A stretch of DNA of 64,000 nt, taken from assembly GCA_019116245.1 (NCBI GenBank), contig DXCC01000017.1:152245-216244 (forward strand), in the 5' to 3' direction. A program made the position numbers and the translations under genes. Positions 1 to 64,000 of the stretch are shown here, piece after piece. The notes beneath the pieces were generated by a model. The model did not search any database. It saw nothing but the letters and a program-made list of their open reading frames with translations, and had not been told where the DNA came from. The DNA is from Candidatus Tidjanibacter faecipullorum (GTDB lineage: Bacteria > Bacteroidota > Bacteroidia > Bacteroidales > Rikenellaceae). The first letter of the stretch is position 1. Every line of letters starts with the position of its first letter.

Positions 1-451
1 TGCGCACGGCGGCGGCGCCTTCTCCGGCAAGGATTCCTCCAAGGTGGACCGTTCGGCCGCCTATGCCGCCCGGCATATTGCCAAGAACATGGTGGCGGCC
101 GGCATTGCCGACCAGGTGCTGGTGCAGCTCTCCTATGCCATCGGCATTGCCTATCCGCTGAGCATCTTCGTGGATACCTACGGTACGGCGCATGTCCGTG
201 AGTCGGACAGCGAGATTGCCCGCCGCATCGAGGGGCTGTTCGATCTGTCGCCGGCGGCGATCGTAGAGCGTTTCGGCCTGAAGAACCCGATTTTCGAGGC
301 GACCGCTTCGTACGGCCACTTCGGCAACCGTCCTTATAAAAAAGAAGTGACGGTGTACGAGAACGGCTGTCCGACCACCCGCGAGGTGGAATTCTTCAGC
401 TGGGAGAAACTCGACGAAGTGGATCGCCTGCGCCGCGAATTCAATCTGTAA
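1..451 (+). CDS. metK: S-adenosylmethionine synthetase, C-terminal part (truncated at window start)
   Basis: Reading frame continues from window start: [34 protein letters not shown]...[13 protein letters not shown], typical MetK C-terminal domain. Confidence 0.95.
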
Positions 452-604
452 ACCCTTACGGACGGAGGAACGGGAACTACCCGCTCCTCCGTTGTCCAAA
501 TAGTCGGGCGGCCGTTGCGGTCGCCTTTGCTACACAGGGGCAGCCGGAGATTCCGCTTCCCGTGCCGCCCTGTCCGAAGAACCCGTTCAATCCCCAAACC
601 ACCC

Positions 605-1297
605 ATGTTCGGCCCCATTGTTTACAAGACCCTGCAACGGCTGCTGCCTCCCATGACCTGGGACATGCCCGATCGGGACGCCGTCTATCTGACCTTCGAC
701 GACGGTCCGACGCCCGAGGTGACGCCGTGGGTGCTGGAGACGCTGGCCGCCTACGGGGTGAAGGCCACCTTCTTCTGCCTGGGGCGCAATGTGGACCGGC
801 ACCCCGACCTCTTCCGGGCCATTCTGGAGGGGGGACACCAGGTGGGAAACCACTCCTACAGCCACATCAAGGGGTGGGGTACGGAGGACGAGGAGTATGT
901 GAACGACGTCGAACTGGGGGCCCAGCTGATCGGTTCGTCCCTCTACCGGCCCCCCTACGGACGCATCACGCGGCGGCAGGCCGACCTGCTGGCTGCGAAC
1001 TGTCATCTGGTGATGGGCAGTGTGCTGAGCGGAGACTATAATCCGGCGGTGTCGCCCGAACGGGTGCTGCGCAACGTCACGCAATATGTGCGCGGCGGAT
1101 CGATCGTGGTCTTTCATGATTCGCGGAAGGCCTATCCGCGGACCCGTTACGCACTGCCGCGCGCCATCGAATACATTCGCGACCGGGGGTATCTGTTCCG
1201 CACGTTGTCCTGTCCGGCGGTGGAGCCGCTGCGGGAGACGCATGCGCTGATCGGCGAGCCGGTGGTGGTGTCGGTTGCTGAAAAATTGAGACGATGA
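605..1297 (+). CDS. Polysaccharide deacetylase family protein (NodB-like)
   Basis: YLTFDDGPTPEVTPWVLETLAAYGVKATFFCLG...GHQVGNHSYSH...RPPYGR NodB motifs; ATG at 605 within the longer ORF. Confidence 0.9.
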   Translation: MFGPIVYKTLQRLLPPMTWDMPDRDAVYLTFDDGPTPEVTPWVLETLAAYGVKATFFCLGRNVDRHPDLFRAILEGGHQVGNHSYSHIKGWGTEDEEYVNDVELGAQLIGSSLYRPPYGRITRRQADLLAANCHLVMGSVLSGDYNPAVSPERVLRNVTQYVRGGSIVVFHDSRKAYPRTRYALPRAIEYIRDRGYLFRTLSCPAVEPLRETHALIGEPVVVSVAEKLRR

Positions 1298-1857
1298 AAA
1301 AGATTCTGGTGGCCGTTACCGGCGCAAGCGGCGCAATCTATGCGCGTCAGACGATCGACCTGCTGACCCGGATCGGGGAGCTGGAGGAGATCGGCGTCAT
1401 GGTGAGCCGTCACGGCCGCGAGGTGCTGGCGTTCGAGGGAGAGCAGTTGCCCGCCCGCGATCCGCGCATCCGTTTCTTCGACAACGACGATCTGTTCGCT
1501 CCGCCCGCTTCGGGGTCGGCCGACTATGATGCCATGATTGTCGTGCCCTGTTCGATGGGAAGCGTGGGGCGTATGGCGGCCGGCGTGTCGTCCGATCTGA
1601 TCGGACGTGCGGCCGACGTAATGCTCAAGGAGCGCCGGAGGCTGGTGCTGGTCGTGCGCGAGACGCCGCTCAGCACGATCCATCTGCGCAACCTGACCCT
1701 CCTGTCGGAGTGCGGCGCCGTCGTGCTGCCCGCCGCCCCGTCGTTCTATTCCCGTCCACAGGAGATCGAGGCGTTGTGCGCAACCGTTTCACAGCGTATC
1801 CTGCGCGTACTGGGGCTACCGGTTGAGGGATTTCGCTGGGGCGAAGAACGGTCATGA
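1294..1857 (+). CDS. ubiX: UbiX family flavin prenyltransferase
   Basis: MKKILVAVTGASGAIYARQ...VPCSMGSVGRMAAGVSSDLIGRAADVMLKERRRLVLVVRETPLS, UbiX signature; 4-nt overlap with upstream gene. Confidence 0.93.
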   Translation: MKKILVAVTGASGAIYARQTIDLLTRIGELEEIGVMVSRHGREVLAFEGEQLPARDPRIRFFDNDDLFAPPASGSADYDAMIVVPCSMGSVGRMAAGVSSDLIGRAADVMLKERRRLVLVVRETPLSTIHLRNLTLLSECGAVVLPAAPSFYSRPQEIEALCATVSQRILRVLGLPVEGFRWGEERS

Positions 1858-1874
1858 CGTGACCAAACCATACC

Positions 1875-1920
1875 AAGCGGCCGGAATCTTCCTTGAGGAC
1901 ATTCCGGCCGCTTCGTTTTT
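1875..1920 (+). terminator. Intrinsic terminator after ubiX
   Basis: AAGCGGCCGGAAT...ATTCCGGCCGCTT hairpin followed by CGTTTTT. Confidence 0.75.
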
Positions 1921-1937
1921 GGATGTTGCTCCGCGTG

Positions 1938-2231
1938 TCAGTCACGGGGCGAGAGGTAGCTTTTCAGGGCTTCGGCATAGGCCTCGAAGGCCGAGACGCC
2001 CTGTTCGGTGACGGTACATACCGTGCGGGGCATCCTCCCCCGGAAGGTCTTTTCGATCCGGATGTAGCCGGCTTTCTGCAGCTTGTCGAGCTGTACGCTC
2101 AGGTTGCCGGCCGTGGCGCCGGTCTGTTCGCGCAGGAAGCCGAAGTCGGCCTCTTCGACGCTCATCAGCAGCGACATGACGGCCAGTCGCAACTCGGAGT
2201 GCAGCAGGGGGTCCAGTTCCTTGAATTTCAT
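1938..2231 (-). CDS. Winged-helix transcriptional regulator (ArsR/MarR-like)
   Basis: 97 aa; DPLLHSELRLAVMSLLMSVEEADFGFLREQTGATAGNLSVQLDKLQKAGYIRIEKTFRGRMPRT: wHTH pattern. Confidence 0.85.
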   Translation of the reverse strand: MKFKELDPLLHSELRLAVMSLLMSVEEADFGFLREQTGATAGNLSVQLDKLQKAGYIRIEKTFRGRMPRTVCTVTEQGVSAFEAYAEALKSYLSPRD

Positions 2232-2851
2232 GCCTGTTTTCCTTTGCGGGCGCGGCGGTTGAGCAGCCAGCCCGGTACGATCACATTCAGCACGGCAATG
2301 CCGGCAAAGAGCAAAAGTACGTCATATCCGGCAATCGCAAAAGCCCCTGCGGCGCCCGGTATGGCGGTGAGGATGCCGATGACCAGCACCGGGCGGTTGC
2401 GCAGCAGCAGGCCAGTTGCGGCGTTTGTGAAGCCCAGCAGCAGGATGAGCAGCGGTACGATCGGGAGGATCGGCGTGGTGATGTCCAGCAGCGGCAGGGC
2501 AATAGCTATGCAGCCCAGTCCGATGGCTACGCCGCCGAAGAGCCGCCAGAGGCCCGACAGGATGCCGTCGAACCAGGTGCGGGCGGTGGGCTCCGCATCG
2601 TAGCGCCGGCGGGTGAGGGTGTCGAGCGGCCAGCCGATCACGGGAATGGCCAGCCAAAGCAGGTTCCAGAGCGGGTTGCCCGTGGCGGAGAGCAGCCCCC
2701 ACACGACGAGCGTCGTTACGGTGATGATGCTGCCCCACACCAGCAGCGGGGTGCCGATGTGGCGTTCCAGCCGGCGGCGGCTGTTGGCCACCATGTCGGC
2801 AATCAGTTCGAGACTCCTTTGGGGGTCGAGTGCATTCGTTTTCGTTTCCAT
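2228..2851 (-). CDS. Multi-pass membrane protein co-transcribed with the regulator
   Basis: Start METKTNALDPQRSLELIADM (ATG at 2849-2851); several hydrophobic helices; overlaps the regulator start. Confidence 0.7.
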   Translation of the reverse strand: METKTNALDPQRSLELIADMVANSRRRLERHIGTPLLVWGSIITVTTLVVWGLLSATGNPLWNLLWLAIPVIGWPLDTLTRRRYDAEPTARTWFDGILSGLWRLFGGVAIGLGCIAIALPLLDITTPILPIVPLLILLLGFTNAATGLLLRNRPVLVIGILTAIPGAAGAFAIAGYDVLLLFAGIAVLNVIVPGWLLNRRARKGKQA

Positions 2852-3097
2852 AGTCACGTGTGTTTTAGAGTGGTACTTGCGTGGTTGTATTGCAAATATA
2901 AAATAGTTTATAAAATAAACCAAAAGATGGAGTGAAAAAATGTGGCGGAACGGAAAAGGGGGGCTGGAGAGGGGGTGGCGGAGCAAACGATTTTCATATC
3001 TGCGAAAAACATCGTAAATTTGCAAGTTGGCTGTTTGTTGTGCAGACAGCCGCACCGACCAGACAATCATAAACCAATCAAAAAAGCATAACGACAA

Positions 3098-3664
3098 ATG
3101 GCTACGACCGCAGACATCAAGAACGGCATGTGCATCGAGCTCAACGGCAAGACCTACAGCGTCGTGGAGTTCCTGCATGTGAAACCGGGCAAGGGCCCCG
3201 CTTTCGTTCGCACCAAACTGAAAAACCTCGAGAACGGCCGCATCATCGAGAACACCTTCTCGGCCGGCGAGAAAATCGAACCCGTACGCGTAGAGCGTCG
3301 TCCCTACCAGTTTACCTATGAGGATGACCTGGGTGCGCACTTCATGCACACCGAGACCTTCGAGGAGATCACCATCGACAAGAACATGATCGAGAACGCC
3401 GACTTGATGACCGACGGTCAGATCGTCGAGGTGATGTTCCACACCGACAAGGAGATCGTTCTCTCGGCCGAACTGCCCCCCATCGTGGATATGGAGGTAA
3501 CCTACACCGAACCCGGCGTCAAGGGCGATACCGCTTCGTCGAACTCGCTGAAGGCTGCTACCGTCAACACGGGCGCTACGGTGAAAGTGCCGCTCTTCAT
3601 CAACACGGGCGACAAGATCCGCGTCGATACCCGCACCCGCGAGTACTACGAGCGCATCAAATAG
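3098..3664 (+). CDS. efp: Elongation factor P
   Basis: 188 aa: [54 protein letters not shown]..., EF-P domain order. Confidence 0.97.
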
Positions 3665-3686
3665 TCTCCTCTACGGAGCGCAAGGA

Positions 3687-3727
3687 AAAGGGCGTCCCGA
3701 TCTGCGGATCGGGACGCCCTTCTGTTT
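3687..3727 (+). terminator. Intrinsic terminator after efp
   Basis: AAGGGCGTCCCGAT-CTGCGG-ATCGGGACGCCCTT hairpin followed by CTGTTT. Confidence 0.75.
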
Positions 3728-3993
3728 GGAGCGGTCGGGTCGGTTGACGGTGGAGAGGCCGCGCCGACGGGACCGGAGCGGATACCATAAAAAAAGGAGG
3801 AGACCCCCGAAGGGGCCTCCCCCAAGTTGTCCCGGAGGTGCTGTCGGTCTCCGGGACGGGAGACAATGAGATTTGTCGTTGTGCCGGTGACAGAAGCCGG
3901 TCCGGCAGAAGAGAGGAGAAGAGGACCCCCGTAGGGGCCCCCTCCCCCAAGCGGAGTACCGGAGACGGGTACCGCCTCCGGTACAGGGGGTTG

Positions 3994-6636
3994 TTAGTTC
4001 TTGCTGTTCTCCGAGGAGAGTACGGTGATCGTACCCGTGCCTTTGAGGTCAGCGATACCGGGAACGGTGATCGTTACGATCGACTCGGCCGTCAGGTTGT
4101 TGACGAGGAGTGCACCGCCGTTGTCCCAGGTTACCGTGTCGTCGCTCAGCGTCAGGTAGCTGCCGAACTCCGGACCGAACTCGATGTCGTAGTTGAAGGT
4201 GATGCCGGACGTTGCGTCGAGGTTGTAAACCTGTTTAGCGTATGCCGTGAAGGCCTCGTTCTCGTATACTACATTGCCATCGATGTCGCGGATCACTACC
4301 AGCGGTGCGATCTCTGCGCTGTCGCCGAGGTTGGTCGTCTTCAGCGTGATCGGGTCGATCGACATGGCGAACGGGTTGAAGAAGCGTACGGTGTAGGCTA
4401 CCACGCAGCTCTCCTGGCCGTTGGCGCGCGGGATGACGAGACGGACTTTGTAGTCGCGGCTAGCTTCGCCTACCTTGAAGGTCTCGGTGAGCTGGATCTC
4501 CTGCGTCTTGTAGTCGCCCGTGCTGGTTACGGTTGCACCAACCTGTCCTACCGGGTAGAGTTCGAAGAACATGCCGGCCTGGTCGTGGTTGCCCGATACG
4601 GTGTAGTCGGCGAGGTAGTTGGTGAAGTGTTCGGCCATCGTGCTGTGCAGTTCATAGGTCGTACCAACCAGTTTGCCTTTCACACCTACCGTATTGGCGG
4701 CGATCAGGTAGTTGTCGCTCAGCGTAGGCAGCTTGCAGTTGTCTACAACGGCGAAGTTCACCGTGATGATGACGTTCTTGTCCTGCATGTTGTCTTTAGC
4801 CGTGTAGGTGATGACAATCTTCTTGGCTGCGCCGTTGTTTACCAGAACCTGGTTGGTGACGTTGATCGTCAGCGGCTCGGTCGTGGTCTCCACCTCGGAC
4901 AGCGGGTCGTTGATGACGCTTACACCCGGCATAGCCACGATGTCGTTGGTCGGCTCGTTGTAACGCTCGGCGAATTCCTTCATGTCGATGTCAAGCTCGT
5001 TGAGAATCTTCGAGTTGAAGTCTTCCCATGCGTAAACGTAGTTGTTGCCGGTTGCCGCATTGATGGTGGTGTACTCGATGTTGCCGAGGTTCCAGACAAT
5101 ATTGAAGTCACCCTGCGGTTCCTGTGCATTCTTCGTGATCTTCACCTTGATGTAGCAGGAGGCGATTTCACGGCCTGCAACCTGCGAGCTGACTTTGAAG
5201 ATCGGCGTACGGTTGATGGCTGCCGAGCCGTACTCGTCGCTTACCTTGACGGTGCTGCCGTCGAGCGTTACGAATACCTGCTGGTTGGTCTCGTCCGAAC
5301 CCAGGTAGGTGGCCGGTTTCGAGAATACGTACTCCGGTTCAACACCGATGGTGCTCAGCAGATCCTGCAGCTCGGTCTCCTCGTAGGTCTCTACGAGCGT
5401 CAGCAGGTCGAGTTCGCCGGTGTAGAGCAGCGTAGCGTCGTAAACGGCTGCATCATTGGCAGGTACGGTCGTGCTGTATTTCTCGACGTCACCATCCTCG
5501 TCCCATGCGATCTTGTCGATGATGGCAAAGTCTTTCAGGTCGGTTTTCTTCACAACGGCATAGTCGGAAACGATCTCGGACTCGCCGTTGTAGGCACGCA
5601 GAGCAACGATGGCCTCTTTGTTGGCCTTGTTCAGTGCATCCAGCTTGTCACCGTCCTTGAGTACAACGTCGAATGTCAGACCACCCTGGTTGTCGCTGAC
5701 CGGTTCGCCCTCGATATCCAGCAGGTCGGTTGCGTCACCGGCTACACGCGTGGTGACACTGCGGTCGATGAACGACCACTTGATGTCCGATACCTTGGCG
5801 TTGTTCGGATTGAGGCGGTAGGTTGCCTTTGCGTTGTTGGAGAGTACGACACCGGCGTTGTCCCAAATCGAATAGAAGTCGATTGCGCCCATGCCGAGTT
5901 CGGACTCGATGATGGAGGGAACGAATGCCAGCGACTGGAGCGCGCCGAAAAGCTGGATCTGTACCGGCTCCTCGGAACCGTCCACGTTGTTCAGTACGAG
6001 GTAGCCGTTCTCGGCATCCCAAATGGCCGTTACAGTGCCTTCGGGGAAGCGGTACCAGTTCTCGCTCGTAACCTCGCGGATCGGTTCGCTGCCGTCGGCG
6101 GGTTCCGTTACTTTAACCCAGTAGCCATCTTCGTCGCCTTCTACACCAGGTTCATAGTAAACCTTGTCGGCATCCTGTCCATTGGAGCCAGGAGTTCCAG
6201 GAGTTCCGGGATCGCCCTGATCACCTTTGTCGCCCTGGTCACCCTTGTCGCCTTTCTCGCCGCGCGAGGGTTTGCCGGTGTCGACACCGTCGATGACCCA
6301 GTTGCCGTTCTTGCCGATCTCAACTACGGAACCGGGCTGGCCTGCTGCGCCGGTGTCACCCTTGTCGCCCTTGGCACCGTCCTGACCGTTGGTCAGCTCG
6401 AACGTCTTGCCGTTGCTGAGCGTAACTTTCACACCGTTGGCGGTGGATTCAACGTTGGTGATGACTGCACCTCCGCTGATCTGTGCTTTCAGTTCGTTGA
6501 GCGATTTCTCAACGGCTGTAATGCGGTCGTCCAGACCGGCAATGTCTCCGTCGTAGTTTTTGCACGACGTGAACATCCCCGTGGAGCTGGACATCAGCGC
6601 TCCGCACAGGATTAAATTCAGAAATTTTTTGTTCAT
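3994..6636 (-). CDS. Large surface lipoprotein with N-terminal coiled coil, collagen-like Gly-X-Y repeats and beta-rich C-terminal domains (PL29-lyase-N-terminal-domain-like Bacteroidales family)
   Basis: 880 aa; MNKKFLNLILCGALMSSSTGMFTSCKNYDGDIAG lipoprotein signal; GQDGAKGDKGDTGAAGQPG and GEKGDKGDQGDKGDQGDPGTPGTPG repeats. Confidence 0.88.
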   Translation of the reverse strand: MNKKFLNLILCGALMSSSTGMFTSCKNYDGDIAGLDDRITAVEKSLNELKAQISGGAVITNVESTANGVKVTLSNGKTFELTNGQDGAKGDKGDTGAAGQPGSVVEIGKNGNWVIDGVDTGKPSRGEKGDKGDQGDKGDQGDPGTPGTPGSNGQDADKVYYEPGVEGDEDGYWVKVTEPADGSEPIREVTSENWYRFPEGTVTAIWDAENGYLVLNNVDGSEEPVQIQLFGALQSLAFVPSIIESELGMGAIDFYSIWDNAGVVLSNNAKATYRLNPNNAKVSDIKWSFIDRSVTTRVAGDATDLLDIEGEPVSDNQGGLTFDVVLKDGDKLDALNKANKEAIVALRAYNGESEIVSDYAVVKKTDLKDFAIIDKIAWDEDGDVEKYSTTVPANDAAVYDATLLYTGELDLLTLVETYEETELQDLLSTIGVEPEYVFSKPATYLGSDETNQQVFVTLDGSTVKVSDEYGSAAINRTPIFKVSSQVAGREIASCYIKVKITKNAQEPQGDFNIVWNLGNIEYTTINAATGNNYVYAWEDFNSKILNELDIDMKEFAERYNEPTNDIVAMPGVSVINDPLSEVETTTEPLTINVTNQVLVNNGAAKKIVITYTAKDNMQDKNVIITVNFAVVDNCKLPTLSDNYLIAANTVGVKGKLVGTTYELHSTMAEHFTNYLADYTVSGNHDQAGMFFELYPVGQVGATVTSTGDYKTQEIQLTETFKVGEASRDYKVRLVIPRANGQESCVVAYTVRFFNPFAMSIDPITLKTTNLGDSAEIAPLVVIRDIDGNVVYENEAFTAYAKQVYNLDATSGITFNYDIEFGPEFGSYLTLSDDTVTWDNGGALLVNNLTAESIVTITVPGIADLKGTGTITVLSSENSKN

Positions 6637-6725
6637 GATACAAAAAGTTTAAAAAAAGTACTGCTTACTAAACCTTGTCAAACCTGAATGAATCTTGTTC
6701 CGTATAATATCTGTAAACCTTGGTC

Positions 6726-6747
6726 CCGTTACTTTATAGGTAACGGC
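6726..6747. repeat. Left inverted-repeat recombination site (IRL)
   Basis: CCGTTACTTTATAGGTAACGGC; exact reverse complement of 8043-8064. Confidence 0.92.
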
Positions 6748-6910
6748 GCCCCGTGGCCGGCGCAAATCGGTTTCGGCAGCGCGACAAGCGGAGGTGAAGG
6801 CGTCCGAAGATGTTTTTTGGCGGGCTGAAACGGGTATTTTGACCCGTGCGGATCGTACAGGCACATGGCAGGATAGTCCGGCACCCGAGGCGGGGCGGAC
6901 AGACGAAGGC

Positions 6911-6950
6911 AGGTATCCCGTCCGGCGGGATACCTTTATAATATTATAAA
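6911..6950. terminator. Hairpin (AGGTATCCCG/CGGGATACCT) abutting a perfect 16-bp AT palindrome TTTATAATATTATAAA
   Basis: Direct reading; located just downstream of the recombinase stop codon. Confidence 0.45.
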
Positions 6951-6978
6951 TCCGTCCTGTGGACGGTGCGGCCGGTGG

Positions 6979-7950
6979 CTACGAGGAGCGTCGGAAGGCT
7001 CGTCGGGCAGCGTGCCGGTCGGGAAGGCCCTGCCGTTGGACGAAAGCGATCACTTCGCGGTTGGCGGCGTCGATCCGTTCGTTGCGGAAGGGCTTGAGGT
7101 AGGTCTCCGTGACGGCAATGGAAGAGTGTCCCATCGCTTCGGAGATGATACCCGGATGGACTTCGCAGTAGTAGGCCATGGTTGCCCACGTGTGACGGGC
7201 CGTATAGGTGCTGAGCGCCGTGTCGCAGCCCAGCCGGAGCCGCAGCACGGCCAGGTGGCGGTTGAGGCGGCGCAGGGCGGCCTGGTATTCGCGGTAGGCC
7301 GCTTCGGAGCCTTCCGGACTGCTCAGGAACGGGAACAGGTAGGGTGAGCGGCTGTCGCGGTTGGCCAGCCGCCCGATGAGCTGCCGGGCTTCCGGAGTCA
7401 GCCGTACGGTGAGCGGCCTTCCCGTCTTGCGCCGGCGGTAGCGGATGGTGTCGCCCGTCAGGTCGCCTTTGCGCAGGTAGGCCATATCGACGAAGGGCAT
7501 GCCGCGCAACAGAAACATGAGGCGGAAAAGGTCGCGCGCCTGTTGCAGGGCGGCGTCCGACATCCGGCCGTCGGCGTGGAGGAGTGTGCCGATCTCGCCG
7601 GTCTCCATGGCTTTCTTGCGCTCGGTGTGCACGGCGGTCTGAACGTGGCGGAACAGCCGCGGCGCATAGGGGGCGAGCCCCTGGTCGATGGCGCGGTTGT
7701 AGATGGCCCGCAAAACCTTCATATAGGTAGAAACCGTATTCCAGCTGCATTGGCGGCGTCGGAGATCGTTCTCGAACGCCTTGACGACGGATGCGTCGAA
7801 ATCGGCGAAGGCGATGTCCTTCCCCTGGCGGAACCGGCGGAAGGCGTTGCCTGCGCTGTGATAGACGTGGGCGGTACCCCACTGACCGTTGCCGCGCATT
7901 TCCTGTACGGCGGATGCGATCATTTCCAGTAACATCTGATCCTTGTTCAT
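6979..7950 (-). CDS. Tyrosine-type site-specific recombinase (invertase/integrase family)
   Basis: 323 aa; N-terminal SAM-like core-binding region (AFENDLRRRQCSWNTVSTYMKVLRAIYNRA), catalytic LLRGMPFVDMAYLRKGDL, YTARHTWATMAYYCEVHPGIISEAMGHSSIAVTETYLKPF (R, Y/HxxR, GHSS, Tyr). Lies wholly inside the inverted repeats. Confidence 0.93.
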   Translation of the reverse strand: MNKDQMLLEMIASAVQEMRGNGQWGTAHVYHSAGNAFRRFRQGKDIAFADFDASVVKAFENDLRRRQCSWNTVSTYMKVLRAIYNRAIDQGLAPYAPRLFRHVQTAVHTERKKAMETGEIGTLLHADGRMSDAALQQARDLFRLMFLLRGMPFVDMAYLRKGDLTGDTIRYRRRKTGRPLTVRLTPEARQLIGRLANRDSRSPYLFPFLSSPEGSEAAYREYQAALRRLNRHLAVLRLRLGCDTALSTYTARHTWATMAYYCEVHPGIISEAMGHSSIAVTETYLKPFRNERIDAANREVIAFVQRQGLPDRHAARRAFRRSS

Positions 7951-7999
7951 GATGGAGGGGGTTTTGTCTTGTCTCTTTTATGAAAAAAAGTAAGGCGAT

Positions 8000-8031
8000 T
8001 TTGTACGGGGAGAAAAAAACGATTATATTTG
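8000..8031 (+). promoter_or_regulatory. Bacteroidota consensus promoter inside the invertible segment, facing outward (right)
   Basis: TTTG (8000-8003) - 20 nt - TATATTTG (8024-8031). Confidence 0.75.
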
Positions 8032-8039
8032 CCGTAACA

Positions 8040-8076
8040 AATGCCGTTACCTATAAAGTAACGGCATTCTTTTTTT
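8040..8076 (+). terminator. Terminator-like hairpin built from the right recombination site plus external T-tract
   Basis: AATGCCGTTAC (8040-8050), loop CTATAAA, GTAACGGCATT (8058-8068), then CTTTTTTT (8069-8076). Confidence 0.6.
8043..8064. repeat. Right inverted-repeat recombination site (IRR)
   Basis: GCCGTTACCTATAAAGTAACGG; reverse complement of 6726-6747. The copy sits in an 11-bp dyad AATGCCGTTAC-CTATAAA-GTAACGGCATT (8040-8068). Confidence 0.92.
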
Positions 8077-8255
8077 CTCTGAATCAGGCACATGCGACGC
8101 CCGTGCCGGCATCGACCATGGTGCCGGAGTGGCAGTTGCCCGCCCGTTGTCGTTGTTCCCGGACCGTTCCGATCCATGCTTTCCCGACGCGCGAAATCGC
8201 CTGGCGGGACCGTGATTATGTGCCCCGTCAAAAGAACATGTTTGAAAAAAATTAC

Positions 8256-8263
8256 TATTTTTG
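8256..8263 (+). promoter_or_regulatory. Possible native -7 element for the PorV-like gene
   Basis: TATTTTTG matches TAnnTTTG; no well-spaced -33 TTTG found. Confidence 0.4.
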
Positions 8264-8329
8264 CCTAACTATGACTTTAAATGGGTATAGGACAACGTAA
8301 AACTAATATTATAATTTAAATCTTTGACT

Positions 8330-9328
8330 ATGATCAAAAAGAGCTTACTCGCGACCCTCTTTGCAACCTTGTGCTGCAGTGTCGCTACCACCGCGTTCGC
8401 TCAGGAAGAGCCGCTCCAGGGCGTCGGTCCGTCGCTCCTGAACAGCGCCAATCCCCGTGCGGCCGGTATGGGTATGGCTACCACGGCTGTCAGCGACAAC
8501 GCGTTCGGCATCTTCGGCAATGCTGCCGTCAACCTCTCCAGCGAGAAGAGAATGGGCTTCGGTTACTCCTACAATCCGGTTATGCCCGAGTTCTCGAAGG
8601 GACAGACGACCCATGCCGTAGGCGGTTACTTCAACATCGACAAGAACAACGGCCTCTCGATAGGTTTCCGTTACTATACCGGTGACGAGATGGCGCTGGC
8701 CGGTGGTGACAACACGGCACTCGGTAACGTACGCGCCGGCGATATGGCCATCAGCCTTGCCTATACGCGCCGCATCGTGGACAACTTCTCCATGTCGCTC
8801 ACCGCTCGCTACATCAACACGAACTACAACAAACCCGTCGAGGGCTTCAAGGCAGGCAATGCCGTAGCATTCGACCTCGGTTTCTATTACTACAACAAGA
8901 TCGAGTCGTTCTTCGGTTCCAAATGGGCCGTTGGTCTGAATGTCAGCAACTTCGGTACGAAGCTCGACGTGGCGACGATCTCCAATCCCGGTACGATGCC
9001 CGCTTACGCCAATTTGGGCGGTTCGATCGACATGCCGTTCTCCGAAAACCACAAACTGCTTGCTGCCCTTGACCTCGGCTACACCTTCATGCCGTCGACC
9101 GATGCAGCTTTCGCAGCCGGTTTCGGTCTGGAGTACAACTTCCTGAAATACGGTATCATCCGCGCCGGTTACCACTACGGTGACGAGAAGGCGATCGGTG
9201 GCAGCTACGCAACCTTCGGTCTCGGTGTGAAGGCCGGTCCGGTTCGCGTGGACGCTTCCTACTGGCTGGCCGGTTCCGACAGCCCTGTGAAGAACACCTG
9301 GGCCGTAGGTGTCAGCGTATTCTTCTAA
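8330..9328 (+). CDS. PorV/PorQ-family outer-membrane beta-barrel protein
   Basis: Signal peptide MIKKSLLATLFATLCCSVATTAFAQ; GVGPSLLNSANPRAAGMGMATTAVSDNAFGIFGNAAVNLS..., ends in VGVSVFF typical of outer-membrane barrels. Confidence 0.85.
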   Translation: MIKKSLLATLFATLCCSVATTAFAQEEPLQGVGPSLLNSANPRAAGMGMATTAVSDNAFGIFGNAAVNLSSEKRMGFGYSYNPVMPEFSKGQTTHAVGGYFNIDKNNGLSIGFRYYTGDEMALAGGDNTALGNVRAGDMAISLAYTRRIVDNFSMSLTARYINTNYNKPVEGFKAGNAVAFDLGFYYYNKIESFFGSKWAVGLNVSNFGTKLDVATISNPGTMPAYANLGGSIDMPFSENHKLLAALDLGYTFMPSTDAAFAAGFGLEYNFLKYGIIRAGYHYGDEKAIGGSYATFGLGVKAGPVRVDASYWLAGSDSPVKNTWAVGVSVFF

Positions 9329-9365
9329 TCGCAGGATACACCGGCCGCGTGCCGGAAACCATGCA

Positions 9366-9406
9366 GCGACGCATGCCTCGAATGGCATGCGTCGCTTGTT
9401 TTTTGC
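9366..9406 (+). terminator. Intrinsic terminator after PorV-like gene
   Basis: AGCGACGCATGCC-TCGAAT-GGCATGCGTCGCT followed by TGTTTTTTG. Confidence 0.85.
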
Positions 9407-9479
9407 CGGCCTCCCGACGGGGAAGGCGACCCGCTGCTGCCTGGGCCGTAGGCGGCGTCATGGGAAGGTCGGAGGAGGA

Positions 9480-9520
9480 CAAAGAACAGGAGGGAGACCG
9501 CAGCTGACGGTCTCCCTCCT
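9480..9520 (-). terminator. Terminator hairpin downstream of the hmu-like operon
   Basis: AGGAGGGAGACCG/CGGTCTCCCTCCT stem (9488-9520); minus-strand trailer TGTTCTTTG. Confidence 0.65.
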
Positions 9521-9539
9521 GGATGCTGTGTTTCCCGGG

Positions 9540-9869
9540 CTATTCGGGAACGTAGATGATCTCGCCGCTGTCGAGCTGGTAGGCTGTGCCGACCCGTCGG
9601 CCGCGCGAGCCGTTGTTCTCCTGTTCTTCCGAGGGGGTGTATTTTTCGATGGTTTCGCCTTTCTTGGTGATGATCTCCATCCGGTCGGTTCCCGGATTCT
9701 TGACCATCGTGAAGTCCTCCTGCGAGAACATCTCGGTCATGTCGAAGCGGGTCACCAGCGCCACCATCAGCGCCACGGCAAAGACCATCGCCACGTCGAA
9801 CAGGTTGGTGAGGACCGCCATCGGGTCGTGGTCCTCGCCGTCTTTGAGCAGTCTTCTTTTGCGTGCCAT
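9540..9869 (-). CDS. hmuV: DUF2149-type small membrane protein (HmuV-like)
   Basis: 109 aa MARKRRLLKDGEDHDPMAVLTNLFDVAMVFAVALMVALVTRF..., last gene of heme operon. Confidence 0.75.
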   Translation of the reverse strand: MARKRRLLKDGEDHDPMAVLTNLFDVAMVFAVALMVALVTRFDMTEMFSQEDFTMVKNPGTDRMEIITKKGETIEKYTPSEEQENNGSRGRRVGTAYQLDSGEIIYVPE

Positions 9870-9870
9870 G

Positions 9871-10458
9871 TCAGTGGCGGTTGGTCAGTGATTCGACAAC
9901 GTATTCCAGGATGTTCATGTCGTCGGCCACCCAGCGTTGCTTGATCTGGAGGGTGATGAAGCCGACGGCGCCGATGATGAGGCCCACCACCGTCGTGGCA
10001 AAGGCTACCTGCATGTTGCTGGCCATCGAGGCCACGTCGCCCGTGGCCAGGCCGACGAGTGCCGGACCCATCGGGATCAGCGTTCCCATCAGACCTAGCA
10101 TCGGGCCGATCTTGACGAGCAGTTTCGACTGCCCCAGCTCCTTGTCGGCGAGGATCTCATAGTCGCCCAGCAGCTTTTCGAGCATGGCCGGATCGCGCGG
10201 CGCGTTCCGGATCTTGTGGAGCTGGGAGATCAGGCGGTTCTTGCCGTCGGCTTCGGGCAGCGAGCGGAGGAATTGTTCGACATCGCTCTTTTCGAGGTCG
10301 CGGTTGAGTTTGACATTGACCTTCGTGCGGGTGATGTAGGCGCCGTAGAAGCCGCCGATCATGATGAGCGACTTGACGAAGAAGAACAGCAGGAAGATGA
10401 TGTCCGGAACGAGCATGCCGTTCGAGAGCCAGTAGAGGACATTAGTGATCAGATCCAT
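9871..10458 (-). CDS. hmuU: MotA/TolQ/ExbB proton-channel family protein (HmuU-like)
   Basis: MDLITNVLYWLSNGMLVPDIIFLLFFFVKS...KIGPMLGLMGTLIPMGPALVGLATGDVASMASNMQVAFATTVVGLIIGAVGF. Confidence 0.88.
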   Translation of the reverse strand: MDLITNVLYWLSNGMLVPDIIFLLFFFVKSLIMIGGFYGAYITRTKVNVKLNRDLEKSDVEQFLRSLPEADGKNRLISQLHKIRNAPRDPAMLEKLLGDYEILADKELGQSKLLVKIGPMLGLMGTLIPMGPALVGLATGDVASMASNMQVAFATTVVGLIIGAVGFITLQIKQRWVADDMNILEYVVESLTNRH

Positions 10459-11170
10459 TGAATGTGCGTTTGATAAAGTTGATGAATGGGGTTTGTTTGC
10501 CGGTTCGGGCGAGCCACAGGCCGAGTGCGAAGAGGAGTGCCGCCGTCCCGCACAGGGCGCCCAGCGCCCCCCAGGCCACGGTGGACTGGGCGTCGGAGGT
10601 GTTGTAGTCGGCCACGGTGGCATTGACCAGCAGGCCGATGAAGAGGATGCCCATGTTGAGCAGGATCTTGAGTTCGAGTTTCATGCTCTCGCGGCGGATG
10701 AGCGTGTGGATGACCCATGCGGTCAGCAGGACGGCGGCGAAGATGAGCGCCGCATAGAGGGCTGCCGTGGCGCGGAAGTCGGCGCCGACCCGCTCCCGGA
10801 AGAAGAGCAGCTCGAAATAGGCCACGCCGAGCATCCACAGCACGCCCGGCACGACCTTCAGCACGAAGATGCGCCGACGGCGCTGGGCGCGAGGCTTGAA
10901 ATAGTTGTCGAGCAGGTAGATCGAGGTGAAGATGCCGAGTGTCGCCTCCAGGGTGGTCAGCACCGCGCCGTCGGTGACCAGGCGCCGGTCGGCCAGCAGG
11001 CCGGCGACGATGGTGACCGGCCGGGTGATGACTGCCGGATAGAGTACCAGCGCCACGACGGCCGCGACGGCGGCGTAGGCAGCCATGACCCAAAGGCGAC
11101 CCGTCATGGCCGCCTTCAGGCAGTATTTGGCCAGCGCGAGGACGAAAATAACCTGAATGTAGTGTTCCAT
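10442..11170 (-). CDS. hmuT: Multi-pass membrane protein of heme operon (HmuT-like)
   Basis: MEHYIQVIFVLALAKYCLKAAMTGRLWVMAAYAAVAAVVALVLYPAVITRP...; TAATG-coupled to hmuS and 17-nt overlap with hmuU. Confidence 0.72.
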   Translation of the reverse strand: MEHYIQVIFVLALAKYCLKAAMTGRLWVMAAYAAVAAVVALVLYPAVITRPVTIVAGLLADRRLVTDGAVLTTLEATLGIFTSIYLLDNYFKPRAQRRRRIFVLKVVPGVLWMLGVAYFELLFFRERVGADFRATAALYAALIFAAVLLTAWVIHTLIRRESMKLELKILLNMGILFIGLLVNATVADYNTSDAQSTVAWGALGALCGTAALLFALGLWLARTGKQTPFINFIKRTFNGSDH

Positions 11171-14100
11171 TATCGATTCTGTTTGCGGCGTACGATCAGC
11201 CATGCGGCAATGGCGGCGACGAGGATGCCGATGACCCAGAGGACGGTGTAGTCGCGGGTCGGGGCGTTCGCTTCGCGCCGGTCTTCGTGCCGGCGGTCAC
11301 GCGTCTGCTCCTCCTTCTTCAGCACGACGTTCCGGTCGGTCTGCTCCTCGATCTGTACCTGTCTGGCCGCGTCGATGTTCCGGTTGTAGGCCTCGGCCGC
11401 CGGTTGGTCCACCTTCGAGGCGATGAAGGCACGCAGCTTGGCGTTGTCGCAGACAAAGCCGCTGCAGCCGGCCGCATGTTCGGCCACCAGGCGGGTGTGG
11501 AGTGCGGCCACCTGCCGGAGCTGGGCGTCGGATGCCTGCCACATGCCCTTGCGTCCCGCTTCGAGCATGACGGCCGTCATCTCCTGCAGGACGTAGGGAT
11601 TCTTTTCGGTTAAGGTCTGTTCCAGTCCCAGACCGTAGGCATCCTCGATATAGACGTCGTAGTATTTGTTCCAGATGTGCTGGTCGATGGCCGAGGGTTT
11701 CATGGCGTTCCAGCCGAAGGTGTTGCGGAATGTTTCGGCGAAGGTCTCCATCGAGCTGGCCTCGCCCTTCATCATTTCGCGGATGTACTTCGGGTTGAAG
11801 ATCGTCGAGTTGCTCTCCACGCCGATCGCCTCCTTGAGTCCCTGCACCTTGGGGCGTCCCGTATTGCGGAAGTCGTTGAAGTAGGCGGTCGGGTCGTTGC
11901 CCGTGACATGCTGCACGGCGGCCGAAAGCCCGCCCATGAATTCATAGACGTGGTCGAGGCTCAGCGGCCCCCAGGTGTTGCTCGAACGGGGCTGCACCAC
12001 GACGGAGGTGTTCAGCAGCGCCGCCTCGAACACCCCTTCGCGGGTCTCGCCCCATGCGGCGGAGCCGTTGGCCGAGTAGAGGCCGCTCATGTTGGCGATG
12101 TACCGTTCGGCGATCTGGTCGGCCGACTCCCAGCTGTCACCCTTTTCGACCATGCCCATGATGCCCGTGCCGTAGTTGCCGTTCACACCGCCGAAGATGC
12201 GCTCACCGGCATAGCGGCGGGCGTCGGCCGGCGAGAAGCCTTTGGCCAGCAGCAGCCGTTCGGCATCCTCGAATCCCTTGCGGACAAAGTTTTCGTGGGC
12301 GTCGTCACGTGCTTCGGCAGCCATGGCGATGGCTCGGTTGATAAGTTCCAGACGCGAGGCGGCGATGTCGCGCAGCTGGCCGGAGGTCTGCACCACCACG
12401 TCCACGCGCGGCCGGCCGAGCTGTTCGGAGGGGATCAGCCGCAGCGAGCGGATCTGGCCGAAGCCGTCGCGCATCGGTTCCACGCCCAGCAGGTAGAAGA
12501 TTTGGGCAATGGTCGCCCCTTCGCTGGAGATGAAGTCCGACGACCAGAGCGTGAAGCTCACCTTCTTGGGGTAGCGGCCGTTGGTCTCCATTTCGGCGGC
12601 GAGCAGTTCCTCGGCCAGCCGTTTGCCCACCTTCCAGGCTTCGGGCGAGGGGGTGGTTTCGGGGTTGATCGCGTAGAAGTTGCGTCCGGTCGGCACGGCC
12701 TGCGGATTGACGATCGGGTCGCCTGCCGAGGAGGGCGCCACGTAACCTCCGTTCAGGGCATTGAGCAGCCCTTCGGCTTCGGCGCGGGTGCTGTTGCGCA
12801 GGTTGTCGCAGGAGGTCTTCACACCCCGCAGGGCATCGCGCAGCGTGCGCACGGCCGCGGCAATGCGCTCCTCGCGCCGCTCCTCGCTGCCGGCATCCAC
12901 TCCGGCCGGTGCAGCCTGCTCCATGCGCTCCATGACGGTCATCTCGCCGGCCGTCTGCGGTGCAGCTGCCTCGTCGGCCGGTGCGGGAATGATCTTGCCG
13001 TGTTCGTCGAGGAAGCGGGGCAGCTGCTTTCGGGGTGCCTCCGCCATGGCCTGCATCATGCGGGCCGTCGCCTCCTGCCGGGCCCGCTCGGCGGCTTCGG
13101 CCTGTTCGAGCAGGCCTATCTCGTCGGCCGGGACGAGCTGGCGGAGCAGCCGGTCGGGATCCTCGCCGGCCAGGGCGCGGCGGATCACCTCCTCGGTGCG
13201 GTCGCCGTAGCGGTGGCTGATGAAGACGAGGTTGTCGAGCTGCTCTTCACGGATGAGGCCGCGGGCGGCGTCGAGGTCGGCCAGCGCGTAGCGGATCGGG
13301 TCGATGCTCATCAGGCGTGCCGTATTGCGCAGGTTTTCCTCGCTGTAGGGAACCCCCAGCGTGTAGAGGCCGTCATTGACCTTGGCGCCGTTGATCTCCT
13401 CGATGTACATGTGGATCCGGTCGATGTCGGCATCGGTCAGCGTGCGGGTCGAGTCGATGCCGAGTGCCGAAAGGATGTTCTGACGGCGGGAGAGTTCGGT
13501 GATCGTCTCGCGGTAGTTCTGTTTCACGCTGCTCTCCTCCATGCCTTCAAAGCGGTGGATGCGCTCCTGCAGGATCCGGAAGTCGTCGTAGAGTTCGCCC
13601 TGCATGAAGGGGGCGGTGAGGTGGGTGACCAGCGTGGCATAGGTACGCCGCTTGGCGATGATGCCCTCGCCGATGTTGTTGATCGTGTAGAGGTAGAAGT
13701 GGGGCATGTCGCCGACCAGCACGTCGCTCCAGTCGTAGTCCGAGAGGGCCACCTGTTTGCCGGGAATGAACTCCAGACTGCCGTGCGTGCCGAAGTGGAT
13801 CAGCGCGTCGGCGCCGAAAGCCTTGCGCGTCCACAGGTAGGAGGCCACGTAGGGGTAGGCCGGTGCGCCCGCCACGCCGTGTACGATCTTGTCCGTCTCC
13901 TCACCCACGGCCGGTAGCGGCTGGGGCAGGATCGTTACGTTGCCGAACCGGAGGCGTGCTACGGCGATATAGCGGCGGCCGTCGCGCTCGACGCCCATGT
14001 AGTCGCCCGGAGCGGGACCGTACTGACGTTCCAGGTCGGCGATGAGTTGTTCGGGCAGGATCTCGTGCGCCCACTCGGAGAAAGTTTCCACATCCACGAG

Positions 14101-15423
14101 GGCGGGATCGCCGTGTTTCAGGAACTCGTCATAGGCCCCCAGCGCATAGGGTCCCAATACGGCGCCCTGCCGTTGGATCATGGCCTCCAGCGCGGCGGCG
14201 TCGGTCGGCAGCCCCGTGAGGTCATACCCCGCATCGCGCAGCGTGCAGAGCGTGTTGTAGAGCGACTGCACGCCTTCGAGGTCGGCAGCCGAAACGGCCC
14301 CCTTGCCCGTACCCTTGTAATAATAGATGGCGACCTTCTTCTCCGCGTTGGGCAGGGTGCGCAGACGGGCGAAGTTGGCCACCATGTCGCAGAAGCGTTC
14401 CGTATGGCAGGGGATGGCGTCGAAGAGTTTCATGCCGTTGCGGTCGAACTGGGCGGCCACCGCGAAGGGGGCGATCGCACCGTCCAGCTCGGGCATCACG
14501 ACGCTCATGGCGGTCATGCCGCCCGAGGCCATGCCCTGACGGTCGATGAGCCACCTTTCGTAGAGGTCGCTGACGGTCACCGGCGCCAGCAGCGGGGCGT
14601 TGAGCTGCCGGAGCAGTTCCGTGCCGCTCTCGCCGCCGCCCATCACCAGCCGGCCGTGGGGGCGGTTAATGATTACGTCGGGATGCACGGCCGCGATCAT
14701 GCCCAGCTTTTTCATGCCGAACGAGCTGATCGGATAGACGTTGAGTCCCTTCGCTTCGAGCGATTCGATCAGCGCGGCCATGTGTTCCTCGTTGGAGTTC
14801 TGCATGTTGATGTTGCCCGACAGCAGCGCCACGCGCGGCGCCCCTTCGCGGTAGCGTCCCGAGGCCTCGTAGAAGCGCTGGTAGTCGTCGTAGGTGGCGA
14901 AGAACTCGTCCTCGCCCAGATGGAAGTAGTAGTCCGAGGGGACTTCGACGGGTTCCCCGTACGGGCCGTTGAAGAAGGCCTTGCGGTCGATGCGGGCGCG
15001 GATGTAGTTCAGCAGGCTGCGGTAGTTGCGCACCGAGCCGTTCTCCATCAGTGCATCGATGTAGGCCAGTTCGCGTCCCGTGAGGGTGTTGATCTCGGCG
15101 TTGTCGCTCTCGGTGGCATAGACCGGCACCCCTTTGGCGATGGCGCGGCGAATGGCGTCGAAGTGGCTCTTGTCGAGCGAGTTGCCGTGGATGCGTACCA
15201 GTACCATGTCGTAGGAGGCGATCCGTTCCGCCCGGTCCAGCGCCACCGCCCGGATCCGGATGTGGGGATTGTCGTTCGAACGGATCAGCTTCTCGACCGT
15301 GAAGTCGGGGAAGTTGAGCGTGGCGATGCGCGTGGGGGCCATCCAGCGGCCGTAGCACCACAGCAGGACGGCGAGCAGGGCCACCGCCGCGCACGACCAC
15401 ACGATCAGTTGCTTGTGTTTCAT
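11170..15423 (-). CDS. hmuS: Membrane-anchored CobN/Mg-chelatase-H-like protein (HmuS-like)
   Basis: 1417 aa; N-terminal TM, CobN-type chelatase sequence (HFGTHGSLEFIPGKQVALS, GVNGNYGTGIMGMVEKGDSWES), C-terminal TM WVIGILVAAIAAWLIV. Confidence 0.9.
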   Translation of the reverse strand: MKHKQLIVWSCAAVALLAVLLWCYGRWMAPTRIATLNFPDFTVEKLIRSNDNPHIRIRAVALDRAERIASYDMVLVRIHGNSLDKSHFDAIRRAIAKGVPVYATESDNAEINTLTGRELAYIDALMENGSVRNYRSLLNYIRARIDRKAFFNGPYGEPVEVPSDYYFHLGEDEFFATYDDYQRFYEASGRYREGAPRVALLSGNINMQNSNEEHMAALIESLEAKGLNVYPISSFGMKKLGMIAAVHPDVIINRPHGRLVMGGGESGTELLRQLNAPLLAPVTVSDLYERWLIDRQGMASGGMTAMSVVMPELDGAIAPFAVAAQFDRNGMKLFDAIPCHTERFCDMVANFARLRTLPNAEKKVAIYYYKGTGKGAVSAADLEGVQSLYNTLCTLRDAGYDLTGLPTDAAALEAMIQRQGAVLGPYALGAYDEFLKHGDPALVDVETFSEWAHEILPEQLIADLERQYGPAPGDYMGVERDGRRYIAVARLRFGNVTILPQPLPAVGEETDKIVHGVAGAPAYPYVASYLWTRKAFGADALIHFGTHGSLEFIPGKQVALSDYDWSDVLVGDMPHFYLYTINNIGEGIIAKRRTYATLVTHLTAPFMQGELYDDFRILQERIHRFEGMEESSVKQNYRETITELSRRQNILSALGIDSTRTLTDADIDRIHMYIEEINGAKVNDGLYTLGVPYSEENLRNTARLMSIDPIRYALADLDAARGLIREEQLDNLVFISHRYGDRTEEVIRRALAGEDPDRLLRQLVPADEIGLLEQAEAAERARQEATARMMQAMAEAPRKQLPRFLDEHGKIIPAPADEAAAPQTAGEMTVMERMEQAAPAGVDAGSEERREERIAAAVRTLRDALRGVKTSCDNLRNSTRAEAEGLLNALNGGYVAPSSAGDPIVNPQAVPTGRNFYAINPETTPSPEAWKVGKRLAEELLAAEMETNGRYPKKVSFTLWSSDFISSEGATIAQIFYLLGVEPMRDGFGQIRSLRLIPSEQLGRPRVDVVVQTSGQLRDIAASRLELINRAIAMAAEARDDAHENFVRKGFEDAERLLLAKGFSPADARRYAGERIFGGVNGNYGTGIMGMVEKGDSWESADQIAERYIANMSGLYSANGSAAWGETREGVFEAALLNTSVVVQPRSSNTWGPLSLDHVYEFMGGLSAAVQHVTGNDPTAYFNDFRNTGRPKVQGLKEAIGVESNSTIFNPKYIREMMKGEASSMETFAETFRNTFGWNAMKPSAIDQHIWNKYYDVYIEDAYGLGLEQTLTEKNPYVLQEMTAVMLEAGRKGMWQASDAQLRQVAALHTRLVAEHAAGCSGFVCDNAKLRAFIASKVDQPAAEAYNRNIDAARQVQIEEQTDRNVVLKKEEQTRDRRHEDRREANAPTRDYTVLWVIGILVAAIAAWLIVRRKQNR

Positions 15424-15517
15424 TTTCTCTGCGGGTTAAACGCCCGATCCGGAAGGCCTGCCGGGTCGGGCAAGCCTTCCGGTTGGAGGCGTGTAACGGT
15501 TTGACGTTGGGGAGATA

Positions 15518-16129
15518 TTAGAGTTCGGCATAGGTGAATTTGACCCTGCCCGATACGGTTGCGCCGTCGGCGCCGATGCCCTGATACTGGGTGAAGCTTA
15601 CTTTGTAATGTTTCGAACCGTCGGCGCTGCGGAAGATGTAGACCGGCGAGGGCAGATAGACCGGAGGCATCACCTTGTCTCCGTTGGCGTCGAGCTGGAA
15701 CTGGATGACCGTAGCGGTCGATTTCGTGGTGGTCGTCTCACCGCCCATGCCCGTTTCGGTCACCGTCTTGTCGGCCTCGAAGGTCGCTCCGGCGGGCACC
15801 GCGGTCAGCGAGGCGAAGGTCACCCCGGCCTCGCAGGTGTAGACACCGCCCTGACCGGACGTGGTCGAATCGCCGCTGTTGGTGCGGATGCTGTATTTGT
15901 TGATGGCAATGTCCCAGTCGGTGCGCTCTTTCCAGCTGGTGTCCGAGTCGTCGGCTACGCCCAGCTCCTGGTTCTGGGCAAAGGAGAAGTAGTGCCACTG
16001 GCCGGTCTTGGTGGCTTCGATCGAGACCTCCGTTCCGGTGTCGCCGCCGTTGTTGCCGTTGTTTTTGTCGCACGAGGCGAAGGTGAGGGCTGCCGTCAGC
16101 GCGGCGAGAAAGAAAATCGTTTTTTTCAT
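15518..16129 (-). CDS. hmuY: HmuY-family heme-binding lipoprotein
   Basis: MKKTIFFLAALTAALTFASCDKNNG lipobox; GQWHYFSFAQNQ...WDIAINKYSIRTNSGDSTTSGQGGVY resembles HmuY domain. Confidence 0.85.
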   Translation of the reverse strand: MKKTIFFLAALTAALTFASCDKNNGNNGGDTGTEVSIEATKTGQWHYFSFAQNQELGVADDSDTSWKERTDWDIAINKYSIRTNSGDSTTSGQGGVYTCEAGVTFASLTAVPAGATFEADKTVTETGMGGETTTTKSTATVIQFQLDANGDKVMPPVYLPSPVYIFRSADGSKHYKVSFTQYQGIGADGATVSGRVKFTYAEL

Positions 16130-16154
16130 GATGGTTGGTTTTTATTGATTTGTT

Positions 16155-18314
16155 TTACTTGAATGCATAGCGGATGCCGATCAGGAAGGTTCGTCCCGGG
16201 TCGGTGAAGCTGGCGTCCTTGAAGTCGAAGAGGTTGTTTACCTTGAAGGTGGCCTCGAGGGTGTGCTTTTTGATGCGGAACGGCTTGACCAGCGTGATTT
16301 TCCAGATCGAATAGGGGTTGGACTGCGTTTTGGTGACGATCTCCGTGCCGGTCGAATCCGTGCCGACGGACTGGTAGAGGATCGGCGAGCTGACACGTCC
16401 CGAAATCTGGAGCGAGAAGGGGCTGCGGGCAATCTTGCCGTTCCATGTCAGCGAGGCCGTGCCGCTGTGGCGGACGTTGCTTTCGAGCTGCAGTCCGGTC
16501 GAGTTGTCCACCGCGTCGCAGAAGCTGTAGTTCAGCCGCAGGGTCAGCTGGCGCACGAAGAGCCAGGAGAGGCTCACGTCGAATCCCCGCAGGGTCGCGC
16601 TGCTGATGTTCCGGTAGTAGCGGCTCACCTCTTCGGTGCCGTTCACGTTCTGCGTGACGGTGTACTGGTCGATCTTGTTGTCGATGTTGTTGTAGTAGGC
16701 CGACAGGGAGGCGTTCAGCGTGCGGTAGGTGTATTCTGCCGAGAGGGAGGAGTAGAGTCCCCGTTCGGCTTTCAGGTCGGGGTTGCCGTACACCATGAAG
16801 CCTCCGCCGCCGGTGTGGTAGAAATCGTAGTAGAGTTCCTCGACGCTCGGCGCGCGGAAGGCGGTGCCGATGCCGCCGCGGAAGTTGAAGCCCGCCACGG
16901 AATACATGACCGAGAGTTTCGGGTTGAAGGAGGAGCCGAACGCGTCGTTGTAGGTGTAGCGGGCGCCCGCGATGATGTCCAGGTTCCGGATCGGGTCGTA
17001 CTCGGCCTGGGCAAAGAGATTGGCGTCCTGGATCGTCTTGGTGGTGGGGGCGTCGCCGAAGAGCGAGGCGGAGAAGATGTCCTCGTAGTTGTACTCCGCT
17101 CCGCCGGTCAGCTCCCACCGCTCGGCCGGACGGAAGGTGTCCAGCAGGCGGGCCGAGAGATAGCCGGCCGTCTTGTCGCGCTGATTCTCTCCCGTGGCGT
17201 CGATCACGTCATAGGCGAAGTATTTGTCGAAATTGACGCTCAGCCGCACGTTGTTGCGGTCGTCGGCCGAACGGTATCCGCCGTTGGCGCCGACGGTCAT
17301 CTTGTGGTCGAGGGTGTGGGTGATGTTCATCGTCCCCGGCAGGTTGAAAACCTCGTGACGGTAGTAGCGTCCCGTGAAGTTGAGGTCGCTGCGGCCGGTC
17401 GGGCGGTAACCGAAGTTGAGGTTGGCGCCGTAGTCGGTGTAGGGGTTGGAGGAGTTGCCGCCCGTGGCGCTGTTGTTGTAGCCGTCCGACGAGTTGCGGA
17501 ATACGCTGGCGCGGGTGATGAACCGTTCGAGATTCGATCCGACCTCTGCGCGGGTGCGCCAGGTGTTGTGGTTCTCCCAGGAGAGGTTGGCTCCGGCTTC
17601 GATGTCGTGGACGGGCTTCTTGGTGATGATGTTCACCACGGCACCGACGGCATTGGAGCCGTAGAGTGCCGACGAGGCGCCGTTGATCATCTCGACCCGT
17701 TCGATGTTGTTCACGTCCAGCTGGTCGAAGTTGATGTTGCCGCCCGCACCCTCGCTAACCATGCGCTCGCCGTCCACCAGGAAGAGGATGTAGCGGCTGC
17801 TGAGACCACGGATGCGCAGGTTGTTGCCCATCGCGTTGGAGGAGGAGACCAGGCCGGGGACATTGTCGGTCAGCACCTCCATCGTGCTGGTCGATCCGGC
17901 CCGCTGGATCTCCTGCGTGGTGATGACCGAGGTCAGCACGGGCGACTCGGCCAGCCGTTTGGGTGTGCGCGTACCCGTCACGACCACCTCGTCGAGATGG
18001 GTGACCTGTTCGGTGAGCCGGAAGTGGACAGTCGTGTCGCACCGCAGGTCGATCTCTTGCGTGACCATGGGGTAGGCCGAGTAGTACATCGTCTTGAGGG
18101 CGACATGGCCGGCCGGTACGTTCCGGAGCTGGAAGCGGCCGTTGTAGTCGCTCTGTGCGCCCCGCTTGTCATAGGTGATGAAGACGCCGGGGAGCGGTTC
18201 GCCGGTGACGGCGTCCGTGACCGTACCCGAAATGTCGTATGTCGGCGTCTGTGCCGCGAGTGGCGCCGAGAGAGTGGCCGCCAGCAGCAGACAGAAAAGC
18301 AGTTTTTTTTGCAT
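16155..18314 (-). CDS. hmuR: TonB-dependent outer-membrane receptor (HmuR-like)
   Basis: Carboxypeptidase-D-like repeat, plug TRTPKRLAESPVLTSVITTQEIQRAGSTSTMEVLTDNVPGL, barrel ending GRTFLIGIRYAFK. Confidence 0.92.
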   Translation of the reverse strand: MQKKLLFCLLLAATLSAPLAAQTPTYDISGTVTDAVTGEPLPGVFITYDKRGAQSDYNGRFQLRNVPAGHVALKTMYYSAYPMVTQEIDLRCDTTVHFRLTEQVTHLDEVVVTGTRTPKRLAESPVLTSVITTQEIQRAGSTSTMEVLTDNVPGLVSSSNAMGNNLRIRGLSSRYILFLVDGERMVSEGAGGNINFDQLDVNNIERVEMINGASSALYGSNAVGAVVNIITKKPVHDIEAGANLSWENHNTWRTRAEVGSNLERFITRASVFRNSSDGYNNSATGGNSSNPYTDYGANLNFGYRPTGRSDLNFTGRYYRHEVFNLPGTMNITHTLDHKMTVGANGGYRSADDRNNVRLSVNFDKYFAYDVIDATGENQRDKTAGYLSARLLDTFRPAERWELTGGAEYNYEDIFSASLFGDAPTTKTIQDANLFAQAEYDPIRNLDIIAGARYTYNDAFGSSFNPKLSVMYSVAGFNFRGGIGTAFRAPSVEELYYDFYHTGGGGFMVYGNPDLKAERGLYSSLSAEYTYRTLNASLSAYYNNIDNKIDQYTVTQNVNGTEEVSRYYRNISSATLRGFDVSLSWLFVRQLTLRLNYSFCDAVDNSTGLQLESNVRHSGTASLTWNGKIARSPFSLQISGRVSSPILYQSVGTDSTGTEIVTKTQSNPYSIWKITLVKPFRIKKHTLEATFKVNNLFDFKDASFTDPGRTFLIGIRYAFK

Positions 18315-18342
18315 GACGCTGATAGGTTGATTGAAACGGTGC

Positions 18343-18390
18343 AAAGGTAGCGGGTGCCCTGGCGGGCATCAATTCCCAGTTTTTGGGATA
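18343..18390 (-). promoter_or_regulatory. hmuR promoter plus adjacent dyad
   Basis: Minus strand TTG-N20-TACCTTTG; dyad TCCCA-GTTTT-TGGGA (18374-18388) immediately upstream of the -33 element. Confidence 0.55.
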
Positions 18391-18516
18391 TTGCGGCGGG
18401 GCGTTACCGAGAAATGTGCATCACCGGCCGGCGGAACGGATCGCTTGCTTGTATTGTTTGAAAAATATTTTTTTTAAAAATATACTTTGTATTGCATAGT
18501 ATTTGCAAACGATTGC

Positions 18517-18524
18517 TATATTTG
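18517..18524 (+). promoter_or_regulatory. -7 element of PspC cluster promoter
   Basis: TATATTTG about 33 nt upstream of ATG 18558. Confidence 0.5.
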
Positions 18525-18557
18525 TATCGGAAACGAACCTTTAAAGTCGAGTGAATC

Positions 18558-19034
18558 ATGAAAAAAACGTTGAACGTCCGGATCGGGTCCGTGGCGTTTG
18601 TCCTCGATGAGGATGCCTACTATATGCTGCGTCACTACCTCGACGACGTGGAGGCGCGCTTCGAACCGGTGGAGGCCGCCGAAACGCTGAATGACCTGGA
18701 GATGCGGATTGCCGACATATTTACCGAGGAGCTCGCCTCGCCGCGTCAGGTGGTGGATGTCGAACTGGTGCGCAAGGCTATCTCCATTCTCGGCCGGGCC
18801 GACGAGTTTGGCGAACCGCGCGAGGGGCGGAGTGTGCCGCATGCCGACATCAAGCAGTTGCGCCGTTCGCGCCGCGACCGGATGATCGGAGGCGTGTGTG
18901 GCGGTCTGGCCGACTATTTCGGCATCGACGTGGCACTCGTGCGGCTGCTGATGTTCCTGCTGATCTTCTTCGGCGGCGTCAGCCTGTGGGTGTATATCAT
19001 TTTGTGGATCGTCATTCCCGCCGAACAGTGGTAG
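18558..19034 (+). CDS. PspC domain-containing protein
   Basis: RSRRDRMIGGVCGGLADYFGIDVALVRLLMFLLIFFGGVSLWVYIILWIVIPAEQW. Confidence 0.9.
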   Translation: MKKTLNVRIGSVAFVLDEDAYYMLRHYLDDVEARFEPVEAAETLNDLEMRIADIFTEELASPRQVVDVELVRKAISILGRADEFGEPREGRSVPHADIKQLRRSRRDRMIGGVCGGLADYFGIDVALVRLLMFLLIFFGGVSLWVYIILWIVIPAEQW

Positions 19035-19068
19035 TGGAACCGAACCGGAACCAAGCAAGGAGTCTGTT

Positions 19069-19317
19069 ATGGAAATCATGAACGATAACCGGAGTACGAA
19101 ACGGTTGTACCGGAGCAAGAACCGGATCATCGGCGGCGTCTGCCAGGGGCTGGCCGACTATTTCAATGTGGATGTGGTGCTGGTGCGCATCATTGCCCTG
19201 TTTGCCCTGTTCTGCCTGTCGGCGGGCTTCTGGGTCTATCTGGTGCTGTGGATCGTCGTGCCGGTGCAGCGGAGCCTGCCCTCGGGCGGCGGCCGCTATT
19301 ATGACGGAGGACGTTGA
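19069..19317 (+). CDS. Small PspC domain protein
   Basis: RLYRSKNRIIGGVCQGLADYFNVDVVLVRIIALFALFCLSAGFWVYLVLWIVVP. Confidence 0.9.
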   Translation: MEIMNDNRSTKRLYRSKNRIIGGVCQGLADYFNVDVVLVRIIALFALFCLSAGFWVYLVLWIVVPVQRSLPSGGGRYYDGGR

Positions 19318-19319
19318 CC

Positions 19320-19670
19320 ATGGAGACGATCAATGTCGATAACGCCAAGGCGCAGATGCGCAAGGGGATCCTGGAGTACTGCATCCTGCTGATTCTGTCA
19401 CGCGGCGATTCCTATGCGCCCCGCATCATCGCGGAGCTGAAGAACGCCCGCATGATCGTGGTGGAGGGAACCCTCTATCCGATTCTCACGCGGCAGAAGA
19501 ACCAGGGGCTGCTCTCCTACCGGTGGGAGGAGTCGCCGCAGGGGCCGCCCCGCAAATACTATTCGATTACGGACAAGGGCCGGGAGGCGCTGGCGCAGCT
19601 GGACGCTTCGTGGGACGAGCTGGTCGATCAGATCGACCGGATCCGCGGCCGCAAAAACGACGAGCAATGA
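19320..19670 (+). CDS. PadR family transcriptional regulator
   Basis: QMRKGILEYCILLILSRGDSYAPRIIAELKNARMIVVEGTLYPILTRQKNQGLLSYRWEESPQGPPRKYYSITDKGREAL. Confidence 0.95.
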   Translation: METINVDNAKAQMRKGILEYCILLILSRGDSYAPRIIAELKNARMIVVEGTLYPILTRQKNQGLLSYRWEESPQGPPRKYYSITDKGREALAQLDASWDELVDQIDRIRGRKNDEQ

Positions 19671-20887
19671 ACGAAGGGGTGAAAGTGAGCATTGCCGGCA
19701 TCGCCTTTCGGCTCGACGCCGGGGCTTACGAGGTGCTGAAGGCCTATCTCGACCGGTTGGAGGAGGGATATGCCAAACGGTCCGAGGGGCGCGAGATCAT
19801 CGCCGACATCGAGGCGCGCCTGGCGGAGCTGCTGCTCGACCGGCAGCCCGAGGAGCAGGTCGTGAGCGAGGCGCTGGCCCGCTCCGTCGTTGAACAGCTC
19901 GGTCTGCCGGACGATCTGGACGAGACCGAACCGGTGACGGGACGCATCCCCAAACGGTTACACCGCAATCCGGATGGCGCCCTGCTCGGTGGAGTATGTT
20001 CGGGCATTGCTGCCTATTTCCATATCGACACGGTGTGGGTGCGGCTGGGATTCTTCCTGCCGCTGTTCCTGCTGATCCTGTGTACGGCCCTCGGGCTGGA
20101 CGGTGACGTGGAGGATTTCTTCGCCATTCTGTTCGGTCTGTGCGTGCTGCTCTATCCGGTGCTGTGGATCATCGTGCCGATGGCGCGCACGCCCCGTCAG
20201 AAACTAGAGATGTCCGGCCGGCGGGTCACCGCCTCGGCCATCCGCCAGTCGTTCGAGCAGGACGCTTCCGCCATGCCCTCCTCGCCACGCCGCCAGCGGG
20301 CGGCCGGGGTGTGGGCCGACCTCTTCTACGGCCTGGGACGCGTACTGCTTGTCCTGCTGAAGGTCATCGTCTTCTGTGCGCTGCTTGCGCTGGGAGCCAT
20401 CATCGTGGGATGTCTGGTGTGCATCGTCATCCTGCTGAGCAGCAGCGAGCTGTTCGGATTCGGTTATCTGCAGGAGGCACTGCAGGGTATGGTAGGCATC
20501 ACGCCGGTGCTCTACGTCATCCTGTTGCTCGTGGCCGTGCTGCTTCCGCTCGTGCTGCTGGGTTACTTCCTGATCTGTCTGCTACTCGGCCGTTCGTGCA
20601 ACCGGACCTTCATGACGGTTCTTGGGGTGCTTTGGATCCTGCTGGCCGTCTATCTGTCGGTCGTCTCGCTGCGGAATGGCGATACGCTGCGCGAGGCGCC
20701 GTTCCGGATGGAGGAGCGTTGGGAACGTGACCGGGGCCGCTGGGAGGACGCCTGGGAGGAGCGTTGGGAAGAACGCTGGGACGAGCGCCGGGAACCGGTC
20801 GGACCGGGAGCGCCGCAATGGCGGGAGATCCGTTCCGACAAGCCGGGCCCCGCACCGGCGGCTGACCGTAACCTATTGTTGAACTGA
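19667..20887 (+). CDS. PspC domain-containing membrane protein with charged W/E/R-rich tail
   Basis: PspC motif LGGVCSGIAAYFHIDTVWVRLGFF; N-terminal domain similar to 18558 gene product; 4-nt overlap with padR. Confidence 0.88.
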   Translation: MNEGVKVSIAGIAFRLDAGAYEVLKAYLDRLEEGYAKRSEGREIIADIEARLAELLLDRQPEEQVVSEALARSVVEQLGLPDDLDETEPVTGRIPKRLHRNPDGALLGGVCSGIAAYFHIDTVWVRLGFFLPLFLLILCTALGLDGDVEDFFAILFGLCVLLYPVLWIIVPMARTPRQKLEMSGRRVTASAIRQSFEQDASAMPSSPRRQRAAGVWADLFYGLGRVLLVLLKVIVFCALLALGAIIVGCLVCIVILLSSSELFGFGYLQEALQGMVGITPVLYVILLLVAVLLPLVLLGYFLICLLLGRSCNRTFMTVLGVLWILLAVYLSVVSLRNGDTLREAPFRMEERWERDRGRWEDAWEERWEERWDERREPVGPGAPQWREIRSDKPGPAPAADRNLLLN

Positions 20888-20904
20888 TATAAATAAACGA
20901 AATT

Positions 20905-21282
20905 ATGGAAATTATGCAGGAAGATCGATCCCGAAACGATCGTCCGGAGCCCCGCCGGGCCGACCTGCCGGCCGGCAAGATCTATCTGGGGGCCGTATTG
21001 GTGGTAGCCGGTCTGGTATGGCTGGCCTACAATGTCCATTGGATCGGATTCGGAGTTTTCCGGGTCATCTTCTCGTGGCAGATGCTGCTGGTGCTGATCG
21101 GCGGCTATCTGTTGGCTCTGCGTCAGTGGAGTGCGGGGGCCATCATCGGCTGCCTCGGCCTGTTCTTTGTTGTGACCGACTGGTTCGGTCTGGACTTTTC
21201 GTTCGGACGGGTCGTGCTGCCGCTGGCCGTGATCGCCGTGGGTGTCGCGCTGATCGTTTCGCGCACCGGCCGACGCAGATAG
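20905..21282 (+). CDS. LiaI/LiaF-like transmembrane protein
   Basis: KIYLGAVLVVAGLVWLAYNVHWIGFGVFRVIFSWQMLLVLIGGYLLALRQWSAGAIIGCLGLFFVV, four-TM LiaF-TM-like pattern. Confidence 0.75.
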   Translation: MEIMQEDRSRNDRPEPRRADLPAGKIYLGAVLVVAGLVWLAYNVHWIGFGVFRVIFSWQMLLVLIGGYLLALRQWSAGAIIGCLGLFFVVTDWFGLDFSFGRVVLPLAVIAVGVALIVSRTGRRR

Positions 21283-21299
21283 TATTGTGTTGTAGTGGA

Positions 21300-21340
21300 G
21301 ACAGGGCCTGCTGCCGGGAGTTCCGGCGGCAGGCCCTGTC
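21300..21340. terminator. Bidirectional terminator hairpin between convergent genes
   Basis: GACAGGGCCTGCTGCCGG-GAGTT-CCGGCGGCAGGCCCTGTC followed by GTTTCT. Confidence 0.7.
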
Positions 21341-21360
21341 GTTTCTGGCGGGAGTCGGCG

Positions 21361-21906
21361 TCAGCCGTTGTTCTCATCCGGGGTTTGCAGCTGTTCCTGG
21401 CGGCGGTGCATGGCCTGGCGGACGGTGCGGATCAGCTCGTCGGGTTCGGGGCAGCTCACAATGTAGCGCTGGTCGGTGATGTCGGTAATCTCGACCAGGT
21501 TCCGGCGTTCGCGGCAGTAGAGTTTGACCGTCTCCCAGCGTCGGGTGTCGAAGTAATAGCCGTAGTAGCCGAAGAAGCCGTAGCCGCCCAGCAGGACGTA
21601 TTTGTCATGCAGGGCATCCGGCCCCACGCGGCGGATGGAGCGCAGGTCGGCGTAGGCGATGCGGGTGATCTCGACGACGCAGTGGATCTCGAGGGCGGTA
21701 TCGCTCACGAGCGTGTAGCGGGGGATGGACATGATGTGCAGCAGCAGGATGGCACCGGCCAGCGATGCGGCCCAGGCGATCATGTAGCCGCCCTCGCCCC
21801 AGAGGAGCCAGACGACCAGCAGCACGATGACCGTCACCGCACACCACATGACCGTCAGCCGGCGGCTGCGGCGATCCGTGTCGCCTGTGGGAAAACGTTG
21901 TGTCAT
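21361..21906 (-). CDS. Membrane protein with PH-like domain
   Basis: Two TM helices then ALEIHCVVEITRIAYADLRSIRRVG...RRNLVEITDITDQRYIVSCPEPDELI, bacterial PH-like pattern. Confidence 0.6.
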   Translation of the reverse strand: MTQRFPTGDTDRRSRRLTVMWCAVTVIVLLVVWLLWGEGGYMIAWAASLAGAILLLHIMSIPRYTLVSDTALEIHCVVEITRIAYADLRSIRRVGPDALHDKYVLLGGYGFFGYYGYYFDTRRWETVKLYCRERRNLVEITDITDQRYIVSCPEPDELIRTVRQAMHRRQEQLQTPDENNG

Positions 21907-21910
21907 GGTT

Positions 21911-22627
21911 TCAGTTTTGTGTTTGGACCAGGCCGGCCTCGACGAGCAGGCGTGCCAGGGCGAGGTCTTCGGGCGTGGTGATCTTGATGTTGTACTTTTC
22001 GCCCTCACACAGCGTGACGGGCGTGCCGGCCGCTTCGACCACCGAGGCGTCGTCGGTGAAGGAGGGACGGCCGGGCTGGCGGTAGGCTGCGCGCAGCAGG
22101 TCGGCCCGGAAGATTTGCGGGGTCTGGATGGCGCGCAGCGTGTCGCGGTCGATGATCCGGTTGCCCGAGGCATCCACCGTGCGGAACGAGTCGGCGGGCC
22201 GTACGGCGGGAATGGCCGAGCCGTGGGCGGCGGCCGTGGCGATGCAGGTGCGGATCAGCGCGCTGCTCACCAGCGGGCGCACGCCGTCGTGCACCGCGAT
22301 CAGGTCGCAGGGGCCGAGGGCCGCCAGACCGTTACGGACCGATTCGAAACGGGTGGCGCCGCCCGTGCAGAGGCGGTGGAACGGTATCGCGGGGCGTTCG
22401 CGGCAGATGGCCTGCCAGCGTGCCGTTTCGGCGGCGGGCAGCACGACGACGATTTCGGCGTCCGGCAGCGTGTCGGTAAAGCGACGCAGGGTGGTCTCCA
22501 GGATGGTGGCTCCCTCGCGCAGCATCAGAAACTGTTTCGGGATCGGGCTGCCCATGCGCTGGCCCGAACCGCCGGCGACGAGGATGACGCCGGTGCGCAG
22601 GGCGTTGAGGGGAGTGGAATCGTTCAT
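21911..22627 (-). CDS. ispD: 2-C-methyl-D-erythritol 4-phosphate cytidylyltransferase
   Basis: GVILVAGGSGQRMGSPIPKQFLML...IAVHDGVRPLVS...QTPQIFRADLL...FTDDASVVEAAG. Confidence 0.95.
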   Translation of the reverse strand: MNDSTPLNALRTGVILVAGGSGQRMGSPIPKQFLMLREGATILETTLRRFTDTLPDAEIVVVLPAAETARWQAICRERPAIPFHRLCTGGATRFESVRNGLAALGPCDLIAVHDGVRPLVSSALIRTCIATAAAHGSAIPAVRPADSFRTVDASGNRIIDRDTLRAIQTPQIFRADLLRAAYRQPGRPSFTDDASVVEAAGTPVTLCEGEKYNIKITTPEDLALARLLVEAGLVQTQN

Positions 22628-23682
22628 GATCGTTCGGTTTTACGGGGGCGGTAGTAGCGGACCACGCGGCGGATCGTCTCTTCGAGCGGGGTGTAGCGGA
22701 AACCGTAGCGGCGGACGATCCGGTTCCCGTCGTAGCGGACGTGGCGCAGGACGCTGCCCAGATTTTCGCGCGTGACGGCCCGGTCGGCGATGAGGTGCAG
22801 CCGGATGGCGGCCTGCATGGCGTCGTAGGCCAGGTTGACGGCGCCGCGCCCGATGGGGATGAAGGGACGCGGCCGGCCGGCCGCCCGGGCGGACAGCGTG
22901 ATGAGCTGCCGGTAGCTGAGGTCGCCGGCCGAGAGGATGAAGCGCTGGCCGACGGCGTCGGGGCGGCTGTCGAGCAGGACAAGGGCCCGGGCCACGTCGT
23001 GGACATCCACATAGGCCATCAGGCCGTTCGTGTAGAAGGGCTGGCCGCAGCTGATGGCCGGAATCAGGGCGGCGCTGTTGCCCGCTGCGGGGTCGCCTTC
23101 GCCCAGGATGACGCCGGGCAGCACCGTGACGACCGGCAGACCGGCCGCCGCGCCGCGTCGGATCTCCTCCTCGGCGTGGTATTTGCTCCGCCCGTAGGCG
23201 GCGTAATGTGCGATGTCGTCCGGCTCGCACGTCTCCGTAACGGGCTCTCCGGGTGAGGCGGGGTCTCCCAGCGCCGAGATGGAGCTGATGTGGAGCAGTT
23301 TGCGGATGCCGGCCTGCAGGCACCAGTCGGTGATGCAGCGGGCGATGGAAACGTTGTTGTCGATCAGCTCCTGCGACGAGAGACGGCCCGACATGATGCG
23401 CGCGGCGCAGTTGAAGAGCGTGTCGATGTGCGGCATCAGCCCGGTCAGCCGCGCGGGATCGTCCAGCTCCGTTTCGACGATATGCAGTACCCCTTCCGGT
23501 TCGGCCACGCCAAGTCGCCGGAGCGTGGCGCGGATGTTGGCCACGCGGGCCTTGCGGCGCACCACGAGGGTGATGTTCCGGTAGCCCGCCCGCAACAGTT
23601 CGGCCACCAGGTGGCAGCCGACCATGCCGGTTGCGCCGGTGACCGCCACGGGACGGTCGAAGAAGTCGGAGGGATTATCCAT
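22624..23682 (-). CDS. NAD-dependent epimerase/dehydratase (extended SDR)
   Basis: VAVTGATGMVGCHLVAELLRAGYRNITLVVRR...AAYGRSKYHAEEE. Confidence 0.9.
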   Translation of the reverse strand: MDNPSDFFDRPVAVTGATGMVGCHLVAELLRAGYRNITLVVRRKARVANIRATLRRLGVAEPEGVLHIVETELDDPARLTGLMPHIDTLFNCAARIMSGRLSSQELIDNNVSIARCITDWCLQAGIRKLLHISSISALGDPASPGEPVTETCEPDDIAHYAAYGRSKYHAEEEIRRGAAAGLPVVTVLPGVILGEGDPAAGNSAALIPAISCGQPFYTNGLMAYVDVHDVARALVLLDSRPDAVGQRFILSAGDLSYRQLITLSARAAGRPRPFIPIGRGAVNLAYDAMQAAIRLHLIADRAVTRENLGSVLRHVRYDGNRIVRRYGFRYTPLEETIRRVVRYYRPRKTERS

Positions 23683-24130
23683 GCCAGATCAGCTTTTTGC
23701 CGAAGCCCAGTTTGTTGTCGGTCAGCTTCAGCAGGGTGGGGGCGAGCGTCCACAGCGTCAGGTCGGCCACCGCCGCATAGGGGAAGCGGCGCAGGTAGGC
23801 GTTGCGCGCCTCCTGCAGCAGGTCCCCCTCGGGGCGTTCGGCCAGCCCCTCGATCTGCAGTCCCTGTACCAGCCCCACCGTGCGGGTCTCCAGCACGACG
23901 GAGGCGGCCACCTGTGCGCAGGCGGCCATCTCGCTGCCGTGGCGCGTGGTCGTGTCGGTCGTGAAGACGAAGCGGTTGCGTTCGGGCAGGTAGGCGTAGA
24001 AAAGGTTGGCGCAGTAGGGCGTACCTGTCGCCGATACGGTGGCCAGCGTCAGGACGTGGTGGCGGCCGATGAAGCGCACAATGCGGGGATCGACGGCTTC
24101 CGGGGCGGAAACGGGTGTGGGGTCGGACAT
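23675..24130 (-). CDS. Pyridoxamine 5'-phosphate oxidase-like flavin protein
   Basis: RFIGRHHVLTLATVSATGTPYCANLFYAYLPERNRFVFTTDTTTRHGSEM. Confidence 0.75.
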   Translation of the reverse strand: MSDPTPVSAPEAVDPRIVRFIGRHHVLTLATVSATGTPYCANLFYAYLPERNRFVFTTDTTTRHGSEMAACAQVAASVVLETRTVGLVQGLQIEGLAERPEGDLLQEARNAYLRRFPYAAVADLTLWTLAPTLLKLTDNKLGFGKKLIWHG

Positions 24131-24143
24131 GGCGGGCGGCAAT

Positions 24144-25496
24144 TTAGTGTGACTGGGAGTTGACGTCGGGGTCGGTGGCTTCGGCCGGATAGTCGAGGCT
24201 CCGCACCTTGAGCGAGTCGGCCACCTCGCCGGTCAGTTCGGCGACGATGCGGCTCTTGATCGAGTCGAAGGCGGGGCGGTTGCGCTCCTCGATCGGCTCG
24301 ACCGGATCGGAGGGGATGCGCAGCGGGTCGATCGGCGTGCCGTTCTTCCAGATGCGGAAGTCGAGGTGGGGACCCGTCGAGGCGCCCGTGCTGCCCACAT
24401 AGGCGATCAGGTCGCCCTGCGAGACCCGTTTGCCCACCGTGATACCTTTGGCGTAGCCGCGCAGGTGGAGATAGCCCGACACATAGCCGTTCGCATGGCG
24501 GATCTTGAGGTAGTTGCCGCCTCCTTTCGGATCCCACTGGCGGGCGATCACCGTGCCGTCGGCAATCGCCACGACGGGGGTGCCGGAGGGTGCGGCGTAG
24601 TCCACCCCGTAGTGGGGGCGTCGGATCTTGTAGATCGGGTGCATGCGCGACCCGGTGAAGCGCGAACTGATGCGCGTATATTTCAGCGGTGCTTTCAGGA
24701 ACTGGCGCCGCAGGCTGTTGCCCTCCTCGTCCCAGTAGGCAAGGCGGCCGTCCTGGCGGAAGGGGATGGCGCGGTAGAGTTTGCCTTCGTGGCGGAACTC
24801 GGCGCCCCAGATCATGCCCGTGCCGACCCGGGTGGTGTCAATCCACCGCTCGTCGAAGATGACCGTGAATTCGTCTCCCTCCTGCAGCCCGAAGAAATCG
24901 ACGCTCCAGCCGAAGATGTCCTCCACCTCGCAGGGCAGGCTGGCGGGCATGCCGGCTGCCATGGCGGCCATCCACAGCGAATTGACCTCCCTGGTGATGC
25001 GGGCGGTCTCCTTGCGGCGGATCAGGTTCACCTCCTTGCTCTCCTTGCGGACGGTGACCGAGTCGCCGATCAGGGTGACGACCACGTAGTCGATCGGGGT
25101 GGTCTCGTAGACAAAATGACGCAGGTGGCGTTTGTCGAGCGAATCCTTCTCCAGGAAGGCCGTGTAGGGGTGGTCGGCGCGCAGTCCGCGCATGTCGAAG
25201 GTCGGGCGCGAGGTGCGGTCGATGCGGTCGATGAGCGCCGGTCCGACGCCCAGACCACCCAGAATGTGGGACAGGGTCTGGCCGGAGCGCACCTTGTCGG
25301 TGACCACGTCGTAGTTTTCGTAGGCGATGCCGTACATCAGGTCGGGCGAGGAGAGTGCCTCTTCGGCGCCGAAGCCCTCCTCCTCGGAGGCGCTGCGCTG
25401 GCAGCTGCGGACATTCAGCAGGATGGCGGCGGCGACCAGCAGTACACCGACGGTGACGGCGATCGCGAGTTTGGCTTTTTTGTTGATCTTCTTCAT
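24144..25496 (-). CDS. M23 family metallopeptidase
   Basis: GSRMHPIYKIRRPHYGVDYAAPSGTPVVAIADGTV...GNYLKIRHANGYVSGYLHL...VGSTGASTGPHLDFRIW: LytM motifs. Confidence 0.93.
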   Translation of the reverse strand: MKKINKKAKLAIAVTVGVLLVAAAILLNVRSCQRSASEEEGFGAEEALSSPDLMYGIAYENYDVVTDKVRSGQTLSHILGGLGVGPALIDRIDRTSRPTFDMRGLRADHPYTAFLEKDSLDKRHLRHFVYETTPIDYVVVTLIGDSVTVRKESKEVNLIRRKETARITREVNSLWMAAMAAGMPASLPCEVEDIFGWSVDFFGLQEGDEFTVIFDERWIDTTRVGTGMIWGAEFRHEGKLYRAIPFRQDGRLAYWDEEGNSLRRQFLKAPLKYTRISSRFTGSRMHPIYKIRRPHYGVDYAAPSGTPVVAIADGTVIARQWDPKGGGNYLKIRHANGYVSGYLHLRGYAKGITVGKRVSQGDLIAYVGSTGASTGPHLDFRIWKNGTPIDPLRIPSDPVEPIEERNRPAFDSIKSRIVAELTGEVADSLKVRSLDYPAEATDPDVNSQSH

Positions 25497-25521
25497 GAAG
25501 CGTGTGGGGTGTTGGCGTGCG

Positions 25522-27534
25522 TTAGCGGTTGTTGTCGGTGGGGAGGAAGGAGTAGCGGTCGGAGTAGGCGAGCATCTGCTCGGCATACCCCGCCTGCGTC
25601 GTGCAGCGGATGTCGACGATGGCGCCCGAGGCGTCCGTGACGGGGGTGTAGGTCGGGTTTACGAAGCCGGCATAGGGACGGATGCCGAGACGGGCGTAGC
25701 GTTCGAGTACCTCGGCATGCAGCGCGGAGTCGACCCGGATGCCGTAGCGCTCTACCAGATCGCGTCCGGCCACGAAGTCGCCCTCCGACTTGATGCGCTG
25801 CACCTCGCGGAGCATGCGCCCGAAGATGGCGCGCAGGGCGTCGAAGTCGTTCACGACGAAATAGGTCTTTTCCTCCTCTACCACCTGTTCGATCACCCGC
25901 CCGGCGGCGCCCAGGTCGCAGGCCCAGCGGCCGATCAACTGGCGGTTGCGCATGTGGGCCTGCTCGATCTGCTTGCCCGGCGCGATGCGCGCCAGCTGGG
26001 TGAAGAGTCCGTTGGAGATGTAGGAGGCATATTCGGCCCGGGCCACATCGGCGTCGGGAACCAGTCCCAGTTCGATCAGTTTCGGATCGGCGGCATAGTA
26101 GAGGCCGAACAGGTCGGCGCGCGCCTCCTCCAGTACGGAGCCGTACTGTTTCAACTCGTCGCCCCGCACCCCCGGCGCCAGCTGTCCGGAGCCGTGGCCG
26201 AGGCATTCGTGCAGGTCGGTGTGGAGGTTGTCGGCCAGCGTGCCATAGCGGGCGATCCGCTCGCGGTCCTCGGCGCGGAGAATGAACTCCTCGAGGAATC
26301 CGTTGCCCTTGGCGTTCTCGGCGTAGGCGCGGGTGATGTTCTGGATGGTGACCGATTTGGAACCGTACGTCTTGCGGATCCAGTCGGCGTTGGGCAGGTT
26401 GATGCCGATCGGCGTGGCGGGGTAGTTGTCGCCGCCCAGCATGGCCGCGTTGATGACCTTGGCCGAAACGCCGCAGACCTTTTTCTTCTTGTATTTCTCC
26501 TGCACGGGCGAGTGATCCTCGAACCACTGGGCCTGTGCACTGACGGTTTCGGTGCGGCGGGTGGCCTCCTCGTCACGGAAATCGACCAGCGCTTCCCACG
26601 AAGCTTTGTAGCCCAGCGGGTCGCCGTAGGTCTCCGTGAAGCCGTTTACGAAATCGACCGCGCTCTCCGTATCCCGCACCCAGCGGATGCTGAACCGGTC
26701 GTAGCTCTTCAGGTCGCCCGTGCGGTAGAAGTAGATCAGCGTGTCGATCACCTCCCGCTGGGTGGGGGAGGCAACCGCAGCGGCCCGTTCGAGCCATTCG
26801 ACGATGCGCTCCAGCGCCGGCGAGTAGAGCCCTCCGATCCTCCAGACGCGCTCCTCGAGCGTGCCGTCGGCCCGTTTGACGAGCCGCGAGTTGAGCCCCA
26901 CCGAGACGGGCTCGGGGTCGTCGGCATCGGTCATGCGGCGGTAGAAGGCCTCGGCTTCGGCCTGCGTGACCCCGTCGTAGTAGTTCATGGCGGAGCCTGT
27001 CAGCAGATCCTCGCCCGCCGTGCGGCACTCCCGTACGGCGCAGAAGGCTGGGTCAAAGAGCACCCGGCGCACGATGGCCGTCACCTGTGCGCGCGAGCCG
27101 AAGTCGAGCGGCAGCGCCTCGTCGGGCAGGGCGGCCAGCCGGGCGTCGAACCATGCCTCGGAGAATTCGGGCACGAACTTGTCGCCCGCATAGTGGTGGT
27201 GGATGCCGTTGGCGAACCAGATCTTTTTTAAATATTTTTCAAAACCGAGCCATTCGGCGGTCTGCGGGTCGGCGGTCCCGGCGCGGTAGACGGCCTCGAG
27301 CGTGCGGCGCACGACGAGGTTGTAGCGGCAGTTCTGGTCGTAGAGTATGTCGCGTCCGCAGAGGGCGGCCTCGGAGAGGTAGTAGATCAGCTGTTTTTGG
27401 GGAAGGGGCAGCTGATCGAAGCCGGGTACGTCGTAGCGGAGCACCCGGATGTCGTCGAAGGCATCGACGGTCTGGCCGGCGGCGGAGCAGGGTTGCGGTG
27501 CCGGTGCGGCGTTATCGTGGAGTTGTCGTGTCAT
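25522..27534 (-). CDS. Dipeptidyl-peptidase III-like metallopeptidase (M49)
   Basis: HECLGHGSGQL zinc-site motif and EEARADLFGLYY helix. Confidence 0.85.
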   Translation of the reverse strand: MTRQLHDNAAPAPQPCSAAGQTVDAFDDIRVLRYDVPGFDQLPLPQKQLIYYLSEAALCGRDILYDQNCRYNLVVRRTLEAVYRAGTADPQTAEWLGFEKYLKKIWFANGIHHHYAGDKFVPEFSEAWFDARLAALPDEALPLDFGSRAQVTAIVRRVLFDPAFCAVRECRTAGEDLLTGSAMNYYDGVTQAEAEAFYRRMTDADDPEPVSVGLNSRLVKRADGTLEERVWRIGGLYSPALERIVEWLERAAAVASPTQREVIDTLIYFYRTGDLKSYDRFSIRWVRDTESAVDFVNGFTETYGDPLGYKASWEALVDFRDEEATRRTETVSAQAQWFEDHSPVQEKYKKKKVCGVSAKVINAAMLGGDNYPATPIGINLPNADWIRKTYGSKSVTIQNITRAYAENAKGNGFLEEFILRAEDRERIARYGTLADNLHTDLHECLGHGSGQLAPGVRGDELKQYGSVLEEARADLFGLYYAADPKLIELGLVPDADVARAEYASYISNGLFTQLARIAPGKQIEQAHMRNRQLIGRWACDLGAAGRVIEQVVEEEKTYFVVNDFDALRAIFGRMLREVQRIKSEGDFVAGRDLVERYGIRVDSALHAEVLERYARLGIRPYAGFVNPTYTPVTDASGAIVDIRCTTQAGYAEQMLAYSDRYSFLPTDNNR

Positions 27535-27656
27535 AACATGGAAGAGGGCCGGAGCGACCGGCCAACAGACAAAGATACGAAATAACGCCGGAAAACGGCA
27601 GGCCGGTATGCCCGCTACTAAAATAATGATAATGAAAGAAATTTACCGGGAATGAC

Positions 27657-27687
27657 TTGGCGCGACGGCAAAAAAGGTATATCTTTG
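27657..27687 (+). promoter_or_regulatory. rpsO promoter
   Basis: TTG (27657-27659) - 20 nt - TATCTTTG (27680-27687). Confidence 0.65.
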
Positions 27688-27692
27688 CGCCA

Positions 27693-27740
27693 CGCTTTGG
27701 TGTTACCCGGTAAGGCGGATGCATCGTAAAGCGGAACACT
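27693..27740 (+). promoter_or_regulatory. Candidate S15-responsive leader with crossed helices
   Basis: CGCTTT/AAAGCG (27693-27698/27728-27733) and GGTGTT/AACACT (27699-27704/27735-27740), ending 15 nt before the rpsO ATG. Confidence 0.5.
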
Positions 27741-27755
27741 AAATAAAATTTTAGT

Positions 27756-28028
27756 ATGAGCTATTTAACAGCTGAGAAGAAGCAGGAGCTTTTTGGACAG
27801 TACGGTACTTCGAAGACCGACACCGGTTCGCCTGAGAGCCAGATCGCGCTCTTTTCCTACCGTATCAACCACCTTACGGAACACTTGAAGAGCAATCGCC
27901 ACGACTACGGCACGCAGCGCGCGCTGCTGGGCCTGGTAGGTAAACGCCGCAAATTGCTCGATTATCTGAAAAAGGTGGATATCGAGCGTTACCGGTCTAT
28001 CGTGAAGGCGCTGAATCTCAGAAAATAG
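27756..28028 (+). CDS. rpsO: 30S ribosomal protein S15
   Basis: KTDTGSPESQIALFSYRINHLTEHLKSNRHDYGTQRALLGLVGKRRKLLDYLKK. Confidence 0.97.
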   Translation: MSYLTAEKKQELFGQYGTSKTDTGSPESQIALFSYRINHLTEHLKSNRHDYGTQRALLGLVGKRRKLLDYLKKVDIERYRSIVKALNLRK

Positions 28029-28053
28029 TACAGCTGCAAAAAAGGCTGAAGAC

Positions 28054-28098
28054 AAGCGAAGGCAATCGGAAGTCATTTTCGACATTGCCTTCGCTTTG
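28054..28098 (+). terminator. rpsO-pnp intergenic hairpin
   Basis: AAGCGAAGGCAAT...ATTGCCTTCGCTT; only a weak T-tract (TGCTT). Confidence 0.6.
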
Positions 28099-28136
28099 CT
28101 TAAGGAGAGAAGACACTTTTAGAAGGATAGAAAATA

Positions 28137-30347
28137 ATGTTGTACAACGAGACAGTGAAGGTCATCCCGATGGGGGATGGCCGCGAGATTACCATCTCGA
28201 CCGGAAAACTGGCCAAACAGGCCGACGGCGCCGTCGTGGTGAAGCAGGGTGATACCATGCTGCTGGCCACCGTGGTAGCCGCCAAGGATGCCAAACCCGA
28301 AACGGACTTCATGCCCCTTTCGGTGGAATACAAGGAAAAATACGCCGCTGCGGGCCGCTTCCCCGGAGGCTTCCTCAAACGGGAAGGCCGTCCGTCGGAC
28401 AGCGAGATCCTTGTGGCGCGACTCATAGATCGGGCCCTGCGTCCCCTCTTCCCGTCCGACTTCCACGCCGAAGTATTCGTGACGGTGAACCTCATCTCGG
28501 CCGACCGCGACATCCAGCCCGATGCGCTGGCCGGACTGGCCGCTTCGGCTGCTCTGGCCGTGTCGGACATCCCCTTCGGAGGCCCGATTTCGGAGGTGCG
28601 CGTAGCCCGTATCGACGGCAAGCTGGTGATCAACCCGACCTTCAGCGAGAACACCCGTGCCGACATCGACATCATGGTGGGTGCCACGATCGACAACATC
28701 CTGATGGTCGAGGGTGAGATGAACGAGGTGAGCGAGGCCGACATGCTGGAAGCCATCAAGTTCGCTCACGAGGAGATCAAGAAGCACTGCGCCGTGCAGA
28801 TCGAACTGATGAAGGAGCTGGGCAAGGATGTGAAACGCACCTACTGCCACGAGACGAACGACGAGGAACTCCGTCAGCTGGTCATCAAGGAGACCTACGA
28901 CAAGGTTTATGCCGTGGCTACCAGCGCATCGAGCAAGCACGAGCGTTCGGACAAGTTCGACGAGATCGAAGCCGAGTTCTGTACCCGGTTCACCGAGGAG
29001 GAGCTGGCCGAGAAACTGCCGCTCATCAAACGCTATTTCCACGACGAGGTGCTCAAGAAGGCGATGCGCCGCATGATCCTCGACGAGGGCAAACGGCTCG
29101 ACGGCCGCCGTACGGACGAGATCCGTCCCATCTGGTGCGAGGTGGGCTACCTGCCCTGCGCACACGGTTCGGCCATCTTCACCCGCGGCGAAACGCAGTC
29201 GCTGGCTACCGTAACGCTGGGTACGAAGCTCGACGAGAAGCAGATCGACCAGGTGCTTGTGCAGGGCAGCGAGCAGTTCGTGCTGCACTACAACTTCCCG
29301 CCCTTCTCGACCGGCGAGGCAAAGGCTGCCCGCAGCCTGTCGCGTCGTGAGATCGGTCACGGCAATCTGGCCTGGCGTGCGCTGAAGCCGATGGTGCCCG
29401 TCGGTGAGGAGAACCCCTATGCCGTACGCGTGGTTTCCGATATTCTGGAGTCGAACGGTTCGTCGTCGATGGCAACCGTCTGCGCCGGTACGCTGGCCCT
29501 GATGGATTCCGGTCTGAAACTCAAGAAGCCGGTTTCGGGTATCGCCATGGGTCTGATCTCCGATTCCGAATCGGACAAATATGCCATCCTTTCCGATATT
29601 CTCGGTGACGAGGACCACCTCGGCGACATGGACTTCAAGGTAGCCGGTACCCGCGACGGTATCACCGCCACCCAGATGGATATCAAGGTGGACGGCCTCT
29701 CCTACGAAGTGCTGGCCAAAGCCCTCGAGCAGGCTCGCGTAGGCCGCATGCATATTCTGGACAAGATCGTGGAGACGATTCCCGAGCCGCGTGCCGACTT
29801 CCGTCCCTTCGTGCCGCGTCTGGTGCAGATCACCATTCCGTCCGACTTCATCGGCGCCGTTATCGGCCCGGGTGGCAAGGTGATCCAGGATATTCAGAAA
29901 ACGACCGGTACGACGATCACCATTACCGAGGACGAGCAGAACAACAAGGGTCTGGTGGATATCTTCGGCGAAAACAAGGATGCGATCGACGCCGCACTGG
30001 CCCGTATCAAGGCGATCGTGGCCGTGCCCGAGGTGGGCGAGGTGTACAACGGCAAGATCCGTTCGATCGTCTCCTTTGGTGCCTTCGTCGAGATCCTGCC
30101 CGGCAAGGATGCCCTGCTGCACATCTCCGAGATCGACCACAAGCGGTTTGAGACGATGGAGGAGACCGGCCTCAAGGAGGGTGACATGATCGAGGTGAAG
30201 CTGATCGGCATGGATCCCAAGACCGGCAAGCTGAAACTCTCGCGCAAGGCACTGCTGCCGAAACCGGAGCATGCCGACAAGGGCGAGCGGAGCGAGCGTC
30301 CGGAAAAACGTGACAACCGTCACGAAAAACACGAGCGCAAGCATTAG
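28137..30347 (+). CDS. pnp: Polyribonucleotide nucleotidyltransferase
   Basis: RNase PH domains, KH ([28 protein letters not shown]) and S1 ([33 protein letters not shown]). Confidence 0.97.
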
Positions 30348-30392
30348 ACTGGTACAGTTTTTGCGGCACTTTCCAAACAATCTGATCGGTGT

Positions 30393-30428
30393 CAGACTGT
30401 CTTCCCCACCCGTGGGGAAGACAGTCTG
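30393..30428. terminator. Perfect 17-bp hairpin downstream of pnp, lacking a T-tract
   Basis: CAGACTGTCTTCCCCAC-CC-GTGGGGAAGACAGTCTG. Confidence 0.5.
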
Positions 30429-30565
30429 CATCGGTAAAGATTTCGTGCGGAAAATTATGCGCAATAGAAATATATGTTTATTTTTGCTTTACGTAACGTA
30501 TTCATGCGTTTGCGCAGAGCAATAAGAAACGAAGCGAAATAACTGTCTAAATACATTAATTAATT

Positions 30566-32257
30566 ATGAGAAGATTTGCTTATGTAGGCCTTGTGCTTAC
30601 GTCGATGATGATTCTGCTCGCCGGATGTAATCCGTACAACAGAATGCAGAAGAATGTCAGCAAGATCGAGGCAACTGCCAATCCCGAAGTGCTGACGCTG
30701 AAAGGCTCGACCGTCGAGGCCGACATCACCTACACCTTCCCGCCGAAGTATTTCTATGAGGAGATGATCTTGAAGGTAACGCCGGTACTCGTATTCGAGG
30801 ACGGTGAGATCGCCGGTACGCCGAAGTACTTCCAGGGCGAGGATGTTCGCGACAACTACACGCCCGTTTCGTGGAAAGAGGGCGGCGTATTCACCCAGAA
30901 GGTTGTTTTCCCGTACGATGAGCGCGCCGATCTGTCGACCCTCGTGCTGGTTGTTGAAGGCCGCACCGCTGACCAGTGCCGTCGCGACAAATTCAAATCG
31001 TTCGGCGAATTCGGTGAGGTTGCCGTAGCCAACGGTATCAGCACCGTTCAGTCGCTGGCCGACATGCCCTACATGGTGCTCATGGATCACAACTTCAAAC
31101 GCGTGAGAACGATCACCAGCGAGGCTGATCTCCACTATCTAATCAACAGCGCTACCGTTCGCAAGAACCAGCTCACCCAGGAGCAGATCAAACTCTTCGA
31201 GGACTTCGTTCGCGAGAACACCTCGGCCGAGGATGTGACGATGGGTACCGTATACGCCAAAGGTTACGCTTCGCCTGATGGTCCCGAGAAATTCAACCAG
31301 ACGCTGTCCGCAAAACGTAGCCAGACCGGTGAGAAGGCCATGCAGAAAGCCCTCAAGGGTGTGGATGTACAGTACGATGCCGCCGCTTACGGTGAGGACT
31401 GGGAAGGTTTCCGCGAGTTGGTTGAGGCTTCCGACATTCAGGACAAGGATCTGATTCTGCAGGTACTGTCGATGTACGAATCGTCCGCTCGTCGCGAGCA
31501 GGAGATCCGCAACCTGTCGGCCGTTTACACCGAACTGAAACAGAATATCCTGCCGCAGCTCCGTCGTACGCAGTTCGTTGCTTCCGCTGACGTAGTCGGC
31601 CTGAGCGACGAGGAGATCCTGGCTGCCGTTAAGGCCAACGACACTTCGCTCCGTCTGGACGAGATGCTCTACGGTGCAACGCTCGTAAAATGCCCGGCAG
31701 AGAAGGTCGCTATCTACAAGATGGCTGCTAAACAGTACAACGACGTTGCCGCTTACAACAACCTGGCCGTTGCACTGGTATGGGATGGTCAGATCGACGC
31801 TGCCAAAGAGGCCATCGATCAGGCTGCCCGTCTGAACGCCAACCCCACCGTAACGAACAACCTCGCTGCCATTGCCATCGCACAGGGTGATCTGGCAACC
31901 GCCAAGAAATACCTGGCCGGTCTGAACAGCGAAGAGGCTACGATGAACAAGGGTCTGGTTGCTCTGAAAGAGGGTGACTATGTTGCCGCTACCCGCGATC
32001 TGAAGGGTTACAACCTCGCCGTTGTTGAGGTGCTGAACGGTAACTACGCCAACGCCAAAGCCGCTCTGGGCAATGACAAATGCGCCGATGCAGACTATCT
32101 GCGTGCCATCATTGCCGTTCGCGAGGGTGACTGCCAGGGTGCTCTGAACTACCTGAGCGCTGCAATCGATCAGAAACCGGAACTCGCCGAGGCTGCTGCG
32201 AACAACATCGAGTTCGCTCCGCTCTTCGAGAACCCCGAATTCCTGGCTCTGATGTAG
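30566..32257 (+). CDS. TPR-containing lipoprotein with OmpA-like segment
   Basis: MRRFAYVGLVLTSMMILLAGCNP lipobox; GYASPDGPEKFNQTLSAKRSQTGEKAMQKAL OmpA-like; C-terminal TPR-like repeats. Confidence 0.75.
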   Translation: MRRFAYVGLVLTSMMILLAGCNPYNRMQKNVSKIEATANPEVLTLKGSTVEADITYTFPPKYFYEEMILKVTPVLVFEDGEIAGTPKYFQGEDVRDNYTPVSWKEGGVFTQKVVFPYDERADLSTLVLVVEGRTADQCRRDKFKSFGEFGEVAVANGISTVQSLADMPYMVLMDHNFKRVRTITSEADLHYLINSATVRKNQLTQEQIKLFEDFVRENTSAEDVTMGTVYAKGYASPDGPEKFNQTLSAKRSQTGEKAMQKALKGVDVQYDAAAYGEDWEGFRELVEASDIQDKDLILQVLSMYESSARREQEIRNLSAVYTELKQNILPQLRRTQFVASADVVGLSDEEILAAVKANDTSLRLDEMLYGATLVKCPAEKVAIYKMAAKQYNDVAAYNNLAVALVWDGQIDAAKEAIDQAARLNANPTVTNNLAAIAIAQGDLATAKKYLAGLNSEEATMNKGLVALKEGDYVAATRDLKGYNLAVVEVLNGNYANAKAALGNDKCADADYLRAIIAVREGDCQGALNYLSAAIDQKPELAEAAANNIEFAPLFENPEFLALM

Positions 32258-32275
32258 TCCGGTAAGCGACAGTTA

Positions 32276-32315
32276 CGAAAGGGTGTCATCCGTTACGGGT
32301 GACACCCTTTCTGTG
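32276..32315 (+). terminator. Intrinsic terminator
   Basis: AAAGGGTGTCAT...GTGACACCCTTT followed by CTGTGTT. Confidence 0.65.
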
Positions 32316-32618
32316 TTCATACCGGACGGCGGGGAAAGTGTCCGGTTCTCGCGGCCGAGCTTTGGGGTAGGGTGGCGGAGCCCGTATGGGGGTCCGGTGC
32401 TGTGCGGATCCTGCCAGTCGGCCGGGGGTGGACGATTGCCGCCTGGCAGGATGGCAGGGCATGGATGTCAGATCATGGATCGGATGAGGAGACGCGGACG
32501 GCTGTCAGGTGGAACAATCGGGAACAAAAGATGGCTAATTCGCTTATTGAAAGGGGTGTTTGCTGTTCCGTGACGTGGCTTTTTGCGTATCTTTGTAAGC
32601 TTTAGCAAACAAGTTGTC

Positions 32619-34373
32619 ATGACGCAGCCCTCTCCCCGGGATTATACCCGATATGCCTTTTATGTCAGTGCACTGGTGATCGTCTTCCTGGTGTGCGTTT
32701 CGTTCGTGCCGGGATTCCATGTGGGATCGCTGACCATCAAGCGGGCCAATATCCTCTCCGATGTAGTGACGTTCCGCGAGGATATGCAGTCGCTGCTCTC
32801 GTCCGAGGATCTGCTCGATACGTCGTTTGTCGAGGAGGTCGATGCGGCGAACGGCGCGGTGCAGGAGGAGCCTGCCGCGGCCGAAGCGGTGCCGGTCGCC
32901 GATACGGTGGCCGTGCAACCGACCGATCCGAACCTGCTGACGGTGCCTGTCATTGCCGATACGACGATTGTTCAGATCGAGGATTTCAGTCCGGACGAAC
33001 AGATGCTGGCGCGCTTCTATCATGCGCTGGCGTACGAAACGGGCAGCCGGCCCGTGCGCATTGCCGTGCTGGGCGACTCGTTCATCGAGGCGGACATCAT
33101 TACGGCCGATCTGCGCGAACAGTTGCAGGTGGCCTATGGCGGACGGGGGGTCGGCTTCGTTCCCTTCTCCACGCCCCTGTCGAAATATCGCGGTACCGTG
33201 TCGCACACCCACGAAGGGTGGACGGACTACAACCTCATCAAGCGCAAGAGCGTGCCGGAAGCGTACAAGAATCGTTTCTTCGTGTCGGGCATGCTCTCCG
33301 TGCCGGCCGACGGCGCCTATACGCAGTACAAGGGCGTACAGTTCCGCAAACGGATCGAGCAGAGCAACACGGCAACGCTCTTTTTCCGCAATGGCGGCGA
33401 TACGGAGCTGACCGTGACGGTGAACGATGCTCCGGCCCGCAGTTACCGTTTGCCGGCCGAGGAGCGGGTGCAGTGTCTGTCGGTCGAGACGGTGGAGGAT
33501 ATCGCCTCGCTGCGCATTGACGTGGCCCATCCCGAGGAGTTCATCGGTTACGGTGTCGTGATGGAGGACAGCGTCGGCGTGAGTGTCCACAACTATTCGG
33601 TGCGCAGCAACAGCGGTCTGGCCCTGTTGGGAACCGACTATGAGACCAACCGGCAGATGAACGACTATCTGCCCTACGATATGGTGATCCTCCAGTATGG
33701 CCTGAACGCCATGTCGCCCGACGTGATGGATTATGGCTATTACGGCAAGCAGCTGGTCAAGATCATCTCCTATATCCAGCGCTGCTTCCCCGAAAGTGCG
33801 GTGGTGGTAATGAGCGTCGGCGACCGCAGCACGATGCAGAACGGTACGGCCGTGACGATGCCGGCCGTCCATGCCATGCTGCAGACGCAGGAGGCGGCGG
33901 CCCGGGCCTGCGGCGTGGGCTTCTGGAATACCTACAAGGCGATGGGAGGCGACAATTCGATGCCCAAGTTTGTGGAACGCCACTGGGCGGCCAAGGACTA
34001 TACCCACATCGGCTATCCGGGCGGCAAATACATTGCCGAGCAGTTCGTCCGGTTCCTCAATGCGGCCGTGGCCAGTGTCCGCCAGCAGGATGCCGAACGG
34101 CAGCGGATCGAAGAGCAGCGCGCACGTATCGAGGCGGAGCGTGCGGCCTACGACCTGTCGGACGTGGCGATCGACGAGGGCCGGGAGGAGGACTACGGCG
34201 AACTGTGGAGCGTGCGGCCGACCGGGGAGGCGGAGGCGGACACGACGGCCGGCCGTCGGCCGGAGCGCGGGAAGGCGGAGCAGGATACGCTGGCCGGAGA
34301 ACATTCCCGCCGCCGCGGTCCTGAAGATGTCCGGACGGCGGCGGAACAGCCGGCCGACAGCGTGAACATGTAA
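32619..34373 (+). CDS. Membrane-anchored SGNH/GDSL-hydrolase-like protein
   Basis: N-terminal TM; RIAVLGDSFIEADIIT ... MVILQYGLNAMSPD ... HWAAKDYTHIGYPGGKYIAEQF (SGNH block layout); upstream of MBOAT. Confidence 0.8.
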   Translation: MTQPSPRDYTRYAFYVSALVIVFLVCVSFVPGFHVGSLTIKRANILSDVVTFREDMQSLLSSEDLLDTSFVEEVDAANGAVQEEPAAAEAVPVADTVAVQPTDPNLLTVPVIADTTIVQIEDFSPDEQMLARFYHALAYETGSRPVRIAVLGDSFIEADIITADLREQLQVAYGGRGVGFVPFSTPLSKYRGTVSHTHEGWTDYNLIKRKSVPEAYKNRFFVSGMLSVPADGAYTQYKGVQFRKRIEQSNTATLFFRNGGDTELTVTVNDAPARSYRLPAEERVQCLSVETVEDIASLRIDVAHPEEFIGYGVVMEDSVGVSVHNYSVRSNSGLALLGTDYETNRQMNDYLPYDMVILQYGLNAMSPDVMDYGYYGKQLVKIISYIQRCFPESAVVVMSVGDRSTMQNGTAVTMPAVHAMLQTQEAAARACGVGFWNTYKAMGGDNSMPKFVERHWAAKDYTHIGYPGGKYIAEQFVRFLNAAVASVRQQDAERQRIEEQRARIEAERAAYDLSDVAIDEGREEDYGELWSVRPTGEAEADTTAGRRPERGKAEQDTLAGEHSRRRGPEDVRTAAEQPADSVNM

Positions 34374-34396
34374 GCAACCTGACAAGCGAGCCATCG

Positions 34397-35899
34397 GTGA
34401 TGAATACGTTTTCCGGCATAGTGGAGCAGATCGGGCGGTTGTTCCGGTACGATCCGGTCAATCCGATGATTTTCAGCAGCGGGTTCTTCCTGTTCCTGTT
34501 TGCCGGATTCGCCTTTTTCTACGGATTCATGCGGCGGACGCCCCTGCTGCGCATGATCTACGTGGCGCTCTTCTCGACCTATTTCTACTACAAGACGGGC
34601 GGCTGGTACATCCTGCTGCTGTTGGCTGTCTCCGTCTCCGATTTTCTGATCGGGCGGGCGCTGGCCCGTACGGAGAACCGGCGGGGCAGACAGGCGCTGG
34701 TGGCGCTGAGCGTGCTGATCAACCTCGGCATGCTGGCCTACTTCAAATATACGAACCTCTTTATCGGCATCGTCAATGACCTCTCGGGGACAACGATTTT
34801 CGATTTTCAGGAGATCTTCCTGCCGGTCGGCATCTCGTTCTTCGTCTTCCAGTCGATGAGCTACACGATCGACATCTACCGGCGTCAGCTGGAGCCGCTC
34901 ACCTGCTGGCTCGACTACTACTTCTACCTCTCCTTCTTCCCGCAGCTGGTGGCGGGCCCCATCGTGCGCGCCCGCGACTTCCTGCCCCAGATCCGGCAGA
35001 ATCCCCTCACCGTCACGCGCGAGATGTTCGGGCGGGGCATTTTCCTGATCATGATCGGTCTGATCAAGAAGGCGATCATCTCGGACTACATCAGCGTCAA
35101 TTTCGTCGACCGGGTGTTCGACAACCCGATGCTCTACAGCGGTTTCGAGAACCTGATGGGCGTCTATGGCTATGCCCTGCAGATCTACTGCGACTTCTCG
35201 GGCTACTCCGACATGGCCATCGGCATCGCCCTGCTGCTCGGCTTCCGCTTCCCCAAGAACTTCGACTCACCCTACAAGTCGGCCACCGTTACCGAGTTCT
35301 GGCACCGCTGGCACATCTCCCTGTCGACCTGGCTGAAGGATTACCTCTACATTTCGCTCGGCGGCAACCGCAAGGGACGGCTGCGCACCTACGTGAACCT
35401 GATCCTCACCATGCTGCTCGGCGGACTGTGGCACGGCGCCTCGCTGCGCTTCATGCTGTGGGGCGGCTACCACGGCGTGCTACTCGCCCTGCACAAGGGG
35501 ACCATGGCTCTCTTCCCGCGCATGAAACCCGTCGGGGAGTCGATGAAGCGGGGATGGCGTGCCCTGGGCATTCTGGTGACCTTTCACCTGGTCTGCCTGG
35601 GCTGGATCTTCTTCCGGGCACGCGACGTGGAGACGGGACGGATGGTGATCGAGCAGATTTTCACCAATTTCGACCCGTCGCTGATTGCCGGGGTGGCATC
35701 CGGCTACTGGCCTGTGATGGCCATGATGGGGGTGGGGTATGTGACCCATTTCATTCCGCAGCGGTGGCAGGATCGCGTGTGCGGCGCCGTGATGCGCAGC
35801 TCGCTGGTGGGGTGTGCCCTGCTGCTGGCGCTGATCATCTGGGTCGTCATGCAGGTGAAGTCGGCCAACATCCAGCCCTTCATCTATTTCCAGTTCTGA
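34397..35899 (+). CDS. MBOAT family O-acyltransferase (AlgI/DltB-like)
   Basis: PVGISFFVFQSMSYTIDIYRRQ...QLVAGPIVRARDFLPQI...FWHRWHISLSTWLKDYLYISLGGNRKG...LLGGLWHGASLRFMLWGGYHG. Confidence 0.95.
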   Translation: MMNTFSGIVEQIGRLFRYDPVNPMIFSSGFFLFLFAGFAFFYGFMRRTPLLRMIYVALFSTYFYYKTGGWYILLLLAVSVSDFLIGRALARTENRRGRQALVALSVLINLGMLAYFKYTNLFIGIVNDLSGTTIFDFQEIFLPVGISFFVFQSMSYTIDIYRRQLEPLTCWLDYYFYLSFFPQLVAGPIVRARDFLPQIRQNPLTVTREMFGRGIFLIMIGLIKKAIISDYISVNFVDRVFDNPMLYSGFENLMGVYGYALQIYCDFSGYSDMAIGIALLLGFRFPKNFDSPYKSATVTEFWHRWHISLSTWLKDYLYISLGGNRKGRLRTYVNLILTMLLGGLWHGASLRFMLWGGYHGVLLALHKGTMALFPRMKPVGESMKRGWRALGILVTFHLVCLGWIFFRARDVETGRMVIEQIFTNFDPSLIAGVASGYWPVMAMMGVGYVTHFIPQRWQDRVCGAVMRSSLVGCALLLALIIWVVMQVKSANIQPFIYFQF

Positions 35900-35925
35900 T
35901 ACATTATTAAAAAAATTCAATAAAC

Positions 35926-36540
35926 ATGAACAACTTGGACAGGAGCTTGATGCTCGCATTGAACTTCGACGGAGGAACCTTCTGGGATGCCGTCATGCGG
36001 TTTGCCTCCGGCATTCCGAACTGGATTCCGCTGTACGTGATCGTACTGTTCATCATCTACTGCAAGGGCGGTTGGAAGTACATGCTCTTCCTGCTGATTG
36101 CCGTCGGACTGGGCGTGGGCATCTGTGACCAGATCTGCAACTTTTTCAAGGCCAATGTGGACTATCTGCGGCCCGTGCATGTCAAGGAGCTGGTATCCGA
36201 CCTGCATGTACTGACCGGTCCGCGCATCAACCTGAACGGTACCGTGTCGGGTCACGCTTCGACCAGCTTCTGCGTCTTCCTGCTGACCGCGCTGGCCATG
36301 CGCAAGGGGTGGTTCACGGCCATCATGCTGCTCTACACGTTGCTCACGAGCTATTCGCGGATCTACATCAGCGCCCACTTCCCCTTCCAGATCCTGTTCG
36401 GCTGGATCCTGGGTACGGTGGTTGCCCTGCTGCTGTGGTGGTGTTTCTCGCAGCTCAACCGCCGTTTCGCCTGGGAGAAGACACCGGTCTGGGTGACCCG
36501 GACCTTCTGCCGGAAAGGCGCCGCGCAGAGCGGACGCTGA
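35926..36540 (+). CDS. PAP2 family phosphatase
   Basis: KANVDYLRPVHV...GTVSGHASTSFCVF...YSRIYISAHFPFQILFGWILG: PAP2 motifs. Confidence 0.9.
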   Translation: MNNLDRSLMLALNFDGGTFWDAVMRFASGIPNWIPLYVIVLFIIYCKGGWKYMLFLLIAVGLGVGICDQICNFFKANVDYLRPVHVKELVSDLHVLTGPRINLNGTVSGHASTSFCVFLLTALAMRKGWFTAIMLLYTLLTSYSRIYISAHFPFQILFGWILGTVVALLLWWCFSQLNRRFAWEKTPVWVTRTFCRKGAAQSGR

Positions 36541-36645
36541 CCGGAGCAGGTCACGACAATCGGCTGTGGGCCGTCGGACGGGGAATCGGCTCCGTGCGGC
36601 GGCCCGCAGCGGGTAAAATAGCGGAATTAGCGTTATCTTTGTCGT

Positions 36646-37659
36646 ATGGCACTTGACAGAGATATGCGGAATATGGAGAGCGATGCCGAGTTCGAGAACC
36701 GGATCCGCCCTCAGGAACTTTCCTGTTTTCAGGGACAGGACAAGGTGGCCGAAAACCTGCGCGTCTTCATTCGTGCGGCCCTGATGCGGGGCGAGTCGCT
36801 CGACCACGTCCTGCTGCACGGCCCTCCCGGCCTGGGCAAGACGACGCTGGCCAACATCATCGCCAACGAAATGGGGTCGACCCTGCGCGTGACGAGCGGC
36901 CCCGTGCTGGACAAGCCCGGCGACCTGGCCGGTCTGCTGACCAACCTCAATGCGGGGGATGTCCTCTTCATCGACGAGATCCACCGGTTGAGCCCCATCG
37001 TGGAGGAGTATCTCTACTCCGCCATGGAGGATTACAAGATTGACATCGTGCTGGACAAGGGGCCCTCCGCCCGTTCGATCCAGCTGGAACTGAACCCCTT
37101 CACCCTGATCGGCGCCACGACGCGGAGCGGTCTGCTCACCTCTCCGCTGCGGGCCCGTTTCGGCATCCAGTGTCATCTGGAGTACTACGATGCACCTGTG
37201 CTGGCCAATATCGTGCGCCGGTCGGCTTCCATTCTGGGGATTGACATCCGCGATGATGCGGCCCGGGAGATTGCCATGCGCAGCCGCGGTACGCCCCGTA
37301 TCGCCAATGCGTTGCTGCGTCGGGTGCGCGACTTTGCCATGGTGCGGGGCAACGGTGTGGTCGATCTGCCGATTACGCGCATCGCCCTCCAGGCGCTCGA
37401 CATCGATTCGCGCGGCCTCGACCAGATGGACAACAAGATTCTGGCCACCATCATCCACAAGTTCGGCGGCGGTCCGGTGGGGATCAATACGATCGCTACG
37501 GCGGTCAGCGAGGATGCCGGAACGATTGAGGAGGTGTACGAACCGTTCCTCATCAAGGAGGGCTTCCTGAAGCGTACGCCGCGCGGCCGGGAGGTGACCG
37601 CCCTGGCCTACGAGCATCTCGGCGTCGTGCGCGGCGCCGAAGAGGGAATGCTGTTCTGA
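36646..37659 (+). CDS. ruvB: Holliday junction ATP-dependent DNA helicase RuvB
   Basis: [22 protein letters not shown]...[24 protein letters not shown]...LFIDEIHRL. True start may be 36664 (see findings). Confidence 0.96.
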
Positions 37660-37754
37660 CCTTCTCGGAACGATGTTAGGTATCGCTGTTGTTGCATGGA
37701 TATTTGAATTTTTATTCCATATTGCACGTAATGTAAAAAAATGCGGCTGACCGC

Positions 37755-37784
37755 TTGTTTTATTGATCTATTTGCATATATTTG
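37755..37784 (+). promoter_or_regulatory. Intergenic promoter
   Basis: TTG (37755-37757) - 19 nt - TATATTTG (37777-37784). Confidence 0.65.
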
Positions 37785-37790
37785 CAAAGA

Positions 37791-37935
37791 AGGAAAAGAA
37801 ATCATCTCTGGAACAGTTTGCTTTTGTATAAGCAACGAGATTTGACAAGGTTTGCTGCAATATTATTAGGGTGTAATACAGAGTAGGAGATGAACAACAG
37901 CCGTATCCGGGAAGGACACGGCTGTTTCCTTTTTG
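37791..37935 (+). ncRNA. Candidate small RNA or attenuator leader between ruvB and aroG/pheA
   Basis: Own promoter (37755-37784) and hairpin ACAGCCGTATCC-GGGAA-GGACACGGCTGT followed by TTCCTTTTT (37897-37935). Confidence 0.45.
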
Positions 37936-38073
37936 GGTGAATATAGATTTTCGGAGGGGACATGCATGTTCCGGTCGGATACGGATTCGAAAACGGAGCG
38001 GGAGCGGCATCGGGGTGCGATTGCATCTTGCCTGCGAATGGGCTACCTTTGTCGCATCGGAATCTAGACGAAT

Positions 38074-39168
38074 ATGAAAGAGAGAAACAACAGGCCGAAG
38101 AAACCGTTCATCATTGCGGGGCCGTGCAGCGTCGAGAGCCGCGAACAGACGCTGGCCACGATCCGCGGATTGGCTGCCTGCGGACGGATCGACATGATCC
38201 GGGGCGGCGTGTGGAAACCCCGCACCTCGCCGAACTGTTTTCAGGGCGTTGGTGAAGAGGGACTGGCGTGGCTCGCGGAGGCCAAACGCGAAACCGGACT
38301 GCCGTTCGGGGTGGAGGTGGCCAATGCCCGCCATCTGGAGGCCGCTTTGCAGGCCGGTGCCGACATGGTGTGGATCGGTACGCGGACGACCGGCAATCCC
38401 TTCAGCGTGCAGGAGGTGGCCGATGCCCTGCGCGGCGTGGATCGGGTGATGGTCTGCGTCAAGAATGCTCCCGTAGCCGATACGGGACTCTGGACGGGGG
38501 CGGTCGAGCGACTGGCTGCTGCCGGGGTTTCCGGTGAGCGGTTGTGGCTCATTCATCGGGGATTTGCCCAGGAGGTTGACGGAGCGTACCGCAATCCGCC
38601 GGCCTGGCACGTTGCACTGGAGATGCGCCGCCGTTTTCCGCAGTTGCGGATGCTGTGCGATCCCTCCCACATGTGCGGCCGGCGCGAGCTGTTGGCCCAA
38701 ACCATGCAGAAGGCGGCCGATCTGCTTTACGACGGATTGTTCGTGGAGAGCCACATTGCGCCCGACCAGGCGCTGAGCGATGCCGGACAGCAGGTGACGC
38801 CCGCCGAATTGTGCCGCATGCTGGCCGGTATCTGCTGGCGCAGAGAAGAGGCCCACCAGCCGCAGTTCGAACAGGAACTGGAGCGTTACCGGCTGGAGAT
38901 TGACCAGCTCGATGACCAGCTCTTCTCGCTGTTGTCGCGCCGCATGCGGGTGGTCGAGCGGATCGGACGCATCAAGCGTGAGAACGGGGTCACGATCCTG
39001 CAGCGGCGCCGTTGGGGCGAGATTGTGGAGAACCTTACCGGTCGGGCCGCCGCATTGAATCTGAGCCGGGACTTTATCCGGACCGTGCTGGATGCAATCC
39101 ACATGGAGAGCATTGCCCATCAGAACCGGGTGATGAACGATGCTGAAGATCCTGCCGAGCAGCGGTAG
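38074..39168 (+). CDS. Bifunctional 3-deoxy-7-phosphoheptulonate synthase / chorismate mutase
   Basis: DAHP synthase (FIIAGPCSVESREQTLATIRGLA...DPSHMCGRRELL) fused to AroQ-type chorismate mutase (IDQLDDQLFSLLSRRMRVVERIGRIKRENG). Confidence 0.92.
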   Translation: MKERNNRPKKPFIIAGPCSVESREQTLATIRGLAACGRIDMIRGGVWKPRTSPNCFQGVGEEGLAWLAEAKRETGLPFGVEVANARHLEAALQAGADMVWIGTRTTGNPFSVQEVADALRGVDRVMVCVKNAPVADTGLWTGAVERLAAAGVSGERLWLIHRGFAQEVDGAYRNPPAWHVALEMRRRFPQLRMLCDPSHMCGRRELLAQTMQKAADLLYDGLFVESHIAPDQALSDAGQQVTPAELCRMLAGICWRREEAHQPQFEQELERYRLEIDQLDDQLFSLLSRRMRVVERIGRIKRENGVTILQRRRWGEIVENLTGRAAALNLSRDFIRTVLDAIHMESIAHQNRVMNDAEDPAEQR

Positions 39169-39188
39169 GGTAGCGTCGGCCGGATACA

Positions 39189-39241
39189 AAGCAAAAACAG
39201 AGGGGACGAACCCACACGGTTCGTCCCCTCTGTTTTTGCTT
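39189..39241. terminator. Bidirectional terminator between convergent genes
   Basis: AAGCAAAAACAGAGGGGACGAACC-CACAC-GGTTCGTCCCCTCTGTTTTTGCTT, 24-bp perfect stem with A/T flanks on both sides. Confidence 0.9.
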
Positions 39242-39252
39242 GGCGCAGGAGG

Positions 39253-40710
39253 CTACTCCTCGTAGATCGGCTCGTATTCGTAGTCGAGCGACTCGCCGGC
39301 CTTCACGGTCGTGGCGTTGGCGCAGAAGAAGCCGAGCGGCTTGATGGAGGCGTCCATCTTGATGATATAGACCACGACGCGGCTGTTCTCCACGGCCACA
39401 CGGTCGGGAATCGTAATGGAGTAGTCGCGGCTCCACTCCTGCTCGGCGGTCAGCGTACCCATCTTGTCGAGCGACAGGCTGCCGTAGGGATCGAAGTAGT
39501 CGGTCTTGTCCGGGTCGTGCAGGTAGGGGTTGGTTCCCGTCTCGGTCGTGATGGTCATCTGGGCGATGTTCATGTGGACCATTTCGTTGTTGTCCGCACC
39601 CATCTGCTCGGCCAGCTTGTTGTCCTCGACCAGTACCGCGCCGAGCAGGTATTCGCCCTCTTCACGGACGGTGGCCTTGACGGTCAGGCTCAGTTCGCGT
39701 CCCGACAGCGTGGTGGCAACGGCCAGTCCCGGAACCTTCGACTTGCTCAGCGAGGCCAGCGAAGCATTGATGCTGTGGGTGATCTCCTCGGCCTTTGCAT
39801 CCGTATTGTGGGCGTCGCCGTCGCTGGCGAAGTTGGCGTTCCAGTCGATGATGTACCACGGATAGCTGCCGAAGTAGAGGTCGGTATTGGCCCGCATGGC
39901 GCGGGGCAGATCGTAGAAGGGCTGATAGAAATCGACAGCAAGTGCATCTATTTCGTGATAGGCGACAGGAACAATGCGGTCAGGGAGTATGTAGGTGGTT
40001 ACATAGTCGAGAGCCTCTACCAGATAGGGGCAATTGGGACATTTCGTACCCGTGCCTTCGGCAAACAGCGACCGGCGGAAGAAGTTGTCCTCGTAACCGG
40101 CGATCTCCTTTTCACGGACGATGATGGTGACCGTATTGGAGGTGCGGGCAATCTCCTCACCGCGGTAGTTGTAGCGGATGGCGTCGATCGTATAGACACC
40201 GGCTTCGGTGAAGGTGTAGGTCAGGCCGCTCGTATAGCGTTCGCCGCCCTGTTCGCCGATCCGGAAGCCGGCCGGAGCCTCCTGCTCCTCGCCGTCCGTA
40301 ATTTCGGTGACGGTGAAGGTGACGGTATCCAGCACATAGATCTCATCCTTGTCGGCCGAGAGCGTATAGATGGAGCCGCTCACGGTGACGGTAATCGTAT
40401 TCTTGCAGGTGACGGTCTCGTCGGCGCGCATGGTGGCATGCACCGTGTAGGTGCCGGGGGCGCTCCACGAGATGGCATAGCTGCCGTAGCAGTTCGTGTC
40501 GCTGCACATCTGGAACTGGTCGGTCACATCCTCGCCCGTGTTGGTCACCACGGTGAAGTTGACGATTTCGTTGATGCCCACCTCGGTGCGGTCGGCCTGC
40601 AGCGTGTAGGTCGTCGGCGGGGGCGGGGTCTGTACGGGCTCTTTCTTGCAACCGAACAGAACGAGCAGCGTGGCGGCCAGGAGCACGCTCAGTACAAGTT
40701 TAGTCTTCAT
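39253..40710 (-). CDS. Omp28-related surface lipoprotein
   Basis: Lipobox LVLFGCKKEP; thioredoxin-like RRSLFAEGTGTKCPNCPYLVEALDYV as in Omp28 family. Confidence 0.75.
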   Translation of the reverse strand: MKTKLVLSVLLAATLLVLFGCKKEPVQTPPPPTTYTLQADRTEVGINEIVNFTVVTNTGEDVTDQFQMCSDTNCYGSYAISWSAPGTYTVHATMRADETVTCKNTITVTVSGSIYTLSADKDEIYVLDTVTFTVTEITDGEEQEAPAGFRIGEQGGERYTSGLTYTFTEAGVYTIDAIRYNYRGEEIARTSNTVTIIVREKEIAGYEDNFFRRSLFAEGTGTKCPNCPYLVEALDYVTTYILPDRIVPVAYHEIDALAVDFYQPFYDLPRAMRANTDLYFGSYPWYIIDWNANFASDGDAHNTDAKAEEITHSINASLASLSKSKVPGLAVATTLSGRELSLTVKATVREEGEYLLGAVLVEDNKLAEQMGADNNEMVHMNIAQMTITTETGTNPYLHDPDKTDYFDPYGSLSLDKMGTLTAEQEWSRDYSITIPDRVAVENSRVVVYIIKMDASIKPLGFFCANATTVKAGESLDYEYEPIYEE

Positions 40711-40823
40711 GGTTATGCGTGTGTTTTTGTTGTTTGTCGTATAATTATCTGTAAATGCTTTGATTTCTACCGGGCAAGATACTCACAAAACGATGAAAAT
40801 CCAAATTTCGCGGCCGCGCTCCG

Positions 40824-42113
40824 TCAGACGATGCCGGCAATCAGGTAGAAGCTGCCCCCTACGAATATCATGTCCTGCGGAGTGGCAAGGCTGCGGGCCC
40901 GTTCGAGCGCGTCGTTGACCGTGGGGGCCGTTTCGCCGTGCAGGTGGTGTCGGGCGCCCAGTTCGGCCAGCCGTTCGGCAGGCAGGGCGCGGGGCGAGTC
41001 GGCCTGGGTGAAGAAGTAGTAGGCTTCGGTCGGCAGCATGGCCAAAATGTGTTCCAGGTCCTTGTCGGCCGCGAATCCGACGATCATGTAGAGCCGGTCG
41101 TAGCGGCAGGCGGCCAGTTGGCGCATGGTCTCCGTAAGACCTGCGGGATTGTGTCCGCCGTCGGCGACGGTCAGCGGGGCCTGGCCGATCACCTGCCAGC
41201 GTCCGCGCAGTCCGGTCGAGGCGGCGGCGTGACGCAGACCGGTGTGGAGCGCCTCGTCGCCGGGCACGAACGGCGAGCCGTTGCGCAGCAGATCGACGGC
41301 CGTGCGGACCGTGGCCAGATTCTTCTGCTGGTAGTCGCCCGTCAGGTCGAGGTCATAGGTCGCTTCCGCACCGTCAGCCAGACGGCGCAGGGTATAGCGG
41401 GCATACGTTCCGTGCTCCTCCTTGGCCGTGCAGGTGTAGCAGGTGTCGGCGAAGGTGATGGGCGCGCCGCATGCGGCAGCGCGGGCGACGAAGACGGGGC
41501 GGCTCTCGGGATGGGTCTCACCGATCAGAACGGGCACCGAAGGTTTGATGATGCCCGCCTTTTCGCCGGCGATGCGGGCGATCGTATCGCCCAGCAGGTC
41601 GCAGTGGTCGAGGCCGATATTGGTGATGATGCTCAGCAGGGGGGTGATGATGTTCGTGGCGTCGAGCCGTCCGCCCAGCCCTGTCTCGATGACGGCGATC
41701 TCCACCTCGTGGCGGGCAAAGCAGTCAAAGGCCATGGCGGTCGTCATCTCGAAGTAGGAGAGCCCCTCCTGCTCCATGGCCGCGGCATGACGCTCCAGGA
41801 AGGCGCAGACGTCCTCTTCCGGAATGGGGACGCCGTCGATGCGGATGCGTTCGCGGAAGTCGTGCAGATGGGGGGAGGTGTAGAGCCCCGTGCGGTAGCC
41901 GGCCGCCTGCAGGATGGCGGCAAGCATGTGGGCGACGGACCCTTTGCCGTTGGTCCCGGCGATGTGCAGGGTCGGGTAGCGGTGCTGGGGGTCGCCCATG
42001 CGGCGGCACATGGCGGCAATGGCCTCCAGACCGCCCCGGTAGGCGGTGCGGCCGACCGTCTGGAACGAGACGAACCGGTCGTCGATATAGCGGATAGCTT
42101 CGGAATAGTTCAT
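40824..42113 (-). CDS. folC: Folylpolyglutamate synthase / dihydrofolate synthase
   Basis: HIAGTNGKGSVAHMLAAILQAAGYRTGLYTSPHLHDFRERIRIDG...VIETGLGGRLDATNII. Confidence 0.95.
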   Translation of the reverse strand: MNYSEAIRYIDDRFVSFQTVGRTAYRGGLEAIAAMCRRMGDPQHRYPTLHIAGTNGKGSVAHMLAAILQAAGYRTGLYTSPHLHDFRERIRIDGVPIPEEDVCAFLERHAAAMEQEGLSYFEMTTAMAFDCFARHEVEIAVIETGLGGRLDATNIITPLLSIITNIGLDHCDLLGDTIARIAGEKAGIIKPSVPVLIGETHPESRPVFVARAAACGAPITFADTCYTCTAKEEHGTYARYTLRRLADGAEATYDLDLTGDYQQKNLATVRTAVDLLRNGSPFVPGDEALHTGLRHAAASTGLRGRWQVIGQAPLTVADGGHNPAGLTETMRQLAACRYDRLYMIVGFAADKDLEHILAMLPTEAYYFFTQADSPRALPAERLAELGARHHLHGETAPTVNDALERARSLATPQDMIFVGGSFYLIAGIV

Positions 42114-42139
42114 GTTCGGGCGAGCTTTTCGGGGCGGCG

Positions 42140-43732
42140 TCATGCGTCGATCAGCAGGCTGCGCCGCCGGACGCGATAGACGAAGTAGTAGAGAATCGAC
42201 AGCAGGAAGACGTAGCAGCCGACCCGTCCCAGCAGGTCGCCGTAACGGACGTAGCAGGTCAACCCGTCGTAGAGCGGTACGGTGCGGGTCAGGGTGCCGC
42301 GCACCTCCCAGCCGAGGGTCTCGCAGGGGCGGCCCAGGGGATCGATGAAGCCCGAGATGCCTGTGTTGGCGCTGCGGGCGATCCAGCGGCGGGTTTCGAT
42401 GGCGCGCAGGCGCGAGTAGGAGAAGTGCTGCCGGTAGCCGGGCGTGTCGCCCCACCAGCCGTCGTTGGTGACCACGCAGATCAGCTGGGCGCCGCCCGCG
42501 GCGAAGCCCGAGAAGTAGTCGCCGTAGACCGATTCGTAGCAGACGGGGGCTGCCGTGCGGATCACGGTCCCCTCCGGCGTGCGGTGGGTGAAGACGCGGC
42601 AGATGCCGTCCGTGCCGAGTTGGCCGGTGGTGCCGCCCAGATCGACGATATACTGCGTGAAGGGTTTGAGCAGTTTCATGAAGGGCATCATTTCGACGCC
42701 GATCACCAGTTTGTTCTTGTGGTGGATCGTCACCGTGCGCGAGGTATCCACCATCAGGGCGCTGTTGAAGGCGTCATACCAGGAGCCGTCGGAGAGCGGA
42801 CGCGACGAGACGGTCGCCTCGTACGGATAGCTGCGGTAGGTGGTGGCACCGGTGAGGATGGCCGCTGCGGGGTGCTGCGTGCGCAGGAAGGTGCGGAAGC
42901 GGGTCAGCGAGGCCGAACGGTCCAGGGCGTTTTCCCAAAGGTCATCCTCGACGGCCGTTTCGGGCATCACGATGAGGTCGGCATCGGCCGGGGCTTCGGC
43001 GGCCAGGGCCAGCAGCACCGAGTCCTGCCACCGCTGGGGCATGAAGAACTTTTCGGTGTAGGAGTCTATGTTGGGCTGGATGAGGGTGACGGTCGCTTCT
43101 CCTGCGGCGGGCTGGCGCCAGCTTGCCCCCAGGATCCCCGAAAAGAGCAGCGGCAGGAGCACCCAGAGGGCCTCGCGGAGGATCCACGGCCGCCGCCGGG
43201 CGGCGAGGATCAGGTTGAAGAGCAGCAGATTGGAGACAAGCACCCACAGCGAACCGCCCAGAGCGCCGGTGAATTCGTACCACTGCACCGCCCAGGTGTC
43301 GTTGGCGAAGCCGTTGCCCAGCACCAGCCACGGGAAGGAGATCTGTTCGTTGGCGAGGTAGATGTATTCGGCGGCCAGCCAGCCGGCCACGAGGAGTACG
43401 TTGGCCAGTGCCGGACGGCACCGCTTGCTCGTGTAGTGGTAGATCATGAAGACGACGCCGAAGAGCACGACCTGTACGACGGTGGCGGCCAGGACGCCGA
43501 TCGGGGCGGCATTCCATACCCACCAGACGGTGGCGACGGACCACAGGGCGATGGTGAGCGCCGTCCAGCCGGCCATTTTCCAGAAGGAGCGGCGGGAGGC
43601 GTCATAGCTGTGGCTGATGAGCAGCAGGGGAACAAGGGCGGCCAGCAGGGTGAGGCCGCTGATGTGGAGCCAGCCGGCGGCCAGCAGAACGACGCTGGCG
43701 AGGACGAGAAGCAGTTTTTTCCCGATGGACAT
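42140..43732 (-). CDS. lnt: Apolipoprotein N-acyltransferase
   Basis: VTLIQPNIDSYTEKFFMPQRW...LIVMPETAVEDD...HKNKLVIGVEMMPF...PVCYESVYGDYF...VVTNDGWWGDTPGYRQHFSYSRLRAIETRRWIARSANTG. Confidence 0.93.
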   Translation of the reverse strand: MSIGKKLLLVLASVVLLAAGWLHISGLTLLAALVPLLLISHSYDASRRSFWKMAGWTALTIALWSVATVWWVWNAAPIGVLAATVVQVVLFGVVFMIYHYTSKRCRPALANVLLVAGWLAAEYIYLANEQISFPWLVLGNGFANDTWAVQWYEFTGALGGSLWVLVSNLLLFNLILAARRRPWILREALWVLLPLLFSGILGASWRQPAAGEATVTLIQPNIDSYTEKFFMPQRWQDSVLLALAAEAPADADLIVMPETAVEDDLWENALDRSASLTRFRTFLRTQHPAAAILTGATTYRSYPYEATVSSRPLSDGSWYDAFNSALMVDTSRTVTIHHKNKLVIGVEMMPFMKLLKPFTQYIVDLGGTTGQLGTDGICRVFTHRTPEGTVIRTAAPVCYESVYGDYFSGFAAGGAQLICVVTNDGWWGDTPGYRQHFSYSRLRAIETRRWIARSANTGISGFIDPLGRPCETLGWEVRGTLTRTVPLYDGLTCYVRYGDLLGRVGCYVFLLSILYYFVYRVRRRSLLIDA

Positions 43733-44009
43733 GCGTGTGAGAATCAAAGAAGTGATGCGTAGCGGCAGAAGCCACGCAAAGATACCGAACATTCCGCAAA
43801 TCCGGCGGCCTCCGCAGTTCGAATTTCGCTTGGCCGGGCGGAGGAAAATGCGGTGCCGCAGGCGGAGCGGCAGACGAAAAGACGGTCGGCGTGCGTTCGG
43901 CAGAAGAGGCGCGGCCGCCGGAGGTCTGCCCGGCAAACCGGCGGGGCGGGGAGAAAGTTGGGCCGACGGGCCTGCTTTCTCGGCAATCTTATTACTTTTG
44001 TAGTCAGCT

Positions 44010-44672
44010 ATGGAGATGTGGCTGGACATATTCTTGCGCGGCCTGCTGGTCGGACTGATCGTGTCGATGTTTTCGATCGGGCCGGTCGGCGTGCTCTGCA
44101 TCCAACGGACGCTCAGCAAGGGACAGCGGTCGGGATTCGTTTCCGGACTGGGAGCAACCATTGCCGACACCTTCTATGCGACCATCGCTTTCTTCGCCCT
44201 CTCGGTCGTACAGGGATTCATCGAACAGAATGAGCTGTGGATCAAGGTTGTGGGCGGCATTTGCGTGGCGGCTGTCGGGGTGTATATCTTCATGCAGAAT
44301 CCGGTGGTGCAGATTCGCCGCAACCGTGCCGGCAAGGGGCGGAACCTCGGCCGCGATTTCATCTCCATCTTTCTCTTCACGATTGCCAATCCGGCTATCA
44401 GTCTGATCTTTGTCGGCCTGTTCGCCATGTTCGGCATCAGTACCGATGCCGGCTACGTCAACGGGGTGGCCATGCTGGTCGGCGTGCTGGTCGGCGCCGC
44501 CGGCTGGTGGTTCCTCTTCACGCTGTTGCTGAATATCTATCATAAACGAATCCGTCCCCGTCACCTGCTGTGGATGAACCGCATTGCCGGCATCGTCATC
44601 ATGGCCTTCGGCGCGGTGACGATCATCTCCTCCATCTTCAACTTCCATCTCGATGCATTCCTCTCCAAATAG
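44010..44672 (+). CDS. LysE/RhtB family translocator
   Basis: FSIGPVGVLCIQRTLSKGQRSGFVSGLGATIADTFYATIAFF, LysE-type. Confidence 0.85.
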   Translation: MEMWLDIFLRGLLVGLIVSMFSIGPVGVLCIQRTLSKGQRSGFVSGLGATIADTFYATIAFFALSVVQGFIEQNELWIKVVGGICVAAVGVYIFMQNPVVQIRRNRAGKGRNLGRDFISIFLFTIANPAISLIFVGLFAMFGISTDAGYVNGVAMLVGVLVGAAGWWFLFTLLLNIYHKRIRPRHLLWMNRIAGIVIMAFGAVTIISSIFNFHLDAFLSK

Positions 44673-45396
44673 CTCGCCGACACGCCGGATCGTCATCGCC
44701 GTGGACGGCTTTTCGTCCTGCGGCAAGAGTACGTTCGCCCGGCTGCTGGCCGCCCGACTGGGGTATATCTTCATTGATACGGGGGCCATGTACCGGGCCG
44801 TGACCTGCTACGGCATCGACCACGGCGCCGTGCAGGACGGCCGGATCGACCGGGAGCGGCTGATCGGCATGCTGGACGACATCGACATCTCCTTCCGGTT
44901 CAACCCTGCGCGGGGTGCCAGCGACATCTACGTGAACGGCGTCTGCGTCGAGGACCGGATCCGCGGCATCGAGGTGAGCGATGCGGTCAGCCGGGTGAGC
45001 CGCATCCCCGAAGTGCGGGCGAAGCTGGTGGCCCTCCAGCAGCGCATGGGGGCCGAGAAGGGGGTCGTGATGGACGGCCGCGACATCGGCACGGTGGTCT
45101 TCCCCGATGCCGAGCTGAAGCTCTACATGACGGCCGACCCGAAGATTCGGGCCCGGCGCCGCTACCTCGAGTTGCGGGCACGGGGCGAGGAGGTGCCGGA
45201 AGAGGAGATCGAACGCAACATCCGGGAGCGCGACGAAGCCGATCTGCATCGGGCGATCAGTCCGCTCCGCAAGGCTCCGGATGCCATCGAGCTGGACAAT
45301 AGCCACATGACGCTGGAGGAGCAGATGGCGTGGATCGAGCCGATCCTCGCCGAACGGACGGCTGCCGCCGCGGGCGGTGCCGGAAACGGAAAATGA
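44653..45396 (+). CDS. cmk: Cytidylate kinase
   Basis: IVIAVDGFSSCGKSTFARLLAARLGYIFIDTGAMYRAVT...VVMDGRDIGTVVFPDAELKLYMTADP. Confidence 0.96.
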   Translation: MHSSPNSSPTRRIVIAVDGFSSCGKSTFARLLAARLGYIFIDTGAMYRAVTCYGIDHGAVQDGRIDRERLIGMLDDIDISFRFNPARGASDIYVNGVCVEDRIRGIEVSDAVSRVSRIPEVRAKLVALQQRMGAEKGVVMDGRDIGTVVFPDAELKLYMTADPKIRARRRYLELRARGEEVPEEEIERNIRERDEADLHRAISPLRKAPDAIELDNSHMTLEEQMAWIEPILAERTAAAAGGAGNGK

Positions 45397-46280
45397 CCAT
45401 GGAACAGGGACGCATTGAAATAGACGATCGGTCGGGATTCTGCTTCGGCGTGGTGAATGCCATCACGCGGGCGGAGCAGTCGCTGGCCGACGGCGAGGTA
45501 TTCTCGCTGGGAGACATTGTCCACAACCGGCTGGAAGTGCAGCGGCTCGAGGAACTCGGGCTGCGCACGGTGGGCCACGACGACCTGCCGCGCCTGTCGG
45601 GGCGGAGGCTGTTGATCCGGGCGCACGGCGAACCGCCGGCCACCTATGCCCGGGCTGCCGCGCTGGGCATCGAGGTGATCGACGCCACCTGTCCCGTAGT
45701 GGCCAACCTGCAGCGGATCGTGGCCGACGCCTATGCCCGGATGCGGGAGGTGAACGGCCAGGTGGTGATTCTCGGCAAGAAGGGCCATGCCGAGGTGGTC
45801 GGGCTGGCGGGTCATGCCGACGGCCGGGCCGTCATCGTGGAGGCTCCCGAAGATCTGGAGGCGCTGGACTATGCCCGGCCGATCTACTTTCTGTCGCAGA
45901 CCACCCAGAGTCTGGAACTGTTCGGACGGATGGCCCAAACGATCCGCGAGCGCTCCCTCCATCCGGAGCAGGTGACCGTGCGGGACACGATCTGCCGGCA
46001 GGTGTCGGGGCGCGAGGCCCATCTGCGGGAGTTTGCGGCGCGGTTCGATGTCGTCATTTTCGTCAGCGGCCGCAAGAGTTCCAACGGCAAGGTGCTCTAC
46101 GGCGTCTGTCGGGAGGCCAATCCCCGCAGTTACCACGTCGAGGGGGCGGACGAGCTGCAGACCGAATGGCTGGAAGGTTGCCGTTCGGTCGGCATCTGCG
46201 GCGCGACCTCCACGCCGCGCTGGCTGATGGAGCAGGTGGCGGCCCGGGCAGGCGAACTGGTCGGAAACGGGAAATCGTAA
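45393..46280 (+). CDS. ispH: 4-hydroxy-3-methylbut-2-enyl diphosphate reductase
   Basis: RSGFCFGVVNAITRAEQSL...SLGDIVHNRLEVQRLEELGLRTV...IRAHGEPPATYARAAALGIEVIDATCPVV. Confidence 0.96.
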   Translation: MTMEQGRIEIDDRSGFCFGVVNAITRAEQSLADGEVFSLGDIVHNRLEVQRLEELGLRTVGHDDLPRLSGRRLLIRAHGEPPATYARAAALGIEVIDATCPVVANLQRIVADAYARMREVNGQVVILGKKGHAEVVGLAGHADGRAVIVEAPEDLEALDYARPIYFLSQTTQSLELFGRMAQTIRERSLHPEQVTVRDTICRQVSGREAHLREFAARFDVVIFVSGRKSSNGKVLYGVCREANPRSYHVEGADELQTEWLEGCRSVGICGATSTPRWLMEQVAARAGELVGNGKS

Positions 46281-46301
46281 CAACGTTTGAAAAACATAGC
46301 A

Positions 46302-46796
46302 ATGAAAACAGGACAATATATCCGCCGGGCGGTGGGTTACTTCATTAAGTTGATCGTGCTGGTGATCGTGCTCTATCTGTTGCTGTTCGTGACGGGGACG
46401 GCGCGCGTGAGTGCCGGCTATTTTGTGGGTGAGCTGTTCGCCACGCCGCGCGGACTGATGCTGTTGGGCGCGCTGGCCGTGCTGGCGGCCTGCTACCCGA
46501 TGTTCGGTTATGTCTCGCGCCGGATGGCGGCCGACCTCCGGGAGGATCGCGTCCGGATTGTCAGCGCCTTTCATGCTGACGGCTATGTGCTCGAGAAGGA
46601 GCAGGAGGGCGAGTCGATGACCTTCCGGGCTGGCGGGCTGTTCCGCCGCATCTGGCTCACGTTCGATGACCGGATCACGGTGCGCTCGTGCGGCGAGGGA
46701 TTTGTGGAGATCGAAGGCCTTCGCAAGGAGGTGGTGACGGCCCAGTTCCGGATCAATACCTACATGCAGAACAAACGCCATGAGAACAACGATTAG
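46302..46796 (+). CDS. Two-TM membrane protein of unknown function
   Basis: MKTGQYIRRAVGYFIKLIVLVIVLYLLLFVTGTARVSAGYF...; position between ispH and S41 peptidase gene. Confidence 0.65.
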   Translation: MKTGQYIRRAVGYFIKLIVLVIVLYLLLFVTGTARVSAGYFVGELFATPRGLMLLGALAVLAACYPMFGYVSRRMAADLREDRVRIVSAFHADGYVLEKEQEGESMTFRAGGLFRRIWLTFDDRITVRSCGEGFVEIEGLRKEVVTAQFRINTYMQNKRHENND

Positions 46797-48450
46797 CAAA
46801 GCGGCGGCGCTGCTCGGTGCCGCACTCGGCCTGACGGTGGCCGTAGCGGCCGCTCCGCCCGACGGCTTCCGCATGGGGCGGAGCATGGAGATTCTGGTCA
46901 ATATGGTTCGGGACATCAACCTCTTCTACGTCGATGAGGTCGATACGGACCGGTTGCTGAACGATGCGGCGGCCGGCATGACCTCCGGTCTGGATCCCTA
47001 CACCGAATATATCTCCGAGGAGGATATGGCTGCCTTCCAGGTAATGACGAGTGGTCGCTATGCGGGGGTCGGCTCGCTGATCCGCAAGAGCGGCGACTAC
47101 GTTGTCTTTGCTGAACCCTATAAGAATTCGCCGGCCGACCGGGCCGGCATCGTGGTCGGCGACCGGATCGTCGAGATCGACGGTGAGGATGCCCGCGGCA
47201 TGACCACCGAGCAGATCAGCGCCAAGTTGCGGGGCGAGGCCGGAACGAAGGTGAAACTCAAGGTGGGTAAATTCTACGGCGGCGACATCGTGCCGCTGGA
47301 GATTCGCCGGGAGGTGATCTCGATTCCGGGCATTCCCTACTACGGCATGCTGAACGACAGCATCGGCTATATTCTCAACATCGACTTCACGGAGGATGTC
47401 AACAGCGACATGCGTACGGCCGTCATGTCGCTCCGCGACCGGGGTGCCCGGGCACTTGTGCTGGACTACCGCAACAACGGCGGCGGCATCGTGCAGGAGG
47501 CGGTGAAGATTCTTTCGTTCTTCGTGCCGCGCGGTACGGAGGTGGTTAGCATGCGCGGACGCAACCTCGGCGAGGCGGTCAATTTCGTCACCCAGAGCGA
47601 ACCGATCGCTCCCGACATGCCGCTGGTGGTGCTGGTCAACAATGCGACGGCTTCGTCGGCCGAGATTGTGGCCGGCGCGCTGCAGGATCTCGACCGGGCG
47701 GTGGTCGTGGGACGCCGCTCCTTCGGCAAGGGACTGGTGCAGACCACCCGGCCGATGGGCTACAACTCCTATCTGAAGATTACAACGGCCAAGTATTACC
47801 TGCCCAGCGGGCGGTGCATTCAGGCCATCGACTATGCGCGGCGGGCCGAGGACGGTACGATCAGCCACATTCCCGATTCGCTGATCCACGAATACCGCAC
47901 GGCGGCCGGCCGACGGGTCTATGACGGCGGAGGCATCATGCCCGACGTGCGGACCGAGGCGGCCTACGTGAGCCGGTTCGCCTACCTGGTGTACGGCAAG
48001 GGATATGTATTCGACTTCGTGGACCGCTACCTGCGCGAACGTCCCGACCTGCAGCTCGATCCGGCAACCTTTGCCCTGAGCGACAGCGACTACGAGGAGT
48101 TTGCCGCCTTCATGGCCGACAAGGATGTGGAGTGGGAGTCGGAGACCAAGCGGGCCCTCGCGCAGCTCAAGGCGAGCGCCGAGGCCGAGCGGTATGACGA
48201 AGCCATCGCGGCGTCGCTGGAGACCATCGAGGCCAGTCTGCACGACGACGTGGCAACGGGTCTGCAGATGTACCGTCAGGAGCTCACCGATCTGATCGAG
48301 AGCGAAATCGTGTTGCGCAAGGCCTACAGTGCCGGCGTGACCGAACATGCGCTGCGGAACGACACCGACGTGCACGAGGCGGTTCGGATTCTGGAGGATC
48401 CGGCCCTGTACGATGAGATCGTGACGCATCGGGATACCGAACGCAAATAA
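46780..48450 (+). CDS. S41 family C-terminal processing peptidase (CtpA-like)
   Basis: PDZ (YAGVGSLIRKSGDYVVFAEPYKNSPADRAGIVVGDRIVEIDGEDARGM) and VLVNNATASSAEIVAGALQD...GRRSFGKGLVQ catalytic region. Confidence 0.95.
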   Translation: MRTTISKAAALLGAALGLTVAVAAAPPDGFRMGRSMEILVNMVRDINLFYVDEVDTDRLLNDAAAGMTSGLDPYTEYISEEDMAAFQVMTSGRYAGVGSLIRKSGDYVVFAEPYKNSPADRAGIVVGDRIVEIDGEDARGMTTEQISAKLRGEAGTKVKLKVGKFYGGDIVPLEIRREVISIPGIPYYGMLNDSIGYILNIDFTEDVNSDMRTAVMSLRDRGARALVLDYRNNGGGIVQEAVKILSFFVPRGTEVVSMRGRNLGEAVNFVTQSEPIAPDMPLVVLVNNATASSAEIVAGALQDLDRAVVVGRRSFGKGLVQTTRPMGYNSYLKITTAKYYLPSGRCIQAIDYARRAEDGTISHIPDSLIHEYRTAAGRRVYDGGGIMPDVRTEAAYVSRFAYLVYGKGYVFDFVDRYLRERPDLQLDPATFALSDSDYEEFAAFMADKDVEWESETKRALAQLKASAEAERYDEAIAASLETIEASLHDDVATGLQMYRQELTDLIESEIVLRKAYSAGVTEHALRNDTDVHEAVRILEDPALYDEIVTHRDTERK

Positions 48451-48496
48451 CACGGGGTCGGCCGTCCGGCCGCAGGCGAAGGAAAGGAGCAACGCC

Positions 48497-49684
48497 ATGA
48501 GAAGAGAGACGAACTGGAAATTCAGACAGATGGAGCGGATGCCCATCTCGTTCCGGCAGAAGATCGTGCTGATCTCCGTGGGACTGGCCATCGGCCTGCT
48601 CTCCATCGGCTTCACCTCCAAGATGGCGCGCCAGCTCCGCGAAAAGGAGAACTACGAGGTGCGCCTGTGGGCGCTCTCCATCGAAAAACTGGGGCAGTTC
48701 GGTACAGACGACCCCCTGTCGTCGTACATCATGGACAGCCGGAACAACATCCCCTTCATCCGGACCAACGAGAATTTCGAGGTGCTGGGGTCCAACCTGA
48801 TTCCCGACAGGATCCTCTACCATCCCGATCTGCTCAGCCGGAAACTGGAGCAGCTGGCCCGCGAAAATCCGCCGCTGGAGATCAATGCCTGGAACGGATC
48901 CCGGTTTTATATATTCTATGGTAACTCCAGGTTGCAGAAAGCGCTGATGGTCTTCCCGTTCGTGCAGGTGTCCGTGATCGTGATCTTCATCGGTTTCGGC
49001 ATGCTGACCTTCCGCAGTTCGCAGGAGGACGAGCAGAACAAGGTGTGGATCGGGCTGGCCAAGGAGACGGCCCACCAGCTCGGTACCCCCATCTCGTCCC
49101 TGCTCGGCTGGCTGGAGTATCTGAAGGCCCAGGAGATTGATCCGGCCGTCATCGAGGAGATGAACAAGGATCTGACCCGGCTGATGAAGGTGGCGGACCG
49201 CTTCTCGAAGATCGGTTCGGAGACGGTGCTCTCGCCGGTCAACGTGAACGAGACGGTGGGCAACAGCGTGATGTATTTCCGCACGCGCGTGCCGCGCAAC
49301 GTGACGCTCAACTACAACGGACTGGCCATGGCCCCCGTGCAGGCGATGATGAATGTCGCCCTGTTCGAATGGGTGGTGGAAAATCTGCTGAAAAATGCCC
49401 TCGACGCCCTGCAGGGACAGGGAACGATCGACGTGCGCCTCTCCGATGATGCCGAATGGGTCTATGTGGATGTGCACGATACGGGCAAGGGAATCCCGAA
49501 GTCGAACTTCAAGCGCATTTTCGAACCCGGCTTCACGACCAAGACGCGCGGATGGGGGCTGGGACTGTCGTTGAGCCGGCGGATTATCGAGGAGTATCAC
49601 CGGGGCCGCATCTTTGTTGTCGATTCGGAACTGGGCAAGGGAACGACGATCCGGATTGCGCTGAAAAGATCTTATGAAGAATGA
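48497..49684 (+). CDS. Membrane sensor histidine kinase
   Basis: GLAKETAHQLGTPISSLLGWLEYL H-box; NLLKNALDALQGQG N-box; HDTGKGIPKSNFKRIFEPGFTTKTRGWGLGLSLSRRI. Confidence 0.93.
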   Translation: MRRETNWKFRQMERMPISFRQKIVLISVGLAIGLLSIGFTSKMARQLREKENYEVRLWALSIEKLGQFGTDDPLSSYIMDSRNNIPFIRTNENFEVLGSNLIPDRILYHPDLLSRKLEQLARENPPLEINAWNGSRFYIFYGNSRLQKALMVFPFVQVSVIVIFIGFGMLTFRSSQEDEQNKVWIGLAKETAHQLGTPISSLLGWLEYLKAQEIDPAVIEEMNKDLTRLMKVADRFSKIGSETVLSPVNVNETVGNSVMYFRTRVPRNVTLNYNGLAMAPVQAMMNVALFEWVVENLLKNALDALQGQGTIDVRLSDDAEWVYVDVHDTGKGIPKSNFKRIFEPGFTTKTRGWGLGLSLSRRIIEEYHRGRIFVVDSELGKGTTIRIALKRSYEE

Positions 49685-50592
49685 GGCAGCCGAACGATAC
49701 GCTGGCCGTGTCGTTGGCCGACACGTTGCCGCAGGAGGCGGTTGCCGCGCCGGGCGTTGATTCGCTCCGCCGGGCATGCGACACGCTGCCGGAGGCCGAT
49801 TCGCTCCGGATGGCCGTGCCGTGCGACACCGTGCCGAAGGTGGATACGGTCTCGGCCGCGGTCGTATTCGGAGCGGGCAGCGAACGGACGGTCGTGTCGT
49901 TGCCTGCGGTGGCGTATGGCCGGACGGCCTCGCCGTTGGCCGGTGTCGGGTATCAGCTCACGGTTGTGGGGCTGTTGCTGCTGTTTGTCTATATGGTATT
50001 CCGGCTGCGGGCCGAGTGGCGCCGGTTGCTGACGCTGGCGTGGCGCCGGGAGGAAGATACGCACGACGACGAGGCCGATGTGCCGCCTTTCGGCGTGCAG
50101 GTGGCGTTGATCGGGTGCGGCGTCTGGATGCTGGGGGTGGCGGCCACCCGTTTCGGACTGCTGGTGCCTGGAGCCGCCGTGCGTTTCGCACACGGATCGG
50201 CCGGTGCGGTGGTGGCGGCCTTTGCGGTGCTGGTGCTGGCGGTTATTGCCGTCCAGTGGCTGCTGATCGGTGCCATCGCCTCACTGACTTTCAGCCGGGG
50301 CTGGGAACGTGCGCTGGGACTGCAGCGGCTGGCTTGGTTTGCCTCTTTGGTCCTCTCCGCAACCCCCTTGGTCGTGCTGGCCGCGCTGTGCGGCGCGCGT
50401 TGGGGCGGGGTGTTCGCCGTCTGTTTCGCCCTCGTGGCCGGGGTGCACGCCCTGGGCTATGTGATCCGCTCCTGCCTGTTGTTTGCCCGACTAAAAGTTT
50501 CGATTTTGCTTTGGATTTTGTACCTTTGCGCCGTCGAGATTATGCCGGTCGGCATCCTCGCTGTCGGTCTGCTGCGGAGCTGGCCGGCGTAA
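49681..50592 (+). CDS. DUF4271-type membrane protein
   Basis: Multi-TM protein directly upstream of hemD-like gene, arrangement typical of Bacteroidota DUF4271. Confidence 0.65.
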   Translation: MRQPNDTLAVSLADTLPQEAVAAPGVDSLRRACDTLPEADSLRMAVPCDTVPKVDTVSAAVVFGAGSERTVVSLPAVAYGRTASPLAGVGYQLTVVGLLLLFVYMVFRLRAEWRRLLTLAWRREEDTHDDEADVPPFGVQVALIGCGVWMLGVAATRFGLLVPGAAVRFAHGSAGAVVAAFAVLVLAVIAVQWLLIGAIASLTFSRGWERALGLQRLAWFASLVLSATPLVVLAALCGARWGGVFAVCFALVAGVHALGYVIRSCLLFARLKVSILLWILYLCAVEIMPVGILAVGLLRSWPA

Positions 50593-50621
50593 AACAGAGT
50601 GGGATTTAAACACAGCGAACG

Positions 50622-51509
50622 TTGAAGATCAAACACATTTTAGTCTCGCAGCCGGTTCCCGCCGTCGTCGAGAAATCTCCGTTTTACGAACTCAGTCAGA
50701 AGTACGGCGTCACGATCGACTATCGCCCCTTCATCAAGGTGGTGGGCGTGAGTCTCAAGGAGTTCCGTAGCCAGAGGGTCGAAATTCTCGAACATTCGGC
50801 CGTCATCTTTACCAACCGTACCACGGTGGACAGTTTCTTCCGCATCTGCGAGGAGGCACGCATCACGGTTCCCGAAACCATGAAATATTTCTGCAACACG
50901 GAGGCCATTGCCCTCTATCTGCAGAAATACATCGTTTACCGCAAACGCAAGATTTTCTTTGCCGACGGCAAGTTCGATTCGTTCATGGAACTGATCCTCA
51001 AGCACAAGGACGAGAAGTTCCTGCTGACGCTGACCGAACCCAACAACGGCGAGATTCCCGATACGATGACCAAGCTGAAGCTCGACTTCTCCAAGGTCGT
51101 GCTGGCCAAGACCGTGGCCGGTGATCTGGAAGGGGTGGATCCCTCCCGGTACGATCTGATGGTCTTCTACAGTCCGTCGGAGATTGCGACCCTCACCGCT
51201 ACGTTCGAGGCGGATAAGATCCCGGCCGTGGCTGCTTTCGGCAACGGTACGGCCAGTGCTGCGGCCAATGCGCAGCTGAACCTGCGCGCCATGGCGCCGA
51301 CGCCCGAGGCGCCCTCGATGGCCAAGGCTGTGGACATCTATATCGGCAAGGTGAACAGCGGTCAGGAGCCTGCTCCGGTGGTGGTGTCGGAGGGAGGCAA
51401 GTCGGCCGAATTTCTGAAAACCCAGGCCGGGCGGACGAGCCGCCGGCATGTGGTCCGCAAGCCCGAACAACCGGCAGCGGCCGACAAGGAGAAGAAAACA
51501 AAGGCATAG
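50622..51509 (+). CDS. hemD: Uroporphyrinogen-III synthase family protein
   Basis: KHILVSQPVPAVVEKSPFYELSQKYGVTIDYRPFIKVVG...VIFTNRTTVDSFFRICEEARI; non-ATG (TTG) start. Confidence 0.8.
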   Translation: MKIKHILVSQPVPAVVEKSPFYELSQKYGVTIDYRPFIKVVGVSLKEFRSQRVEILEHSAVIFTNRTTVDSFFRICEEARITVPETMKYFCNTEAIALYLQKYIVYRKRKIFFADGKFDSFMELILKHKDEKFLLTLTEPNNGEIPDTMTKLKLDFSKVVLAKTVAGDLEGVDPSRYDLMVFYSPSEIATLTATFEADKIPAVAAFGNGTASAAANAQLNLRAMAPTPEAPSMAKAVDIYIGKVNSGQEPAPVVVSEGGKSAEFLKTQAGRTSRRHVVRKPEQPAAADKEKKTKA

Positions 51510-51630
51510 ACCGTCATAAGCGCGGAGCGTTTCCGCCGCAGAACAGGAAAGGGCTTTCCGGTGCAAGCGTTCGGAACGCGGGGACGGAGAGCCTTTTTCG
51601 TTTGGACGGAACACAGAAGCAGAGAGCAAC

Positions 51631-52068
51631 ATGGAAAACGGTACGGCAAGCTATGGATTGGCACGGTCGGAGCGCCTGCGCGGTCAGCGCTGCGTGGGGC
51701 GCATCTTTGCGGAGGGACGGAGCGGCTTCGTCTTTCCGTTCCGCTACCATTATCTGATCGACCGGAGCGGCGGACAGTCGGCGGCGATGATGATTTCGGT
51801 ACCGAAGAAGATGTTTAAGCGGGCCGTGAAACGCAATCTGTTCAAGCGTCGGACGCGCGAAGCCTACCGGCTGGAGAAGCATCTGCTCGTTGAGGCGAGT
51901 GACGGTGTGGCCGTGTCGGTTGCCTTTGTGTACGCCACGCGGGACGAGGTCGGGTTTGACAAGATGCGCAGCAGCATGCGCCGCATTCTGACCCAGCTGG
52001 CCGCAGAGGTACGTTGGATGCAGAACGAAACCGGAACCGGAACATCATGCGGGGAGGAGAAATCATAA
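51631..52068 (+). CDS. rnpA: Ribonuclease P protein component
   Basis: [30 protein letters not shown]...[30 protein letters not shown]. Confidence 0.9.
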
Positions 52069-52286
52069 AGAAAATTGCCGTCTTTCCGCTGGTGGTGCTG
52101 GTGAAGTTCTATCAGAACTGCATTTCGCCCTTTACGCCGCCCTCCTGCCGCTATACGCCCACGTGTTCGGAGTATGCCCTGCAGGCGTTGCGCAAATACG
52201 GTCCCTTCAAGGGAGGATGGCTGGCCCTGAAGCGCATTCTGCGCTGTCATCCCTGGGGCGGACACGGTTACGATCCGGTGCCGTGA
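52047..52286 (+). CDS. yidD: Membrane protein insertion efficiency factor
   Basis: [62 protein letters not shown]. Confidence 0.96.
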
Positions 52287-52447
52287 GCGGGCCGGTGTCG
52301 TCGGGAGATGTTGCGGAGCGGTGTCGCTCCGCATTTTTTTGCCTGCCGGGGGCAAAGGGGACGGAGAACCGATGGGGAAGGAGGCGCCTGAACGACTCCG
52401 TCGACGGACATGAAAAAAGCCCCTGTCGGCTGACAGGGGCTCGTGTG

Positions 52448-52520
52448 GAGGTGCGAAGCGGAATCGAACCGCTGTGCGAGGTTTTGCAGACCTCTGCCTA
52501 ACCACTCGGCCATCGCACCT
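52448..52520 (-). tRNA. tRNA-Cys (GCA)
   Basis: Minus strand AGGTGCGATGGCCGAGTGGTTAGGCAGAGGTCTGCAAAACCTCGCACAGCGGTTCGATTCCGCTTCGCACCTC: cloverleaf with GCA anticodon. Confidence 0.93.
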
Positions 52521-52651
52521 TGTGTGACCGGAGGTAGCTTTCGTTACCCCGATCGGAGTGCAAATATAGGGATTAATCCTGATTTTCCAAAAATACGGCG
52601 CGCTTTTATCCGTTGCAGGCCGATTGGACCTCGACGGTCACTTTCCGCCGA

Positions 52652-53179
52652 TCAGAAGTAGCGACGTTTCGTGTCGTTGCGAACCGTCTTGTGGCCTTCG
52701 GGGCTGTAGAGGTTCTTGATGTTCGGGTTGATGGAGTCAAAGCACGGAAGGAAGTCGAGCGGCTGTACGCCTTCGGCCAGCAGGACGAAAACGGTATCAT
52801 CGCCCGAGAGGGTGCCCAGCACCTCGTCGTAGTCTTCGTTGTCGATCATCACACCGATCGCTTTGGCGTAACCGGCTTTCGTGCGGAGCACGATCGTGCT
52901 GCCCGAGAAGTCGATGTAGCGGATGTTGTCCGTCACCGACGAGGTGACTTTCCCCTGTTGCGGCTTGTCCTGCAGGGATTCGGGCAACAGATAGACATAG
53001 CCCTTTTCGGGATCGGGCACCTTGATGGCGCGCAGTTCCTTGATGTCGCGCGACAGGGTGCTCTGGGTGGCGTCGATATCGACTTTTTTCAGCCAGGCGA
53101 GCAACTCTTCCTGCGAAGAGATCTGTTCCGAATTGATCAGGTTTCGGATAACGTCCAGTCTTTCGGTTTTTTTGCTCAT
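52652..53179 (-). CDS. argR: Arginine repressor
   Basis: RLDVIRNLINSEQISSQEELLAWLKKVDIDATQSTLSRDIKELRAIKVP...IVLRTKAGYAKAIGVMIDNEDYDEVLGTLSGDDTVFVL. Confidence 0.95.
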   Translation of the reverse strand: MSKKTERLDVIRNLINSEQISSQEELLAWLKKVDIDATQSTLSRDIKELRAIKVPDPEKGYVYLLPESLQDKPQQGKVTSSVTDNIRYIDFSGSTIVLRTKAGYAKAIGVMIDNEDYDEVLGTLSGDDTVFVLLAEGVQPLDFLPCFDSINPNIKNLYSPEGHKTVRNDTKRRYF

Positions 53180-53386
53180 GTTAGGGTGGTATTGGTGTAT
53201 ATTTATGCAGCAAATATATAAATAATGTCCGGATTTCAGGAAGAAAACGGAACGATCTGTTGCGTTTCCGGTGATTTTTGTCGTTCGGTGTGCAGATTTA
53301 CGTGTGATTGTGTGGTGTCCGATCGAGAGGACGGGGCCGGTCGGAGCGTACGCGGAAGCCGCCAAATGCGTTATCTTTGTGTCGCT

Positions 53387-54121
53387 ATGGGGGCTGCAAC
53401 GACGTATAAGGCACAGGGAATTGTCCTGCACACGGTGCGGTACGGCGACACGTCGCTGATCGCCTATGTGCTGACCGATGTGGCCGGCCGCCAGACCTAT
53501 CTGGTACAGGGCGCCTGCGGCGGCAAGGGCAAAGGCAACAAGTCGGCGCTCTTCCAGCCGATGTTCCCGCTGGCGTTCGAGGGGATTGCGCTGCGCCGTT
53601 CCCAGATGGACCGGATGAAGGATATCCGGCTGCTGGAGCCGCTGCGGAGCGTGCCGTTCGACGTGCGCAAGAGCACGATCGCCCTCTTCATGGCCGAATC
53701 GCTCTACAAACTGGTACGGGAATCCGAAGCGGACACCACCCTGTTTGCCTTCGTGCGCGAGGCGATCCTGGCTCTTGACCGCATGGAGGAGGGGGTGGCC
53801 AATTTCCATCTGTGGTTTCTGGTGCAGTTGAGCGCTTTTCTGGGGTTCTATCCCGGCAATCACTATACGGCGGGCGACTGCTTCGATATTGTCGAGGGGG
53901 CTTTTGTCGACCGGATGCCCGATCATGCGATCGTCCTGAACCGTCCCAATGCCGCCCTGCTGGCCGAACTGATGACCTGCGGTGTGGAACAGCTGGGCGA
54001 ACTGGCCCTGGCACGGAGCCAGCGGGCCGATTTCCTGACCTCCCTGCTGCACTATTTCGGCTACCATTTCGATACGGTCTACAAGATGCAGTCCATCCGG
54101 ATTCTCAGCGAGGTGTTCTGA
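53387..54121 (+). CDS. recO: DNA repair protein RecO
   Basis: TTYKAQGIVLHTVRYGDTSLIAYVLTDVAGRQTYLVQGACG...; upstream in-frame codons overlap a -7 element so ATG 53387 preferred. Confidence 0.9.
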   Translation: MGAATTYKAQGIVLHTVRYGDTSLIAYVLTDVAGRQTYLVQGACGGKGKGNKSALFQPMFPLAFEGIALRRSQMDRMKDIRLLEPLRSVPFDVRKSTIALFMAESLYKLVRESEADTTLFAFVREAILALDRMEEGVANFHLWFLVQLSAFLGFYPGNHYTAGDCFDIVEGAFVDRMPDHAIVLNRPNAALLAELMTCGVEQLGELALARSQRADFLTSLLHYFGYHFDTVYKMQSIRILSEVF

Positions 54122-54137
54122 CCACCGGAGGAGGGCA

Positions 54138-54180
54138 TAAAAAAAGGAGGGGCGACTCCTTGCAGAGCCGCCTCTCCTTG
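54138..54180 (-). terminator. Intrinsic terminator for hsp20 gene
   Basis: Stem 54144-54154/54169-54179; minus-strand T7 tract. Confidence 0.7.
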
Positions 54181-54207
54181 CGTTGGTCTTGCGACCGGCA
54201 TCCGGAA

Positions 54208-54648
54208 TTACCGAATCTCGATCTGACGCATGTTTTTGCGTTTGTCCTCTTCGGTGCGTTTGGGAATGTCGATCGTCAGTACGCCGTTCTCCATTTTGGC
54301 CTTGATCTCTTCGATCTTGACGTGGTCAGGCAACGTCAGTCTCTGATGGAAGCTGGTGTACGAGAACTCCCTGCGCAGATAGGTGTGTTTCTTGCCCTCA
54401 TGCTCGGGTTCATTCGACTCGCTCTTCTTCTCCATCGAGACGAGCAGTTCGTTGTCTTCCGTGATATCGATCTTGAAATCGTCCTTCGTCAGACCCGGAG
54501 CGGCGATCTCGACTTTGTAGTCGGTTTCGGTTTCAATGACATTGACTGCCGGCGAAGTCGTCGTAGCCGTTTTGTCGACCCACTCGTTTCCGAAGAAATC
54601 ATCCAGAAATCCCGGTAACCATACTTGACTTTTTCTTACAGGCATCAT
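54208..54648 (-). CDS. Hsp20/alpha-crystallin small heat-shock protein
   Basis: PAVNVIETETDYKVEIAAPGLTKDDFKIDITEDNELLVSMEKK...ENGVLTIDIPK. Confidence 0.95.
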   Translation of the reverse strand: MMPVRKSQVWLPGFLDDFFGNEWVDKTATTTSPAVNVIETETDYKVEIAAPGLTKDDFKIDITEDNELLVSMEKKSESNEPEHEGKKHTYLRREFSYTSFHQRLTLPDHVKIEEIKAKMENGVLTIDIPKRTEEDKRKNMRQIEIR

Positions 54649-55022
54649 AGTTTTGTCCTCCTTGTTGTTTTATCTTGTTTTTCTAATTTTCTGCTTTTCG
54701 GGGGTGGCTTCCGTGGAGGTCGCTGCCCCTGCGGTTTGACCCGCAAGCACTTATAGAATCTGCAAAATGAGTGCCAGCTCTCCGGAGAGGTCATTCCGGC
54801 AGAAAAAGGCAGAAAAGCGGTCTGTCTGTCCGTGCGGGATGGCAGAACGTCAGTGACACGGCGACGCATTGGCGGATACGCCGGTGACGGTCCGATGGCC
54901 GGAGTGACTGTACGGCGTCTGCAGGCGGGGTATCCGGCTTTTGGGGGAATTGCCAGCATGCTGTTTGTGGTAGGAGGGCACCACATGGCATCACGACCTG
55001 GCCTCGGAGAGGAAGCCACAAC

Positions 55023-55062
55023 AAAGAATCGGAGCCGTCCGTAAGGGCGGCTCCGATTCTTT
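55023..55062 (-). terminator. Terminator downstream of sdh/frd operon
   Basis: AAAGAATCGGAGCCG/CGGCTCCGATTCTTT stem; minus-strand trailer TTTGTTG. Confidence 0.7.
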
Positions 55063-55089
55063 CGGGGACAGGCTTCCCGTTCGGGTGGC

Positions 55090-55833
55090 TTAGTCTTTGA
55101 ATTTCGCCTTGAGGAACTTGCGGTTCAGACGGGCGATGTGCGAAATCGAGATGCCTTTCGGGCACTCGGCCTCGCAGGCGCGGGTGTTGGTACATCCGCC
55201 GAAGCCCAACTCGTCCATCTTGGCGATCATGTTCTTGGCACGCGTCAGGGTCTCGACCTTGCCCTGGGGCAGTTTGGCCAGCGACGATACGCGGGCTGCT
55301 ACGAACAGCATGGCCGAACCGTTCTTGCAGGTAGCTACGCAGGCGCCGCAACCGATGCAGGCTGCCGCATCCATGCTCTCCTCGGCATCGGCGTGCGAGA
55401 TAGGCGTTGCATTGCCGTCGGGTACACCGCCCGTGTTGACCGAGATGAAACCGCCGGCCTGCATGATCTTGTCGAATGCGCTGCGCTCAACAACCAGGTC
55501 CTTGATCACCGGGAACGCGGCCGAACGCCAGGGTTCGATCGTGATGGTGTCACCGTCGTGGAACTTGCGCATGTGGAGCTGGCAGGTGGTGATCTCCGTG
55601 TCGGGTCCGTGTGCCTCGCCGTTGATGTGGAGCGAGCACATGCCGCAGATACCCTCGCGGCAGTCGTGGTCGAACGCAACCGGATCCTTGCCTTCGTGGA
55701 TCAGGTTATTGTTCAGGATATCGAGCATTTCGAGAAACGACGTGTCGGCCGAAATGCCTTTCACTTCGTACGTCTCGAAACGACCTTTGGCTTTGGCATT
55801 CTCTTGACGCCATATTTTAAGTGTGAAATTCAT
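55090..55833 (-). CDS. sdhB: Succinate dehydrogenase/fumarate reductase iron-sulfur subunit
   Basis: [57 protein letters not shown]. Confidence 0.95.
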
Positions 55834-55856
55834 CGTTCTGTGTTTTTAACCGGTGG

Positions 55857-57800
<1,944 letters not shown>

Positions 57801-57834
57801 ATTGCGTTTTTCTGTTATTCTCCGGTTGAACAAA

Positions 57835-58515
57835 CTACATCAGGCTCTGGATGTAGAGGATTACGGCGGTCAGGACGAAACCACCTACGACAATGGTTGC
57901 GATGACGTAGGAGATGCATTTCAGACGTTTCATCCAGATTTTGCTGTTCCAGCCCACCGTCTGCAGCATGCTCCATACGCCGTGGGTCAGGTGGAACCAC
58001 AGGCCGAGCAGCCAGATGATGTAGATGATGACGTAGCAGGGCTGGGCGAAGAGCTCGCGTACCATGACGGCACCCTCCTTGGGCGAGTAGCCGAGGCTGT
58101 TGACGTGCTGGCCCGTGATCTCTACCCACTGCATGTTGTACCAGAAGTTGTACAGGTGCAGGCACAGACCCAGTACGATGACCAGACCCAGTACGAACAT
58201 GTTTTTCGAGGTCCACTCCACGCCCGGTTCCTTCTTGGCGACGGCATAGCGGATCGTACCGCGCGCCTTGCGGTTGCGCAGCGTCAGGATGATGGCGTAG
58301 ATGAAGTGGAACGCCACGCCGGCAGCCAGAATGACGGTGCCGATCAGGGCGTACCAGTTGGCGCCGAGGAAGTTCACGATGGCATCATAGGCTTCGTCCG
58401 AGAAGACCAATGCACCGTTCATGATCATGTGAAAGGTCAGGAACAAGATCAGGAATGCTCCCGTAATACTCATAATCAGCTTCTTGCCGATAGATGAAGT
58501 AAAAATGTTGGCCAT
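57835..58515 (-). CDS. sdhC: Succinate dehydrogenase/fumarate reductase cytochrome b subunit
   Basis: [33 protein letters not shown]...[18 protein letters not shown]. Confidence 0.93.
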
Positions 58516-58733
58516 AAAATGAGTTTGTTATTGTTTGTATGAGTTGTGCGTATTTTGCGTGCGAACCATACCGGTTTGCAGGTATCCGTGCCCTGCAATA
58601 CCACATCGCAAAGGTATCCGATTGTTTTTTAAATAACAAACGAATCGCCCTTTTTTCCTTGCCCGGTTCCGGTGCGGAAAAGGAGTCCGCTGTCCCCGGG
58701 CGGAGGCGGCGGGCCGGAGGGTAGCGTGGCGGC

Positions 58734-60155
58734 TCAGTGCCAGCCCTCGTGCGGCCTGCCCAGCGGGATGGAGAGGCCGAAATTGAAGTTGACGGCCCGC
58801 TGGTTGAGCGGAATGAACTGCGGGTTGACGTTGAAGACCAGGTAGTCCGTGCCGAGGAAGAGGTTGATCCAGCCCGTGTGGAAGTTCAGTGCGAAGCCGA
58901 ACGAACTGAAGAAGTTGTCGCCGATGCACTTGTAGTTGCCCACGGCATAGCTCAGCGAAGCGGTGAACCATTCGATGGGGTGGACGGTGGCCGAGATCGA
59001 GAACTCCGTGCGGCCGTAGTATTCGTTGCGGCGGTGGGTGAAGAGCATGCCGGCGTTCAGCAGGCGATTGCCGAAAATGTCGTATTCGGCGCCCAGTACC
59101 ACGCCCGGATACATCTTCGTGCGGGTTTTGCCGGCGGCGGTCTCCTTGAAGCGGCCGTCGAGGTTGAGGCTGGTGCTGCCGGAGCCGTCGGAAACCCACT
59201 CACCCGTCGAGGGGTCGTATTCGTAGGAGTAACCCTCCAGTTCGTAGGAGGCTTCGGAGCGTCCCTTGACGGTGTGGTTCGGATTCCACGACAGGAAGCC
59301 CAGGTTGAGCAGCGCGGCCGAGAACTTGAAGCGGTCGAAGAGCACATACTCCGCGCCGAGGTCGAAGGTCATGCCGAATCCGGCCAGTCCCTTCATGTTC
59401 TGCAGCAGTGTGCCGGCATTGAGCTGGTCGCCGGTGATGTAGCCCTCCTCGTTGATCAGGTGGTCGGCCTTCCGCAGGCCGTTGAGGCTGGCCGTGAGCG
59501 TGCCGTCGGCCGCGATCGACCAGGTGTCGCTGTTGAGGGTGGCGTCCAGCCGGTTGTAGGTGACGTTGGCGCGGGCCAGTCCGCCGATGAAGTTGATGCG
59601 TCCGCCGACGGTCAGCTCGTCGGTGATGCGGCGCGAGTAGCCCGCCGAGAGGGTAACGGAGAGGTCGGTGCCGACCGAGAGACCGCCCATCTCATAGGCG
59701 GTGGCGCGGGAGCCCTGTTTGGTGAACTCCACGAGGCTTTTGGGCAGGTTGACACCCCCCACGGCATCGAGACTCAGTTCGACGGTCCAGTAGCCGATCG
59801 GCGTGTAGAAGCCGGCGCCGAGCAGGGCCGCGTGCAGATCGACCGAGATTTTGTTCATGTTGGCCAGATGCGGCTCGACGGTGGCCCAGTCGATGCGGCT
59901 GTCGAACAGCGAGGCGATCCTGCCGTTCCCCACCGGGTAGAACAGCGTATTGAAGGTCAGTGCATTGGAGTTCAGATTGACGGAGAGGTCGCCCAGGGTC
60001 GGGAAGAGGATATAGCCGCGGTCGGAGCGCAGTGCCGGGTTGAGCCGGGTGCGCATCGTGGACCCTTCCATGAAGTAGGAGGTGCGGTATTGTTGGGCGT
60101 GCAGGCCGGTGGTCGCCAGCGTCAGAAGCAGCAGAAGCGTGTAGAAGCGTTTCAT
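58734..60155 (-). CDS. DUF5723-like outer-membrane beta-barrel protein
   Basis: Signal peptide LLLLLTLATTGLHAQ; YFMEGSTMRTRLNPALRSDRGYILFPTLGDLSVNLNSNAL; C-terminal barrel. Confidence 0.7.
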   Translation of the reverse strand: MKRFYTLLLLLTLATTGLHAQQYRTSYFMEGSTMRTRLNPALRSDRGYILFPTLGDLSVNLNSNALTFNTLFYPVGNGRIASLFDSRIDWATVEPHLANMNKISVDLHAALLGAGFYTPIGYWTVELSLDAVGGVNLPKSLVEFTKQGSRATAYEMGGLSVGTDLSVTLSAGYSRRITDELTVGGRINFIGGLARANVTYNRLDATLNSDTWSIAADGTLTASLNGLRKADHLINEEGYITGDQLNAGTLLQNMKGLAGFGMTFDLGAEYVLFDRFKFSAALLNLGFLSWNPNHTVKGRSEASYELEGYSYEYDPSTGEWVSDGSGSTSLNLDGRFKETAAGKTRTKMYPGVVLGAEYDIFGNRLLNAGMLFTHRRNEYYGRTEFSISATVHPIEWFTASLSYAVGNYKCIGDNFFSSFGFALNFHTGWINLFLGTDYLVFNVNPQFIPLNQRAVNFNFGLSIPLGRPHEGWH

Positions 60156-60176
60156 GGGCATGATGCTGTTGAAGGG

Positions 60177-60836
60177 TTATTGCAGGACGATGCCGCCGGT
60201 TTTCTCCAGGCGGATGCCGAGGCGGAGGTAGTCGTCCAGATGGAAGATGACGGCATCCGTATTGATCTGATTCAGGGTGAGCTGGATGCTCCGTACGTCG
60301 GAGAGCTGGTCGATCAGCTGGGTGAGGTCGATCGGCTCGGTGGCGGTGTAGGGAGCCTCCGGGGTGGCCGCCTGAATGACAAGTCCGGAAGCCAGCGGTA
60401 CGGTGGCGCCGTTGCCGTTGACGAAGGAGATCGCGAAAGCGGTTTCAATGGCCAGCGTGCTGGTGATCTCCAGCTGCAGGGTCAGCGTGTCACCTTCCCG
60501 GTTCTCGAGCAGGGAGGTGTCCAGTGAGGCGTCGAGCGGAATTTCCAGTTGAAACGATTCGTCCGTGATGGGGACGGGAACCGAACCGATGTCGTCGAGC
60601 GAGAGACCGAAGTCGGCCAGCAGGGCCTCGATGGCCTCCATGCCCCCCATCAGTCCTTCGAAGGAGATGCGGGCCTCGACCAGCGTCGGGGTCGAGATGA
60701 TGTCGCCGACGACCTGGAAATCCTGCCCGGGATCGATGTTGGCCGTGTCGTAGGTCCGGTCGACGCATCCCTGCAGGAGGCAGAGCGCGGCGAGTAGCGT
60801 CGGGGCGAGGAGCCGGGTGCGTTGGAGTTTGTTCAT
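60177..60836 (-). CDS. Hypothetical lipoprotein adjacent to the barrel protein
   Basis: LLAALCLLQGCVDRTYDTA lipobox; 219 aa. Confidence 0.65.
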   Translation of the reverse strand: MNKLQRTRLLAPTLLAALCLLQGCVDRTYDTANIDPGQDFQVVGDIISTPTLVEARISFEGLMGGMEAIEALLADFGLSLDDIGSVPVPITDESFQLEIPLDASLDTSLLENREGDTLTLQLEITSTLAIETAFAISFVNGNGATVPLASGLVIQAATPEAPYTATEPIDLTQLIDQLSDVRSIQLTLNQINTDAVIFHLDDYLRLGIRLEKTGGIVLQ

Positions 60837-61056
60837 GACGTGTAGGGTTTTGTATGGTTTGAAATCAATGGGGGATAAAACAAAAGTAGTGATTTTTTAT
60901 TTAAGAAAAATGGCAGTTGTCTGACATTTACGTTGCGGGGAGGCGGGAAGATGACTTGCGGCCGGAAGGGGCGGCGGAAAAGGATTTTCTTTGTATCTTT
61001 GACAAAATGGAACGGCCCGCAGGGCCTTTCCTGCAAACCAAAAGTTTCGCTATAAC

Positions 61057-61980
61057 ATGATCCTCAATTCATTCCTTACGGTCGTCTGGCAGTTCAACCC
61101 GACGTTTGTCCGCATCGGAACCTTCGATATCCGCTGGTACGGCGTGATGTGGGCGGTGGCCATCGGCCTGGGCGCCTATTTTTTCACGCGGTTCTGCAAG
61201 CGCGAGGGGCTGCCCGCCAAGCTGGCCGATTCCATTTTCATCTACGGCGCCCTGGCCACGATCATCGGCTCGCGGCTGGGTCACTGTCTGTTCTACGAAC
61301 CGGGCTACTATCTGGCCGATCCGATCAAGATCCTGGCTTTCCGGGACGGCGGCATGGCCAGCCATGGCGCTGCGGTGGGCCTGCTGATTGGCCTGTGGCT
61401 CTTCTCCAGACACAACAGGATGCCCTACCTGTGGTCGCTCGACCGGGTGATGATTCCCGTGGCCGTGGGCGGCGCCTTCGTGCGGCTGGGCAATCTGTTC
61501 AACCATGAGATATATGGCCATCCGACCGATGTGCCGTGGGCGTTCCGCTTTATTGAGAATGTGAATGCCTGGATGAACGGCGCCGAACCGGTCTTCGGCC
61601 CGCCCAGCCATCCGACCCAGATCTACGAGGCGCTGGCCTACCTGGTGCTGTTCGGCATTCTGTGCTGGCTCTATTACGGGCTGGATGCGGGACGCCGCTA
61701 TCCGGGACTGATGTTTGGCGTGGGACTGATCGGCGTGTTCCTGTCGCGTTTCCTGATCGAGTATGTCAAGAACGACCAGGTCGATTTCGAAGCCACCATG
61801 TGGCTGAATATGGGCCAGTGGCTCAGCATTCCCTTCATCGTGGCAGGCGTGGTGATGATCGTCTACGGTCTGAAGCACGAGCAGCATCCCGTTCCGCTGG
61901 CCCAGGTGCAGGCGCTGGCGGCCGAACGTGAGCAGCGGGAGCAGCGCCAGGCCCGGCAGACAAAAAAACGGAAAAAATAG
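61057..61980 (+). CDS. lgt: Prolipoprotein diacylglyceryl transferase
   Basis: IRWYGVMWAVAIGLGAYFFTRF...GSRLGHCLFYEPGYY...GGMASHGAAVGLLIG...LGNLFNHEIYGHPTDVPWAFRF. Confidence 0.95.
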   Translation: MILNSFLTVVWQFNPTFVRIGTFDIRWYGVMWAVAIGLGAYFFTRFCKREGLPAKLADSIFIYGALATIIGSRLGHCLFYEPGYYLADPIKILAFRDGGMASHGAAVGLLIGLWLFSRHNRMPYLWSLDRVMIPVAVGGAFVRLGNLFNHEIYGHPTDVPWAFRFIENVNAWMNGAEPVFGPPSHPTQIYEALAYLVLFGILCWLYYGLDAGRRYPGLMFGVGLIGVFLSRFLIEYVKNDQVDFEATMWLNMGQWLSIPFIVAGVVMIVYGLKHEQHPVPLAQVQALAAEREQREQRQARQTKKRKK

Positions 61981-61987
61981 GCGGCCG

Positions 61988-62827
61988 ATGGAACCTCTGG
62001 AACGCATCCTGTTCGATACCCTGGCCCATGGCCGGCGGGTGACTCTGCCGGGTGTGGGGACGCTGGCGGTGGAGCGTGTGGCGGCCTCCTTCGTTTCGGG
62101 GCGCTCGCTGCGTCCGCCCTATTATAAAGTGGTCTTTGTGCCGCAGGAGGATGCGGCCGGTCGTTCGCTGGGCGAGGAGCCCGGCTATGTGGCGTGGCTG
62201 AAGGGGACCGAGCGCGAACAGGGTGTCCGGGATTTCGGCCCTGCCGGCATCCTGCGTGACGGGACGTTCGAAATGACCCCCGCGCTGGCCGAACGGCTTA
62301 ACCCGCAGGGCACCGATCCGGTGCCGTTGCATCCGGCCTCCCGGGCGGGACGTGTGGTGGCCGTTGTGGCGGGCGTGCTGGTGGTGGCTGTCGCCGTCAT
62401 CTGGTGGGGCAGCCGCAGCGGGGACGTGGACGTGCGCGAAGTCCGTGCGCCGCAGACCGTAGCTGCAGAGGCCCGTCCGGTGGACGATGGTGCCGCGACG
62501 GCCGTCCGGGTGGCGGAACAGGAGGCGGCAACTCCGGCCGATACGCTGTCGTCGGCATCGCCCGCGGCGGTGCTGCCGGAGGCCGAACCCGCGGCAGGTC
62601 CGCTGTTCCATGTGGTGGTCGGCGTCTTCTCCGAGGAGGTCAATGCCGACAAGCTGATCGCTGCCGATCCGCTGGGCATCGGCACGGCGGGCTACCGCAA
62701 GGTGCCTTTCCGGAACAGCCAGCTGCTCGTGAGCGCTTTCGCTTCGACGGATCGGGCGGCAGCCGACTCCTGCCGCCGGGTGCTGTCGCGCCGCAACGGC
62801 GAGTTGTGGGTGTACGAACAGCGCTGA
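61988..62827 (+). CDS. HU-CCDC81-like/SPOR-domain protein
   Basis: N-terminal LERILFDTLAHGRRVTLPGVGTLAVERVAASF, central TM, C-terminal SPOR-like FHVVVGVFSEEVNADKLIAADPLGIGTAGYRKVPFRNSQLLVSAFAS. Confidence 0.75.
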   Translation: MEPLERILFDTLAHGRRVTLPGVGTLAVERVAASFVSGRSLRPPYYKVVFVPQEDAAGRSLGEEPGYVAWLKGTEREQGVRDFGPAGILRDGTFEMTPALAERLNPQGTDPVPLHPASRAGRVVAVVAGVLVVAVAVIWWGSRSGDVDVREVRAPQTVAAEARPVDDGAATAVRVAEQEAATPADTLSSASPAAVLPEAEPAAGPLFHVVVGVFSEEVNADKLIAADPLGIGTAGYRKVPFRNSQLLVSAFASTDRAAADSCRRVLSRRNGELWVYEQR

Positions 62828-62920
62828 CCGCTCCCCGTCCCGAAGGGAGCGGGAAGGACTGTTTTTTGTAACTTTGTACGGAGATGCGCCGGTCGGGCGC
62901 ATCGTCCTGTTTGACGGAAG

Positions 62921-64000
62921 ATGGAGAATTTTATCGTTTCGGCCCGGAAGTACCGGCCGGCCACCTTTGAGTCGGTGGTCGGACAGTCGCATATCACCTC
63001 GACGCTGAAGAATGCGATCGCCCGCGGACAGCTGGCCCATGCCTACCTGTTCTGCGGTCCGCGCGGTGTGGGCAAGACCACCTGCGCCCGCATCTTCGCC
63101 AAGTCGATCAACTGCCTCTCGCCCCGCGACAGCGAAGCGTGCGGCGAGTGTGAGTCGTGCCGCGCCTTCGACGAGGGGCGCAGTTTCAACATCCACGAGC
63201 TGGATGCCGCCTCGAACAACTCGGTGGACGACATCCGTACGCTGATCGAACAGGTGCGGATTCCGCCGCAGGTGGGGCGTTACAGCGTCTACATCATCGA
63301 CGAGGTGCACATGCTCTCGCAGGCGGCCTTCAATGCCTTTCTGAAGACGCTCGAGGAGCCGCCCACCCATGCGATCTTCATCCTGGCCACCACCGAGAAA
63401 CACAAGATTCTCCCGACGATCCTGTCGCGGTGCCAGATCTACGACTTCAACCGGATCCGCGTCGAGGATGCCGTCTCCTACCTGAAACTCATCGCTTCGA
63501 AAGAGGGCATCACATACGACGACGAGTCGCTCAACCTCATTGCGGCCAAGGCCGACGGCGGCATGCGCGATGCGCTGAGCATGTTCGACAAGGCGGTGGC
63601 CTTCAGCGGACGTCAGCTCGACTTCCGCGATGTGGCCCGGACGCTCAACGTACTCGATTACGATACTTATTTCAAGGTAACCGCCTTTGCGGCGGCGGGC
63701 GACTACCGGTCGGCCCTGCTGCTGCTCGACGAGGTGCTGCGCAAGGGGTTCTCCGTGCAGACCTTTGTCGGCGGACTGGCCGGCCATCTGCGCGACCTGC
63801 TCATGTGCAAGGATGCCCGGACGGCCCCCCTGCTCGAAGTGACGGGAACGCTGCTCGACCGCTACCGCAAGCAGAGCGCGGAGCTGGATACGGCCTATCT
63901 GTTCAATGCCGTGGCATTGCTGAACAATGTGGATGCCGGCCTGCGCACGGCCCCCAACGTACGGCTCCACACCGAGCTCGGCCTGATGAAGCTGTGCGGC
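62921..64000 (+). CDS. dnaX: DNA polymerase III subunit gamma/tau (truncated at window end)
   Basis: MENFIVSARKYRPATFESVVGQSHITSTLKNAIARGQLAHAYLFCGPRGVGKTTCARIFAKSINC...; open to window end. Confidence 0.95.
   Translation, partial: MENFIVSARKYRPATFESVVGQSHITSTLKNAIARGQLAHAYLFCGPRGVGKTTCARIFAKSINCLSPRDSEACGECESCRAFDEGRSFNIHELDAASNNSVDDIRTLIEQVRIPPQVGRYSVYIIDEVHMLSQAAFNAFLKTLEEPPTHAIFILATTEKHKILPTILSRCQIYDFNRIRVEDAVSYLKLIASKEGITYDDESLNLIAAKADGGMRDALSMFDKAVAFSGRQLDFRDVARTLNVLDYDTYFKVTAFAAAGDYRSALLLLDEVLRKGFSVQTFVGGLAGHLRDLLMCKDARTAPLLEVTGTLLDRYRKQSAELDTAYLFNAVALLNNVDAGLRTAPNVRLHTELGLMKLCG

Follow-up and report, generated by a model that had tools for sequence, protein, structure and literature searches.

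The Hin/fljBA switch of Salmonella carries a recombinase gene and an outward-facing promoter inside an invertible segment and turns a surface protein ON or OFF. Hin is a serine recombinase that acts at hix sites with a Fis enhancer. The Tidjanibacter locus described here resembles this switch in layout alone, as the recombinases are unrelated in protein and in chemistry.

Invertons of the BT1927 type, found at S-layer loci of Bacteroides thetaiotaomicron, have a published site consensus, CCGTTACCTABVRAGTAAC (PMC12118408). The Bacteroides BT1927 S-layer/CPS invertons share with our locus this consensus, a homologous recombinase and an outward Bacteroidota promoter. In both, the promoter lies inside the segment and its target (a surface lipoprotein or capsule in Bacteroides, a putative surface lipoprotein here) lies outside. 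The typical Bacteroides layout places the recombinase gene beside a segment of ~270–300 bp, whereas the Tidjanibacter cassette holds it inside a segment of 1.34 kb.

There is precedent in the pneumococcal psrA for a tyrosine invertase encoded inside its own invertible segment, the hsdS inverton (PMC12324116). That system shuffles coding sequence between hsdS genes, has several repeat pairs and lacks an invertible promoter; no hsdS ORF was found on either side of the cassette, whose repeats are intergenic. An intrinsic terminator that forms where the repeat is joined accounts for the OFF state of cwpV in Clostridioides difficile (PMC2784873). The cwpV promoter lies outside a 195-bp segment and RecV is not encoded inside it, whereas the cassette has an internal promoter and a T-run in the fixed flank. 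The gene for Tsr19 (BF2766) of Bacteroides fragilis sits beside a local promoter, and its product acts on a distant one as well (PMC4747536). Tsr19 is likewise a tyrosine recombinase, and inverts surface-gene promoters, but differs in that the cassette's genome has a single site pair. In a limited text search, with early key papers outside its range, no account emerged from Bacteroidota of a tyrosine recombinase gene enclosed in an invertible promoter segment.

Organization of the cassette

The following features were identified in the window (the whole 64-kb stretch of DNA that was analyzed):

3994–6636, minus strand: candidate switched target, a lipoprotein gene (880 aa, DUF4988 and collagen-like Gly-X-Y repeats) that the promoter would face after inversion
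6637–6725, minus strand: 5' leader of the lipoprotein gene, from start codon to left repeat
6726–6747, minus strand: left recombination site, an exact copy of the 22-bp repeat at the lipoprotein-side junction, without a T-run
6979–7950, minus strand: tyrosine recombinase, probable invertase (323 aa), inside the invertible segment
8000–8031, plus strand: outward promoter, TTTG-N20-TATATTTG, an exact consensus match ending 11 bases before the right repeat
8040–8075, plus strand: predicted intrinsic terminator, comprising the site dyad (8040–8068; 11-bp stem, 7-nt loop) and then a T-run outside the repeat
8043–8064, plus strand: right recombination site, the exact reverse complement of the left
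8330–9328, plus strand: PorV/PorQ-family outer-membrane protein gene (PF19572, NF033709), the conserved OFF-side neighbor and synteny anchor

Two 22-bp inverted repeats enclose one tyrosine recombinase gene and an outward promoter. The original prediction had placed the repeats at 6726–6747 and 8043–8064, and these coordinates are correct: the arms are exact and the copies reverse complementary. Each site consists of the dyad arms CCGTTAC and GTAACGG around a 7-bp asymmetric spacer. Dinucleotide-shuffled sequences yielded no match to such a pair, even with three mismatches allowed. Local hairpins aside, no other inverted repeat in the 64-kb window has 16 or more exact bases with its arms within 3 kb, and in the whole 1.86-Mb genome the dyad motif is confined to these two places, as one repeat pair. 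Because CCGTTACCTATAAAGTAAC fits the published BT1927/S-layer consensus, the cassette is, as judged from its sequence, a member of that inverton family with a variant layout and not a typical one. An Rfam scan of window positions 6000–9000 returned no match.

The promoter elements, TTTG at 8000 and TATATTTG at 8024–8031 separated by 20 bases, are exactly as first described and are conserved in six cassettes. In an alignment of these six, TTTG and TTAT(A/G)TTTGC are invariant and lie at the 5' end of the recombinase gene, just inside the repeat.

The enclosed recombinase

The recombinase ORF is intact and complete, with matches to Phage_int_SAM_5 (PF13102, E = 1e-18) and Phage_integrase (PF00589, E = 2e-9), and so has a SAM-like N-terminal domain and a catalytic domain of the tyrosine-recombinase type. 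The reading of a tyrosine in place of a serine recombinase in a Hin-like layout, as originally proposed, is correct, and both the recombinase gene and the outward promoter are seen within the segment, which is oppositely oriented at sister-species loci. Equivalog models for XerC, XerD and XerA match only far below their cut-offs, and the only solved structure detected is a single weak XerC-like match. The catalytic-type residues R149, K175, R252, H275 and Y284 are kept across 78 relatives; Y249, which replaces the usual histidine of the HxxR motif throughout the family, is conserved as well. PADLOC gave no match to the recombinase or the lipoprotein.

The co-location of the recombinase with its sites, and the uniqueness of that site pair in the genome, argue strongly that the encoded enzyme is the invertase. 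More distant homologs exist in the same genome, one of which could act in trans. A trans-acting master invertase serving many sites was rejected, the whole genome having one site pair.

Between the recombinase stop codon and the left repeat, at window positions 6920–6966, we also noted two hairpins, GGTATCCCG...CGGGATACC and a small one that resembles a terminator. They could be the recombinase terminator.

Related cassettes in other lineages

Inverted repeats flank or adjoin the recombinase gene in most relatives, and two layouts predominate. In about 20 loci from Tidjanibacter, Bacteroides, Mediterranea, Odoribacter and Muribaculaceae, the repeats enclose the recombinase gene; in most Bacteroides and Phocaeicola loci, the gene is followed by a 230–300-bp segment between the repeats. 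Three further loci show the upstream site only, two of them at a contig break (L030 and L031) and one with no downstream partner found (L041). Bacteroides recombinases beside such repeats are 44–60% identical to that of the cassette, and all fall in one tree, on which the layouts cluster (4 label changes, versus ~20–24 with shuffled labels). The adjacent layout inverts too, as two loci in one genome (L063 and L069) are opposite. In a survey of exact core sites, pairs in Bacteroidaceae were mostly 280–580 bp apart (with one at ~1 kb and one at ~1.5 kb) and few sites were found elsewhere in the order, so the enclosed form is a minority. Inverton surveys restricted to short intergenic segments could miss such gene-containing cassettes.

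All 16 enclosed loci with a single target have, on one flank, an outward-reading lipoprotein gene with an SC(K/D)(D/N)YD-type N-terminus. DUF4988 was present in 6 of the 10 relatives scanned, several with collagen repeats; the only solved structures matching the window's lipoprotein are collagen peptides. The lipoprotein is predicted to have a surface role. The S-layer/capsule inverton family of Bacteroides is extended to Tidjanibacter, Odoribacter and Muribaculaceae and tied to collagen-like DUF4988 lipoproteins. The promoter is in the OFF orientation, pointing away from the lipoprotein gene, in 14 of the 16 single-target loci, some of which could be locked. Four near-identical contigs from a viral collection (L100–L103) all have the same orientation, which has no bearing on inversion of the present cassette.

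In Bacteroides oleiciplenus YIT 12058 (L023), identical 3.2-kb inverted copies of a gene for a 964-aa lipoprotein flank the cassette. These copies may stem from a duplication of very recent date or be an artifact of assembling mixed orientations, and the locus was left out of the evidence.

Predicted OFF and ON states

We propose, with a probability of roughly 85%, that the locus is a self-contained phase-variation switch in which the enclosed recombinase flips the 1.34-kb promoter segment and thereby toggles the lipoprotein. The recombinase would act on the two core sites, which are identical and inverted, and recombination between them would flip the segment. All flipping parts appear to travel together, making the cassette a compact switch of one gene, two sites and one promoter.

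Two points were missed by the original prediction. In the window the cassette is OFF for the lipoprotein gene, which has no promoter-like match of its own upstream; the cassette promoter points right, away from that gene. In addition, the right recombination site, into which this promoter runs directly, forms with its flank a predicted terminator opposing it. A transcript from the single strong outward promoter would meet the right site ~10 nt past its predicted start, where the dyad, flank bases and T-run are predicted to terminate it. The OFF RNA fits the terminator pattern (−15.0 kcal/mol, z = −7.4). With the transcript ending here, as predicted, neither expression of the lipoprotein nor read-through into the PorV-family gene would occur.

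After inversion, the same promoter would face left, toward the lipoprotein gene. The predicted ON RNA forms a 7-bp stem without a T-run (−9.1 kcal/mol), and since the left junction is this shorter dyad, transcription would continue into the lipoprotein gene. The leader (6637–6725) contains no match to TTTG-N18–21-TAnnTTTG, so no promoter-like sequence of the gene's own was found upstream. It is a strong inference that cassette inversion controls whether the lipoprotein is ON or OFF. Once the cassette is ON, the flank with the T-run would follow the recombinase gene, whose mRNA it may terminate instead.

The T-run is biased toward one side across the enclosed loci. Of the 16 single-target loci, 12 carry a T-run (five or more T in a stretch of eight bases) on their non-target flank, compared with 1 of 16 on the target flank (Wilcoxon p = 0.001, for loci that are related to one another), and the dyad on the non-target flank is usually extended and then followed by T's. 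The bias is absent in two loci (L062 and L074) and tied in a third (L033). Adjacent-layout Bacteroides loci mostly have no T-run; two Muribaculaceae loci (L034 and L036) have one.

An alternative is that the segment flips, but that its promoter mainly serves the PorV-family gene, or that both neighbors alternate. The window promoter does point toward the PorV-family gene, and in three loci (L028, L037 and L039) the cassette lies between two different, divergently oriented lipoprotein genes, which have a common leader and/or N-terminus and differ in their downstream parts. A flip at these three loci would select one lipoprotein or the other. In the window, however, the predicted terminator separates the promoter from the PorV-family gene, which has promoter-like bases of its own directly upstream (near 8240–8266, as read by eye), and the T-run stays on the non-lipoprotein flank in other Tidjanibacter and also in Bacteroides, whose neighbor at this place is not PorV. 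We regard this alternative as unlikely, and the PorV-family gene is probably not switched.

Under the preferred reading, with the lipoprotein gene as the switched target, these features further suggest that the crossover sites double as OFF-state terminators. The dyad would serve as the hairpin and the fixed flank would supply the T-run, so that one flip would move the promoter, end the OFF transcript and, in the ON state, stop the recombinase mRNA, allowing the invertase to control itself according to orientation; at loci with a lipoprotein gene on both sides, the cassette would be an either/or selector. This scheme as a whole is tentative, and we give it somewhat less than even odds; a terminator role for the site and feedback on the invertase are plausible. 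The cassette offers a clean system for studying recombinase regulation when flipping alters the recombinase's own genomic context.

Orientation of the cassette among Tidjanibacter species

We surveyed 23 Tidjanibacter genomes and detected the repeat in 5, each time flanking a close recombinase homolog. The enclosing repeats are kept in all five genomes with such a homolog (60–100% identity), and every locus lies between a DUF4988-type lipoprotein gene and a PorV-family gene. The four loci other than the window retain 71–90% identity in the PorV neighbor and 57–80% in the lipoprotein N-terminus. The relatives of the window genome within the genus include Candidatus Tidjanibacter gallistercoris (Rikenellaceae).

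With the lipoprotein–PorV axis as the reference, the window, L003 and L027 have the cassette OFF, and L021 and L022 have it ON; in these last two, the lipoprotein ortholog lies directly downstream of the promoter. The segments align best once recombinase orientation is matched. In the window, the lipoprotein leader adjoins the 3' end of the recombinase gene, and GGCATTCTTTTTTTC adjoins the promoter end. In L021, whose leader is 72% identical to that of the window, it is the leader (...AAACTTTTTGTATCATGAA) that meets the promoter end, with GGCATTATTTTTTG at the recombinase 3' end. The comparison of relatives suggested with the original prediction, made here between species, thus finds orthologous loci in opposite orientations with their junctions swapped. 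We have high confidence in the cassette anatomy and in the inversion between species; the opposite orientations across five genomes imply that the cassette inverts on evolutionary time. Promoter activity, terminator activity and switching within a strain are what we infer from sequence.

The five orientations come from different species rather than isolates of one strain, as would also be expected if the switch were a fossil that inverted in the past, has since settled in one orientation per species and retains a recombinase with another job. The 22-bp sites are nevertheless still identical within each of four species, with a one-position difference in the fifth, while the recombinase ORF is intact with its catalytic-type residues conserved and the promoter elements are preserved. 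A fossil is unlikely, and a slightly poorer candidate than a switch acting on PorV or on both neighbors.

A lone recombinase ORF within perfect inverted repeats also resembles a minimal transposable unit, in which the repeats would be terminal inverted repeats and the recombinase would move the unit elsewhere. This origin is improbable, and more so than a fossil: the cassette is present in one copy per genome, occupies the same locus in five Tidjanibacter species, neighbors a similar type of lipoprotein gene in other families and flips at a fixed place, and its repeats are dyad crossover sites common to Bacteroides invertible promoters. Neither multiple or displaced copies nor flanking repeats indicative of target duplication were found, which disfavors an insertion sequence or transposon.

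Least probable of all is that the repeats serve solely to terminate transcription in both directions and are not recombination sites, for although the right copy has the form of an intrinsic terminator, the left has no T-run, two terminators would not need an identical asymmetric 7-bp spacer, the sister-species segment is inverted exactly at the repeats and the same motif flanks invertible promoters elsewhere.

Other features of the window

A perfect 24-bp hairpin with a 5-nt loop, likely intergenic and possibly a strong terminator, lies at 39189–39241. By eye, we also noted a cluster of small ORFs at 18558–20887, with repeated segments (67 nt, 75% alike) and products that resemble PspC-domain proteins, beside a PadR-like regulator. 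An ORF of 1417 aa at 11170–15423 resembles a CobN/magnesium-chelatase-type protein and lies near a TonB-dependent receptor gene at 16155–18344 (both by eye).
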